Shown one piece after another: positions 1 to 64,000 of a DNA stretch of 64,000 bases (within the stretch, counting starts at the first letter, position 1; every line of letters begins with the position of its first letter). A program made the position numbers and the translations under genes. Source of the DNA: Phyto melanocephala (lineage: Eukaryota > Arthropoda > Insecta > Diptera > Rhinophoridae); contig OW799233.1 in NCBI GenBank assembly GCA_941918925.1, forward strand, positions 43,266,275 through 43,330,274. The letters run 5' to 3'. The notes under the pieces were generated by a model that had not been told where the DNA came from, did no database searches, and saw only the letters and a list, made by a program, of their open reading frames with translations.

Positions 1-3000
1 TATATATTTCTGGAATCTACTCATCATGGGCTACTCCCACTCTGCCGGTGACCTCATTCATGTCTTTTCCAAATACCACTTTTTTTCACTTAAAAATTCC
101 ATATATGTGCCTTAATTTTTCAAATTTTCAAAAATTAATTTCTCGAATCCAGGATTGAATCCTGACATATACTATATATTTCTGGAATCTACTCATCATG
201 GGCTACTCCCACTCTGCCGGTGACCTCATTCATGTCTTTTCCAAATACCACTTTTTTTCACTTGAAAATCACATATATGTGCCTTAATTTTTCAAATTTT
301 CAAAAATTAATTTCTCGAATCCAGGATTGAATCCTGACATATACTATATATTTCTGGAATCTACTCATCATGGGCTACTCCCACTCTGCCGATGACCTCA
401 TTCATGTCTTTTCCAAATACCACTTTTTTTCACTTGAAAATCACATATATGTGCCTTAATTTTTCAAATTTTCAAAAATTAATTTCTCGAATCCAGGATT
501 GAATCCTGACATATACTATATATTTCTGGAATCTACTCATCATGGGCTACTCCCACTCTGCAGGTGACCTCATTCATGTCTTTTCCAAATACCACTTTTT
601 TTCACTTGAAAATTCCATATATGTGCCTTAAATTTTCAAATTTTCAAAAATTAATTTCTCGAATCCAGGATTGAATCCTGACATATACTATATATTTCTG
701 GAATCTACTCATCATGGGCTACTCCCACTCTGCCGATGACCTCATTCATGTCTTTTCCAAATACCACTTTTTTTCACTTAAAAATTCCATATATGTGCCT
801 TAATTTTTCAAATTTTCAAAAATTAATTTCTCGAATCCAGGATTGAATCCTGACATATACTATATATTTCTGGAATCTACTCATCATGGGCTACTCCCAC
901 TCTGCCGGTGACCTCATTCATGTCTTTTCCAAATACCACTTTTTTTCACTTAAAAATTCCATATATGTGCCTTAATTTTTCAAATTTTCAAAAATTAATT
1001 TCTCGAATCCAGGATTGAATCCTGACATATACTATATATTTCTGGAATCTACTCATCATGGGCTACTCCCACTCTGCCGGTGACCTCATTCATGTCTTTT
1101 CCAAATACCACTTTTTTTCACTTAAAAATTCCATATATGTGCCTTAATTTTTCAAATTTTCAAAAATTAATTTCTCGAATCCAGGATCGAATCCTGACAT
1201 ATACTATATATTTCTGGAATCTACTCATCATGGGCTACTCCCACTCTGCCGGTGACCTCATTCATGTCTTTTCCAAATACCACTTTTTTTCACTTGAAAA
1301 TTCCATATATGTGCCTTAATTTTTCAAATTTTTAAAAATTAATTTCTCGAATCCAGGATTGAATCCTGACATATACTATATATTTCTGGAATCTACTCAT
1401 CATGGGCTACTCCCACTCTGCCGGTGACCTCATTCATGTCTTTTCCAAATACCACTTTTTTTCACTTGAAAATTCCATATATGTGCTTTAATTTTTCAAA
1501 TTTTCAAAAATTAATTTCTCGAATCCAGGATTGAATCCTGACATATACTATATATTTCTGGAATCTACTCATCATGGGCTACTCCCACTCTGCCGGTGAC
1601 CTCATTCATGTCTTTTCCAAATACCACTTTTTTTCACTTGAAAATTCCATATATGTGCCTTAATTTTTCAAATTTTTAAAAATTAATTTCTCGAATCCAG
1701 GATTGAATCCTGACATATACTATATATTTCTGGAATCTACTCATCATGGGCTACTCCCACTCTGCCGGTGACCTCATTCATGTCTTCTCTAAATACCCAT
1801 TGGAACGACTTGAAAATCACATATATGTGCATTGATTTTTTCAAATTTTCAAAAATTAATTTCTCGAATCCAGGATTGAATCCTGACATATACTATATAT
1901 TTCTGGAATCTACTCATCATGGGCTACTCCCACTCTGCCGGTGACCTCATTCATGTCTTTTCCAAATACCACTTTTTTTCACTTAAAAATTCCATATATG
2001 TGCCTTAATTTTTCAAATTTTCAAAAATTAATTTCTCGAATCCAGGATTGAATCCTGACATATACTATATATTTCTGGAATCTACTCATCATGGGCTACT
2101 CCCACTCTGCCGGTGACCTCATTCATGTCTTTTCCAAATACCACTTTTTTTCACTTAAAAATTCCATATATGTGCCTTAATTTTTCAAATTTTCAAAAAT
2201 TAATTTCTCGAATCCAGGATTGAATCCTGACATATACTATATATTTCTGGAATCTACTCATCATGGGCTACTCCCACTCTGCCGGTGACCTCATTCATGT
2301 CTTTTCCAAATACCACTTTTTTTCACTTGAAAATTCCATATATATGCCTTAATTTTTCAAATTTTCAAAAATTAATTTCTCGAATCCAGGATTGAATCCT
2401 GACATATACTATATATTTCTGGAATCTACTCATCATGGGCTACTCCCACTCTGCCGGTGACCTCATTCATGTCTTTTCCAAATACCACTTTTTTTCACTT
2501 AAAAATTCCATATATGTGCCTTAATTTTTCAAATTTTCAAAAATTAATTTCTCGAATCCAGGATTGAATCCTGACATATACTATATATTTCTGGAATCTA
2601 CTCATCATGGGCTACTCCCACTCTGCCGGTGACCTCATTCATGTCTTTTCCAAATACCACTTTTTTTCACTTGAAAATTCCATATATGTGCCTTAAATTT
2701 TCAAATTTTCAAAAATTAATTTCTCGAATCCAGGATTGAATCCTGACATATACTATATATTTCTGGAATCTACTCATCATGGGCTACTCCCACTCTGCCG
2801 GTGACCTCATTCATGTCTTCTCTAAATACCCATTGGAACGACTTGAAAATCACATATATGTGCATTGATTTTTTCAAATTTTCAAAAATTAATTTCTCGA
2901 ATCCAGGATTGAATCCTGACATATACTATATATTTCTGGAATCTACTCATCATGGGCTACTCCCACTCTGCCGGTGACCTCATTCATGTCTTTTCCAAAT

Positions 3001-4424
3001 ACCACTTTTTTTCACTTGAAAATCACATATATGTGCCTTAATTTTTCAAATTTTCAAAAATTAATTTCTCGAATCCAGGATTGAATCCTGACATATACTA
3101 TATATTTCTGGAATCTACTCATCATGGGCTACTCCCACTCTGCCGGTGACCTCATTCATGTCTTTTCCAAATACCACTTTTTTTCACTTGAAAATCACAT
3201 ATATGTGCCTTAATTTTTCAAATTTTCAAAAATTAATTTCTCGAATCCAGGATTGAATCATGACATATACTATATATTTCTGGAATCTACTCATCATGGG
3301 CTACTCCCACTCTGCCGGCGACCTCATTCATGTCTTTTCCAAATACCACTTTTTTTCACTTGAAAATCACATATATGTGCCTTAATTTTTCAAATTTTCA
3401 AAAATTAATTTCTCGAATCCAGGATTGAATCCTGACATATACTATATATTTCTGGAATCTACTCATCATGGGCTACTCCCACTCTGCCGGTGACCTCATT
3501 CATGTCTTTTCCAAATACCACTTTTTTTCACTTAAAAATTCCATATATGTGCCTTAATTTTTCAAATTTTCAAAAATTAATTTCTCGAATCAAGGATTGA
3601 ATCCTGATATATACTATATATTTCTGGAATCTACTCATCATGGGCTACTTCCACTCTGCCGGTGACCTCATTCATGTCTTTTCCAAATACCACTTTTTTT
3701 CACTTAAAAATTCCATATATGTGCCTTAATTTTTCAAATTTTCAAAAATTAATTTCTCGAATCCAGGATTGAATCCTGACATATACTATATATTTCTGGA
3801 ATCTACTCATCATGGGCTACTTCCACTCTGCCGGTGACCTCATTCATGTCTTTTCCAAATACCACTTTTTTTCACTTAAAAATTCCATATATGTGCCTTA
3901 ATTTTTCAAATTTTCAAAAATTAATTTCTCGAATCCAGGATTGAATCCTGACATATACTATATATTTCTGGAATCTACTCATCATGGGCTACTTCCACTC
4001 TGCCGGTGACCTCATTCATGTCTTTTCCAAATACCACTTTTTTTCACTTGAAAATCACATATATGTGCCTTAATTTTTCAAATTTTCAAAAATTAATTTC
4101 TCGAATCCAGGATTGAATCCTGACATATACTATATATTTCTGGAATCTACTCATCATGGGCTACTCCCACTCTGCCGGTGACCTCATTCATGTCTTTTCC
4201 AAATACCACTTTTTTTCACTTGAAAATTCCATATATGTGCCTTAATTTTTCAAATTTTCAAAAATTAATTTCTCGAATCCAGGATTGAATCCTGACATAT
4301 ACTATATATTTCTGGAATCTACTCATCATGGGCTACTCCCACTCTGCCGGTGACCTCATTCATGTCTTTTCCAAATACCACTTTTTTTCACTTTAAAATG
4401 CCTTGATTTTTTCAAATTTTTAAT
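1..4424. repeat. Satellite array, 172-bp monomer
   Basis: Head-to-tail array of 25 complete monomers plus a truncated 26th that begins at 4303; it continues past the left window edge. Monomer starts, marked by TATATATTTCTGG, fall every 172 bp. Two exceptions, the monomers starting at 1721 and 2754, are 173 bp long and share a distinct middle segment (CCCATTGGAACGACTT replaces CCACTTTTTTTCACTT). Otherwise monomers differ by a few substitutions, for example AAAATTCC or AAAATCAC before ATATATGTGCC. The last monomer breaks down after about 4394 into AT-rich sequence. Open frames inside it are accidental. The homogeneity suggests recent amplification or ongoing homogenisation. No protein or RNA role is evident. 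Confidence 0.97.
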
Positions 4425-4727
4425 ATAAACCTACATTCAGAAACAATTTTTTTCAATTATACTTTTTTTAAAATTATGTAAATATTTATGTATATATATT
4501 TTTTCTTTTTTTATTTGCTATTTTTTAATTATTTAAAAGAAAAGTATTTTTGTCATTTTCAAAAGTACTTTTACAGTATGTGGAACGTATCTTAACATAT
4601 GTGTAGGACGTATTTAACTGACGAATTTATCTTCACACCCTTAAAATAAGAAAAGTATTAATTAATGTAAAATGCAAAAGTTCTTCAAAACTGAAATGAG
4701 AGATAAAGCCATTTTCTAATATTGCTA
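4425..4727. other. AT-rich intergenic stretch
   Basis: Low-complexity A/T runs next to the satellite edge. A single copy of GAGATAAAGCCAT near 4698 repeats part of the hairpin that follows. No coding or RNA signal is seen. Confidence 0.6.
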
Positions 4728-4838
4728 ATGTGAGATAAGGCCATGATGGCTTTACCTCTCATTCAAATTAAAAAAAAAATAAAAAAGGTTTTATCTCTAT
4801 TGAATGAGAGATAAAGCCATCATGGCCTTATCTCACAT
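4728..4838. repeat. Long hairpin with 39-bp arms
   Basis: Arms at 4728-4766 and 4800-4838 are reverse complements with one mismatch, separated by a 33-nt A/T-rich loop. Arm motifs are GATAAGGCCATGATGGC and its complement. The transcript would fold into an almost perfect 39-bp stem. It may be a small foldback transposon relic or a hairpin-RNA source. No target duplication was identified. Confidence 0.8.
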
Positions 4839-5728
4839 GGTATTTAAGCACCCCCCGCCCAATTAACAATGGAATGAAAAATGATTTTCTAAAAAATCAA
4901 ATAGGCATGTTTTGTTGTACGACTTTTTTTTAATCGCTTAAAAGACTCAAATATTGATTCTAAACTCTATGTAGGTACAACCATGGTTTTTGGGTGTTAC
5001 AAGTTCAGCATAAACTCAAAATGCCCTTCCACTTATGGTGGTATAGGGTATGAATAGATATAAACGTTTTCTTGTGAATTTAAGAATTTGTTTTTGTAAA
5101 CCATTTTCTATATTAAATGATAGATGTTTAAATGTCTTTAAAATCGATTCTATTTTTTACAGCTAATTCTTATCTCTCTTTTTTTTTTTTGTTTAATTTA
5201 GATGACTTCTAGCTTGCTCTCCTATATTTTTATACAAGTAAAAAAATTATATTTTTCTTTTTGCTTTTTTTTATTCTGACAGTTTTATGTGCTTTTTTGA
5301 ACGAAAAGAATTTCAACCAAAAAAAAAAAAAACTTTAAGAATCCTTCTATGTGTAAATGTCTGTTTGGGGTCACATTTTAACCCCTTTAAGTTCTTTTTT
5401 CCATTTACATCAGCTTTTTTTTTCTTCTCCTCTGCTTATGAAAAATTATGCTTAAGTTTCACAACTGTTTTATAAGTTATTCGTAAGTTATTTCAAAAAA
5501 GTTTCTTTAAGTGTATTTACAAAGTGACAAATAAATTGTGTTAAAGAAATGTATGTATACAACTTTATTTTATTTATTTATGTATGTTTTTATGTATGTA
5601 TATGTATTTATATGCATTTGGAATTTTGGTTAAAAAAACATCTTTGTTGTTGTTGTTAAAAGAATAAGTTTATGAATTATTGTGCCACTACAAACCACTT
5701 TTGTTAAATTCAAACATATTAATTAAAA
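4839..5728. other. AT-rich intergenic stretch
   Basis: Homopolymer A/T runs, a short TTG repeat near 5645 and a TATG-rich patch near 5575. No supported gene. Confidence 0.55.
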
Positions 5729-5870
5729 CAAGTAAGAGCACTATATTCGGCTGTGCCGAATCTTTTATACCCACCACCAATTTTGTGTACATTTAAAGCA
5801 CAATAATTATTATTTTGTTAATGGCTTGGAATAATCTCTTTATAATAAAATATACATCTCTTTCTTTGTA

Positions 5871-6352
5871 GAGGGTGGTTAAATTTTAAATTTAAAACAG
5901 AGGCCGAATTACGACACTCGAACGTGATCGAAATTTGAAAACTCTTTTTAGAATCTATATGCCTAAAGCATACTCGATCGTTCGAGTAAAATTTCGATCG
6001 ATATCGACTGCCGTAATTCGGCCCCAGGTCTGTATAAAATGTTAGAACATCTATGAATGCCTTCTAAATTCGTTAAATGAGAAGCATTGCTGTTTATCGC
6101 GATAGTGTGGCAAAAAAACAGTCAACTTCGACTCATCATCGTGCCAAACAATTGAGCATCAGCAATGTTATTTAAAATTTGGACTATCGGATCGAGGTGT
6201 GCCGTTGAGGTCGCGGGGCCATTCGGCCGATATTTTGTTCCATACATAATTGAACCATACAAATATTATCATTAAAAAAGAAATGATAATAATTTCCTAA
6301 ATAATTTGTGTTTTATTCAAAATCAACAGGCCCTTAAAATTTAACCACCCTT
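5871..6352 (-). mobile_element. Tc1/mariner-type MITE, TA-flanked
   Basis: Ends are the inverted repeats GAGGGTGGTTAAATTTTAA and TTAAAATTTAACCACCCTT, each next to TA (5869-5870 and 6353-6354). Length is 482 bp, with no open frame. Part of the interior near 6070-6180 is the reverse complement of sequence at 46590-46690, so the same family recurs in the KChIP intron. It interrupts the surrounding Helentron-like element. A further inner palindrome, GGCCGAATTACG...CGTAATTCGGCC at about 5901-6023, may be another nested insertion. Confidence 0.75.
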
Positions 6353-6958
6353 TATAACTTGGATATGCTGGTAAAATGTTTTCGTAAATTAAGTGTTTCA
6401 GTGAAAATGGGCGTTAAAGTAAGCGTGTCAATAAAATTTCTGCTAATAAATACAACTTAGATATTTCAATATAGTCCGTAATTCTTCCAAAATATTTATT
6501 CATTGAGAAATTATATGAATTTGAAATAAATCATTATATAGGATGTGGGCGTAACAGTGGGCGTGTCACCTAAATTTTCTGGCATAACAATAACATTGAC
6601 TAGAAGGATTTCCGTAGCAAATTTTATCATCATACCTCTAATTTTGTCGGTTTTATAAATTTAAATTTCATTAACAGTAAATAACGTGGAAAGTGAGCGT
6701 TATAGTAGGTGTGTTATTTATGCTAATAAATACAACTTAGTTATTTCAATAAAGTCCTTTATTATTCGATTTATAGAGAAATTATAAGAATTTGAGAGAA
6801 AACGTTGTATGGGAGGTTGGCGTGTCACATTTATTTTCCGTCAGAAGAAAGCTTTTGACCAAAAAGCAATTCCTGCAAAATTTCAGAATCGTAGATCTAA
6901 ATTTGTCACTCTTATTAGGTTTAAAATTTTTAACATATTGGAAAATACACTGCGCGGT

Positions 6959-7740
6959 TAGGGTTGCCATCCGTCCTCTTTTCCCCGGACACCGTCCTCT
7001 TTTTTAGGGCATCCGGGGCAGTCCTACTTCTTTTTTGGCAAATGTCCGGGGTTGTCCGGCTTTTTGGACCTTCTCTGAAGTTTTTTTCTTACACTTAAAC
7101 TTTAAATCACAAGTCACAAAATGTATAAAAAAGATTTAGATGCTCGTTTTGAAAAAGTACAATTTTAAAACTTCTCTTTGTACAAAATTAGTTTTATTAT
7201 CCTTAATTTTCGCTATTTATCGAAGTGGCCTATTTTAAATTGTCTTTTATTTTACATAAGTTCAGCAAAGGGGTCTGCTTGTCATCTGTGTGTTTTTCAT
7301 AAAGTTTGTTTATCAGATATAGAAGAAAGTCTTGAACAAAAAATATAGTAAGGGTATATAATTTTCATATGGATTGCCTAGAGTTTTACAAATATTTGAA
7401 GAGATGCGATGGTAATATATTGGCTCAAATTGGAAGTAATGAAAAATATATGTAAAATTTTTAAAAGTGTACATTCTCGATAATGAATGCAATGAATTTT
7501 TGTAGTTTTTTTTGGGTTTTTTGTTTTTATTTTCAACCATTAAATCAGAATGACATTTTAAGTTTGTATTTTTGTAAATAAAGTTTTTTCGTAAAAACAA
7601 ATTTTGTTTTTGTATTTTAAATGGCGTCGTAAATTTGATCAAATTTAATTTTTTTTAAGCGTGTCCTCTTTTTTTGGGCAAATGTCCTCAATTTTTTATG
7701 CTGGCGTCCTCTTTTTTTTTAAATAGAAATGGCAACCCTA
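6959..7740. mobile_element. hAT-type nonautonomous element with 8-bp TSD
   Basis: Perfect 12-bp terminal inverted repeats TAGGGTTGCCAT/ATGGCAACCCTA bound 782 bp. The flanks are the 8-bp direct repeat TGCGCGGT (6951-6958 and 7741-7748). The host sequence AATACACTGCGCGGTATAAATTTTCG is otherwise continuous, matching the intact version near 9046-9062. Subterminal regions repeat GTCCTCTTTT motifs on both sides. No transposase frame. An 8-bp duplication with a TAGGG/CAGGG terminus is diagnostic of the hAT superfamily. Confidence 0.9.
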
Positions 7741-9612
7741 TGCGCGGTATAAATTTTCGTACATTTTGATCTCTAACTCCCTTCCTAATACATGCATTTA
7801 GGCAATTTTTCTTTCTTCCTTATACTCTGATTTAGCCAATTTTCTATTCCAAACAAACCTTGTGTATAAGACATATTCTGGCAAAATTTGAGCCCACTAG
7901 CTTTTTCGATGGGACCTCTATCGCGCTTTTAACAGACGGACATACGGACGGACATAGCTAGATCGTCGTCAAATAAAACCCCGATTAAGAATATACATAC
8001 CATTTTTTTGGTGGCGGTTATAAAAACTCAAATACTTCAAAAAAACACATTACAAAAAAATTTGTTTAGCTCTTTTACTAAAATTTTGCAAAAAATATTT
8101 GACCTTGTGTCACAAAAATTGGTCTGCTGATCACGGTCGGATCGTAACGGGTATAAAATGGGGTACAGAGGTATAGAGGAGAGTTTTATCTACTAAATGG
8201 TGCTAATTTCTTTTTGTTATCTTATGTTTTCTAGAAGTTATGGTGTATTAAAAAAAGGAATTTAGGAAAATTTAGACCTAAAGATAAAAAAAAATTATTT
8301 CTAAACATTATAAACAATTTATTTTCATGTACTAATGGCTAACAAATTTTAAAATTATACAAAACTTATTTCGTTTGAAAATCTTTTAAAAGTAAAATGT
8401 TATAGAACTTTAAAAATCAAAATCTTACTAATAAATTTCCTGTTTTAGCAAAATGCTGAGCATGTCAATTTTGAATTACCCTGTGGCCCTTAAAATTTAA
8501 CCACCCTTTACAAAAAAATAGATAGATAAAAAAAAAAATTGTTAAAATATGTATTTTAAATATTCAAATACTTATTTTAAATCTACTGATGCACATTTTT
8601 TTAAAATATTTTTAAATCTTAAACCTCATAAGACTGTGTGTACAACTATATGTAAAGTTGGGCACAAATCATTACTCTAGTTAATTTTTGTCAACAAACT
8701 TCGGTCATTTTCGTTTTCACAAACCCCTATAAAATTCCTTTGTAGTTTGTGCAAAAAAATGTTACTAGAGTCATCTAGTGTTCTACGTGATGTTTAGCAA
8801 AGACATCAACCTCAGTGTTTGCAAAATGTAGTGGCGCCTTCAACAGATGTCGCCATCTGCAATGAATAAATGCTAATGAATATGACTAACATATTTTTAT
8901 AAAAATTTAAAAAAAAAGTGGGCGTGGCACATTTATTTTCCGTTATAACGAAGACTTTGACCAAAAAACCATGTTGGCAAAATTTCAGAACCGTACATAT
9001 AGTTTTGTCAGTTTTATTACGTTTTAAACTTTAAATATACACTGAGCGGTATAAATTTTCGTACATTTTGACCTATAACTCCTTTTCTAATGCATAGATT
9101 TAAGCAATTTTTGGGGAGAAATATTCTTTTGACTCGAGAAATATATATTCGAAGCTTCATGACTCTATGTTTATCCGTTTGGACACAATTCCATTTTATT
9201 CGATGTTAGCAGGACACGGTTTTTTCGACCTATTCTTGCTTTACGAGCTATAACTCTCTTCCTAATTTTCCGATTTAGCCCATTTTCAATACCAAACAAA
9301 CCTTGTCTATAAGAAAGACTCTGGCAAAATTTGAGCCCTTTAGCTTTTTCGGTGCGACCTCTATCGTGCTTTCAACAGACGGACAGACGGACGGACATAG
9401 CTAGATCGTCATCAAATCAAACCCCGATTCAGAATATATATACTTTATGGGGTCTAAAATGGATATTTCGATGTGTTACAAACGGAATGACAAAATGAAT
9501 ATACCCCCACCATTTTTTTGGTGGCGGGTATAATGATAAAAGCAAGAAATTGTTAACTTTCTTTAAATTCTTAAAAAGAGAGAGTGTGCAAAAATGCCAA
9601 TTAGATGTACTT

Positions 9613-9745
9613 TAGGTTAGGCAGAACAGGCAGCTGTTGTGCAGCTCACTTGGGTCCATAATATTAATCCCTTTGTGATACCTGAATAGAATTGAAAGAA
9701 TATAATAGACTAGAAGAGAAAGAAAAACAGAATCAAAATAAAAAT
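9613..9745 (-). mobile_element. 5'-truncated tRNA-derived SINE
   Basis: Minus-strand copy of the SINE seen at 12277 and 19186. It keeps the 3' tail (AGGTTAGG on the plus strand) and the block CACTTGGGTCCAT...GATCCCTTTGTGATACC-like sequence, but lacks the tRNA-like head with its B box. The 5' boundary is approximate. Confidence 0.75.
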
Positions 9746-10974
9746 TTTTGCCAAATACTAGCAGGACTAGTAAAGGATTCGACTTGCTATAAGACTTAGT
9801 CAATTCATCTGTCAAATGCAGTGTGGGCTAATATAGTTTTTTTTAAATTAAATTTCCAATAAAAATAAATATTAAAGAGAACTTTTTTGTACATTTAAGG
9901 TTTAGTTGAAAATTGTCGTTTTGTTTGCCTTTATTACCTGGTTATTGCATGAAAGACACTTGCAATAAATTATTGCCAACACACTTCTCCTTAAGTTATT
10001 CATTTCCATTCATTTTCAACACTATTAAAAACAAAAACTACATATTTTTCTCAAAAAAAAAAAAAATACTAAAACATTTTGTGACCTCCAGCCATAAAAA
10101 ATGGGAAAATAAATTTTAGCCATTTAATTAACATTTTCCAGTTGGACACTAAAATGTCAGCAACTACAACTAAGTATTTTTTTTTTTTGCTCACTGTTAA
10201 AACAAACGTATGCTCTATAGTAAATTATCAACTGCACGACTTTTAGTTTTATGACCTCTAACAAGACCACAAAACAGTCATACACGTATTTACATCTTTT
10301 TTTTTACCTTTGGCCTGGGCACCACTACCGATAACAGAACACACAAAAAAAACACATTAATTTTCCGACAAAATCAAGATATTGACACTAAAACATCGAA
10401 CATAGAAGTCATGAAGAAATGAACAGAAAAGAAATGACGATGCGGGTGGTTAAAGGTAATTTAGGAGTTGGACAACAGGAAAACAAAAAAAAAAAAACAA
10501 GTGTTAAGAAAAGAGAAAAAAAAAACAATACTTTGTTGTATGAAATTCAGTTCAGTTTTATAATAAAAAAAAGTAAAAATAACGGTATTCAAGTCACCGA
10601 TTTTAGTCTTGCGAAAATGCAAAATTTTTGTTTCAAACACAACAAAATTTATAAAAATTTTACATTCACTTTTACTTTTGCACTATCTCTAATCTAGTGC
10701 GTAAATTTTTCAACACACAACACTTAAAGGTATGCGATCAACTAACTCGCCGGCGTTTTAAGTACCTAAAGAAATTAGCAGTTCGGTTTTGTTCTATGAA
10801 CATTGACGGCGGTATGCAGACAAAAAACTTAGTACAGCTTTACAAACCATTATTAAGCAAAAACCCCCAATGCTATATGAAAAAACTTAAAAATATCTCA
10901 ACATACCTTTATTATCTTTAAAAAATTTTAAGTAGGGATATACCTACATACATTAAGCCTTCACTAAGGTAGAA
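9746..10974. other. Intergenic, unassigned
   Basis: Short open frames here (for example 10419-10697 and 10697-10921) have A/T-biased composition, no recognisable domain and no splice context. I see no supported gene. Confidence 0.5.
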
Positions 10975-11199
10975 CCTGTAGTACACGAAATGTAAAAAAG
11001 CCACATACGCATGTGGCTGTGACCTAATTTTGATTATAAAGCATAAATGTAACCACTTCGGCCACATGCGTTTCATTTGCATTTTTGGACTAAAATACAT
11101 TTCGCTTAATATCAAAATCTTGCCGCATGCAGCTAGTGCTGAACATTTTAGTAACATGTGGCATATGCATGTGGCTTTTTACATTTCATGTACTATAGG
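10975..11199. mobile_element. Foldback MITE with inner palindromes
   Basis: Ends CCTGTAGTACACGAAATG and the complement of CCTATAGTACATGAAATG form inverted repeats of about 33 bp with few mismatches. Inside each arm is a second palindrome, GCCACAT...ATGTGGC, so the single strand could fold into a cruciform. Length is 225 bp, noncoding. No clear target duplication was found, so the superfamily stays open. Confidence 0.75.
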
Positions 11200-11849
11200 C
11201 TTAAGATCTTATTTGGCTTTCTGTTTTTTACGTTTTGTGCATTTAAATGTTGTGAAAAATATTACAAAATCATGAGTTGAAAGTAGTAGAAAACAGTTCT
11301 TCACTACTTAAATTTTGGCATCTAAATCCATTATTTCAAACACGGCGATGTCATTGGAGGTTAGGACTTACCACCTTCGCTTATAAATAGGGACTCGAAT
11401 AAGTACTTATAACGCTTGCTTATAAATAGGGACTAAAAAAGTAATTACTTTAATAACAATAAATAAGTATTTTAATACTATGTCCACACACGCGCCTTAT
11501 TTGTCAATTTATGATATTCTCGCAATTAAAGGCCTTTATTGAGCTCAATTTACCATACTAAAAATTACTTATAAATTGAGCAATATATACTTTATTGCTT
11601 CACTTATTGTTCAAAACTCGAAATACAACTTTTAAGAAGTATGTTCAGTGGGAAGAAAATTCCATAGGTGGCATTTATAATCTCAAACAAATAAATATCC
11701 AAAAAATTAAAAGTAAAAAAAAAATGAAAAATGGTTGATGGAAATTTTAATAAAATGTTTGAATAATTTAAAATTCATATATTTATATATATAAATATAA
11801 TTGTACAGGAAAAAAACTGAAGAGAAGAAGGCATTATTTGATTTGGTAT
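11200..11849. other. Intergenic, with a duplicated TATA-like motif
   Basis: GCTTATAAATAGGGACT occurs twice (near 11380 and 11419). TATAAATA suits a TATA box, but no transcript or gene follows. Otherwise AT-rich. Confidence 0.4.
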
Positions 11850-12695
11850 CAGCGTTACCACTCAACAATTATCTATCCAACCAAATTTGCCTATAAATCC
11901 GACCAAAATCCATTTAAACAGACCAATTTTTTTAAATATTAAATAACAAATATATGCATACTATGTATTTAAAAAAAAAAAATTAATTAAGTTTAAGATC
12001 TTAAAAACCACAAAAATTTCTTTATAAATGAACAGGATTAAAATTTTTATGTTTTCATTTTGTTACGAGATCAATAAAAAGCCGTTACAACTGCTTTGCT
12101 TTCACCGAGTTAACACACATCAACTTTTACAATTATGATGGCATACGCAGCCAAAACAAGATAACAACTACAAAATTCCTTTTGTTTTTCCTGCTGTTAT
12201 GCACTTTATGAAGTAGAACCACCTTACAAATGGGCTCATCGTATTTTTTATAGTCTTTTACACACGTTTGACATTTAGGTTAGGTAGAACAGGCAGCGTT
12301 GTGCAGCTCACTTGGGTCCATTATATTGATCCCTTTGTGATACCTGAATAGAAAAGTAAGAATAGAAAAGAGAGAAGAGAAGCAGACAATTCCAGAGTCT
12401 CTGGCGGGAATCGAACCTGCAACCCCTAAACTAGCCGACAAGCACACTACTGACTAATCCACCGGGGCACTCTTTTATTGACGTTTGACATTTGCTTTTG
12501 ATTGTTTTTCGTTGCTGAGAAGAAAATAGTATTGCCAAAAACTAAAAAATTTAATAGCGACCAGTATTTCAAATGGCTTAAAATGAATATGGTACATTTT
12601 CTTAAACAGACCAAAATAACGTTTAGCCGACCATCCGACCACGACCATTAATGTCTGACCATTTTGGTCGGAAAAGACCAATAGTGGCAACGCTG
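11850..12695. mobile_element. hAT-type element, TSD TTTGGTAT
   Basis: Terminal inverted repeats CAGCGTTACCACT and AGTGGCAACGCTG (one mismatch) bound 846 bp. Flanks are identical 8-bp repeats TTTGGTAT at 11842-11849 and 12696-12703. The subterminal sequence repeats GACCAAA/TGGTCGG motifs. No transposase is left. A SINE at 12277-12480 has inserted into it, so the true element is about 630 bp. Confidence 0.9.
12277..12480 (-). mobile_element. tRNA-derived SINE in a hAT element
   Basis: Flanked by a perfect 13-bp duplication ACGTTTGACATTT (12264-12276 and 12481-12493). On the minus strand it has a tRNA-like head with an A-box-like GGTGGATTAGTCAG and a B box GGTTCGATTCC, then an unrelated body with GATACCTGAATAG on the plus strand, ending in a CCTAACCT tail. 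RNA polymerase III transcription from the internal A and B boxes is expected for this class. The matching 3' end of the LINE at 48091 suggests its mobilising partner. Confidence 0.92.
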
Positions 12696-12872
12696 TTTGG
12701 TATAAATACATTGTGTTTTTACAGTTTTCAAATTCTAATGGAGTAAGATAAATTGAGTATGTGTGAACACTTATTTTAATTGCTCAATCAATACTAAATT
12801 GAAACAATTAAAAATATCTGTCTGAACAGGGTATAATTTTAATAACCTAAATAACCTATTAATAGTATAGAC

Positions 12873-13589
12873 CAGGGTTGCAAAAGTTGGTACAATTGTA
12901 CTATTTGTGGTACAATTTAAACTTCAAAAGTACAATGGTACACCAATTACCCATTTAGTACAATTTACTAACTTTCGCAGTTTATGTTTTTTTTTATAGA
13001 ATTTCTCTAGTTTATCGCAAGGCGAATTCATACAGGTGAAATTATCAGCCCAGCTGATGGGGAATGCTACAGTAAAACTATATGTATAAAAAATTATTGT
13101 GTATTTTTTATATGTGGCGTCTGACAGCGAACATCACAGCGAATTCGCCGTTGCATATACCTGTATGAATATGCCTTGGTTTATCGTCTTGATTGATTTA
13201 CGATTGTAACTCATTGTTGCTATCATTTCTTTGTGATTAATTGTTTGCATTCACCTGTTTATTTTCAAACAACTTTTAGACTTTTTATGTAATTTATTTT
13301 ATGTTTAAATATGTACATAGATATGTATACATATATCTTAGTGCAGTTTCTTTTTTTTTAAACAAATACTTTTAAAGTATAAATTAATTTTTAAGTACAA
13401 ATGTTAATTTTAATATTACAAAAATGAATTTTTATGTACAATTATATGTTATGTTTATGTTTTTTTTCTGGCTTTTATTTAAAATAAAAAAAATTGTTAA
13501 AATAAAATTTGTTGGTACAATTGGGGTCGAAAAAGTACAATTTTATGAGCTTCATGGTACAATTTTGATGTTCTCATTTTGCAACCCTG
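12873..13589. mobile_element. hAT-type element, TSD GTATAGAC
   Basis: Perfect 13-bp terminal inverted repeats CAGGGTTGCAAAA/TTTTGCAACCCTG bound 717 bp, flanked by 8-bp repeats GTATAGAC (12865-12872 and 13590-13597). The subterminal regions are dense in GGTACAATT/AATTGTACC motifs, probable transposase-binding repeats. Noncoding. It hosts a second hAT MITE at 13018-13178. Confidence 0.93.
13018..13178. mobile_element. 161-bp hAT MITE nested in a hAT element
   Basis: Ends CAAGGCGAATTCATACAGGT and the complement of CAAGGCATATTCATACAGGT (2 mismatches in 20), flanked by 8-bp repeats GTTTATCG (13010-13017 and 13179-13186). The interior CAGCCCAGCTGA motif is shared with MITEs at 14603 and 36354, so the three form one loose family. 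Confidence 0.9.
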
Positions 13590-13597
13590 GTATAGAC

Positions 13598-14536
13598 TAA
13601 CAAGTCTTTTGTTATTTTTAAATATAAAAATTCGGTTTGATTATTCTGCGATACGTTATTTTAGAATTTAAAAATCAGTGAAAATCTATAAGTCATCAGA
13701 GTGCTTATAAACTGTTTTGCCAAAACGTTATTACTTATACTATAAGTGTGTTAAACTAAATGAGAATTATGAAAAGTTATTTATTTGAATGGCTTCTAGC
13801 AAATTTCGCAATAAGAAATTTGAATTGTGTGTGTATCTAAGCAAATGTCTGAAAATAAGTACTACAGTATCACATTATAAATCAAGTCTTTACTAAAACA
13901 CTTCTTCCTAAAACAGACTTATTCCAGAACAGACAGACAGACGTCTTTGTGAGTTGTATTTTTTTTAGTGATGTAACTAAAATTAAAATCTATAAAAAAG
14001 CTCGTTATTCGAATACCATTTCTGCTCCTAAGAAAAACAGTCTTGTTGCTTCTTTTTTATTATTTTTTTTTGTTTTACAAAATTTAAAAGAAATATTATA
14101 AACACGATTGGAAAAACATAAGCGACAACAATTAAACTAAATTATTTTATGTGCTTAGAAAAATAATCTGTTTAAAGACGAGTACCCGAATGAATTCATA
14201 TTCGTCTTTTTTGTATCAATAACATCAAAATAGCTAAACAAGTTGATGGTATTGCCAGTATAAAAAGTATGTATTTGTTAAAATTAATGTGAGTGTAAAT
14301 AATGTTTTAGGATACGTAAGTATGTAAACTTATATCTATTTTAAACCTTCATTTTTTTTTGTTCATACGGCCGTAAAGATTTTAGTTAAAAATGTTATTG
14401 ACATATAAACCATGCTTTTTCGTTGCGTGTAAGTTTCGGCAACCCCTATTAATGTAATATGTTGTACTACACGGTTAGTTTCAGTTTGATTTCAGTGATG
14501 TGAAAGAATTTCGTAATTGTAAAGCAGAAAAAAAAT
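13598..14536. other. Intergenic, unassigned
   Basis: AT-rich sequence with no open frame of note and no repeat boundary that I could define. Confidence 0.5.
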
Positions 14537-14602
14537 AAGTAAGTGCGCTACAGTCGGCTATACAGAATCTTATTTACCCTTTACACTGTTTGTACCCTCA
14601 TG

Positions 14603-14774
14603 CTGGATACACTTATACAGGTGGCCAGCCCAGCTGATTATTTTTTTGTGTGCCAATGTTTGTCAAACTTTATATAAAAAAAGAAATTTCAGTGCCAAGA
14701 ATTGTCCATTCCATATATAAAAAAAGAGAGACCAAAAATACTCTCCCTTACCCTATCACCTTATGTAATACATA
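14603..14774. mobile_element. Degenerate hAT MITE, CAGCCCAGCTGA family
   Basis: Aligns over its length with the MITE at 36354-36535: shared GGTGGC, CCAGCCCAGCTGA, TGTCAAACT, AAAAAAGAGAG and ATCACCTTATGT blocks. Flanks CCCTCATG (14595-14602) and CCCACATG (14775-14782) agree at 7 of 8 bases, a probable 8-bp duplication. Boundaries are inferred from the better copy. Confidence 0.65.
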
Positions 14775-15218
14775 CCCACATGTAATGACCGTAACTGTCA
14801 TTTATATGGCGAAACTGTGACCAAAGCTTATTTAGGAAATCGATAATCTGAACTTTTAATTGATATTTTTTCGCCGTTATCTCTGTCGGTAATTGACCCA
14901 TCGAACCAAGATTTTTTAAAAAGGTTTTCAAAGGTATCTTTTTTATATACGTTATAAACGTTTCAATAAGTTCCATTTGAGCTGCAAAATCTGACTTTGT
15001 TAGGATAAAAACCAGAGTCAAATATATTCTTTAGCTCATATCTTAGCTCGTAATATATCCTCATAATTGATTTTCAATAGCAAAATTCTCGAAAACATAT
15101 CTGATAAAGTGATACTAAACAAGAGTCTGTAGTAAAAGTGGGGGCTTCTAAAAGTTGATTTCAACATACACAAGGACAAGCAGATAGACGGACTTAGCTT
15201 ATTCAATTCTTTTATATA

Positions 15219-16090
15219 TAGGATGTCCGCTGGGAAGGTATACTACTTTGTTTTGTCGTTAAGTAGAGACGTAGCAAATTTATGGAAAAATATTCGATAA
15301 ACCAACGTGTTTTAATCGTTAAAACTTTTTATCAAAATCAATTATTGATTACTGTGATGATGAGAAAGTAACGTGACATTTTTGGGAGAAACAACGTGCC
15401 AACAAGACGCACTATTTATCGTGTAGTGAATAATTTCGAAGAGAGAGGGACTGTAGCTGATAGGCCCAAGCATAGACCACAACGTACTGTAAAATCGTCT
15501 GAAAAGATTACTGCTGTTCAAGAAAGTGTTCAAAACAATTCATCAATCTTAATTCGACGCCGTGCTCAGGAGCTTGGTCTTCAAAGAACAACTGGGGTCA
15601 CAATTTTGCACAAAGATTTGCATTTGTTTCTATTTAAGGTTCAGTTGACACAAGAGCAGAACCCCATTTACGCCGCCGTACAAATGCCAATAGGATGTTA
15701 CAGCTCGCCCATGACAACCCCGATTTTCATGAAAAAATCATAATGAGTGACGAGGCACATTTTCGTTTGAACGAATATGTGAATAAACAGAATAGTCGGT
15801 TCTGGGCAATGTAAAACCCTCAAATTATTCATCAGTCATCTCTGCATCCATTAAAAGTGACAGCCTTGTGTTCAATTTGGTCAGGTGGAATCATTGGATC
15901 TTACTTCTTTGAAACTGAAAACGGCGTAACGGTAACTGTCAATGGGGAGCGATATCGTGATAAAATTGAAAATTTTTAGCGCCTTAACTGCATGCTTTGG
16001 GCTCGACTACACAAGACGTTGCCTCATCGCTTACAGCCAGGGTTACAATGGAATTACTGCGAGTAATATACCTTCCCAGCGGACACCCTG
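15219..16090 (+). mobile_element. Internally deleted mariner element
   Basis: Terminal inverted repeats share GTGTCCGCTGGGAAGGTATA (left copy GATGTCC...) and each abuts TA (15217-15218 and 16091-16092). Length is 872 bp against about 1.3 kb for full mariners such as the one at 27090. The interior encodes a damaged transposase. Confidence 0.88.
15396..16070 (+). pseudogene. Mariner transposase pseudogene
   Basis: Residues of a mariner DNA-cleaving transposase are visible: an N-terminal helix-turn-helix segment with GTVADRPK and RRRAQELGL, then after a frame change the first catalytic Asp region SDEAHFRLNEYVNKQN, followed by an in-frame stop, then TVNGERYRDKI. The frame is open from 15396 to 15743 and then broken. 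The C-terminal part with the second and third catalytic aspartates is largely missing: sequence jumps from the NGERYR region to the right inverted repeat. It cannot encode an active enzyme. Confidence 0.85.
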
Positions 16091-16206
16091 TATAAGAATT
16101 TGGAATATATACAATTTATAGGGTCTTAAATGAATATTGTAGAAATTACAAACGAAATGACAAACTAATATCTATTCTCTTTGACACTCTCGAGTGGAGG
16201 GTATAA

Positions 16207-17537
16207 AGAGCTAACTAAGCTCGGCGCAAAATGAGAACTAATGTTATACGCATTTGCCTGCTAAATTAATGGCTATAAATAGTGAATCATTTCCGGTCAC
16301 AATTTCTGCATATTGAAACCAAAATAACAAATAGGAACTGACCTTTTTTTTAGTGAAACTAATTTAAATATAGAACAATAAAAAAACCAGTACAAATTTA
16401 ATGCGAATTACGTAAAATAACTTTAACTAAATTTAGGCAACATTAAGTCGCAACTGAAAACACTTAAAATGATTGCTAACATTTTAGTTTTTATGGCGAG
16501 AATATAATTAAATGCCCAGCTCATTGTTGCCCCCCTTCTACAATACACCAACTAAAGGACAGTGCAAAACTAAACTAGACAAGGCAAACTAGCAAATGAA
16601 GGATAGGCCTTCACAAAAAAAAAAAAAAAAAAAAGTGGAAATAAAAAAGCCCCTAAAAGATTTATAGTTGTAGCTAAATTTATGTATATGTTCGGTGTTG
16701 TTTGTTGTTTTCTTGTTTCAATTATTCAATAAAGACTAAATGCCAAACTAAATAATAAAGGATTTTTTTCTTTTTTACAAAAAAAAAAATCACATAAAAC
16801 GCCTTTTTTATGGTCTGCATTTTTTTGGCCAAAAATTTCATGGGGTGTTTGTTAAATGATTTTCCAAATTTATGCCTCTACGATGGGCAGTTAAATTGTT
16901 TGAATTTCAAATAAAGAGTGCTTTAAAAGGAGATAAAACAAATGTAAATGATTACTGTTATATTTTTGACGTTCACATTTGGTTGCTTAAAAATAACTGT
17001 ACATGTGTATGTATGTTTCAAATAAGCTCATCTTTAGTCTACATTCACACACGACGATTTTAATTGGACAACTCTTGAGTTGATAGATGTTTTTTCAGTT
17101 TGCGGCTAGGGGAATAATAAGGGCAAAATAATCTTCGGTACTCGGCTTATTCTCTCATTCGTTTTTTAGTCGAATATATGACATTTCTTTTCATTCGGTA
17201 TAAATAATTTATAATTTGAAATAAACACAAAAATTAGACGTTTTAGATGTTTAAACATAAAAAGGCACAACAAAAATTATTTTAGTGTGAAATTTTGTAT
17301 TAAATGTGTGCCAAATATTAAAGTTTACTTTATTGAAATGGCGTTTAAATGGAATTGGAACTTAATTGAAAAGCTAATAACTTTGGTAAAAGTGAACAAT
17401 TGAATTTATAATCTTGAATGTAAGGAATACTTTGAAAGGGACAAGAGGCATAAGCATTAATTGATTAAATTTTTCAACAAAATCATTTCAATATATTTAT
17501 GTAAGCATTTATTTTTATTACTGCTCTTTACGGCTAA
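16207..17537. other. Intergenic, unassigned
   Basis: A-rich and T-rich runs (for example poly-A at 16616-16634). The frame 16872-17063 has no recognisable domain. Nothing supportable. Confidence 0.5.
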
Positions 17538-18054
17538 AGGCCTAACTATATTATGCTTTTGCTGGCTTAAGCGAATGTGCGGTTACATAAAATTAAATGT
17601 ATACAACTATATTGTACTTAAGAAACTTTTCATCAAGTTTCGTCAAGTGTCATTTGCTTAAGCAAACAGCGACTCTGATCGTACTTTGCTTACGAAAATA
17701 GATTTTTATTTGATATGTACACACTGTTGCATTATTTAGTACTTTTTTTTATTAATGAAATTATTTGTTTTTCAAATCGGTGAAAAAATGTATAAATTTT
17801 TTGGTTTATGGTAAAATATTTATTAATTTTACACATTAAATAATAATTTTGTGACAATATATTTAAGAAATACGGAAATAAAACACTTTTTGCAAAATAA
17901 CAAATATTTGCAACTAATCATAGTAAGTATTTAAGTTTAAAAAGTACAATATAACCACCGACAAGTCTTTAAAAATTTGCTTAAGCATTTGACAGACTTT
18001 TCGTTGATTTTTGACAGTAGCTTAAGTCATCAAAAGCATAATATAGTTAGGCCT
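17538..18054. mobile_element. PIF/Harbinger-type MITE, TAA-flanked
   Basis: Terminal inverted repeats AGGCCTAACTATATTATGCT and complement (over 20 bp, extending imperfectly through CTTAAG) bound 517 bp. The flanks are the 3-bp direct repeat TAA (17535-17537 and 18055-18057), a TWA duplication typical of PIF/Harbinger. No transposase. Confidence 0.82.
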
Positions 18055-18129
18055 TAAAGCACAAATGTCGAATTGTAAGAAAATAAAAACTTAATAAAAC
18101 AGAAAAGTACAAGCAAGTTCAAAAGAAAA

Positions 18130-18321
18130 CAAGTAAGAGCGCTATATTCGGCCATGCCGAATCATTCGTCATCACCATCATGTTTACAGGTATTAATACT
18201 ACATCGTAGCTAAGCTTAGATTTCATGTAATACGCCATCTTCTTTATTAATTCCGACGCCATCTTTTATTTGTAATTTCTAGATAGTTAACTGTATTCTG
18301 CTAGTCAAGCCCTTTTGTTTA
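18130..18321 (-). mobile_element. Helentron-like 3' end fragment
   Basis: Begins with the family 3' end on the minus strand: CAAGTAAGAGCGCTATATTCGG with the ATTCGGC/GCCGAAT hairpin. The segment after it (ACATCGTAGCTA, GACGCCATCTT) is the reverse complement of the region before the 3' end of the copy at 24451-25486. It is cut on the right by the solo LTR at 18326. Confidence 0.75.
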
Positions 18322-18325
18322 ATAT

Positions 18326-18924
18326 TGTTACGTTTATATCTTTTATAAATGTTGGCTTACTTCCTTTAAATAAACTTTGAGTTCTTTTCGTATTGCAAAT
18401 AAAAATAGTTGAAATTAGTTATGAAATTAAGAGCACTTTATTTATTTAAACACACTCAGATATTGCTTTTATGTCGCTTTACTTATTTCACTTATGGTTA
18501 TACACTTTTATTATCAAACTCACTTTGATACGCACTTTACAAGCTCTACTGTAACACTGATCATGTTAGCTGTGTTGTTCGGCTATTTATAGTAAAATAG
18601 TAGTGTTCTGTACCATTCGACAAAGTTCTCGTATGTACACACTAGTTCATTCTGTAAATAACTCGAAATCCGTTACATTTAAATTAAGACGTAATCTTAA
18701 TGTTAAGTAATAGGCAGGAATAATAATAGTGCCTAAAAGTATGCTGCACATAATAATTCAGCTCGGCCGGATATAACTTAACATTATGTTCGAACAACCA
18801 GCGAACCAAACGAAATATTAAATGTACATAAACTAATACAAACAAAACTACTGTAATTTAAACTACTGTAAATATAACTAAAATTATAATGTAAATTAAG
18901 CTATTTAAAAATAAATCTGTAACA
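18326..18924. mobile_element. Solo LTR with 4-bp TSD
   Basis: 599-bp sequence with termini TGTTAC...GTAACA, flanked by ATAT on both sides (18322-18325 and 18925-18928). It contains a TATA-like CTATTTATAGTA and AATAAA. A second diverged copy lies at 21153. A 4-bp duplication with TG...CA ends fits a Ty3/Gypsy or BEL LTR left by recombination between the two LTRs of a full element. No internal genes remain. Confidence 0.85.
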
Positions 18925-18928
18925 ATAT

Positions 18929-19680
18929 TATCTCCGCTGAACGAATTGAATCGATTTACGCATGAGCAACGTTGGGATTTATCGGAAATTTATTTCCAAA
19001 ACAAAGTCAATTGGTCGGAAATTGCACGAAAAAGTCATTCCAAAAAATGATTTTTTCGGATGAAGCTGATTTTCATCTTGATGGGTACGTTAATAAGCAA
19101 AATTGCCATATTTAGGGTCCAAAAATAACCGATTTCTTTGTGCACGCTCTTCATGGTATTATAAGAACGATGTTTAGTTGTGCAAAGGGTGCCCCGATGG
19201 ACTAGTCAGCAGTGTGCTGTTCTGCTAGTTTGGGGGTTGCGGGTTCGATTCCCGCCGGAGACTCTGGACTTGTCTGCTTCCTTTCTATTCTATTCTTACT
19301 TTTCTATTCAGGTATCACAAAGGGATCAATATAATGGACCCAAGTGAGCTGCACAACAGCTGCCTGTTCTACATAACTAACCTAACTTAGTTGTGCAACC
19401 TTCCACACATCTCATGCCACAATCGATTTATTGCGTACAGCGTTTGATGGCCATTTAACTAGCCGAAATGGTGATGTCAATTATAGGCCAATAATCTATG
19501 ATTCGACACCGTTGAACTATTTTATGTGGGTCGCCGTTAAAAATAAGTGTTATGCAGACAAACCAGAGACAATGGAACATTTAAAAGCCAGCACTCGTGA
19601 TACCATTGCCCAGATACAACCCTATACACACGAAAAAGTGCTCGAAAATTGATCCAATCGAATGGGTGAGACCAGCAGGG
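18929..19680 (+). pseudogene. Mariner transposase pseudogene split by a SINE
   Basis: The N-terminal part reads FTHEQRWDLSEIYFQN; after an internal deletion comes the first catalytic Asp block MIFSDEADFHLDGYVNKQNC. The C-terminal part after the SINE reads CHTSHATIDLL-like sequence, then SRNGDVNYRP, and ends with YADKPETMEHLKA and HEKVLEN before a stop. The SINE at 19186-19386 interrupts the gene just before the HATIDLL helix. Clear mariner family; no inverted repeats were found, and the left side abuts the solo LTR. Confidence 0.85.
19186..19386 (+). mobile_element. Full-length tRNA-derived SINE
   Basis: Best SINE copy: 201 bp flanked by a perfect 12-bp duplication TTAGTTGTGCAA (19174-19185 and 19387-19398). 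The head GGTGCCCCGATGGACTAGTC has an A-box-like segment and is followed by the B box GGTTCGATTCC about 45 bp on. The body carries GGTATCACAAAGGGATC and ends with a CTAACCTAAC tail. The sharp duplication suggests fairly recent insertion, after the mariner gene had already decayed. Confidence 0.94.
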
Positions 19681-19889
19681 ACAGCCATATAAGTGAAATA
19701 ATATTTCATTTCTAACAAAAAGCTAAATTCTAAACCGTTTTTTATTTTTTTATTGCATTTTGAAATTTAAACTTCTAAATGGCCCACCCTCTAATTAAAT
19801 AAAAAATTTAAGTTTAAAAAAAATTTTTAAAATAAAGGAATTTATTTAAAAAATAATGTCGTCATTGGCAACTGTGTTGTACTTTTCAG

Positions 19890-20327
19890 TTTTTTTATCT
19901 TGACCTGCCAAACATTATTGACAAAAAGTTTATACTAGCTCATCTAATAAAACTATTTTCGAATTTAATTGATGACACTGAGGTTCAAAATTTAGAGGGC
20001 GAATTGAGAGAGCTTTGTCACATAGATTTTTTTAAATTTAGGAATTTGCACACAATTCCAAAAATCACTACAGCAAAGAGTGAGCTAGTTCATCTGCAAA
20101 CGTTGAACGTTAACAATATTCGTGCTATCATTTTAAAACTGGTACTCATTTTTAATAAAATCTGAAATCTTTACAATATTTATTATAATAATGTGTGAAT
20201 TATTATCACTTATTTTTAGAATTTCAACTTGCCTGATAGTTTTAAACCGGAAGCACACGTGTTTGATCTCATAAATGTAAAAATTTACAGGAACAAGTAC
20301 TGCTTGTATTTTTTAAATAAGATTTAG
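19890..20327 (+). CDS. Unidentified two-exon open frame (candidate)
   Basis: Exon A (19890-20141, 84 codons, no ATG) follows a possible acceptor TTTTCAG and stays open. A 78-bp gap beginning GTACTC and ending TTTTTAG links it in phase to exon B (20220-20327), which ends at TAG. The joined frame gives about 119 residues with ordinary amino-acid composition, including ELRELCHIDFF, TTAKSELVHLQ and FNLPDSFKPEAH. An upstream ATG at 19856 is in another frame, so the 5' end is missing, lies in another exon or is frameshifted. No recognised domain. It could be a decayed host gene fragment or part of an unrecognised transposon gene. Confidence 0.35.
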
Positions 20328-21064
20328 AAGTAACATAAAATATTATTTATGTTTTACACACACTACAAATTTAAATTAAAAAAAAAATTAAAATGAAAAA
20401 TGAAGATTTTGCTACAAACATTTCTGGCACCACTGTACTCATCTCTAGAAACAAGTGTTGCCACTTTAAAAAATATGTATTTTTATCTCTTTGAAAAACT
20501 CCCTTTATTATGTTGTAGCCTTGTTTGACTTATAAATACTTTAAGCTAATATTAAATTTAGTTATTTTATTTTTCATTTGTTTTATTAAAGTCTTTTTGG
20601 CAAAAGCTAATATTAGATAGAACAAGTTGTTTTAACACCAACAACAATCAAACATGATAATAAACTTCTACATACCCACGATAGACATTTTGAATATACA
20701 TACATAGTTTTTTGTGGGTTTGTTGCTTTAGAAACGACTTGCCAAAAAACACATTCATTATATGGTCTTCAGCTAAGTATTACAATGGTTTTGTTTTAAA
20801 GTTTTTATTAGTCAAAAATAAAAAAAAATTAAAAGCAAATACTTAACAAGGGCGTGGGTGATGAGATTTGAAAAATTTGCAATGATGATGGCCATAAATT
20901 ATATGTCCTTTAAATTTCTGATCCCTTGCTGTTGGAATTAGCGTTGCCACATAACATTTTGCAAAAATTGTACTTTTTTCGTTTATAAATCTTTCAAACA
21001 ACAATTTGTTTTATTTATGCCGAATTGTGTTTAAATTAATTTATATTTTGAAGCATAACATTAA
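20328..21064. other. Intergenic with isolated hAT-like half ends
   Basis: Two hAT-like left ends, AAGTGTTGCCACTTTAAAA near 20454 and AGCGTTGCCACATAAC near 20939, have no partner end. Otherwise AT-rich. Confidence 0.45.
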
Positions 21065-21152
21065 CTGCCGTATTCATAAAAGATATTTTAGGTTTATTGT
21101 AGACTTATTGAATAAACGTTTGTCAAATTAGCCTTTAATACACCTAAAATAT
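21065..21152. mobile_element. Truncated PIF/Harbinger-type MITE
   Basis: Begins CTGCCGTATTCATAAA after TAA, matching the intact MITE at 62651-62757, and continues with the shared TTTGTCAAATTAGCC block. It stops at the LTR inserted at 21153, so its right end is lost or displaced. Confidence 0.65.
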
Positions 21153-22062
21153 TGTTACGTTAATACCTTTTAAAAACGTTAGTTTTTTTTTTTTTAATAA
21201 AACGGGAGTTCTCTTGTATTGCAAATAATAACACTTGAAATTTATTACAAAAGAAAGAGCACTTTATTTATTTAAACACACTCAGAATTTGCTTCACAGC
21301 ACTCTTTTTATTTTCTTACAGATATACATACACCTTTATTATCAAACTCACTTTGATACACGCATAACAGGCTCTACTGTTATACCGATCATGTTAGCTG
21401 TGTTGTTCGACTATTTATAGTAACATAGTGGTGGTCTGTAACATTCCTGCAGACAACGTGAGTAGTCCATACACGCATGTAAAGTGTACTCCATAATAGA
21501 CTAGGACTAGTCCAAAGGTAACCCAAATGTATGAAGAGAAAACATGGTCGATTTAACATTACGATTTCGTAGGGCTGGACCATATAACCCATCGGAGTAG
21601 TCTCAAAACTACTCTTTGTCACTACTCGATGGAGCACCTACACGACCATTATACACGTTTTAACAACAATATATGTAATCGCTAAAACACGAACACTTGT
21701 CGTTTAACTACAATCTCTTGTTTGAAAATAAAATGCTCCATGACTGCATAACATAGGACCATGTTGTAAGTAGTCCATTTAGCTAAAATGGACCACGTAG
21801 CCCAATATTATCTGTAGGGATTGCACAAAGTTCTCGTACATACATATTAGTACATTCTGGTTTAAATTAAGGTGTAATGTTAATGTTAAGTAATATGCAG
21901 GAAAAAATAAATGTGCCTAAAAGTATGCTATACATAACAACACACCTCGAGTGTATATTACCTAATATGAACAACTAGCCAACCAAAGGAAATGCTAAAT
22001 GTACATAAACTACTTGAAATAAAAATACTGTGAATCAAACTATTTAATATATAAAAGAGTTT
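21153..22062. mobile_element. Diverged second LTR copy with insertion
   Basis: Aligns with the solo LTR at 18326: TGTTACGTT start, AGCACTTTATTTATTTAAACAC, CATGTTAGCTGTGTTGTTCG, TATTTATAGTA, then GTTCTCGTA and AAATGTACATAAACTA. A 374-bp insertion (21446-21819) accounts for most of its extra length. The right terminus is eroded and no target duplication could be confirmed. Confidence 0.75.
21446..21819. mobile_element. MITE inside the LTR copy
   Basis: Absent from the LTR at 18326. Ends CCTGCAGACAA and the complement of CCCTACAGATAA form short imperfect inverted repeats, and ATT flanks both sides. The interior repeats TAGTCCAT/ATGGTC motifs. Superfamily unknown. Confidence 0.55.
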
Positions 22063-22212
22063 AATATTCGAATTTTGTAATCCATGTGAGTGCTTTAAGC
22101 ACGTTTTATGCATCGCGGAAACAAACACTACAAATGAAAAAGCACATGCATTTTGTTTTTGTATATTTCCCAGCATATGTCAAACATTTTTTTTTTAATT
22201 TTATTAATTTTT

Positions 22213-22900
22213 TATACCCTTCACAGTGAAAAAGGGTATACATATAAAATAAAAGTATATATATTTAGCTATTACCGTCAGTCGGTGCGTGTGAGCGTTG
22301 AAATCAACCTTTTGAAGCCTCCATCTACTCCATCGACTCAGATGTAGTATTAATTTATCAGAAATACTTTCGAGAACTTTGCTTTTGATAATCAGCAATT
22401 TCGATTTATTAGCGGCTATGCTATGAGCAACAAACCATGTATGCCTCTGTTTTACTAAATAGAGTCAATGTCTGCAGCTTCCAGATAACTTCTTACACCG
22501 TTTGTTAAATGGCACTATAAGATATATTTATACCTTACATATAGATTAAATGGTTGCTAAAAAGGTGTTGAATTATTGACATAGGGGTTACATGCTTTCA
22601 AGAGCACTTTTAAAAGTCATGTTTTTTATATGAATGTTTTACTTTGCGGGTCTATATTTTGCAATTGACTTTTCATAATTTTTTTTAAAACAAAAGAAAA
22701 ATTGCTATTTTTTCTTTAATTTTTTATTATAACTCCGAAACTACTGAGCCGATTAAAACGCAATATATAAACGGATTAAAGGCTATGTAAATCTAAATTT
22801 TTCAAAGTTTATTTTAAGAACATCGGACTAACCGTTTTCGAGTTATTATTGATTATGTGGGGCAGCGTCTAAAAAAATCTTGTTGAATTTAAAAAAAAAA
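22213..22900 (+). mobile_element. Helentron-like 5' segment
   Basis: The 5' end TATACCCTTCACAGTGAAAAAGGG, a small terminal inverted motif, is followed by the family block GTTGAAATCAACCTTTTGAAG and GGCTATGCTATGAGCAA. The right limit is uncertain; sequence to about 24450 is AT-rich without further landmarks and may be its decayed body. Confidence 0.6.
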
Positions 22901-24450
22901 AAAAAAATTAAAAAAAAAATTATCCATAGAATTTAAAAATTTAACCATTTTTGTACTTAGGTATCCATGATGCATCAAATCTATATAGTGGTTATCAAAC
23001 CCTTTTTTCGCTGTTGACCTGTGTATTATTAAATTAAATAATTATTGTTTATATTATTTTATACCAAAAAAATGTTGCTTGAATGTTGACAGAAACATTT
23101 CATAGGATTCATACGTTATAAACAGAGTACTGATTAGGCAAATTTATTACTTAAGTATTTCTTACGAATTTGTTATATGGAGTTTGACAACAGTTCGAAT
23201 GAAATATTGAATAGAATACCAGGATATAGAATATAAAGAATTCTCACTAGTTTTAATTTTATTTTTATTAATATACATATTTACATAACTTCGAACTTCT
23301 AAAAAAATCAAAAATTTTGCGAAATTATCTAAAATTTATTTATATTTAGACTGCCCGATTTTGTTTATGCTTATGGAGTTTTATATTAATATTATAAAAT
23401 ATATAAATAACCTATAAATGGTTTGTGAGATTTATGAGCAAACATTTCTCATACCTGCCCACTGTAATCCCCCTTGCCAATAAAAGTTTTTTAATTACAG
23501 TTATTAATTCTCCATCCTACGCTATTGCTCTTAAAAAAATGTCACTCAAATTTCCAAGTACATCCATAAAAAAATTCATAATTTTATGAACATTTTTTGG
23601 CATAAACTCCATTACTCTACATATTGTAAAAATGTGTTAAGTCTATAAAAAATCTTAATAATTGGCGTTGATTTATGGCTGTCGTCTACTCAATTTTTCC
23701 ATCTATTCTACAACAAACACTATATATTTTCTTTATCTTAAAACTAAACATACATACACAGTCATAAAGATTTACCCATTCATTGTGATGGTTGCCACAC
23801 CAGTTACATTCTTCTCAGTCCCATATTAAATGATGGCATTACAATGATTTTAGTATTGGTTGCCAAAAATCTCTCTATAAAATTTATTACAAAAAATAAA
23901 AATTGATTACACTCCCTTTTTTTTAGTACAAACATTTAAAAAGGATACAATTGTATGTAAGTGCTTTGATTTTAGGAAATATTTCGAATTTATTGCAATT
24001 GCTCATTGTTGTAAGAGCGAGCATTTTTTTTTAAGTTGTTCAGTGTCAAACGTAACACCAAAATAAAAACCACAAAATTTATAAATCCTAGCTAGACAAA
24101 CACACCAACGTTTATATATACATTTGTTTGTATGTATGTTGTACTTTCAACAAATGTTCCTTATTTTCTTATACTCAATACCCAAACCCTAGTAAATAGA
24201 CGTATAAATAAATTAATGGCCGTTTAACTGAATGTATGGCCAAAATAGGCCATCAGTTTAATCTATTTAGAGAAGCCAACATTATAATGTGTAAGTGTTA
24301 GAAACTACAATATAAATGGAATATTTTACTATTGCGCAGTAACATAAATAATAAAATTTCACAGCAAAAAACTTCATTACTAAATAGCGCTTCTAGAATC
24401 GCTAGCTTAGTGCTTTCCTGCTTACAAGAACCCTTTTCGAAGGCATGATT
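22901..24450. other. AT-rich stretch, possible decayed element body
   Basis: No open frame, inverted repeat or RNA gene that I can defend. It lies between two Helentron-like 5' ends. Confidence 0.45.
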
Positions 24451-25486
24451 ATACCCTTTACAGTAGTATGTAAGTTATGTAAGTGTATCATTCCGGGAGA
24501 AATTTCTACAATATTTATTTTCAACCCCATAAAGCTTGTGAAAAGAGGAGTCAATCTAGAATTATCCGTATACTCCTCTGTTCGTGTGTATGTTGAAATC
24601 AACTTTTTAAAGCCCCCCGACATCAGCAAGACCCGTGTAAAGTATCAATTTATTAGAAACATTTGGGTGCAGATCGGTATTGGAAATCAGTATAATCGCC
24701 TCATAACTTTCTGAGATATGAGCAAATAAACACGACTGCCTCTGTTTTTTTGCTTATTTTTACCATAAAAATTAAAATTTCCCAGCCCTAGGATAATTTA
24801 TAGACACGGTTGTTACTATTTATAAGTTTGGTATTCTTCTGGAGATATTCGTAAATTTTTGAGAAATTGGACACTAATCGACAAAGTTATAGGCAATAAT
24901 TATTATATTATTAATAATAATTAAATATAAAATAAAATTTTTTCAAACTCCCAAATAATTTGTGAACACGCTTAAGATACCAACTTATAAGCCGTAATCT
25001 CTTCAAATATTTATTAGACAAACTAACAAATCGGTTTGAAACTAACTAAGATATAAGCACCAGAGTACAACTACTTCGGTATTTTTCCTAAAATTTATAA
25101 ACGGAAGTTCATATTTTTCAGTTTATATAGAAACGACAGAGCCAATATGGAGATAAAATAAAAGAGCTTGAGTATTAAAATACAGTTACCTATGAAAAGA
25201 AAAAAATCCAAGATGGCGTCCTAGATTAAATAGCGAATAATGAGTCAAATATAATAGTTACGACTTTGTTATCTTTGAGGCCCACAAAATTGGTATCAAA
25301 TAAAAGGGCTAAACTAGTAGAATACAGTTAACTATGAGAAAATTTAAAATCAAAGATGGCATCGGAAATAATAAGTTCATGAAATTTTAAATTTTGGTGT
25401 AGCTACGATGTGGCATTTATACCTATCTACATGACGGTGGAGGGTATTTTCAGATTCGGCACGGCCGAATTTAGCGCTCTTACTTG
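24451..25486 (+). mobile_element. Helentron/DINE-1-like element
   Basis: Starts ATACCCTTTACAGTAG with the block CATTCCGGGAGAAATTTCTAC and GTTGAAATCAACTTTTTAAAG, and ends with ATTCGGCACGGCCGAAT then TTAGCGCTCTTACTTG. About 1.04 kb, both ends present, noncoding. The CCAAGATGGCGTC motif occurs near 25205 and, varied, near 25355, suggesting internal duplication. Confidence 0.75.
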
Positions 25487-26714
25487 TGTATTATGTGATG
25501 TCGCACTTCGTTTGCACTTTGTTTGCAATTAAGAGGCGCTTAATTTCATCCCTACCAGGATCAGCTAAATTATGTTTTACATTTATAGGGCCCATACACA
25601 ACATCATAAAATTGTGCAATCAAGTGTTTGTGCAATTAAGCACCCAGCATGGTGGTACAAAATTCATTTTTTACCCAAAAATTGTGTGGAAAAGTTTGTA
25701 ATGAATAACGAAAAAATTTGTGCTGCACTTATTATTGCTATTATCCTAAAACGAAAATGAGTTAGGAGCATGAATTGGCATTTATATTTAAAATGTTGTA
25801 TTTTTTTTTATGTTTATGCCTTGATGATTAACCTTTTATGAGCTAATTTTGCCACACACGACTAAATCATGCTGGTACAATCACACCACAACCTCATACA
25901 CGGTCAGTCAGCTGGCACAGTCACTTGATTTCACAATTATTATGGTGCGGTACATAAGGGAGAAATATAAATATGGAAATAAATTTGTCTACCATTTTTA
26001 GAAAATTCAAAAATTGTTTAAAATAATTGTTAATAATTAAATAGTTGATTTTTTTTTTTAATAATTATTACTTGATGATTTATATTCAAAAATTCTAATT
26101 TTAACTTATAAGAGAACCTAATACAATTCCATCAATTAACTACTTACTATTATAGTAATTTCTTAAAAATTCTAATCAAATTTGTATTTATTATTTATTT
26201 TAAAAGGTTGTTTTCTATGGTGTACTACAACTTTTATACAGCAGTTAAGAAATCATATTGTATGAAAAAACCCAACTGAAAAAAAAATTATTTAAATTAA
26301 ACACTCCCATTTTTGTTCCTCGCTTTTGGAAACAGTTAGTATTTTGGCTCCCCTCTGACGCCCTCTCAGTGTACATAACAATAACTTTACTGTTTCACTT
26401 GTAGGACATCAACAAAACATTTATACACACAGACACACACATACATATACCCCAATACTACCCTATAAGCAACTCAGCTAACTTTAAGTGTTCTTTAGGT
26501 TAACTTGTTCTCAGCTAGTGGTGGTGGTTGATGCCTGAATTATTTTCACTGGGGCTAACTTATTGCTTTAATATTGCGATATCCAAGGCAGTAGTCAATT
26601 GTCCGACTCTGCATGACTTTTCAACAAACTTAAAATTAGTTACTTAAGAGCTAGTTAAAAGTCACCCCATTTATAGTTAGCTCTGAATTAGTTGTATTTA
26701 AGTAAACTGTAAAT
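25487..26714. other. Intergenic, possible PIF relic
   Basis: The only structure noted is a short frame at about 25700-25760 (NNEKICAALIIAI) that weakly resembles the N-terminus of PIF/Harbinger nucleases, preceded by GGGCCCATACACAAC near 25588. Not enough to call an element. Confidence 0.35.
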
Positions 26715-27075
26715 TGACTTTATCCTACTAATAGAATAAATGTGAATGCTTGTATGTTTGGATGTTTGTTACCTGATTGTGCAAAAACGGTTGAACGAAA
26801 CTAAATGAAACTAGATACATAACAATCTGGATTAACACATAGGCTACTCTTTATTATTATTCAACGTCATCTATAGAAGTATTTTGTCTAAAATATTTGC
26901 ATTAAATCCCATCCCTCTAATACAATAAATATGTGTAATTAGCTTGTATGTTTAAATGTTTTGATATTTTTGTTCAATCACGCATAAAATGACAAAACAA
27001 ATTTAAATGACATATGCCACTCAGATAGATAACAACCTGAATTATTACATAAAGAGGATACCTTTGGTTCCAATA
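26715..27075. repeat. Two diverged copies of a ~190-bp unit
   Basis: Both copies share the order AATA-rich start, GCTTGTATGTTTGGATGTTT-like, AACAATCTGGATTA/AACAACCTGAATTA and ACATA-AGG-TAC. They start near 26715 and 26908. The wording resembles dispersed insect Helitron-associated sequence; this is an impression, not a proof. Confidence 0.5.
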
Positions 27076-27089
27076 ACTACGGAGATGTA

Positions 27090-28379
27090 CAGGGTGGCTC
27101 AGAAAGACCGAAGTGTGAATTCCTTATAACTTTTTATTTAAGACATATTTTTTTAATTTTTTGTTTTTTAAATACAGTAAATTTATAGGGAATATTTTTA
27201 GATAAGTTATTAAAAATGATATTCCGCAAGTGGTGGCCATTTTCTGCTTCGCACAAATGTGCTCTTTCCAACACATTTTCCATGACCTTTTGCAAAACTT
27301 CCGGTGTTTTGTTGTTAATTTCGTCTCGAATATTGGTTTTTAATTCCTCAATAGTCCTAGGCCTATTAACATAAACTTTCCCTTTTAAATAACCCCAAAG
27401 GAAACAGTCTGGAGAGTTTAAATCCGGGGAAGGCGGAGGCCAATTAAAATTGCTTCTACGCGAAATTATTCTTTCACCAAAAATGTCGCGTAAAAGAGCC
27501 ATTGTGTCCCTCGCAGTGTGCGCTGTGGCTCCATCCTGTTGGAACCATATTTGCGGATGGTTTTCCACGGCTGGCCTTACACAATTTTCTAACATGCTTC
27601 GATATCGATCACCATTCATGGAAATGGCGACACCTCGTTCATTTTCAAAAAAATATGGGCCAATGATTCTTTCTGAAGAAACACCGCACCAAACAGTACA
27701 CTTAACTGGGTGTAATTGTCGTTGATGAAGTACTCTCGGGTTTTCCGTAGCCCATATCCTACAGTTTTGCTTGTTAACGAACCCATTTAATTGGAAATGG
27801 GCTTCGTCACTAATAACTAAGTTATGAATAAAATCAGGATTCTCTTGTGCTTTTTGCTGGAAATAAATTGCATAGTCAAGTAACCTGTCGGTTTCAATTC
27901 TTGGACAAGTTTAATTTTGTATAGAAAAAATTCTTATGGTATGCAAAATTCGCTGCAGCGACCCTCTTGAGAGGCCAAGTTGTGTCTAACGTCTCCTGGT
28001 TGACGTTTCTGGATCCTCCCGAATACTCCCCTGTACCACTTGAATATTGTCAAACGTGTGGACAGTTTGTAGTCTGCCGGAACCAGGAAGGTTCCTTACT
28101 GCTGCTTGTTGTCGAAAATGTGCAACCAGACGGTTTATTGTTGACTGAGAGGGTGTAACCCGCACATTAAATTGACGACGGTATGCACGCTGAGTCAACA
28201 CAATGGACCGTTGATTTGAAAAGTAAATTTCAACGATTTTGGCACGTTGTTCAGTTGTGTATTGCTCCATTATAAATTGTCCAAGTCTTCTTTACAAAAT
28301 ACTGAAAAGAAAAGGAAAAAAAATATAATATAAAAGTTATAAGGAATTCACACCACTTCGGTCTTTCTGAGCCACCCTG
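27090..28379 (-). mobile_element. Full-length mariner element
   Basis: 1290 bp with terminal inverted repeats of about 45 bp that begin CAGGGTGGCTCAGAAAGACC; they differ by one 3-bp indel near base 26. TA flanks each end (27088-27089 and 28380-28381). The transposase frame lies on the minus strand and nearly fills the element. Size and end structure are those of an intact mariner that has lost activity through a few point changes. Confidence 0.95.
27134..28270 (-). pseudogene. Mariner transposase, two in-frame stops
   Basis: 379 codons in one frame. N-terminal part (to 27986) has the helix-turn-helix region QRAKIVEIYFSNQRS, then PSQSTINRLVAHF and PGSGRLQTV. The catalytic part shows SDEAHFQLNGFVNKQN, FQQDGATAHTA and PPPSPDLNSPDCFLWGYLKG. 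I count 36 residues between the second and third aspartates, not the 34 of classical mariners. Stops lie at 27986-27988 and 27911-27913; between them the sequence looks locally shifted relative to the family, then returns to frame. The rest of the enzyme is well preserved, including the C-terminal HHLRNIIF motif, so inactivation seems recent. Confidence 0.92.
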
Positions 28380-28455
28380 TAGTAACGTGCACGGGCAAGC
28401 TTAAAATTACAATTATATTTAAATATTTTTTACAATTCGTAGGAAATTAATATAA

Positions 28456-28972
28456 GCGGAACTCACTCTTTGATGAAAACTACCATTGCAAGTCGTGCAG
28501 ACCGTGCAAGTCTAGCAAACAATTTAACTTGTGCACGACTACAAAAACAAATTCTATTAAATTGCAATTTGCATCACTTGAGCAAATATGCACAACTAAA
28601 AATCAGTGCAAAGTAATGTCACACAAATTTGCACAACAGATACACAATTTTTTTACTCTCAGGACTTAAAATCTTCACAAATTCAATTTCATACATGGTA
28701 TTTTTTACCAAAAAAAATTGTGATATTATATTTTTCCGTTGATTTAGGCATTGTAATTTATTTAAAATTAATTAATTTTCTTTTCGGAAAATATTAAAAC
28801 ACAGAATCTTACTTATTAATTTAAAAAAAGATTTGTTGTTTCTTAAATACCTAAAAAATCAGCTCGTTGCCATAAGTTTGCAACACACATGAAAAATGCA
28901 CTCATGCTTGGTAGCAAAAAATTAGTGCATATTTGCACTAATTGCAAAAATGCTACTAAGAGTGAATTCCGC
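28456..28972. mobile_element. MITE with TATAA duplication
   Basis: Termini GCGGAACTCACTCTT and AAGAGTGAATTCCGC are inverted repeats (one mismatch in 15), flanked by TATAA on both sides (28451-28455 and 28973-28977). 517 bp, noncoding, with many TGCAC/GTGCA motifs. A 5-bp duplication is unusual among the other elements here; superfamily not assigned. Confidence 0.75.
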
Positions 28973-29364
28973 TATAATTTATTTAATAATTCACTCTTTG
29001 CAATAATAAATATATGTTTGCATCTTTAGTTATTTATTTCTCACTGAATTCTCTTCGTGTGCTACAAGAAAATGCAAAAAGCAAAAAAATAACAACAAAC
29101 AACTTTAAACACTGTTGAAAATTTTTTTTCTCTCAGAGCAAAAAAAAAACTGTTGCATATGCTTTAAATTTGAATAACTTCTGTATTACTTTGTAATTAG
29201 CTTATAGTTAGTTGATTAAAATTACCTTAAAATGCGTTATTTACGTAGTTGATTACTCTATTGCTTAAAGGGTATATACATATGTGCCCATACACATGTA
29301 TACACACATGAGAGTAATGTTTAACATAAAAACTCTTACACATTCCTGTTACATACATTTTAAG

Positions 29365-30694
29365 CAGCGTTGTCAACTTTAAAATTTCAAAAAGCACCAT
29401 AACCCAGGAAAAAACGCGTCATTCTCAAAAAAAAGCACTAAATTTATAATTTGTAAATTATTTTTTTATTTATTTAATAAAATTATACATTTGTATAAAT
29501 TTCTTTATAAATAAGACATTTTTAAATGTATATCAGAATAAATAACAAAAAAATTGACAAAAATCAAACAACGAATATCTTTTAGTCAGTCAGTACAGAT
29601 TTACATAGATACATATATTTATATGTAAATAAACAAAAGCATTGGAAAAAAGAACAATAATATTTAATTATTAAAGTAATTATCAATTCACAATATATCA
29701 CAGGAGTGATGCATTGTAAGAAATTTATTTCAACATTTAGAAAAAATTACGACAGGATTAATTTTTCCATACCTGATGCATTTATACGACGTTTTATAAA
29801 CATATTTGAATTTGTTGTACAAAATATTAAAGAAATTATTCACCAAATAAGTACAACTATTATATAATATTTAAATATTTTTATATTACATATTAGAATA
29901 TTTACTTCATCAGCTATTTGGTAGGTTTCGCAACAGGAATTTTCCCGTTTAAGCCCATTTTTAATGTGAAGTAAGGAATTAACTGAATTTAAAGACATTC
30001 GGTTGCGAATTTTAGATTTAAACACATTCATGGGAGCGACAAAAGTTTAACGTTTAAGTTTAATGCTTCAGAGGGATTTAAGTTAACTGCATCTTTGTAC
30101 GATTTAACTTCAATCCAAAAATCTACTGGATTCAATATTTTGCCATTGGTAACGGTAAAATATCTTCTTTTGTATGTGATAAAACATTTCTAACATTAAT
30201 TATGTTAATTTTACTCAAAATTTCAAGGTTTTCTGGTAAAATTTTTAAACATTTAAAGTTGTGGGACGCTAAAAGTTTGCTTTAAGGTTTAATCATTTAT
30301 AAGATGATCTCAAAAGAAAGAGGAATTTCTTTTATTCACATTCACCTTAAATGCATATATGTATAAAGTTAGACATTTTGAAACAAAAACTTTCTGGGCA
30401 ATCAATTATCTTATAAATAATTAAATTTTTAGTGTAATATTATTTTCTTGCCGAATTGCATGTAATTGTACTATAAGTTACATTTTGGTACTATGTATAG
30501 GTATATAAATTTACACTTACAAAAAATTTTGTTCAATTAATTAATTTAATTTTAGTGTTTGGTGTCACCGAAATAAAAAGAAAATCACTAAAAACTAAAA
30601 AAAAAATCATTAAGCACTGACTCACAATTTTTTCGCTTCCAAAATGTTAAAAATCACCAAAAACGGTGATAAAATCACCGAGTTGACAACGCTG
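29365..30694. mobile_element. hAT element, TSD ATTTTAAG
   Basis: Terminal inverted repeats CAGCGTTGTCAACT/AGTTGACAACGCTG bound 1330 bp, flanked by perfect 8-bp repeats ATTTTAAG (29357-29364 and 30695-30702). A minus-strand frame at 29897-30031 (SKIRNRMSLNSVNSLLHIKNGL) resembles the C-terminal dimerisation segment of hAT transposases, so this may be an eroded copy of an autonomous element. It is the longest hAT in the window. Confidence 0.9.
29840..30031 (-). pseudogene. Possible hAT transposase C-terminal remnant
   Basis: Residues KIRNRMSLNSVNSLLHIKNG resemble the conserved R-N-R-L...L-L-R-I helix near the end of hAT transposases, placed inside an element with hAT ends. Only about 45 residues are alignable by eye; the rest of the gene is absent or unrecognisable. 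Confidence 0.45.
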
Positions 30695-30702
30695 ATTTTA
30701 AG

Positions 30703-31285
30703 GTTTTGCCTTTAGTATTGTTGTGAACTTTTACCGTTTTAGTTTATTTCGTTCTCATTTGTTGGTTTTGTACGTGGAGATTTTTTATCACATGCGAAAT
30801 ATTTGTTTATTACATGAAAGTAAAAAGCAAGTTTTGTCCTTCATTTTTGTTATTTATATACATATTTGTTATACTATTTTTTTACCATTTAGAGTACAAT
30901 ATCATCAGTAGAACAACAATCTGTTACAACTATCATACATACATATTCGTAAGAATGTGTTCAACTAAAACCGCATTACGAGAGTCATGACAACACTCAA
31001 ACGCACATGAATGTTAATATTATTTAGGAGCCGTTATTTTTGTGTAGTTGTATTGTATTGTGTTGTATTTAAAGACACAGTGAATATTTTGTATACATTT
31101 TTATAGTTAAATATTATCATGTTTTAAGTTTCTTATTTACTATTTATTTTAGCTTTTTACATAAGGTATATTCAATTAAAGACATGAATAACATTTTGAA
31201 AAATTAAAAGAAAACATTTATTTTTTACTTAATAAAAAAATATTGTTAAAAGACGTTTTAAAACTAAAAGAAATTTTTAAATACA
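30703..31285. other. Intergenic, unassigned
   Basis: AT-rich; the small frame at 30723-30911 has no recognisable domain. Confidence 0.5.
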
Positions 31286-32256
31286 CAGTGAACTCGCAGA
31301 AATGTGAACATCCAGTAAGATCAACTACCCAAAAACATGAACATTTTTTTTATTACATTGACTACTCTAAAACGTGAACAAAGGCTGAAGGCTCTAAAAC
31401 GTGAACTTTTTATCGAACGTTAAAAATCAATTTTGTAACTTATTTAAAATTTTTGGAATTCCCCGCAGAAAAATTTCGTAGTTTGTTCGTTGTAAACAAC
31501 TTTAGTTGCATGATAAATAGCTTTAGTATTAATGCGGCAGTTCTACTGGAATCATCTCTCTGTGCTGACTATACATATAGGTACATATGTAATTAATATA
31601 AACAAGTGATCTCTCAAAATATTTTTATTGAAAATATGTCTAATAAAAACTAAAAGTGTTAAATCTTTAAGAAAAGTCAGATATTTTAGAGCTTTTACGC
31701 AAAGGTTCATCTGTTACTTGTTTTGTCGAAAAAGTATAATGTCGCTAAATCGACGATTTTTTCAATAAGAAACAATAAAGATGCAATTTCGAAATGCGTT
31801 AATAATACATTTTCGGGTCCTGGAAAACGGAAAACACTGCATACTTCGGAGCTTCCAAAAATGGAAAAATCTCTGTACAAATGGTTTACCCAACTTCAAA
31901 ATAAAAACCTACCGGTTAGCGGAAGCTATTGAATTGCACAATCAAATTAAAAAAAATAACCATACTAAACCTATATTTTGTATGAATTCAATAAATTATT
32001 TAGAAATAAGTATCTTAAAAACCCTTTTGCAAACCATAGTAGCTCTGTAGTACATTAAAACATGGCAGAAGCTTACAAAAAGTTGAATCAAAACATGTCT
32101 CATAGGTCAAAATAACGTACATACTTTATTTTAAATTAAATAAAAGATAAAAGAGACTAAAATATGTTATAGAAAAAATGCAATCTAAAACGTGAACAAT
32201 ATCGAAAACGTGAACACCCATGGTAAAAATTAGTTCACATTTCTGCGAGTTTACTG
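31286..32256 (+). mobile_element. Pogo/Tigger-like element, deleted
   Basis: Ends CAGTGAACTCGCAGAAATGT and the complement of CAGTAAACTCGCAGAAATGT (one mismatch over the shown 20). TA follows the right end (32257-32258); the expected left TA reads CA. 971 bp. The interior repeats GTGAACA motifs near both ends and encodes a CENP-B/jerky-type DNA-binding remnant. Confidence 0.82.
31690..31932 (+). pseudogene. Tigger/jerky-type transposase N-terminal remnant
   Basis: DILELLRKGSSVT followed, after a frame change near 31720, by SKKYNVAKSTIFSIR and GPGKRKTLHTSELPKMEKSL. This order (psq/CENP-B helix-turn-helix, then the K-M-E-x-x-L-Y-x-W segment) is that of pogo/Tigger transposases. It ends at a stop after PVSGSY. 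The DDE nuclease domain is missing. Confidence 0.8.
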
Positions 32257-32555
32257 TATGTAGAAGAATTTTAAAATAATTATGTGCTCTACTACACATA
32301 ATTTTATTGATTGAAGGTGTATGAGTGAAATAATTTATTTAAGAAATAAATATTAATCATTCGCCTTGAAGTGGAAAAGTAATTCTTCCGTAAAGTTTGA
32401 AAGATAAAAAAATTAAACAATCTGTGTTTTTGGTGGTTCAATAATAACTACTTTTTACTCTGTACTTAAATACTAATATTTTGTTTATTGATGCATTTTT
32501 GTTGTTAAAGAAAAATGCAGCTAGAAAATATAAATTAATTGATTGAAATAATAAC

Positions 32556-33279
32556 TTAAATTAATTCTTTAGAAATTTGTCTGGATAACGAAAGATTCGT
32601 TATGCAATCGTTGATGGTTCTTTGCAGATTTCTAATACTCGCGCCTGATTCTTGATTAATGGGTTTAATACTTAAAAGGGTTCGAAGCTGTTCATTTATA
32701 AGCGCCCCTTTGTTTTCATATGTGTCAACCAACTTTTTCCACGCAATCGCATAGCCATCGTTGGTCAACGGAATGGTTTGTATGGCATCATGGGCATCCT
32801 TCGCAGTTTTCTGCAATAAATAATACAATTTCTGTACCGGGGTTAATCGAGGATTATTACCATACAACGCTGAGAACATATCGCGGAATGATGGCCAACT
32901 CTTATAGTCGCCATAGAAAATTGGGGTGTCACACGGGGGTAAATTCATAATAGGGGTGGAATAATTTCCAAGTTCCATGGACTTTTCAGCCTGAGCAGCC
33001 TGTTTCAAACGGTCCAATTGGGCCGTAATCATGGAAACCCCTCGGGTGTATGTGGTATAAGAAGACATATACCTAGATTTTATTTCCACAATATTTGGGC
33101 TTTTCATTCTCTCTGTATCAATCAACAAAGAGTCATATGTTGACCGAACAGCTTCGGTTAATTTCCTTTTCGTGGCTCAATAATGAGCCAATTTTATGGT
33201 CCGCAATGGGTATAAGGGCAATAAAAGCCTCGAATTCCGCCAAACGATCGGCATTACGAATCAATGTAGCCATATCCAT
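32556..33279 (-). pseudogene. BEL/Pao retrotransposon gag, frameshifted
   Basis: Gag-like (DUF1759) frame of a BEL/Pao LTR retrotransposon. It begins MDMATLIRNADRL at 33279 and reads into KIGSLLSHEKEI, where a one-base change shifts the frame near 33165. From about 33150 the second frame carries DSLLIDTERM, LPPCDTPIFYGDYKSWPSF, LTPVQKLYYLL and DTYENKGALINEQL and ends in a stop at 32556. Nucleocapsid, protease, reverse transcriptase and integrase are absent. Upstream (33280-34115) lies unusual inverted and direct repeat sequence instead of a recognisable LTR. Confidence 0.88.
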
Positions 33280-33417
33280 TTTCGATCTTAAGTAATAAGG
33301 GGAAATTTTGAATTGAATTCAAAAGAAGTGAAAATGGTAACTAGAAAAAATGTATTGGTCTTTAAAAAAATGGCAAAATCGAATTTTAAAAAAATGAAAA
33401 CTAAATAAAACAAAATG

Positions 33418-33828
33418 TTTTCCTCGAAATATTTAAAGAAAATATTAAAAAAAATGAGAAACACGGGTATTAGTTTTAAATGTTTTAGAAATTTGGGTTT
33501 TATTGTTTTTTCCCGCGTTATCTTTAGCTCTCTTTGTTGCATTACTGCAAGGGGGCGGGATGTTTACGCGCATAGTGTGAACGCACCCATTGTTTGGCGG
33601 TCTTACACTAGTTTCGTTAAATTGATATATTTTGTGTATCTATTGAAAAGCTCTGTTTGTTATTATTATTGTTTTGTATTATTACTCTTGTAAACCCCGA
33701 ATTGTATGGTACGTACAAACCCCCGTTTTTTAAGAAAAAAGAATAAAACCCAAATTTTTATAATAATAAAAATTAATACCCGTGTTTCTCATTTTTTATA
33801 ATATTTTCTTGAAATATTTCGAGGAAAA
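33418..33828. repeat. Long imperfect inverted repeat, ~98-bp arms
   Basis: Left arm 33418-33513 (TTTTCCTCGAAATATTT, GAGAAACACGGGTATTA, AAATTTGGGTTTTATT) is mirrored by the right arm 33730-33828. The spacer contains a GC-richer patch (GGGGGCGGGATGTTTACGCG). It sits just upstream of the BEL/Pao gag fragment. It could be a foldback element or rearranged LTR/leader; no target duplication is visible. Confidence 0.7.
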
Positions 33829-33839
33829 CAGCTTTTGTT

Positions 33840-34115
33840 AAACGCAGCAAAAATAAAAGATTACAATACTAAAAATAAGTATTACAATTCTTTGGAAATA
33901 ACAAATATTAAAAAATAAGTATAAAAATTCTTTAGAAATTTGTCTAGAAATATATTTTTTATGTTAATTGTTGCATTTTCGGCTGCGGAAATTGAAATTG
34001 AATTCTTTGGTAATAACAATTGGTTAAATATTAAACAGAGGTATTAAAATTCTTTGGAAGTCAAAATTGGTTTTACTTAATAGTCAAAATAAGTATTAAA
34101 ATTCTTTGGGAATTA
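33840..34115. repeat. Degenerate AATTCTTTGGAA repeats
   Basis: AAGTATTAAAATTCTTTGG or close variants recur about five times at uneven 40-70 bp spacing. A 19-bp piece (ATTCTTTAGAAATTTGTCT) is also found, identical, at the end of the gag fragment (32564-32582 and 33927-33945), hinting at a duplication linking the two. Confidence 0.55.
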
Positions 34116-34765
34116 AAACAACATACATACATATGTTTGTATGTCAAAAGCTACGTTAAGCGAATAGTGGGGGAGACCTTATAACAAAGAGAATAGTGGG
34201 AGACACAATAACAATTAAAAAATATTTATAAAATTTCATTGAACATTTCCCATATTGTTCTCAAACATTTTTAATTGGGAAAACATTTTTTCTTAATTAT
34301 ACAAGTATATTGTCGTTGGTCTAACAAATTCAATTATTTGTTTTCTATCAAGTTTTTCATGAGAGCAAGAAAAGCATTTAATTTTCTTAATTTATAGTAT
34401 TAAACTTAAGCATAACAACTAAATATGACGTTTAAAATAGAAAAATATTTTTTTTTAAATTGTCCCATAACCGATCACGTCGGAGCAGCGACAATATGCA
34501 TATCGATGGTTTAATATAAAAAAGGCGTAATTAGATTTTTTACTACTTTACAGGAAAAAAAAAGAAAAAACTGAATAAAATTTAAAAGAATGTTTTGAGT
34601 TAGAGCTTTTTAATTTGGCCATAAATCTGTTATTTTCAACCATAGCTCACTTAATGTTTTAGGGGTGATGTGTGTGTATGTGAACTACCAGAAACTCGTT
34701 TTTATTGAAAATCAAGATACGCCGTTTTTATATTAAGCCATCGATATATTTTGGCTTTAATTAAC
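34116..34765. other. Intergenic, unassigned
   Basis: No coding or element boundary that I can support. Confidence 0.45.
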
Positions 34766-34767
34766 TA

Positions 34768-35136
34768 CCCAGCAAAAAAAGACATGCAAGTGAATGCATT
34801 ATTTCAACCAAAGATGAAGAGGTTCAATTTATGTGAAACATGCATGGTTTTAATATTAATGTGTCATTGGAGAGCATTTCTTTATATGAATATATTAATA
34901 AAATTCTCTTCATTCTTAGTAGGTGAAATGAAACTCATGTTTCATGTTTCTTGAGTTATTAATGTTTTTTGATATGAATTGTTTAAGGTATTTTGCATGT
35001 ATTTTGAAACAGATAATCAGTGGCTTACTATTTTGGATTTGGAGAAGGCATTCTTCATATCTTTTCTTTTACTTATGAATTAGAAGTTATGACAAATGTT
35101 ATTCACATTGAAATAGTGCAAAATTTTTTTGCTGGG
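34768..35136. mobile_element. TA-flanked MITE, CCCAGCAAAAAAA ends
   Basis: Termini CCCAGCAAAAAAA and TTTTTTTGCTGGG are perfect inverted repeats, each bordered by TA (34766-34767 and 35137-35138). 369 bp, noncoding, and rich in alternating CATG/CATTCA motifs. TA flanks suggest a Tc1/mariner relative. Confidence 0.72.
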
Positions 35137-35823
35137 TAAATAAATTTTATTTTTGGATTAATTGAGGCAGTATCGTTGAAATATCGAAGTTGATTTTATC
35201 ACCAAAAACTACTTTGACACGCCTACTTCAACGCCCACTTCTCACATAATTTACTGTTAATGAAATTAAAAATCTCATAAAACCGACAGAATTAGATCCA
35301 TAATGATGAAGTTTTGCATATAAACATTTCTCTTCAATATTAGTATTATTCCCAAAAAATTAAGGTAGTACGCCCACCTTCCATATAATGCTTTATCTTA
35401 AATTTACATTACATATTTATATATGGACAAAAACTAAATTTAAATTATTTATATAATTTTAAAAGTAGGAGGTGCCATGCCCACACAAAGCTAATATTAT
35501 TTTTTTACTTCCTCCGGATACCAAATTATACTTCTCATTTTCAGTAAAAATACAATATTGTTAAAAAAAAGAGTCAGTATTATAATTTCTAATGTCGAAA
35601 TTCTTAAGGTGAATTCACCCATTTGTTTTGAACAAAATTTTTTCCGGAGAATAACATTTTTCTCTGAGAGTTTTCTGCAGAACGATTCACCCATTTCAGA
35701 AAATTTGTTCGAAAAAATAAAGCTGACATATAATATAAAAATGCAAACATTTGTACAAAGTGGCAGCACCGCTAGCAAACTATGTAAATAAATACAAGCG
35801 TAAATTATTTCATTAAAATAAAT

Positions 35824-36012
35824 GTGAAGAAAATGTCGGATAGAAGAAAACTAAAATTATTATTTTTAATTGAAGTGCATAAAGTCAATTTGTTTGCAAA
35901 AGAAATTTATAAAAAAAAATCGAAAATAAAAAGAGTCGCAGTGAGAAAAATCTTAAAAGAAAGAAGATCACACGGTTTATTTCACACATTGTATTATTGC
36001 GACCGATTATGA
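35824..36012 (+). pseudogene. PIF/Harbinger transposase N-terminal remnant
   Basis: 62-codon frame with a basic stretch followed by VRKILKERRSHGLFHTLYY. The pattern [V]-x-x-I-x-x-x-R-x-x-x-G-x-F-x-T-L-Y is the conserved start of PIF/Harbinger nucleases. The DDE catalytic region is not found downstream. Supported by the MADF remnant next door. Confidence 0.65.
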
Positions 36013-36069
36013 CCCTATGGCTAGGTTTTTGTAAATAAATGAATGTAATTATAAATAAACTGAAATGTA

Positions 36070-36227
36070 CTTACGACCGATTCCAGTGGCGGCTCCTATT
36101 CATTCCATAAACCCTGTTTTAAATAATTATTTTTATATGCACTATTGCTCATGTCATACAAACATTCTCTTCCTGGTTTTTTTAATTCTTCTATTAATTT
36201 TTGAGCAATATTTTCATTAAATTCCAT
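36070..36227 (-). pseudogene. MADF-domain protein remnant of Harbinger
   Basis: From the Met at 36227: MEFNENIAQKLIEELKK, then CLYDMSNSAYKNNYLKQGLW. This is the start of a MADF (Myb/SANT-like) DNA-binding domain. A stop at 36096-36098 comes from a one-base loss; the next frame continues with an IGAATGIG motif that MADF domains typically have there. Just after it is GTAAGT, a possible splice donor. Convergent with the transposase remnant. Confidence 0.7.
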
Positions 36228-36353
36228 TTTAATTGTTAATTTTCGGCAAAAACAATTTTTGTATAATAAATGTACTGACACTGTGTGATGTGGCAACCAA
36301 ATTTAATTTTCGTGTAAATATTGAAAAAAATGGCATACCAATTCAGTTTCTTC

Positions 36354-36535
36354 CAGGGTACACTTAGACAAGGTGGCGGTGCCAGCCCAGCTGACAATTT
36401 TTTTGTGTTCTGGAGTATGTCAAACTACATATTAAAAAAATGATTTCAACTCCGGAAATTGTCAAACTTCATACATAAAAAAAGAGAGCCGAAAATCGCT
36501 CTCCTTTACGCATCACCTTATGTGATTACACCATG
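36354..36535. mobile_element. 182-bp hAT MITE, CAGCCCAGCTGA family
   Basis: Flanked by perfect 8-bp repeats GTTTCTTC (36346-36353 and 36536-36543). Ends CAGGGTACACTTAGACAAGG and the complement of CATGGTGTAATCACATAAGG are imperfect inverted repeats. Shares CCAGCCCAGCTGA and other blocks with 14603-14774 and 13018-13178. Confidence 0.85.
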
Positions 36536-36864
36536 GTTTCTTCTGAACAAGAAAAAACTTTCTGAACAAAATAATCTCTCTCTCTCAAAAGTAAAACGTC
36601 AAACTCAATATAAAAAAAATTGTTCTGAACTAAAATTTTAGGGGTGAATCCAGCTTTAATGTTTCATTGTAAGACTTAATTTAAGGAAATAAAATAATAG
36701 CAAATCAAAGTTACACAAAGGAAGTAAAACATATTTTAGTATTAAAAATTATTCCATAGTGATTTCTGGTTACAACAAAATAATAAATTTTGTGCTATAA
36801 AAGTACACAAAATTGGTGGTGGATATCAAAAATTCGGCACAGCCGAATATAGTGCTCTTACTTG

Positions 36865-37577
36865 TTTAAATTCCAGTGGTAATTTTAAATGAATTGCCTA
36901 CAACGGAGGTAGTTTGCATGAAAGCTTTTTTATGATAAATTATGTAATTTAGCTCGTATTTAGGGTTTGCACAACGAATATTGTTTTCGTAGAAACATGC
37001 TAATAATCTATTATTTTAGCGCTGTGAATATTTATGTAGGAAAATAAAGTGAATATAGCGTGGTGTATGTTCGTTACTTGTCGAACAAATCTATAAATTT
37101 TTATGCACTGCCATACAGTACTGCTTTTGAGTATGCTTGACAGTAAGGAAGTGTGTAACACACTAAAAGTAAAAAATTCTATATATTCTGTCATACTGTA
37201 GTTACTGTACATCATAAATACATAAATACATACATACATACATACATATGTGTGCCAAAATGAAATATGTTCTGCTCACCAAATTGCTGATTTTTATATT
37301 AAAATTCTTTATATTTATATTCTTTATATAAAGAATTTGTCTCAGATTTCTCCGAAATAAACAAAAACTTATGACCGTATATATTTTTTTTTCTTAAGAA
37401 AAAAAAAATTATCATAAATTTACTGGGAACATAAATCAAGATTTTAGTGTGTCCTTTATTTCTTTATTGGCCTTAATTATTTATGTGCTTATTTTTTGTT
37501 CATTTTAATTGTTTATCGTTTTTAATTGAAGACATAACAAAACTTATTTCTTATCAAACGTCATTATGAGATTTTTA
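36865..37577. other. Intergenic, CATA microsatellite
   Basis: (CATA)n near 37226-37245; otherwise AT-rich without gene signal. Confidence 0.5.
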
Positions 37578-37982
37578 GGGCCATTATTACAACTTGCCGA
37601 CAAAGTTAATGTTAATAAAAGGTAACTTTTGTTAACGTGAGCAATAAACTGACCATTAAGTATTTTTCGTTATTACAACCTGCCTGTAAAATAAATTGTA
37701 TTTATTTTAAAGTATGGCAGCACCAAGGCAAATGCTGAACAAATTTATTAGTTCTTTAAAACCAAAGTAGCAACGACAAGCAAATAGTAAACAATTCCCT
37801 TATACGGTAGAAAATATGGTAACTTTTAATTATAACCCTCACGTTAAAAGTTAAGGGTAGAGTGATCTTCCCTTTAATATATCGGACACTTTTAGGTTAA
37901 AGTGAAGTTGTGATAACGAAAAATTAGTTATCTGCCCGATAACATCCTAACTTTAGTTATCGGCAAGTTATAATAATGGCCC
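37578..37982. mobile_element. PIF/Harbinger-type MITE, TTA-flanked
   Basis: Inverted repeats GGGCCATTATTACAACTTGC and complement (one transition in 20, continuing imperfectly) bound 405 bp, flanked by TTA (37575-37577 and 37983-37985). TWA duplication and GGG start fit PIF/Harbinger. Several GTTATC/GATAAC and GTTAA motifs inside; noncoding. Confidence 0.85.
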
Positions 37983-38084
37983 TTAAATTTTTAAAATATT
38001 TTATACACTTAAATATGTGTTTTTTTTTCTTCAGATTATAATGTATACAAAATGGAAATTCTTTTACACTAAGTATTTAAAATA

Positions 38085-38650
38085 ATGCCACTTAAATGAT
38101 TTCCGTTTTCAGCTTTGCAATGATAGGTTCGTTTAAAATCATCATCCATAAAATTATTCAAAATTTTTTGCTGGCGCTCGAATTTCTGCAATAATGTTAG
38201 TCTTGAGTTCAAGCATTATCTTTAAATTGTTTACATATTTATACTCACTCCTTTAAATAAAATAAGTCTCGCGAACGTGCTGGCCAATTTGTTTCTGAAT
38301 TTCTGAAAATTTTTCGCTTTACAAAAATTTGACTTAAAAGTGACATTGTATCTGGGGCAGTGGCTGCATCCTGATGAAATCATATCTCAGGTTTGATTTT
38401 AAAAGCAGGACCTAAAAAATTTTTCATAAATCGATACCACTCTCCATTTACGGTTATAGCCTTTTCATCTTAAATTTCGAAGAAGTAAGGCCTAATGATA
38501 ATTTCAAATGTAATGCCACACCACAATGAACAAATAATCGAACGCAATTGGTGTTGATGAATGGCTCTTCGATTTTCCAAAATCAGCAGTACTGCTTATT
38601 AACAAAGCTTATAGTGTTTTCTGGTTTTAAATTTAAACCCATTAATAGCT
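38085..38650 (-). pseudogene. Mariner transposase C-terminal part
   Basis: Minus-strand translation gives, with stops and shifts, an NKQYC block, TVNGE-like ITVNGEWYRFM, FHQDAATAPDTMSLL (second catalytic Asp), then NWPARSRDL and CKAENGNHLSGIIL. This is the C-terminal half of a mariner transposase; the N-terminal half is at 40682-41165, displaced by the insertion at 38651-40681. Confidence 0.8.
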
Positions 38651-39197
38651 GATTTTACATTTACACTACAAGTTTTGTTAAATCAGGTTTTAACTCACAG
38701 TATGTTCAATAAGTTTTTTTTTGAAAATAAAATCATTGTTGTGGTAGAAATAAGTGTATATCTTGGAGTATTTTATTTTTTAATATTTTTGTTAATATAT
38801 ATTTATTTGACACACTGTATATCAGCTATTTTTCGTTTGTATGAAAAACCAACACAGTCGTAATACAGTTCTGGTCGGGTTAAGAGCTCGCGCATTATTG
38901 CCATTATCGTTTAAGGGCAATCAGGCCCGTCCCTTTTTATCTGACTTCAAGAGTTTTACGTCTCACCTTCGCGTGGTTAATTGTGTGGCGTCGCGTAACT
39001 GTGCTTTGTTTCCAGACTATTCCACAATAAACCGTGTGATGTTATTTTAATTGGATTAACTGGAGAAGTACCAACTTAACTTACAAATTAACAACTGGAA
39101 GAACTTTTATATTTTTAACTAGATGAGTACCAATTAAGCTCATTTACCTGTAACTGGAGGAGTTCTTTAAAACTCATTGTTATTAAATTTGTATACA

Positions 39198-39246
39198 TAT
39201 TACCCTGAAGAAGCTACCCATTGTTTGGTAGCGAAATATTGGTTAC
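39198..39246 (+). ncRNA. Hammerhead-ribozyme-like motif (Penelope)
   Basis: CTGAAGA, one extra A, stem GCTACC/GGTAGC with an 8-nt loop, then GAAA, a 4-nt TATT in place of a full stem III, and GGT that can pair with ACC before CTGAAGA. This matches the minimal hammerheads known in Penelope-like elements. Stem I is only 3 bp, so activity is doubtful. Confidence 0.6.
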
Positions 39247-39383
39247 TAATAAATAATTTTTTATAAAAAAACAAAAAACTTGATCCTAAGCTTGGAAAAA
39301 ATCATATATAAGCAATAAAATATATATCAAGAAATTTAGACGATATATTTTTGTTTTTATTTTATTTATTTTCAATATTTGTT

Positions 39384-39430
39384 TTTTCCCAATATTTCGA
39401 TCAAACTTCGTTGATCATCTATCACTCTTA
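39384..39430 (-). ncRNA. Degenerate hammerhead-like motif (Penelope)
   Basis: On the minus strand stem GATCAA/TTGATC is followed by GAAATATTGGG as in the plus-strand motif, but the expected CTGANGA core reads GTGATAGA. Probably an inactive relic. Same strand as the endonuclease fragment, just downstream of it. Confidence 0.45.
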
Positions 39431-39480
39431 TAATTTAGTCTCTTATTGTTCGGTAAATTAATTATATGTAACAAATCAAG

Positions 39481-40135
39481 TTAGTATCTCTTCTTGTAAT
39501 TCTCCTCTCTCGACAATATTTGTATATTATTAAAGTTTGGCTTATGTCCAGTTACCGTCCAATGGGATGCAAGAACAGTTTTTTGTGAAAGCGGTTTTTG
39601 TGTCGATTTAACGTTAGATTTATGTGATGCCCTCCTTGTCTTTAGTTTTGTTTTTGTAGTACCAACATATACTTTTTTGCATATATTGGACCCGTCTCCA
39701 TTACAGTTTACTTTGTAAACGATTTTAGATTTTTTTTCGTTCTCTAGTTTTGATTTCATATTGTTAAATAATCTATAATTCGTATTTCCAGTTATAAAAG
39801 CCAATTTATTTTTTTTCTCTGTCATAAACGTTAGATCGTTTTAGTCTTTCCGAGAATTTTGGTATATAAATGGCGGATTTATATACTTTGTATTCATTTT
39901 CCATTTTAATATTTTCGTTAAGAAGTTTTTGATTTACCCGTTTCAATAAATCATCAATAGTTTTATTCGGAAAATCATTCGTTTTTAATATATTTTTGAT
40001 TTTTTCTATGTTCGAGATATGAAAACACTGATCACTGATTGATTGATAAAACTCTGTTTATAAAATTGATTGCAGTATTATTAATAATCGTTTTTGGGTG
40101 TTTAGAATAAAAGTTTATTAATCTTCCGGAGCACA
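39481..40135 (-). pseudogene. Penelope-like polyprotein, GIY-YIG end
   Basis: The upstream frame (about 40135 to 39830) reads FYSKHPKTIINNTAINFINR and DDLLKRVNQKLL, the linker after the reverse transcriptase. A frameshift in an A-run near 39820 leads to the frame 39825-39481 with KIVYKVNCNG, KKVYVGTTKTKLKTR, SHWTVTGHKPNFNN: a GIY-YIG endonuclease with the Y-V-G-T-T-K core, and catalytic Arg and His region R-x-x-S-H-K. It stops early after EENYKKRY. In Penelope elements this domain nicks the target for priming. Confidence 0.85.
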
Positions 40136-40216
40136 TTGGTTTTTGATGCTAGTCAAGTTTAAGTTATTTTCTTGTTTTTTTACATTATCAGCTATTTTAA
40201 TCTTTTAACGTGGCAG

Positions 40217-40510
40217 CACAGTGAAACAAGTCGACCGGCTCAGAGCCGATGTCCACGCCGCCGCGGTTTTTGTCGGCTTAAAACGGCTCAAGGGAACCGC
40301 CGTTTTGATCAGCTTCAGTCGACTCAAGAAGAAATTTTCTTCGAAACAGAAATGAAAAATTTACTTAAATATTACCGTTAGATTTTTTTTAAAATTTTTT
40401 AGTGACGTCACTTTGAAATTTTGAGCCGCCGATTTAAATTTGTTATAGCCGCCGCTTAAAAACTGCTCAGCCGCCGCCGCCGAAAATTTTTCTCGGCTTG
40501 TTTCACTGTG
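40217..40510. mobile_element. GC-rich MITE with CACAGTG ends
   Basis: Termini CACAGTGAAACAAG and CTTGTTTCACTGTG are perfect inverted repeats, flanked by GCAG on both sides (40213-40216 and 40511-40514). 294 bp with many GCCGCC/GGCGGC blocks, strikingly GC-rich for this window. CAC termini with a 4-bp duplication recall the Chapaev/CMC group; that is inference. Confidence 0.72.
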
Positions 40511-40681
40511 GCAGCACTAAATTTAATACAACGAATACAAGGTTGTATTTCATACAATCGAACGGGTTAAACGAAATTATTTTATGTATATGGTAAAACC
40601 AGATCTTATCGATTGGTTTTAACGTTAAACCCAAATTTTGTTATAAAACCTTAACTGTTAAAACACTATAATCAAATGAAA

Positions 40682-41165
40682 ATATGATTCATCAGTCATA
40701 ATTAGATTTTGAATAAAATTGATTTCATCTCTGGTCAACTGTTGAAACTGAACAGCAATTTTTAGACGATGTCAATGATCTGCGGGTTTTAATTCTTGCA
40801 CCAGATATGGAAACAACAGTAAATCTTGTTCTCTATAAAAACGCCGTATTGACGTACAAGTTTCATTAACACTTTGCTATACACATTCAAATATTTTCTG
40901 CAGTGCTAATTGAACGTGGTCCACAGGTTCAAGGCAAATCTTTTACGGTGCCATGTTGGTGGTGACAATGCACGAAAAATTGAATGATTGCTTTAAATGG
41001 CGAAATTCTGACGTTTAAATATCGACGATATGCTGGTTATCGATTCTGGTGCTTTATTCAGTTGTCATTCTTTTCATTACTTATTCTCTAAATGTGCATT
41101 TACATATTATAAAAAAAAATTTATTAAATGTTTAAACTTAATGGTGACTTTTGGCCTACCCTGTA
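40682..41165 (-). pseudogene. Mariner transposase N-terminal part
   Basis: On the minus strand: the right inverted repeat (complement of CAGGGTAGGCCAAAAGTCACC) ends at TA near 41165, then MKRMTTE-like start, and later LVQELKPADH, FIQNLIMTDESYFHL (first catalytic Asp). Several stops. The frame resumes at 38650 beyond the Penelope insertion. The left inverted repeat of this mariner was not found. Confidence 0.75.
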
Positions 41166-42076
41166 TGTATGTACAAATGTGCTGTTTATATGTCCATACA
41201 GACATACATTTTACTGGTTTATATTTATATTTGTTTCATTTAAGGACATATTGTTTGTTTGTTTGTTTTTTGTCTATTTAGTTTTTTTCTTGTTCTTTTA
41301 TTATGTTTGACATAGTTGTTGGTATTAACTTTTATTTTTAAATAAATGTTATTATTTAGTAAAACATTATACAACCATAATCTCTTTAAAATATTTATAC
41401 AATTACTACACATACATACATACATAAGTATGCACATACATATGTATATTTGGCGCTTTTTTCTTCTTTTTTTTTTGCTGCTGGTGGCTGATTTAATGCT
41501 TGTTTTTTCTTTGTGTCATAAATGAATCATCACAATCATTTATTTAGTTTTGTTCTTTATTTTTTTTTTCTTATTTAGAATGTCCTTCCATTATTCCTTT
41601 TAGTATTTTTAGTTGGTTTTTTTCCATAGTCATAAAAAATTTAATTTTTTTCCTCCTAATAGAGCAAAAAAACTTTGTATCTATTTAGTTAGTAGTTGTC
41701 GCTGATGCATGAGTATGTACGCGTAGGTTTACTTGTGTGTTATTTTGTTTGTTAGTATGTATGTATTTGCTTTTGCTGAGAAATTTCACTTTGAGTGTGT
41801 AGATGTGTGTGCTGTTAACATTGTTGTTGTGTTAGTTGTAAAAAGAAGTGCTTGCAAATCAGTTTTAACAACATTGTTTTCTTTATCTTATTTCATTTGC
41901 TTCTTTCAACATTTCAGCAAGTTTTTTATGTCTTTAATGCTGGGTTTCTCAATATGATGAGAACTAAGCAAACATTTTAATTTACACAAATTCTGCAAAA
42001 TACTTATAATGTAATTTACTTAATTTAGTTGTCTATTTTTAGAAAATATATTTTACCAAAAAAAAAACACAATTTT
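41166..42076. other. Intergenic, T-rich, TACA microsatellite
   Basis: Short frames 41030-41281, 41128-41310 and 41733-41957 are Phe/Leu/Cys-rich products of T-rich DNA. (CATA)n near 41408. No gene supported. Confidence 0.5.
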
Positions 42077-42839
42077 TATACCCTTCACACAGTGAAAAAG
42101 GGTATATATAGGTTTGTCAATCCGTGTGAAATTTCTACAATTTTCATTTCCGACCCCGTAAAGTATATATTTTCTAAAAGCTTATGAATAGGGGAGTCGA
42201 TTAAGCTCTGTCAGTCTGTCCGTCTGACCGTCTGTCCGTGTGTATGTTGAAATCAACTTTTTGAAGCCCCCCGACATAGGTTGGACGCGGGTAAGGTATT
42301 AAAATATCATAAATATTCGGGAGTAGATCGGTATTGAAAATCAGAAACATCGGTACATAAACAACTGAGATATGAGCAAAAACCCACGACCACCTCGATT
42401 TCTTATTCACAAAAACAACATACATACATACAAACGTGTATACTGGTTAGAGAAAACGTGGCATCGAATCCCAGCTGAGCCAAAAAATTTTTTTAAATTT
42501 TTTTTAAATATTTTTTTTATTTGTTTTTTTATTTTTTATTTAATATATTATTTATATTTTTATTATTATTTTTTATTATTATTTTTTTTTAAATTTTTTT
42601 TTTTTTTTTTAAATGTTTTTTTTTAAATTTTTAAAAAAAATTTTTTTTTTTTTTGTTTTTTTAACATACATACGTGAATTTATAATTTTACAATGGGACG
42701 TTTTTATATATGTATGTTTTTATATGTATGTACGTATTTCATATGGGATGAATGGTGATACAAACTACTGTTATTGCATGACTACACATTGTGAAGGGTA
42801 TATAAGATTCGGCACGGCCGAATATAGCGCTCTTACTTG
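42077..42839 (+). mobile_element. Compact complete Helentron/DINE-1-like element
   Basis: 763 bp with both family ends: TATACCCTTCACACAGTGAA at the 5' end, and GATTCGGCACGGCCGAAT then ATAGCGCTCTTACTTG at the 3' end, each set in T runs. It carries GTCTGTCCGTCTGACCGTC, GTTGAAATCAACTTTTTGAAG and a low-complexity A/T core (42480-42660). The best copy for defining the family's ends. Confidence 0.82.
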
Positions 42840-42874
42840 TTTTTTTGAATTTCTCTTTATAAAAGATTTTCTAT

Positions 42875-43080
42875 TAAATAAGGTGGGCCAAAAGAAGTCA
42901 TCCGATGTTGTTTGGCTCTCATTTTTTTCTAAATGAAAAACTTCGATTCTGTTTTTTGATTATGCTTATTTGAACCTTTAGAACTCAAGTCGAGAAGATG
43001 ATGTCGGCCAAATGGGCGCCGTCACAATTGATTGTTACACGGGCTCGTTTTATGGCATTTTTCATCACTTCGGCGAGAAC
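42875..43080 (-). pseudogene. Mariner-like 3' end remnant
   Basis: Left end AAGGTGGGCCAAAAGAAGTC resembles a mariner terminal repeat. The minus-strand frame nearby reads VLAEVMKNAIKRARV and GAHLADIIF, the conserved C-terminus of mariner-like transposases (compare HHLRNIIF at 27230). The rest is missing. Confidence 0.6.
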
Positions 43081-44844
43081 TATTTAACATTTATTTTAAA
43101 GGTTTTAAAATAAAATATAAAATAATTATTAAAGTAAAAACTAACTTCATTTTCCTTAAAAGTTGAAAAGTAAAATCAAATATAAAAAAATGGTCACCTT
43201 GTACCAATTTGTTCGTCGTTCGCCGGCGTAAGAATAATAAATAAATCTATTGCAGAGTTCGCCGCGTACAGCGAATTTCGACCGACGCTATAGTTGACGA
43301 ATATTCGCGGCGAAAAATTCGTCGTTCGTCACAATTGTGCACCTAGCATTAGTCTGAAATTAAGGTTAAACTATGATGTTGCCACTATTCCTATATACAT
43401 GATGGTAAAGGTATAGAATTCTTTTTTGTTGTTATTGTAGATAATAAGCAATAAAGATAATTTAACGACAAAAAATTTAACTTTAAAACAGTTGATTTAA
43501 AAATCTTTGGGAAACACAGATTTTATGTGATTTTTTTCTAAGATTTTTTTGTCTTAAATGTAGCCTAACTAAGTGACTGACTGCCAAACATATAAAACCT
43601 TTAAGTTAAGTTTTTAAAAACTTTTATGTGTTTTTTAAGTTTTTTAACATTTTTGAGCAGCTGAGCCTGACCCTGGGGTAGGGGCAAACTGTTGGAAAGT
43701 TGAAGAATTAAATTATTATTCTTTTAATGTAAAAAATAATGAAATAAGATTTTTTTTAGCAATTTTTGGAAAGTTAAAAATGTAATTTATTTTTGAAAAT
43801 TTTAAATGGGTCTAAGCACAGGAAACTTTCTTATAGTCAATATTTAACAAACGTTTAAGTTAATGTGAAAACGTTTAAGTTGTTAAGTTAAAATTACCCT
43901 CTATATCTTTGAGATTATTCTTTTATTTTTGCAAATGTCTATCATAAATAAAACAAAGTATTTCATACCAGTTTAAAACAAATTATGATTGACGGTAATT
44001 ACTTTTTAACTGTGATTTTTAACTGTAGTTTGAAAAATGTAACAAAGTTTTTAATATCCTTTTCCTCCTCTGCTCGTTACAGTCAAAAATGTCATTTCAT
44101 TTTGAGTTTGTCGTCATCAGCAAAATGGGAAATTCAACTGCAATCGAAAAGAAGCTACAGTTTAAATAACAACTGAAACTAAAAACTACAACTAAAACTA
44201 CAATTTAAAACAAAGTACACCGAGGTAACAACTAAAGTTAACAATTGTTGCTGGATTATAAAAAAAAAACAAACCAACAACAAATTTATCATAAGAACTA
44301 AAAGGAAACTTCTTACACCAACTACATACTTACTTGCTACTACAACAAAGAGCAAATAATAACTGTAAAACAATAAAACTATGCAATAGCTAAATAAATT
44401 TTTTTTACAACAATAACAACTACACCAACTACCACCAATGCTGGAAACCACATAAAAAAGCGCTTTTTATTTACAATGTTTAAGTCTAGATTTTGTAGCT
44501 AAAAATATTGAGGCAAGAGTAAGAACAACGGAGTTGGAGAAAGAACAAAAAGAAAACGAATTTAAACTTTTTAATTACGGCCAAAATTACAATTAAAAAA
44601 TACAAAGAAAAAATAGAAGAAATAAACAAGTAAACAAATCACATTTCCCAAAAACAAACAGCAGCCAAAAAAACCAAAATCCCATTTAATGTCAAAATTC
44701 TAACAGAAACATCATTCTGCAACAACCTCAAAGCCCTTCTCAATCTCTTCCCCCAAGCTAACAGTTTGCATAAGAGTGAGGAGGTGTCAGGAAAAACGCA
44801 ACCAGATTAAAATACAAATATTTAGCAAAATTGTTTAAATAAAT
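43081..44844 (+). other. KChIP 5' flank and probable 5' UTR
   Basis: No conserved frame. From about 44120 the sequence is A/C-rich with AACAACTACAACTAAAACTAC-like runs, typical of insect 5' UTRs, and leads into the KChIP start. No TATA box or initiator can be fixed from sequence alone, and an upstream noncoding exon is possible. GTTCGTCGTTCGCC-type GC patches at 43210-43335 are unexplained. Confidence 0.45.
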
Positions 44845-45000
44845 ATGGCTTCGCCACCTGAGAGTCCCATTGAGGAGGTGGTTTATGAACTAGAACAAAC
44901 ACGAGTGCCTAAACCAATACCCGTTGCTCTAGAGGATTTGTGCCGTCAAACGAAATTTACAAAACAGGAAATACGTGTCATGTATAGAGGATTTAAAACC
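44845..45000 (+). CDS. KChIP: KChIP exon 1
   Basis: 52 codons, phase 0 at the end. Encodes the isoform-type N-terminus MASPPESP and the conserved YRGFKT. Donor ACC|GTAAGT. Read-through into the intron gives a spurious 40-residue tail derived from the Helentron 5' end. Confidence 0.95.
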
Positions 45001-48000
45001 GTAAGTTTTGCTTTCTCTCTCTTTTATTTATTTATTTTATTTTTTATACCCGCCACCAAAAAAATGGTGGGGGTATATTCATTTTGTCATTCCGTTTGTA
45101 ACACATCGAAATATCCATTTTAGACCCCATAAAGTATATATATTCTGAATCAGGGTTTGATTTGATGACGATCTAGCTATGTCCGTCCGTCTGTCCGTCT
45201 GTCCGTCTGTTGAAAGCACGATAGAGGTCGCACCGAAATAGCTAGGGGGCTCAAATTTTGCCAGAATCTTTCTTATAGATAAGGTTTGTTTGGTATTGAA
45301 AATGGGCTAAATCGGAATATTAGGAAGAGAGTTATAGCTCGAAAAGCAAGAGTAGGTCGAAAAAACCGTGTCCTACGAACATCGAATAAAATGGAATTGT
45401 GTCCAAACGGATTAACGTAGACTCATGAAACTTCGAATATATATTTCCTGAGTAAAAACAATATTATTCCCCAAAAATTATCTAAATCTATGCATTAGGA
45501 GAGGAGTTATCGATCAAAATGTACGAAAATTTATACCGCACAGTGTATTTTTCGGTATATTTAAAAACAAAAACGTCATAAAAGCAACAAAATTTGATGT
45601 ACGACTCTGAAATTTTGCACATTTTGCTTTTTGGTGAGGGGCTTTTTTGTAACGGAAAATCAATATGCCACGCCCACTTTTACGCCCACCTCCCATATAA
45701 CGTTTTACCTAAAATTCATATAATTTCTCTATTAATAAAGATTTTGGAATAATAAAGGGCTATATTGAAACACCTTAGTTGTACTCATTCGCAAAAATAA
45801 CTTTGACACGCCTACTATAACGCCCACTTTTTACGTTATCCACCGTTAATGAAATTTAAAAGCTCATAAAACCACCAATATTAGAGGTATGATGATCAAA
45901 TTTGCTAGGTATATCCCCCTAAGCAATGTCATTACTGTGCCAGAAAATTAAGGTGCCACGCCCACTTTTACGCCTACCTCCCATATAACGCTTTACCTAA
46001 AATTCATATAATTTCTCTATTAATAAAAATTTTGGAATAATAAAGGGCTATATTGAAACATCTAAGCTGTACTCATTCGCAAAAACAACTTTGACACGCC
46101 TACTATAACGCCCACTTTTCACGTTATCTACCGTTAATGAAATTTAAAAGTTCATAAAACCACCAAAATTAGAGGTATGATGATCAAATTTGCTACGTAT
46201 AGCCCCCTAGTCAATGTCATTACTGTGCCAGAAAATTAAGGGGCCACGCCCACTTTTACGCCCACCTCCCATATAACGCTTTACCTAAAATTCATATAAT
46301 TTCTCTATTAATAAAAATTTTGGAATAATAAAGGGCTATATTGAAACATCTAAGTTGTACTCATTCGCAAATACAACTTTGACACGTCCACTTTAACGCC
46401 TACCTCCCATATAACGGTTTATCTTAAATTCATGTAATTTCTCTATTGACAAAGTTTTTTGGAAAATAAACGACTATATTGAAATATCTAAGTTGTATTT
46501 ATTAGCAGACTCTTTATTGACACGCCTACTTTAACGCCCACTTTCATTGAAAGACTACATTTACAAAAGCATTTTAGTAGCATATCGAAGTATCTGATGC
46601 TACAAATTTTCAATGACAATGTTGATGCTCAATTGCTGGGCATGATGATGAGGTCATGTTGACTGCTCTTTTGCCACACTATAGCAAAAACCAGCAGTGG
46701 TTCCCATTCAACGAACTAAGAAGGCAGGATTATGTTGATCAAAAGAATTACGAAGTGCATAAAATGCATTTTGTTTTGAACGCCCATTTTCACAAAAAAA
46801 CCTGAATATTAAACCTGAAAATTAATTTACAAATAATTAATTAATAATAATTATTTAATTAATTAATTAATAATTAATAATAATGAATTTTCCTGAAGAT
46901 GCTACACGAAGGAGTAGCGAAATATTGAGAATTTAAATACAAAAATTGGATATTTAAATATGAAAATTTAAAAAAATAGATCAAATAAAATAAATAATTA
47001 AACCTGAATAACTTTGACGCGTTGCTCATTTAGGTATCTTTCCACTGTTCAGATTAAGTTAGTCTGAGATTGAGAAATGTCAAATGAAATGCAAAAAAAA
47101 ACTTGTTGCTTATGTGTGGTTCACCTTCAACAGGGGCCCCTAAAAATTAACCACCCTCTATAAAGAAAGTAATACATATTTTATTTTAAAGATATTATTC
47201 CATAGTGATTAACAAAATAATAAATAATGTACTTTAAATGTACACAAAATTGGTGGTGGGTATAAAAGATTCGGCACAGCCGAATATAGTGCTCTTACTT
47301 GTTTTTAATCCATTTCGAATTCATTGTTTGCATTTTGTTTAACGTTTTTGTAAAATTCATCTGCTCGAATGCAGGCAGCCAGTCCGACACTCAGTCATTT
47401 GATGCAGGTTGTTTTAACAACAAAAATATGAAAATCAACGGAAGAGGCATAGAATTAAAGAAATGAAATCATTATTTAAACACATTTTTTATATCCTTAT
47501 GTGCTGTAATACCATGGCTACATATAGATTTGATTGAGCTATGTCTGTCTGTCCTCCCACATGTTGCACAGATCTGTATGTGGATTAATCGTTTTGAAAT
47601 ACTTGCGAATAAATTGAATATTCATATTTTATTACGCAATCTATTGCACTGTAAAATAAACATTCCTCCTTCTTCCTCCTTTTAACCAGATGTTTATGTC
47701 TGGCAGAAGTTTTTTCATCTATCTGCCTCTGTCTCTCTGTCTGATTTGTTCAATTTTTCCTGCCAGCTTTGAAGGGGTTTTTGTCTCCCCTTCGTCTGTT
47801 TTTTCCGCCACATTTTTTCCCCTTGCTCTATTAGAAAATTTATCGAAATCGTTTTCGCTAAAACAAGGAGTGTTGCCGTTGATACTGTACAAGAAGTATC
47901 ATATTTACCCTCGCCTTAGATCTCACTACAGAATAGGAGAATGTCTTCATTAGCAGCTTGTTCTCTTGTTCTGTCGCGAGCCTCCTATATTTGCCATTAA

Positions 48001-49648
48001 TTAACTCAGTTGTTAATTAACTTGTTTGCTGCATACTGGATTTGATTTGAGAACGTCATCTTAGATCCAAGTCTCATACCGTGGTAGTTAGGTTAGGTTT
48101 GGTTGAAAAGGAGGAATGGAAAACGGAATTCCCAAAACAAAAACCATAAACATAATTTCCCATAAATAACGGACTAGTCCAAGAACCCAGTCCCCTCAAT
48201 GTAACGCCTTATGGATCTCCAGTTCGAGTTCCCCAGGTATTCCAAGTTCGGCATAGTATCCACTGTAAAATTCTCGCGCCAAATATGCCCAAACGCAGGA
48301 CAGTGACAGAGGTAGTGTACCAAAGTCTCATCCTCTTCCTCGCATGCTCTACATGTTGTCTCCTCAGATAATCTCATGCGAGCTAGATGGGTTCTCAACT
48401 CCGTATGACCTGTAATTACACTGGTTAGGTTCCTAAGTGTTGGTCTACTTAGTTTCAGAATCTCTTTTGATTTCCCAAGATTTGGGTCACCCCATAATGC
48501 TCTTGTCACCTTATTGACATCAGTGCTTTGCCATTTTCTGACATGTTCCTTCATCGCCCAACGTTTAAGTTCATCCTTAAATTGTTTAAAGGGTTTAGCA
48601 TTCTCCAAAGTTATAGTACTCAGAAGAGCTCCCATTTTGGATAATTTGACGGCTTTCTCGTTACCGATAAGCCCGAAATGCTAAACCGTGGTAGTTAACA
48701 TATGCACTTGTTTGTATCGAAATCTCCTCTATATCAATGTATATTTCCATAGATATACGTCTTTTTTGTCAAAAGGAGTAGTTCGGTCCTTTGAATTTCC
48801 AGCTGTAGTCCATGAGCGTCAAGCCATGTCTTCGTTCTGGTCATGATCAACCTCAGTTTCCGTTTAGCCCTTTCCGTGTCCCTAACACTCGTCCTCGTAG
48901 CCCATTGGGAAAGTCTCCTGTAGCATTTCGAGCCTTGTATATTATCGAAGGTGACGCTCCATAAGTCTTAACTAAGAATTGATTACTGAACAGCACCAGA
49001 TGTTACTGCTGCTTTTTTTTGTCCCACATTTGTGTTATATATGAGTTCGCTGTCCTTGAGGTAGCTTCTTTTTATACGTGACATATATTTCGGAATACGT
49101 GTTTCTAAGACTCGAAGAACCTCCGGTCATCTTAGGTTCAGCATGACTAAGGGAATGAGTGGAAATTGAGAATGCACTGCCAACTTTTCTAATCACGAAA
49201 TTGTAAAGTCATGAGAGCTCAATATGAATAAAAATTAATTCTGAATTTTAATTGAATATCAAGTGCAAAAATCTAAAAATTTTAACTTTTTTTAATGGGC
49301 GTGGCACTGCCCATTTTTCTAATCACGAAATTATATATTCATGACAGCTTAATATGTGTGTGAAAAGTTTCAGAAAAATCGGTCCAGTGCAAGTACCTCC
49401 AAATTATAACCTTTTTTATGGGCGTGTCCCCGCCCACTTTTCTTATCACGAAATTATAAAGTCATGACAAGTCGGTCAAGTGCAAGTAGCTAAAACAGAT
49501 AACTAATTTTTTAGGGCGTGGCCCCGCCCACTTTTTTCCACCCATAAACACTCCCTGGTATGAGTACAACAACTTGCCAAAGTTTGAGTCCGATCGGTTT
49601 TACAGTTTCGAAGTCTATAGCTAACACACACACACTGAGTTTTACTTT

Positions 49649-49741
<93 letters not shown>

Positions 49742-52700
49742 TCGATAACACCATTAATAATGACAGTAATTCTACAGTTGCCGTTTAGTCTTAATTAAAC
49801 ATTTTTATACGAAAAAAAAAAATAAAAAATAAAGAATATAGTTGATAACAAAGTAAATTCCGAAGTTTATAAACAAAATTTGCGTTTTCACTATGAACAA
49901 ATAATTTTATTGTGGACATTCCTTTCCGTTTCTGAACATCTGCTACTTAAATCCCCGTTTGTGTAAACATCATACACTTGAAACAATTGCACAAAAACGA
50001 ACAATCCTCCTGAGATTTTTCTTTTGCATGTAAACAAATGCAAATAATCTACACAAGATGTTAATATTACTAATGCATTTTTGTTGTATTTCTAAGCTCA
50101 TTAAATAAATAAATAAGTAGATCGAATATACTTGGCATCACCGCCTTGACGGCTTCCTTTAAAAAATGTTGCATCCGCTGTGTTGTTCTCATATCACTTC
50201 TATCTCTTTCTTCGTTACAGGAATGTCCTGAAGGTGTGGTGCACGAAGACAGTTTCAAGGATATTTATGCAAAATTTTTTCCACATGGCAGTAAGTAAAC
50301 ACGCAAAAAACACAGTCACACAAACAAATACATGTTTTTATTTTGTGAATTTTTATCGCTGGTTAAATAGATGTGTACTAAGAAAAAAATTGTATGTGAA
50401 AACAAACAGCATTAATGCATGTGCGACAGTATGACCTTGATATAAGACATGTTTATATTAACACGAATATAACTAAAGTCCTGTATAATTTTACCGAGGT
50501 TCTACTGTCTATCGAAGCCACAAAAAAAGGTTCATGCCTTATCGCTAATGCTATTACACATGCACATGTTGGTACAACTCTTTCTTTAAATATTTATTTT
50601 AAATCATTTTTTTCTTCTTCTCACTCTATTATAGATTCAAGTTTATACGCTCATTATGTGTTCAAAGCGTTTGATGTGAACTGCAATGGTGCCATCAGTT
50701 TTCGGGTAATAAATTTTGTTTTATTTTATTTTTATTTTTTCATATCTTTTAATATCAACATAAATATTGGTTTATTGGTTTAAAATATGTTTTTACTTTT
50801 GTTGTGTATTTGCTGTTATTTTTAGGATTTATTGGTGACATTGTCAACATTATTACGTGGTTCAGTTTACGAGCGTTTACGTTGGACATTTAAGCTTTAC
50901 GATTTGAATGGTGACGGTCGCATCAGTCGTTCGGAGTTGAGTGAAATTGTCTTGGCCATACACGAACTGATGGGTCGGAGGGCACATCAGCCGGAAGATG
51001 ATCGAAAAGCCAGAGATCAGGTTAGTGATGACTGACACAAATTTTTTTTCGAACCACCTTAACGCACACCTGTCAGGAAATATAAAAACAAAAGTCCGTG
51101 TATTTTTCAAAAATATAGAAACACTTTAAAAATATTAAATACAAATAATTATTCAAAATTTTAAAAATTACTTAGACGATAAAATATTTTATTAATTTTC
51201 CTTTTCATTTTTCTTTTAAAATAAATTTGGTTTTGCTACTTAAGCGAATATTAGAAAAAATAATTTGAGGGAAAATGAAAGGTTTTGGTAGATTTGGCCT
51301 GTTTTTTTAGGAAAATTATTTTCGCTGTGGCATTCCTGGTTGTGCTGGACTTCAATTTTTAATATCAATCTAAAGAGATAACAAATTAAGCGAAATCCAA
51401 TTCAAAATCCAAACTGAATTTTTTTGACTTAAAACTTTTTTGCTTATCTTCAAACAATTATTCCCTTTTCACAGTTGGCAAATTACAAGGCAGACATTTT
51501 TTTTTTTAATTTTTTGTTAAACTTGCCTAAAGTTTTCACACTTGAGATATTATAAGGCAAATAAATTGTTACTTTTCTTTAGTTTTTCTTATTTAAACAT
51601 AAGAATCAAACTTTTAGCAAGAATAAGAAAATTAACAAAACCTTGGATGTATATTCAATAGGTTTGTAAAACACCGAACTATGATTTTCTTTCATAGGGT
51701 TAGTTATTCAACATTTCAGACCACCAGAGCTGTCTTCTTTCTTTCTTTTCTTTTGTATTTACTCGGTCCTCGATCGACTGAAATCCTCGAATTTTTATGC
51801 CAAGAATCCTTACATCTGATTTTGAAAGATCGTTTATCGTGAGTATCGCAAGACTGTGGAATATTTTGCCATATTCTCTACGTATTTTTTTTCAATCAAT
51901 AATAATGTCTTCCGTTAAAAGCCTTTAGAATTTTTACCATTATCTACTTAACGACATCGTCTGGATCCGTACATACATACAAACATACAATACTAATGAA
52001 GTAAGTCAACTTGAATCATTATTCATTATTTCGTTGAATTATATGCATTCAAACTTATTGAAAAGTCTTCACTACTTATACGCACTTTTAAATGAAATGT
52101 ACTTAAAGTACTCATATTCATCAACACGTATTACTCAGTTGATTAATATCGCCGTTCACGCAAGATAAAAAGACGACCAAAAGAACGTATGACTCGCGTA
52201 CTCATTATGAAGTTGTGTGTTTTAACTAGGCTTGCCAGATTGTTATTGTTAAAAAACATAGACAATTTAAATTTAACAAAACAATACAAACACAACAAGC
52301 AAAAATAAAGTGCTTGCTTTGATATCTGTTAAAGAGATTTAGATTTTTTATATTTTTATATTAGGCTATAAGTTCTATGTGATAATGACAGAATATCTAG
52401 GAAAAGTTAGTCATCCGATACTAGCTGAGTGGAATGCATTTTCGAAACCAGCTACGGTTTCATCATCAGCACTCTTTTGATCAGAGCTACAAATGTTGTG
52501 TGTAAATATCAACTATTTAACTCAGTATTTATTGAAATTTGAAATATAGAATTATTTGTTCTAATTGATTTATGTATTTCATATAACATTGAGTTAGTAC
52601 GAAATCTACCAACATCTGTTTTTCCTGTATTCTTTTTGCACGTCATTACCACAGGTAATTAATAGTTGCCTTTAGCTACAGATCCACAGATGTCGCTAAA

Positions 52701-55491
52701 GCAATTTTTTTTGCAATTATGCAGTTTCATTATATGTCACATGTGTTCTAAACAAGATGGTATTAGCTGAACAATGTTTTTATTTTTACACCATGCCCTG
52801 TGTTTGTTGTATTTTTAAAGTATTACATTTGAACTTTTTAATTTGTATTATATTTTTATATTAGGCTATAAGTTCTATGTGATAATGACAGAATATCTAG
52901 GAAAAGTTAGTCATCCGATACTAGCTGAGTGGAATGCATTTTCGAAACCAGCTACGGTTTCATCATCAGCACTCTTTTGATCAGAGCTACAAATGTTGTG
53001 TGTAAATATCAACTATTTAACTCAGTATTTATTGAAATTTGAAATATAGAATTATTTGTTCTAATTGATTTATGTATTTCATATAACATTGAGTTAGTAC
53101 GAAATCTACCAACATCTGTTTTTCCTGTATTCTTTTTGCACGTCATTACCACAGGTAATTAATAGTTGCCTTTAGCTACAGATCCACAGATGTCGCTAAA
53201 GCAATTTTTTTGCAATTATGCAGTTATGCAATTATGCATATAATGAAACTGCATAATTGCAAAAAAAATTGCTTTAGCGACATCTGTGGATCTGTAGCTA
53301 AAGGCAACTATTAATTACCTGTGGTAATGACGTGCAAAAAGAATACAGGAAAAACAGATGTTGGTAGATTTCGTACTAACTCAATGTTATATGAAATACA
53401 TAAATCAATTAGAACAAATAATTCTATATTTCAAATTTCAATAAATACTGAGTTAAATAGTTGATATTTACACACAACATTTGTAGCTCTGATCAAAAGA
53501 GTGCTGATGATGAAACCGTAGCTGGTTTCGAAAATGCATTCCACTCAGCTAGTATCGGATGACTAACTTTTCCTAGATATTCTGTCATTATCACATAGAA
53601 CTTATAGCCTAATATAAAAATATAATACAAATTAAAAAGTTCAAATGTAATACTTTAAAAATACAACAAACACAGGGCATGGTGTAAAAATAAAAACATT
53701 GTTCAGCTAATACCATCTTGTTTAGAACACATGTGACATATAATGAAACTGCATAATTGCAAAAAAATTGCTTTAGCGACATCTGTGGATCTGTAGCTAA
53801 AGGCAACTATTAATTACCTGTGGTAATGACGTGCAAAAAGAATACAGGAAAAACAGATGTTGGTAGATTTCGTACTAACTCAATGTTATATGAAATACAT
53901 AAATCAATTAGAACAAATAATTCTATATTTCAAATTTCAATAAATACTGAGTTAAATAGTTGATATTTACACACAACATTTGTAGCTCTGATCAAAAGAG
54001 TGCTGATGATGAAACCGTAGCTGGTTTCGAAAATGCATTCCACTCAGCTAGTATCGGATGACTAACTTTTCCTAGATATTCTGTCATTATCACATAGAAC
54101 TTATAGCCTAATATAAAAATATAATACATATTAAAAAGTTCAAATGTAATACTTTAAAAGATTTAGATTTTGTTTTTGCGTATTATATTTAAATTCAAGT
54201 GAGCACCTAAAAACGTAGTTTTTTAATTTGTTGCAAAAAATTTTAATTAATTTTTTAATAAAAACTCAAAATAACTGTTATTGTTTACCTCTTATTATAG
54301 AAGATAACCAAAACCTACCCTAAAGGCCATAATCAGTTGCATTTATTTAAAAATTAAATAGTGATACTTGCAAAAATTGTATATTACACATTGTAAAATT
54401 GAAAATTTTCTGGCGGCCAAAAAATATCTTGCACTCTCCGACCTGGCAACATTGTTTATTCTTCATACAAATGAGACATGGTACAATTATCAGGTAGCCT
54501 CACTAAAACAGCTGATTTTTTTTTTCTCTACCTTAAGATTTAACTAAAATGTCAAATTTTGTTTATGTATTTGTATATATTGTGTACGTATATATTCTAC
54601 CGCCAAAAAAACACGCACACATATTTGCTTTTTGACATTTAAGTCGTCGTTTTCCAACAACAAAATACATGTAGAATTTTGTTGTTGCAGAACTGAGGCT
54701 ACCTGATGATTGTACCATGATAGATACTAACTCTAACAACGTCAAAATTTTTTTCTATTTCTAACAACGTCAAATTACATTTGTGAAAAGAGATGGATAT
54801 TAAAATTGAAAAATTGGCAGCCCTGTTAATCGTAAAACAGTTATAGTTGGATTAATGGCTCTCGAATCACTGTCTTCTATAGTTTTGCATCTCATTCCCA
54901 TTTTGGTACAAAATGTCAAAGACAGAAATGCCATATAAAAAAAATTGTAGCCAAATTACTTAGAAATTATCACCAAAGTGTCAAAAAATAAATAAACAAA
55001 AGTACATTTCCCAATTTTATGGCACATTTTTTTATTTGATATGCTGCTTTAAATGTGTGTTTAATTCATTTTTCACCTATGAAATACTTGCAAAGTGTAC
55101 TCTTTTTGAACAAAAAATAGTTGGTCACCTTAGTTAGATAAATGATTTTACATTCAACTTTTGTGGTTCTAATCAATAGAATGCTGTAGATGAAAATTGG
55201 TGAAAGCCGGGTGTGTAAATGAAATTATTTAATGAGTGTCGGGAAATATTTTATTTTTTTTTAAATATTATTATTTATTTTAACATAAAACAATACATAG
55301 AAGAGATATTTTGATTTTGTCAACTATGAATTTTATTTAACATGTTTCTCTTATTTGCTTAGGTCGATCGTGTTTTTCGCAAACTGGACTTAAATCAAGA
55401 TGGTATTATAACAATTGAAGAATTTCTAGAGGCATGCCTTAAAGACGATCTAGTCACAAGATCTTTACAAATGTTCGATAATGACCTTTGA
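44845..55491 (+). CDS. KChIP: Kv-channel-interacting protein (KChIP)
   Basis: Five exons join to a 206-residue EF-hand protein of the neuronal calcium sensor/KChIP family, which binds the N-terminus of Kv4 (Shal) channels and tunes their trafficking and inactivation. Exons: 44845-45000, 50221-50290, 50635-50705, 50826-51020, 55363-55491; all introns are GT-AG. After a short unique N-terminus (1-40) come [14 protein letters not shown], a degenerate EF1 with the CPEG signature (54-57), EF2 loop 89-100 (ends Asp, not Glu), EF3 loop 125-136 ([12 protein letters not shown]) and EF4 loop 173-184 ([12 protein letters not shown]). EF3 and EF4 have full calcium ligands. No Gly2 for N-myristoylation. 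Ends [10 protein letters not shown], matching the family. The start is the first ATG of the frame and gives the usual insect length. It is the only intact host gene seen. The orthologue in Drosophila is, from memory, CG5890. Confidence 0.95.
46560..47159 (+). mobile_element. TA-type MITE remnant with Penelope insert
   Basis: The right end CCCCTAAAAATTAACCACCC with following TA near 47159 and the interior GATGCTCAATTGCTGGGCA...TTTTGCCACACTATAGC match, in reverse, the MITE at 5871-6352. The left end is not recognisable. Confidence 0.6.
46886..46933 (+). ncRNA. Hammerhead-ribozyme-like motif (Penelope fragment)
   Basis: AATTTTC pairs with GAGAATT (7 bp, one G-U) as stem I; between them are CTGAAGA, an extra T, stem GCTAC/GTAGC, GAAA and TATT. 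Same layout as the motif at 39198. Transcribed in sense within KChIP intron 1. Confidence 0.6.
48091..48684 (-). mobile_element. 5'-truncated LINE, 13-bp TSD
   Basis: Flanked by ACCGTGGTAGTTA at 48078-48090 and 48685-48697. Holds the end of an RNase H domain, the C-terminal zinc-knuckle region of ORF2 and a short 3' UTR ending in a CCTAACC tail. A second copy is at 63789-64000. Typical target-primed insertion truncated at its 5' end. Confidence 0.93.
48174..48677 (-). CDS. LINE ORF2 C-terminus (partial)
   Basis: Open frame with no start of its own. It begins [15 protein letters not shown], the last motif of a ribonuclease H domain (H-x-G-x-x-G-N-E-x-A), then [38 protein letters not shown] (a C-x2-C-x7-H-x4-C zinc-binding motif) and ends EGTGFLD. 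This order is that of RNase-H-bearing LINEs of the I/R1/Jockey group. The remaining piece is intact, but the reverse transcriptase and endonuclease are lost by 5' truncation. Confidence 0.88.
   Translation of the reverse strand, partial: FGLIGNEKAVKLSKMGALLSTITLENAKPFKQFKDELKRWAMKEHVRKWQSTDVNKVTRALWGDPNLGKSKEILKLSRPTLRNLTSVITGHTELRTHLARMRLSEETTCRACEEEDETLVHYLCHCPAFGHIWRENFTVDTMPNLEYLGNSNWRSIRRYIEGTGFLD
49160..49640. repeat. Degenerate tandem repeat with CGCCCACTTTT motif
   Basis: Three to four units of roughly 120-150 bp, each with GGGCGTGGC/GGGCGTGTC, CCCATTTTT/CCCACTTTT, TCACGAAATTAT and TCATGA. Followed by TTTGAGTCCGATCGGTTTTAC. Probably the internal part of a rolling-circle type element whose core is the adjacent microsatellite. 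Confidence 0.65.
49651..49741. repeat. (GATA)n microsatellite
   Basis: About 22 uninterrupted GATA units. Translation of this run creates the spurious SIYLSIYL frame on the minus strand. Confidence 0.97.
50221..50290 (+). CDS. KChIP: KChIP exon 2
   Basis: Acceptor TTCGTTACAG|GAA, donor GGCA|GTAAGT. 23 codons plus one base. Holds the calcium-free EF1 ([20 protein letters not shown]). Confidence 0.95.
50635..50705 (+). CDS. KChIP: KChIP exon 3
   Basis: Acceptor TCTATTATAG|AT, donor TTTCGG|GTAATA. 71 bp completes the split Asn codon and restores phase 0. Encodes [10 protein letters not shown] and most of EF2 ([10 protein letters not shown]). Confidence 0.95.
50826..51020 (+). CDS. KChIP: KChIP exon 4
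   Basis: Acceptor TTATTTTTAG|GAT, donor GATCAG|GTTAGT; 65 codons. Encodes [18 protein letters not shown], the EF3 loop and the inter-EF linker with [12 protein letters not shown]. Confidence 0.95.
51780..51960 (+). pseudogene. LINE C-terminal remnant in intron 4
   Basis: The frame [14 protein letters not shown] near 51845 resembles the R-T-x-R-L-W-N-S-L-P motif near the end of many insect LINE ORF2 proteins. Flanking frames are broken. Short and weak on its own. Confidence 0.45.
52415..52484 (-). ncRNA. Hammerhead ribozyme candidate 1
   Basis: Reverse-strand copy of the motif described at 53489; identical core and stems. Confidence 0.72.
52915..52984 (-). ncRNA. Hammerhead ribozyme candidate 2
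   Basis: Exactly 500 bp from candidate 1 and identical. With candidate 1, cleavage at both sites of a minus-strand transcript would release a unit-length RNA. Confidence 0.72.
53489..53558 (+). ncRNA. Hammerhead ribozyme candidate 3
   Basis: Type I layout. Stem I: GAGTG pairs CACTC and, beyond an internal loop, CTGAT pairs ATCGG (one G-U). Core CTGATGA is followed by one extra U, then stem II GAAACC/GGTTTC with loop GTAGCT, then GAAA. Stem III is reduced to the self-complementary ATGCAT, then UC at the predicted cleavage site before CACTC. Such minimal stem III hammerheads are known from Penelope-like elements and are thought to act as dimers. The extra base after CTGATGA is the main deviation. 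Confidence 0.75.
53988..54057 (+). ncRNA. Hammerhead ribozyme candidate 4
   Basis: Identical to candidate 3 and 499 bp downstream on the same strand, in sense with the KChIP pre-mRNA. Confidence 0.72.
54477..54719. mobile_element. MITE with 26-bp inverted repeats
   Basis: Ends CATGGTACAATTATCAGG and its complement (one mismatch), continuing through GTAGCCTCA. 243 bp, noncoding. No target duplication recognised, so unassigned. Confidence 0.7.
55363..55491 (+). CDS. KChIP: KChIP exon 5
   Basis: Acceptor TTTGCTTAG|GTC; 42 codons and TGA at 55489-55491. Encodes EF4 and the C-terminal helix [18 protein letters not shown] that packs against the channel-binding groove in KChIPs. Confidence 0.95.
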
Positions 55492-56333
55492 TGACCCGCT
55501 ACCGACTATGAAATACGAAATAATCGTAACACAATATCTTTAATAGATCTTTAAGCATCAGCAACAATAATAATAATAACAGCAAAACAAGCAACATAGA
55601 AAAAATTTTACAAAAGAAATTATTAAAAAACAAATATTGTTACTTTAAGTAAATATTTAAAATTAATAATTAAAAAAAAAACATAAAACAAAATAAACTT
55701 GAAAAAAATAAGCAAAAAACTAATAAAACCCCAAACAAAAATGTAAAGGAGAGAGCTCATACACCAGTAAAAAAATATTAGTAATATTTTTGTTTAGTAA
55801 AAATTTAATTAAACAAAAAAAATAAATAAAAACAATTTTTAGATAATAATTAAATTGGCATTGATAGAAAATTTAATGAAAAAAAAAACAAATTAAATAA
55901 AAAAAATAAATTAAAAAGAATAATCCTGCCATAATTAAAAATTAAATTAAAATAAAAATCATACTGGCAACTAATAAAAATTATAAATTGTAAATTAGAA
56001 AAAAGAAAAAAATTAAAGACAACCAATTAAACCACCAATTAATTAACATTAACAACCTAACGAATTGAAAAAGCAAACAAATTTTTAATAAATTTAACAG
56101 TTAAAAAAAATTTAATTTAAAAAAATGAAAGCAACTTATTTATAAAATTTTTTTTGAAATTTTTGAGGTTAGAACTGAACCATTGACTTTTGCAAAAAGG
56201 GGCTATATTTAAAATAAGAGGTTTTACATTTAAGTAAGGCAATATTTAAAATTATTTATTTGTATTATTTTAAAGTCTTTAATTACTTGAGGATTGTTTG
56301 AAAGTTCGATTTAAAAAAAAAATGTTTTTATAA
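55492..56333 (+). other. KChIP: KChIP 3' UTR and A-rich flank
   Basis: After the stop comes A-rich sequence with several AATAAA hexamers (for example 55692-55697 and 55722-55727), suited to polyadenylation within about 250 bp of the stop; the site used cannot be told. Beyond about 55900 is AT-rich intergenic DNA. Confidence 0.6.
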
Positions 56334-56627
56334 CAGCCAAACCTAAACAAGAGCAGCAAGCGTTGTGCTAAGCGCTAACGATAAAGTGACAAACCTAAAC
56401 AAGAATTTCAATGTTGCGTAATGAACTGTAATGTTCACTTCTAACACTTCTAAACACTAAAAAGAAATAAAAATAAAGATAAAATCGCTAGATTGTCCTG
56501 AAAATAGCATCACTTTTAACAATTGCAAAAACAAAAACAAACAACAGTGGTACTGCAGCCAAATTGTATGGGCCTGAAAATTTTTGACAGCTAAAAAATG
56601 CTTTCCGCTCTTGTCTAATTTTGGCTG
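56334..56627. mobile_element. PIF/Harbinger-type MITE, TAA-flanked
   Basis: Inverted repeats of about 31 bp starting CAGCCAAACCTAAACAAGAG and complement of CAGCCAAAATTAGACAAGAG, flanked by TAA (56331-56333 and 56628-56630). 294 bp. Homologous to 62869-63457. Confidence 0.8.
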
Positions 56628-56639
56628 TAAGAATACTAT

Positions 56640-58543
56640 TATCGCTGTGCCGAATTTTAGATACCCACCTGCATGGTGATGGATACTGTATAGTGCAGTA
56701 CTGATTTGTATAAAAAAAAAAAAGAATTTTCATCAGGCTTATATTGTAGGTGGGTCTTATAGTGGCTGTGCCATTCTTCTCTGAGTCCATTTAATTAAAA
56801 TTTTTTTTAATATAAAGGGTCTCATGATAATTCTGCATTATGTAGAAAATGGGCGTGTTATACTTATCTTCCGCCCATTCAGTTAAAGTTTAATATCAAA
56901 ATAAAAAGTCTTTGAATAATTTAAAATCTGTGACGCGATCAAAAGTAAAAATATATAACAATATACATCTTATATTGGAGGTGGGCATTAAAGTAGGCGT
57001 GTTACACCCATTTACATTGATAAATGAAATCTTAATATTCAAACATAGAGTTCTATAATCATATAAAATCTTTTCTCCTATAGAAAATAAAGAAACATGT
57101 GTTCTATGATAGATGGGCGTAATAGTGGGCGTGTCACATTAATTTTATGTTATTGGGATAATTAACGCCAAATAGCCATATTTGCAAAATAAAAATTAAA
57201 TCAAAGAAAGCGATCTGCAAACTGAAACACTTCCAAGACCCTTTAAGGAGAGATCAACTATCAATATTGTTTAAAAGGTAAATCAGATAAAGTGCAAGAG
57301 CTGAAGTGGCATCACTGTTTTAAATATGCTTAACAAGGTGATAGCTCGTATGTTATGCGACCACATTTCTCCAGCAAAAGAAACTGAATTTAGAACGGAA
57401 CAAGCATGAAGGCCAAATCAGGGAACACATTAATATTAAGCCAGGGATGCGTCTGATCTCCTTTACGATTCAAAATCGTTCTTGATGTTGCAATGAATTA
57501 AGCTGTGATTTCTACTCATAGTAGAAATCAGTAGGCGTACGAAGGCGCCTAATTATATGAATACTTTAAAAACAAATTCAATGCTTTTCAATGCCGCTAA
57601 TTGGACAACAACTCGAAGATGTACCAACCTTTTGCTACCTGGGTAGCATCATTTCTACTTATGGTAGAGCTACCGAAGATATCCAGAACAGACTGATTCA
57701 AATCCTGAGTAAATTCTGGAGGTCAATTAAAGTATTAAACGGCAATGTTAATGTCCATTTTACTATATGGCTCCAACACCTTAAACTTAACGAACCAAGA
57801 TATTCAAAAACTCTAAATTGATTACAACCCACAGGGAGCAAAAAGACAAGGTCGTTTTAAAAATTCAAGGAGGCGCCAAGTTCAAGTTGAACTACAGTCT
57901 GCCAATATAATCTAGAGTGAAGCCAAAAGAGCAACATTAGTCAGAAATCGATGAAGATGGGACTTATTGAGGTCCTATGTTCCTTGTAGCAATTTTAACA
58001 GATCATATATTATTGATCTGCAGGGTTACTCTTTTTGTAATCGATCAAACTAAAAAGTTCTTGTATCCCAAAAATATGCGTATGAAATTTTAATTATCTT
58101 CGATCCTGCATTTAGACGACATCGCACATGGTTCGATGACAAACAAACATACTGAGATTATGTACTTGTGCGTTGATATGTTTAATTTTATTTTTGTTGA
58201 ACCAATTTCACCCAATCATTTCTGATGTATTTATTAAAAGTAGTTCAGTCGAATTTCATTACCTTAGTTTGAGCTCTATCATGATTTCAACAGACTTACA
58301 GACGGAAGGACATCACTAAACCGCCTTAGAATGATATTAGGATTTAAAAGATTATATTAATTTTTGTTTGTCGAACTTTTTGCTTTAAACACACCCTTTC
58401 AGATTGTTCTTCGTTCAATTAAAAAATTCTTTGTAAAAATAAAAATTTGAAAAATAAACTCGAACCTGAATACAAATTTAAATATTGATTTAGACAAAAT
58501 ATATTTTAATGTGATACAAACGGAGTGGCATAATAAAATACCC
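56640..58543 (-). mobile_element. Old Helentron-like element with LINE insert
   Basis: Eroded 3' end (ATCGCTGTGCCGAATTTTAGATACCC) at 56640, GGGCGTGTTA/GGGCGTGTCAC blocks at 56855-57140, then after the LINE relic the 5' landmarks ACAGACTTACAGACGGAAGGAC near 58290 and ACAAACGGAGTGGCATAATA near 58510. More diverged than the other copies. Confidence 0.65.
57240..57960 (+). pseudogene. RTE-like LINE reverse transcriptase relic
   Basis: Broken frames read ILNKVIARMLCDHISP, then GCV-SPLRFKIVLDVAMN (reverse transcriptase motif before the catalytic YADD, with a stop in place of one residue), then 57591-57821 VPTFCYLGSIISTYGRATEDI, the thumb motif F-x-Y-L-G-S. The FADD-type catalytic box is missing; that spot holds a perfect small hairpin TGATTTCTACT...AGTAGAAATCA. 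Order and motifs fit RTE/BovB-like LINEs of insects. Confidence 0.75.
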
Positions 58544-58744
58544 AACACAGTTTTTTGTTTGTTGTCTTAATGTGAAAAGAAGCCTTTTTTAAAGTGATTT
58601 TTAGTTTTAGCTATTATCGTTCAGTTTTAACCTCAATTCAAAGAACAGTTCAAGTTCAGTATCAAGAATTTATCAAATGGAATTGTTACAACAACATTTA
58701 AAACAGGAATTTCAAATAATAGACATTTAAATTTAAAAAAAAAA

Positions 58745-58865
58745 CAGTCGTCTTCATAATAAATATTTAAGGTTTAGTTTTGAAGGCCTATTTGACAGAA
58801 GTTGCACAGAAATTTGTGAAATAAGCCTTCAATAAACCTAAAATATTTTTGTATAAATACGTCAG
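58745..58865. mobile_element. Diverged CTGCCGTCTTCAT-family MITE
   Basis: Starts CAGTCGTCTTCATAA, contains GAAGGCCTATTTGACAGA and AATAAGCCTTCAATAAACC, ends ACGTCAG before TAA. Alignable with the intact copy at 62651. Confidence 0.6.
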
Positions 58866-59159
58866 TAAATGATTAACAATTGATAAAAAAACAAAATACA
58901 ATATAAATTAAAAGATAACAACAGCAACATAAATTACTTTATAAATTTAATAACAAACATTAAAAAAAAATAAATAAATAAACTTTAAACGATAAATTGA
59001 AGACATAAAGATAATTGAAAGCTTTAAGTTAAGTTAGTTTTATTTGTAAAGTTTTAATACAAATTTTGTTAATTCTATGAATTGTTATTACGAAATAATT
59101 TTTTTTTTTAATATCATTTCAAAGAAATTGTACAACTAACTTATGAATTTTTAAAAGCA

Positions 59160-60960
59160 CTGATTGATGGATTTTTACTCACTTTGAGTAAGATTTTAAT
59201 AAAAGTAAATGTTTGTTTTGCCTTGGCTTGTTCCAATTCCCCACTCACCTCAACTTCTGCTTCAATTTCTCACTCACCTAAACTTTCATGACTTCATTTC
59301 CATAGAAAATGTTCTAAATTGTTACTCACTTTAACATCCGTGACTTGATTTTTATAGAAAATATATAAATGTTTTACTCACCTGTATTTCCGTGACATGA
59401 TTTCTAATGAAATTATTTAAATTTCTTACACACTTGAACTTACGTGACTTGATTTCTTTAGAAATTGTTTTAATTTCTCACTAAACTTAACTTTAGTGAC
59501 TTTATTTCTAAAGAAAATGTGTAAATTTCTAACTTTCTTGAACTTCTGTAACTAGTTTTCTATAGAAAATTTTCTAATTTATCGCTCACCTTAACATCCG
59601 TTACTTTAATTTAATAGAAAATATATAAATGTTTTACTCACCTGTAATTCCGTGATTTGATTTCTATAAAAAATTATTACATTTTATATTAAACTTAACG
59701 GGTATTTAATTTCTAAATAAAATCCTACAATTTCTTAGTCACCTTAACTTTGGTGCCATAATTTCTATAGAAAATATTTTAATTTCTCACTAACCTTAAC
59801 TTTCGTGAGATAATTTTTAAACTCACCTAAGGTTAAAATTTTCACTCACCTTAACTTCCGTGACTTCATTTCTATAAAAAATTATTTAGTTTCTCACTCA
59901 CCTTAACTTCAGTTAATTTATTTCTATGGAAAATTCTCCAATTTCTTAGACATTTTTACCTTCGTGACTTGGATTTTTTTTAAAACTATTTCAACTTCTC
60001 ACTCACCCTAAGATTTGTGATTTTGTGATTTCTTTAGAAATTGTTTTAATTTCCCACTTACCTGAATTTCCGTGACTTGATTTCTATAGAAATTCTTTAA
60101 ATTTCTTACTCACCTGAATTTCTGTGACTTTATTTCTATAAAAGTTATTTTAATTTCTTTACTCATCTTAACTTCCGTGACTTTATTTCTATAGAAAATT
60201 CTCCAATTTCCTATTCATCTTTATCTTTGTGACTTGGATTTTTTTTAACTATTTCAATTTCTCACTCACCCTAAGATTTGTGACTTGATTTCTTTAGAAA
60301 TTGTTTTTATTTCCCACTCACCTGAATTTCTGTGACTTGATTTCTATAGTAAATGTTTCAATTTCCCACTCAAATTAACTTCCGTGACTTGATTTCTATA
60401 GAAATTCTTTAAATTTATCACTCACCTGAATTTATGTGACTTGAAATTAGAAATTATTATAGTTTCTCACTTACATTAACTTTCGTGACTTTATTTCTAT
60501 AAAAAATTCTCCAATTTCTAAGACATCTTCACCTTCGTGACTTTGATTTTTTTAATATTTCTCACTCTTTTTACCACTCGTGACTTGATTTCTATAGAAA
60601 TTGTTTTAATTTTTATATAAAATGTTTAAATTTTTCACTCACCTAAACTTCCGTGACTTCATTTCTATAGAAAATTATTTAGTTTTTCACTCACCTTAAC
60701 TTCCGTGACTTTATTTCTATAGAAAATTCTCCAATTTCTTAGTTTTGTGACTTGTTTCTTTTTAACTATTTCAACTTCTCACTCACCCTAAGATTTGTGA
60801 CTTGATTTATATAGAAATTATTATATCTCACTCACCTTAACTTTCGTGACTTTATTTCTATAGCAAATATTTAAAGTGCTCACTCAATTCAACATTCGTG
60901 GCTTGATTTTTTTACAAAATGTCTTAATTTCTCACATTGTTTTAGAAATAAAATAACGTA
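59160..60960. repeat. Degenerate ~50-60 bp minisatellite
   Basis: About 30 units of the form CACTCACCTTAACTTCCGTG, ACTTGATTTCTATAGAAA, then an A/T spacer. Units differ by substitutions and indels, with the TTTCTATAGAAA palindrome and GTGACTT box most conserved. Echoes (TTGACTCACGTAAT) continue to about 61600. No coding capacity. Unlike the satellite at the left edge, it is old and unhomogenised. Confidence 0.88.
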
Positions 60961-62650
60961 ATCTATTTGAATCACATGATTAGTTTACTCACTTTGTATT
61001 AGAAAAAAATTCGTGATTATCGTTAAGTGGTTTTTATATAAATAAAAAATTTCAAGTCGTTTTAACTCACGCAAATAGCATTTGGCCAATGAATTTATGT
61101 AATTTGGCTCTCGAAAGACTTGCAGCTTGTCACTAGGGCTTAACTTCATTAAATTGTTTTTAATAGGTGATTACTTTTTAAAAATCACTTTGACTCACGT
61201 AATATCTGACATTTTTACATAAGTGTCTTTATTTTTTCCTTAAACCCTAGACTTGATTTTGCTTTCATTTCAATTTTCCTTTACATTTATATGGTCACTT
61301 TGACTCACGTAATATGTGCTATTTTGACATAAGTGTCTTTATGATGTCTTTAAACCCTAGACTTGATTTTGCTTTTATTTCTTTTTGGAAAATATTATTT
61401 TCTTTTCGTTTTATATGGTCACCTTGAATCACGTGACTGTTTTTTTTTGTGAAAAGTTTCCTTTTTACTTTGACTAATGTGAAATATTACTACTGGCAGT
61501 TGTAAGCTTTTAGTAGAGCAATTTTTTTTTTTTATCAATCGTAGATTGTATTAAAAGAAAGTTTTTATTTTTGACTCACGCAACAGCATTTGCGACGAAC
61601 TTTTTACTCGGTTTGTTTAATATGAAAAGTTTCCTAGCAAGTTAGAGGTCTGTTTTTGATTTTCTATTAAAAAAAAACGTCTTGATGCATATAAAAATAA
61701 TCAATAAGTTTTCGCTTGTGTATCCTTCCCTAAACTACGTTTGTTATTAAAAATTGTTTCATTGATTTTTAAAGTTAAAATATTGTGGTATAATTTTACG
61801 CATTTTATTTGCTTTAGTTACAAAAAGTTATAATTTTTTTAATGATTAAAATAAGGATTTATTAATAACCTTTTGAAGAGATTTATTGATTGCGGCGGCT
61901 AAAACACCACCCAACAAACATTTATATCTACTTTTTTTAACCTTTAAAATATGAAAAATTTTTTCCTGCTTTTTTTCAACTGTATGTTAAAAAATGACTA
62001 TAAATATTTAAAAAAATCTAACTAGTATAAATATTCTAAAAGAATGTATGTAAAATAAGTTTAATTTTGTTTATATTTAAGATTAAAACAAAACAACTTT
62101 AATCTTAAAACTCTGAAACGTTTAAAATGAAAACTGATACTGAAATTTAAAAAAAAAACTATATAAATCAAATTTATGAAATTAAGTTTTTTATTTACTA
62201 AAACAAAGTACTATAATATTAAAATAATAATACTAATAAAACCGATTTGTAATTGGCCAGTTAAGTAGTAGTTTCTACTCGTATAAATGTATAAAATTAA
62301 AATTAACAAAAAACAAAAAAAAGTTAACTTATTCCAAATATGTGTGTAGTTCTACAAAATTAAATTAATAATATAAAAAACAACAACAACAAATAACAAT
62401 GAAGAGAAATTTCAAAAGGAACGGCCTTCCAATAGTTTAAGTGACAAAAATTCAAAATGATTAATTATTATTTATTTCTATCGATGTATAATTTAGTTAC
62501 AAAATTATTAGTGTAAATTGGCATAGAGAGTAATCGACTATCAAATAATGTTATTAATTGAAAAACTTTTTTAGACAATTATTATTATTATGAAAAACCT
62601 TTTCGTTATCAAAACTATCTAAGCAACAACAACAACAATATATTTATTAA
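60961..62650. other. AT-rich flank with short direct repeats
   Basis: TCACTTTGACTCACGTAATAT followed by ACATAAGTGTCTTTAT and AAACCCTAGACTTGATTTTGC occurs twice (from 61186 and 61295), with a partial third from 61419. The rest is A/T-rich with (CAA)n near 62380 and 62625. No gene. Confidence 0.55.
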
Positions 62651-62757
62651 CTGCCGTCTTCATAAAGGTTTATTGAAGGCTTAATTGACAAATTTCTCTA
62701 AAACATCTGTCAAATAAGCCCTTAAAAAACCTTAAATATTTTTTATGAAGACGGCAG
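62651..62757. mobile_element. 107-bp PIF/Harbinger-type MITE
   Basis: Perfect 16-bp inverted repeats CTGCCGTCTTCATAAA/complement, flanked by TAA (62648-62650 and 62758-62760). The interior continues as an imperfect palindrome (GAAGGCTTAATTGACAAA against TGTCAAATAAGCCCTT), so the whole element folds into one hairpin. Confidence 0.87.
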
Positions 62758-62868
62758 TAAGAGAACAGAACTATCAATGTGTAGGTTAGTTAAAAAAGCA
62801 ACAACAACAAATATTCCATTTTCTTTTTTTATATATAAAATTTTACATCGAATCAAAAACCTTCATTA

Positions 62869-63457
62869 CAGACCCACCTGAACAAGAGCGGCGGGCGTTG
62901 CGCAATATTCCGCCGAGGTGACAAACCTGAACAAAAGCGTCAACGTTGTGTAATGAACAGTAATGTTTACTTATGTTTTTTAATAACACTTACCAAATAG
63001 AAATAAAATCGCTAGATTAACCTGAAAATAGCTAAAATGGCATTACTTTTTAACAATTAGACCCCTTTCAGACAAGGCAAGTCTCTTGCACAAGATAAAG
63101 ATAAAGATGGTAAGGTCGGGTAAAGAGAAAAGTTGCCTACAATCTTGTTTTGGTTTTTTTCTTTATACGAAACTTGGGTAAGTTAATTGCTGTGTCTGAA
63201 TGGAAAGCAAGTTCAAAAGAAATTAAAATAAAACAAACCTGCGCAAGACTTGCCTAATCAGAAAGGCGACTTACAAAATTAAAAAAAAAACAACAAAAAT
63301 TGAACTACAGCCAACTTCCATACCTAACGCCTTGTCAAAATTGTATTTTCCAATTGCGAAGCGTTGCCGCCGCGGTATTTCGGTTTGTTTCTTACAAATT
63401 GTATGAACATGAGAATTTTTGACAGCCAAAAAACGCTTGCCGCTCTTGCTTTGGCTG
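62869..63457. mobile_element. PIF/Harbinger-type MITE with nested MITE
   Basis: Homologous to 56334-56627: GAACAAGAGCGGCGGGCGTT at the left and GCCGCTCTTGCTTTGGCTG at the right, flanked by TTA (62866-62868 and 63458-63460). Longer because of the insertion at 63062-63267. Confidence 0.75.
63062..63267. mobile_element. Nested MITE, CCCTTTCAGACAAGGCAAGT ends
   Basis: Left end CCCTTTCAGACAAGGCAAGT and complement of the right GCCTTTCTGATTAGGCAAGT agree at most positions. It is absent from the sister MITE at 56334. Target duplication unclear. Confidence 0.6.
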
Positions 63458-63788
63458 TTAAATGCATTGTTTTCTTTAATTCCTAGACTCACGTCATTGA
63501 TTTTCTCATCGTATCGCTTCAACGAATTTGTGTGTAGTTTACAATTTAGACAAATCCATTTATTTATTCTTCTACCTTTTGTGACTGATTTTGGTGACAC
63601 TTGCTGTAAAGTGACTTATATACAATAGAACTGAAAATTGAGTTTTACAGACAACGAGGACTTTTTATTTATTTTTTAAACTACTTAATGCACCTGTGTT
63701 ATTTATTGCAAAAAGTTTTTCATTCACTTTTATTATATGGATTAAATTGTTAGTCACCTTGACTCACCCTTTTTTTCTCAGCAGGCTT
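63458..63788. other. Intergenic, unassigned
   Basis: No gene or element boundary seen apart from a GTTAGTCACCTTGACTCACCC echo of the minisatellite. Confidence 0.45.
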
Positions 63789-64000
63789 AGGTTAGGTTAG
63801 GTTGAAAAGGAGGGGTATAAAAGCCCAGACCCATGACAGGTATGCACTTATGCCTAGTTGGCATGTTGTGCGCTCCATATGGAAAATGGAATTCCCAAGC
63901 AAAAACCATAAACATAAATGCCCATAAATAACGGACTAACCGTTCCCCTCAATGTAACGCCTTATGGTTCTCCAGTTCGAGTTCCCCAGGTATTCCAGGT
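63789..64000 (-). mobile_element. LINE 3' end cut by window edge
   Basis: Same family as 48091-48684, same orientation, with the tail AGGTTAGGTTAGG on the plus strand. It carries about 66 bp in the 3' UTR (63816-63880) that the other copy lacks. Confidence 0.88.
63936..64000 (-). CDS. LINE ORF2 C-terminal end (partial)
   Basis: Reads [20 protein letters not shown] then TAG at 63936-63938, nearly the same as the end of the frame at 48174. Continues past the window. Confidence 0.8.
   Translation of the reverse strand, partial: LEYLGNSNWRTIRRYIEGNG

Follow-up and report, generated by a model that had tools for sequence, protein, structure and literature searches.

A head-to-head insertion of a repeat with a hammerhead layout in a KChIP-like gene of a fly, with arm ends resembling the start sites of Penelope-like elements

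Host gene and palindromic insertion

The window analyzed here is the whole 64,000-nucleotide stretch of Phyto melanocephala DNA. On its plus strand, five segments hold EF-hand-type or KChIP-like words in stop-free stretches (44839-45120, 50113-50295, 50400-50780, 50826-51032, and 55363-55488). The segment at 50826-51020 has PDB matches among neuronal calcium sensors and therefore alone gives a family-level call. The name KChIP combines the label of a first-pass annotation of this DNA with our own reading, and on sequence grounds we refer to the gene as KChIP-like. At that level, the annotation was right to place the palindrome in an intron of a KChIP gene, given the EF-hand segments on the plus strand and the PDB matches to NCS-1 and KChIP1 (Table 1).

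The insertion sits in the last intron of this KChIP-like gene. It spans 1,811 bp (52348-54158) and is bounded on both sides by a 13-bp target-site duplication (TSD), AGATTTAGATTTT. Along the plus strand, antisense units with a period of 500 bp are followed by sense units with a period of 499 bp, and the GC content of the repeat is 29.6%. The palindrome coordinates, the tandem-then-inverted order, the 13-bp duplication, and the four hammerhead layouts reported in the first pass are all present. Its description of two 500-bp units followed by the same two reversed captured the tandem and inverted layout but not the detail: each arm is about 1.8 units long, the arms are inexact mirrors, and an 11-nt filler joins them. 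The right arm extends 34 nt further 3' than the left arm (by BLAST, its 3' end falls one base beyond the tabulated position, inside the TSD). From left to right, the A/T runs have lengths of 8, 7, 8, and 7. A mirror would need 8, 7, 7, and 8, so the arms are not strict mirrors; this evidence is weak because homopolymers slip and are misread.

Among 60,000 random place pairs of the 64-kb window, with simple repeats left in, 154 had an abutting direct repeat of at least 13 bases. The 13-bp direct repeat of the flank supports the single insertion event proposed in the first pass. At the junction of the arms, the filler would resemble a product of templated end joining; 117 of 20,000 random 11-mers had at least 9 nt in common with its flanks. 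We found no stop-to-stop ORF of at least 90 amino acids within 52348-54158. A 68-nt relic of the unit, 78% identical and from near its hammerhead part, lies at 55129-55195 in the same intron as the insertion.

Table 1. Features of the insertion and the neighboring exons (window coordinates)
Feature	Position	Strand	Remark
EF-hand exon of the KChIP-like gene, upstream of the insertion	50826-51020	+	PDB matches NCS-1 (5.5e-16) and KChIP1 (5.4e-15)
TSD, left copy	52335-52347	+	Exact match to 54159-54171
Left arm, antisense units, 878 nt	52348-53225	-	Sense 3' end at initiation site 1, 84 nt past the predicted ribozyme cut
Hammerhead core, outer left unit (CUGAUGA to predicted cleavage site)	52432-52469	-	Descriptor match at 52469 (-); absent from Rfam results
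Hammerhead core, inner left unit	52932-52969	-	Descriptor match at 52969 (-)
Filler of 11 nt joining the arms	53226-53236	+	10 of 11 nt repeat the adjacent left-arm end
Right arm, sense units, 922 nt	53237-54158	+	3' end at initiation site 2, 118 nt past the predicted cut
Hammerhead core, inner right unit, gene sense	53504-53541	+	Descriptor match
Hammerhead core, outer right unit	54003-54040	+	Descriptor match; predicted cut after 54040
Tail of 34 nt between the two initiation sites, right arm	54125-54158	+	One base unlike the inner-unit copy
TSD, right copy	54159-54171	+	Exact match to the left copy
Last coding exon of the KChIP-like gene, downstream of the insertion	55363-55488	+	EF-hand/KChIP-like words in a stop-free stretch

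We folded 52300-54200 (1,901 nt) in gene sense and obtained about -1,515 kcal/mol, with a right-arm partner predicted for 877 of the 878 left-arm bases. In silico, transcription through the intron would plausibly yield long double-stranded RNA. The predicted arm-arm duplex absorbs all 76 bases of each sense hammerhead. Because these motifs lie fully inside the duplex, ribozyme cleavage from the window copy within the pre-mRNA is doubtful.

Hammerhead layout of the unit

Every unit reads GAGUG-CUGAUGA-U-GAAACC-GUAGCU-GGUUUC-GAAA-AUGCAU-U-C-CACUC, which is a type I hammerhead layout. The first pass had credited each unit with the full layout. This stands for the conserved core and stems I and II, which are complete in each unit. 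It does not stand for stem III, which consists solely of the self-complementary AAUGCAUU (a dimer-type arrangement with an intermolecular 8-bp palindrome), nor for the region before stem II, where one additional U lies between CUGAUGA and GAAACC. The additional U creates an AUG whose A is core residue A9 (54009); the predicted cut follows 32 nt later. Its frame stops after three codons, and the family is without an ORF beyond the ribozyme AUG.

A hammerhead descriptor found six motifs in the window (52469 and 52969 on the minus strand and 53504, 54003, 39205, and 46893 on the plus strand) compared to one in 600 dinucleotide shuffles. The covariance check against Rfam hammerhead models that the first pass had called for gave no match, either at gathering level in the whole window or at an E value of ≤10 in 52300-54200 and 38000-56000, and Rfam was dropped as proof of a ribozyme. 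The miRNA-precursor matches in the Rfam listing there arise from the inverted-repeat hairpin. Since the descriptor motifs at 39205 and 46893 were also missed, Rfam may be insensitive to this hammerhead class. The ribozyme pattern had 0 matches in viral and prokaryote collections, which is uninformative for an insect element.

The drawn double hammerhead of two molecules reached -36.1 kcal/mol versus -43.5 kcal/mol for the best dimer fold. As a monomer, the motif preferred another fold (-17.2 versus -12.8 for the hammerhead). These energies neither prove nor exclude activity, and judged by its layout the unit motif is a probable self-cutting RNA. In 11 loci that had not been picked via the ribozyme, we counted 0 substitutions at 252 core positions. 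Selection on the ribozyme core was considered and dropped, as overall divergence is too low for this count to show anything.

Sister copies and their ends

We searched the window's own genome (739,753,867 bases in 9 contigs) twice with 101-base pieces of the unit and scored the best 40 of 1,129 and the best 40 of 1,080 first-look candidates. The unit is repeated in the genome, as the first pass had expected, with about 1,100 first-look candidates in 740 Mb that are loose matches and not confirmed copies. All 27 loci outside the window from the first list and all 11 new loci from the second were fetched, making 39 with the window copy. A composite array in satellite (L028) was excluded from all counts, which left 38 insertions for examination, with 48 arms: 28 in single orientation and 10 head-to-head. 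Small or diverged extra blocks of L012, L018, and L035 and the second block of L030 were also set aside, and duplicate places that had been fetched again (L001 to L008) were counted once. Every listed match showed 100% identity to its query stretch, and the sample therefore leans to young, near-identical copies. Arm ends were taken from BLAST blocks, with a blur of several bases in A/T runs. The excluded composite, L028 with L036 to L038 (G000:C1:67404000-67433999), consists of unit arrays of about 6.5, 4.4, and 5.4 units, partly inverted, inside satellite; part of its flank is mirrored, and its outermost unit ends lie at 84 and 122.

The 3' ends of the arms fell at two sites. In 46 of the 48 arms from the 38 insertions, the 3' end lay 80 to 98 nt (site 1) or 116 to 130 nt (site 2) past the predicted cut, where the ranges were chosen after the window ends (84 and 118) were known and those two ends are included in the count. 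For the first 34 arms, 32 were within the site ranges versus 2.3 expected. The exceptions are both arms of L010, with ends at 36 and 43. Single copies ended at site 1 in 17 cases and at site 2 in 11. Directly past site 2, the unit carries the AC-rich stretch ATACAACAAACACAGGG. In the anole Penelope-like element (PLE), reverse transcription starts in an AC-rich stem loop 111 to 118 nt into the ORF, the ORF starts at stem II, after C3 and G8, and the ribozyme cuts at 26 nt (PMC11167929). By our own subtraction from these figures, the anole start lies 85 to 92 nt past the ribozyme cut. The 30- to 40-bp tail of that element is the distance between two start sites (PMC11167929). By analogy, the arm ends would be counterparts resembling the two reverse-transcription starts of PLEs.

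The 5' ends of the arms were scattered among the sister copies. Only 1 of 48 lay within 10 nt of the predicted cut (the right arm of L042, at unit position 9), and therefore the template is not usually a cleaved linear RNA that is copied through to its end. Circular templates are possible. In vitro, insertion by the anole PLE was unaffected in ribozyme mutants (PMC11167929). A common RNA 5' end or transcript start, which the window arms could have indicated by stopping about 10 nt apart in unit register, was dropped because of the scattered sister ends. Separately, 10 of the 48 5' ends lay 20 to 50 nt past the predicted cut compared to about 3 expected, and this excess perhaps reflects a reverse transcriptase that stops before the folded ribozyme. 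L023, L031, L045, and the right arm of L029 are almost exactly one unit long (500 to 503 nt), starting and ending near the same initiation site.

The 10 head-to-head insertions are the window copy, L010, L019, L021, L029, L033, L034, L042, L046, and L048. A site-1 arm was joined to a site-2 arm in nine of them, and like was joined to like in none; L010 used neither site. Under independent choice, a mixed pair is expected in 48% of cases, and nine of nine gives a P value of about 0.0013 (0.0027 without the window copy). Every head-to-head insertion had a direct repeat of 10 to 16 bp at its ends, with 10 nt of slack allowed per end in the search, so that TSD lengths may include element bases. 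A TSD of at least 10 bp was present in 10/10 head-to-head insertions versus 6/28 single copies (Fisher's test, 1.7e-5; 4.0e-5 without the window copy). As a control, mismatched end pairs gave 0/90 for head-to-head insertions and 21/756 for single copies. The latter control and the one plain A-run among the six imply that some, but not all, of the single-copy TSDs are probably real.

Arm lengths in the head-to-head insertions ranged from 50 to 1,162 nt. The inner ends differed in unit register by 10 nt in the window copy, 18 nt in L010, 27 nt in L029, and at least 53 nt in the other seven. The arms of L033 had 5 differences over 339 compared positions, and across 2,200 shared positions the ten insertions had 13 unshared and 7 shared substitutions relative to the reference unit. 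Whether one RNA served both arms was dropped as a test because substitutions cannot separate different templates from later mutation.

Origin of the head-to-head copies

The window contains a broken C-terminal fragment of a PLE-type protein (39481-39840 on the minus strand, with pieces to about 40200 and a frameshift upstream). A two-sequence profile of this fragment found 32 relatives at an E value of ≤0.001, the named ones being from the flies Haematobia irritans, Eurosta solidaginis, and Lucilia cuprina. The closest relative found is 61% identical and passes Pfam GIY-YIG; a Pfam scan of the window ORF itself gave no match. Two relatives carry the precomputed label PF26215, which our own Pfam scan did not reproduce. 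The fragment and its relatives imply that PLEs live, or lived, in this genome, and the presence of the fragment in the same window supports a PLE as the agent of insertion. A tblastn search of 35 loci did not reveal an autonomous PLE whose pseudo-LTR matched that of the unit, and the sole PLE-type protein match there (L030) was on the strand opposite to the unit insertion, about 1.3 kb away.

Our main reading, which we hold with a probability of roughly three in four, is that a non-autonomous element of ~500-bp units, apparently without coding capacity, was inserted once, mobilized in trans by a PLE and primed on two strands. The unit would retain a PLE-type pseudo-LTR, that is, a dimer-type hammerhead followed by two reverse-transcription starts about 34 nt apart. 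The PLE enzyme would make staggered cuts, about 13 nt apart, in the two target strands, and each 3' overhang would prime cDNA on the tandem-unit RNA, the tailless product starting at site 1 and the tailed one at site 2. The two cDNAs would then grow inward, stop independently, and be end-joined, with filling of the overhangs giving rise to the TSD. Single copies, mostly without a clear TSD, would represent one-sided events that were repaired otherwise. We infer the PLE enzyme as agent, the two-strand priming, the end joining, and any ribozyme activity. The anole PLE protein, a predicted dimer, cuts and extends both target strands in vitro (PMC11167929). Against this reading we counted the negative Rfam result, the dimer fold that is better than the double hammerhead, the off-site ends of L010, the lack of a matching autonomous PLE among the loci searched, the differences between the L033 arms, and the close inner ends of the window copy, L010, and L029. 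The first-pass idea of a non-coding, ribozyme-type repeat element inserted head-to-head is supported. A ready-made head-to-head dimer that jumped, as also proposed there, is probably not the explanation, given two initiation sites and mostly different inner stops in the sister copies.

For inverted PLE copies in a bdelloid rotifer, self-priming on an antisense template was proposed, and this is the published reading of palindromes at inverted PLE junctions (PMC3846280, excerpts). Applied here, the end of the first arm would fold back (snap-back) and template the second arm. The window copy, L010, and L029, whose inner ends lie within 10 to 27 nt in unit register, are also compatible with such an origin. 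However, the inner ends are at least 53 nt apart in the other 7 of 10, arm lengths vary freely, and the A/T-run order in the window is unmirrored. Moreover, two different outer initiation sites in 9 of 10 insertions are not predicted by self-priming itself. Because the arms start at two PLE-type sites and their inner stops are mostly unequal, they are better read as two cDNAs, one per target strand. The pattern of sites and inner ends thus speaks for priming from both sides rather than the self-priming suggested for rotifer PLEs, and we consider snap-back unlikely.

A metazoan retrozyme would arrive by another route, with circularized hammerhead RNA passing through more than one round of reverse transcription and integrating by any machinery, the head-to-head copies being joined cDNAs. 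The absence of an ORF past the ribozyme AUG, the GC content of 29.6%, the tandem units, the type I hammerhead layout, and TSDs longer than 4 bp all agree with this (PMC7229834, excerpts). The unit of 499 to 500 bp, however, compares to RNAs of ~170 to 400 nt described in the same excerpts, whose list of retrozyme features does not include fixed 3' ends at two PLE-like sites. Also, of the 48 arms, just one has its 5' end within 10 nt of the predicted cut. A retrozyme proper is quite improbable on this evidence, and it overlaps our main reading if PLEs are the integration machinery. Long perfect inverted repeats are a known assembly hazard, and the inverted copy could in principle come from a misjoined read; L028, which is mirrored along with part of its flanks, would fit such an error. 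Yet the two ends of the window copy are unequal, and its flank is repeated over 13 bp in direct rather than inverted orientation. Since each of the nine remaining head-to-head insertions in this genome has its own TSD and arm lengths, an artefact is very hard to credit.

Returning to the PLE-mobilized element, we did not classify it as an autonomous PLE because no reverse transcriptase/endonuclease ORF was found in it. On its sequence features, we file it as a putative non-autonomous PLE-type ribozyme element that would work like a PLE and resembles retrozymes. Penelope/Poseidon-type PLEs (Anolis PAc and Adineta vaga Pen2a with relatives) likewise have tandem and inverted pseudo-LTRs with a TSD, a tail of ~30 to 40 bp on one end only, and a hammerhead with an AUG at stem II (PMC11167929 and PMC3846280, excerpts). 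In PAc, reverse transcription starts, by the subtraction above, 85 to 92 nt past the cut (PMC11167929). The matching features here are the tandem periods of 500 and 499 bp, with tandem units also in sister loci, and the one-ended tail of 34 nt in the window, with one end per site in 9 of 10 head-to-head insertions. Unlike PAc and Pen2a, our element is without a reverse transcriptase/endonuclease ORF, has a unit of only ~500 bp, and carries tandem units in both arms. With metazoan (non-LTR) retrozymes it shares non-coding tandem units with a type I hammerhead layout, low GC content, and TSDs, and it differs from them in its longer unit, palindrome-only stem III, PLE-like initiation sites at the ends, and head-to-head insertions (PMC7229834, excerpts). 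The Penelope elements of heliconiine butterflies are also short, non-autonomous, and Penelope-type, a likeness by description alone, without anatomy (PMC6685494, excerpts).

The origin of inverted PLE copies is unsettled, with the rotifer paper reading them as self-primed (PMC3846280, excerpts). In the in vitro PLE paper, cleavage and extension occur on both strands of the target, and inverted copies are not discussed in the main text (PMC11167929). The enzyme that moves metazoan ribozyme elements has been described as not deducible from their sequences (PMC7761336, excerpts). A family with about 1,100 first-look candidates, two-site ends, one-of-each pairing, and TSDs makes both questions directly testable. 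Inverted pseudo-LTRs of which one bears a tail have been described before (PMC3846280, excerpts); a one-of-each site rule or a TSD contrast was not found stated in the available portions of the open-licence literature searched. The head-to-head sister copies suggest that element RNA was the template at both cut DNA ends, with copying begun at a separate point for each. As a tentative generalization, PLE integration may be two-handed, with two reverse transcriptases per complex and a different start site per strand. The full product would then be a head-to-head pair with a TSD, TSD-poor single copies would be one-handed, and non-coding ribozyme elements would exploit this process, their ends revealing the helper that work on retrozymes had been unable to name.

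Other mobile-element remnants lie on the minus strand of the window at 27134-28291, 32556-33176, and 48174-48680. They comprise transposase-like ORFs (recognized by eye; one was scanned, with no Pfam match), a DUF1759 ORF, and a zf-RVT match below the Pfam cut-off. A degenerate hammerhead-like stretch (39380-39440, minus strand) was seen by eye just past the end of the PLE-type ORF. The plus-strand motifs at 39205 and 46893 also have hammerhead layouts and belong to other sequence families; in each, a single additional base precedes stem II, and stem III is short and palindromic. The motif at 46893 lies between two copies of ATTAAACCTGAA (46808 and 46997), so the stretch at 46808-47008 may be a small solo insertion.
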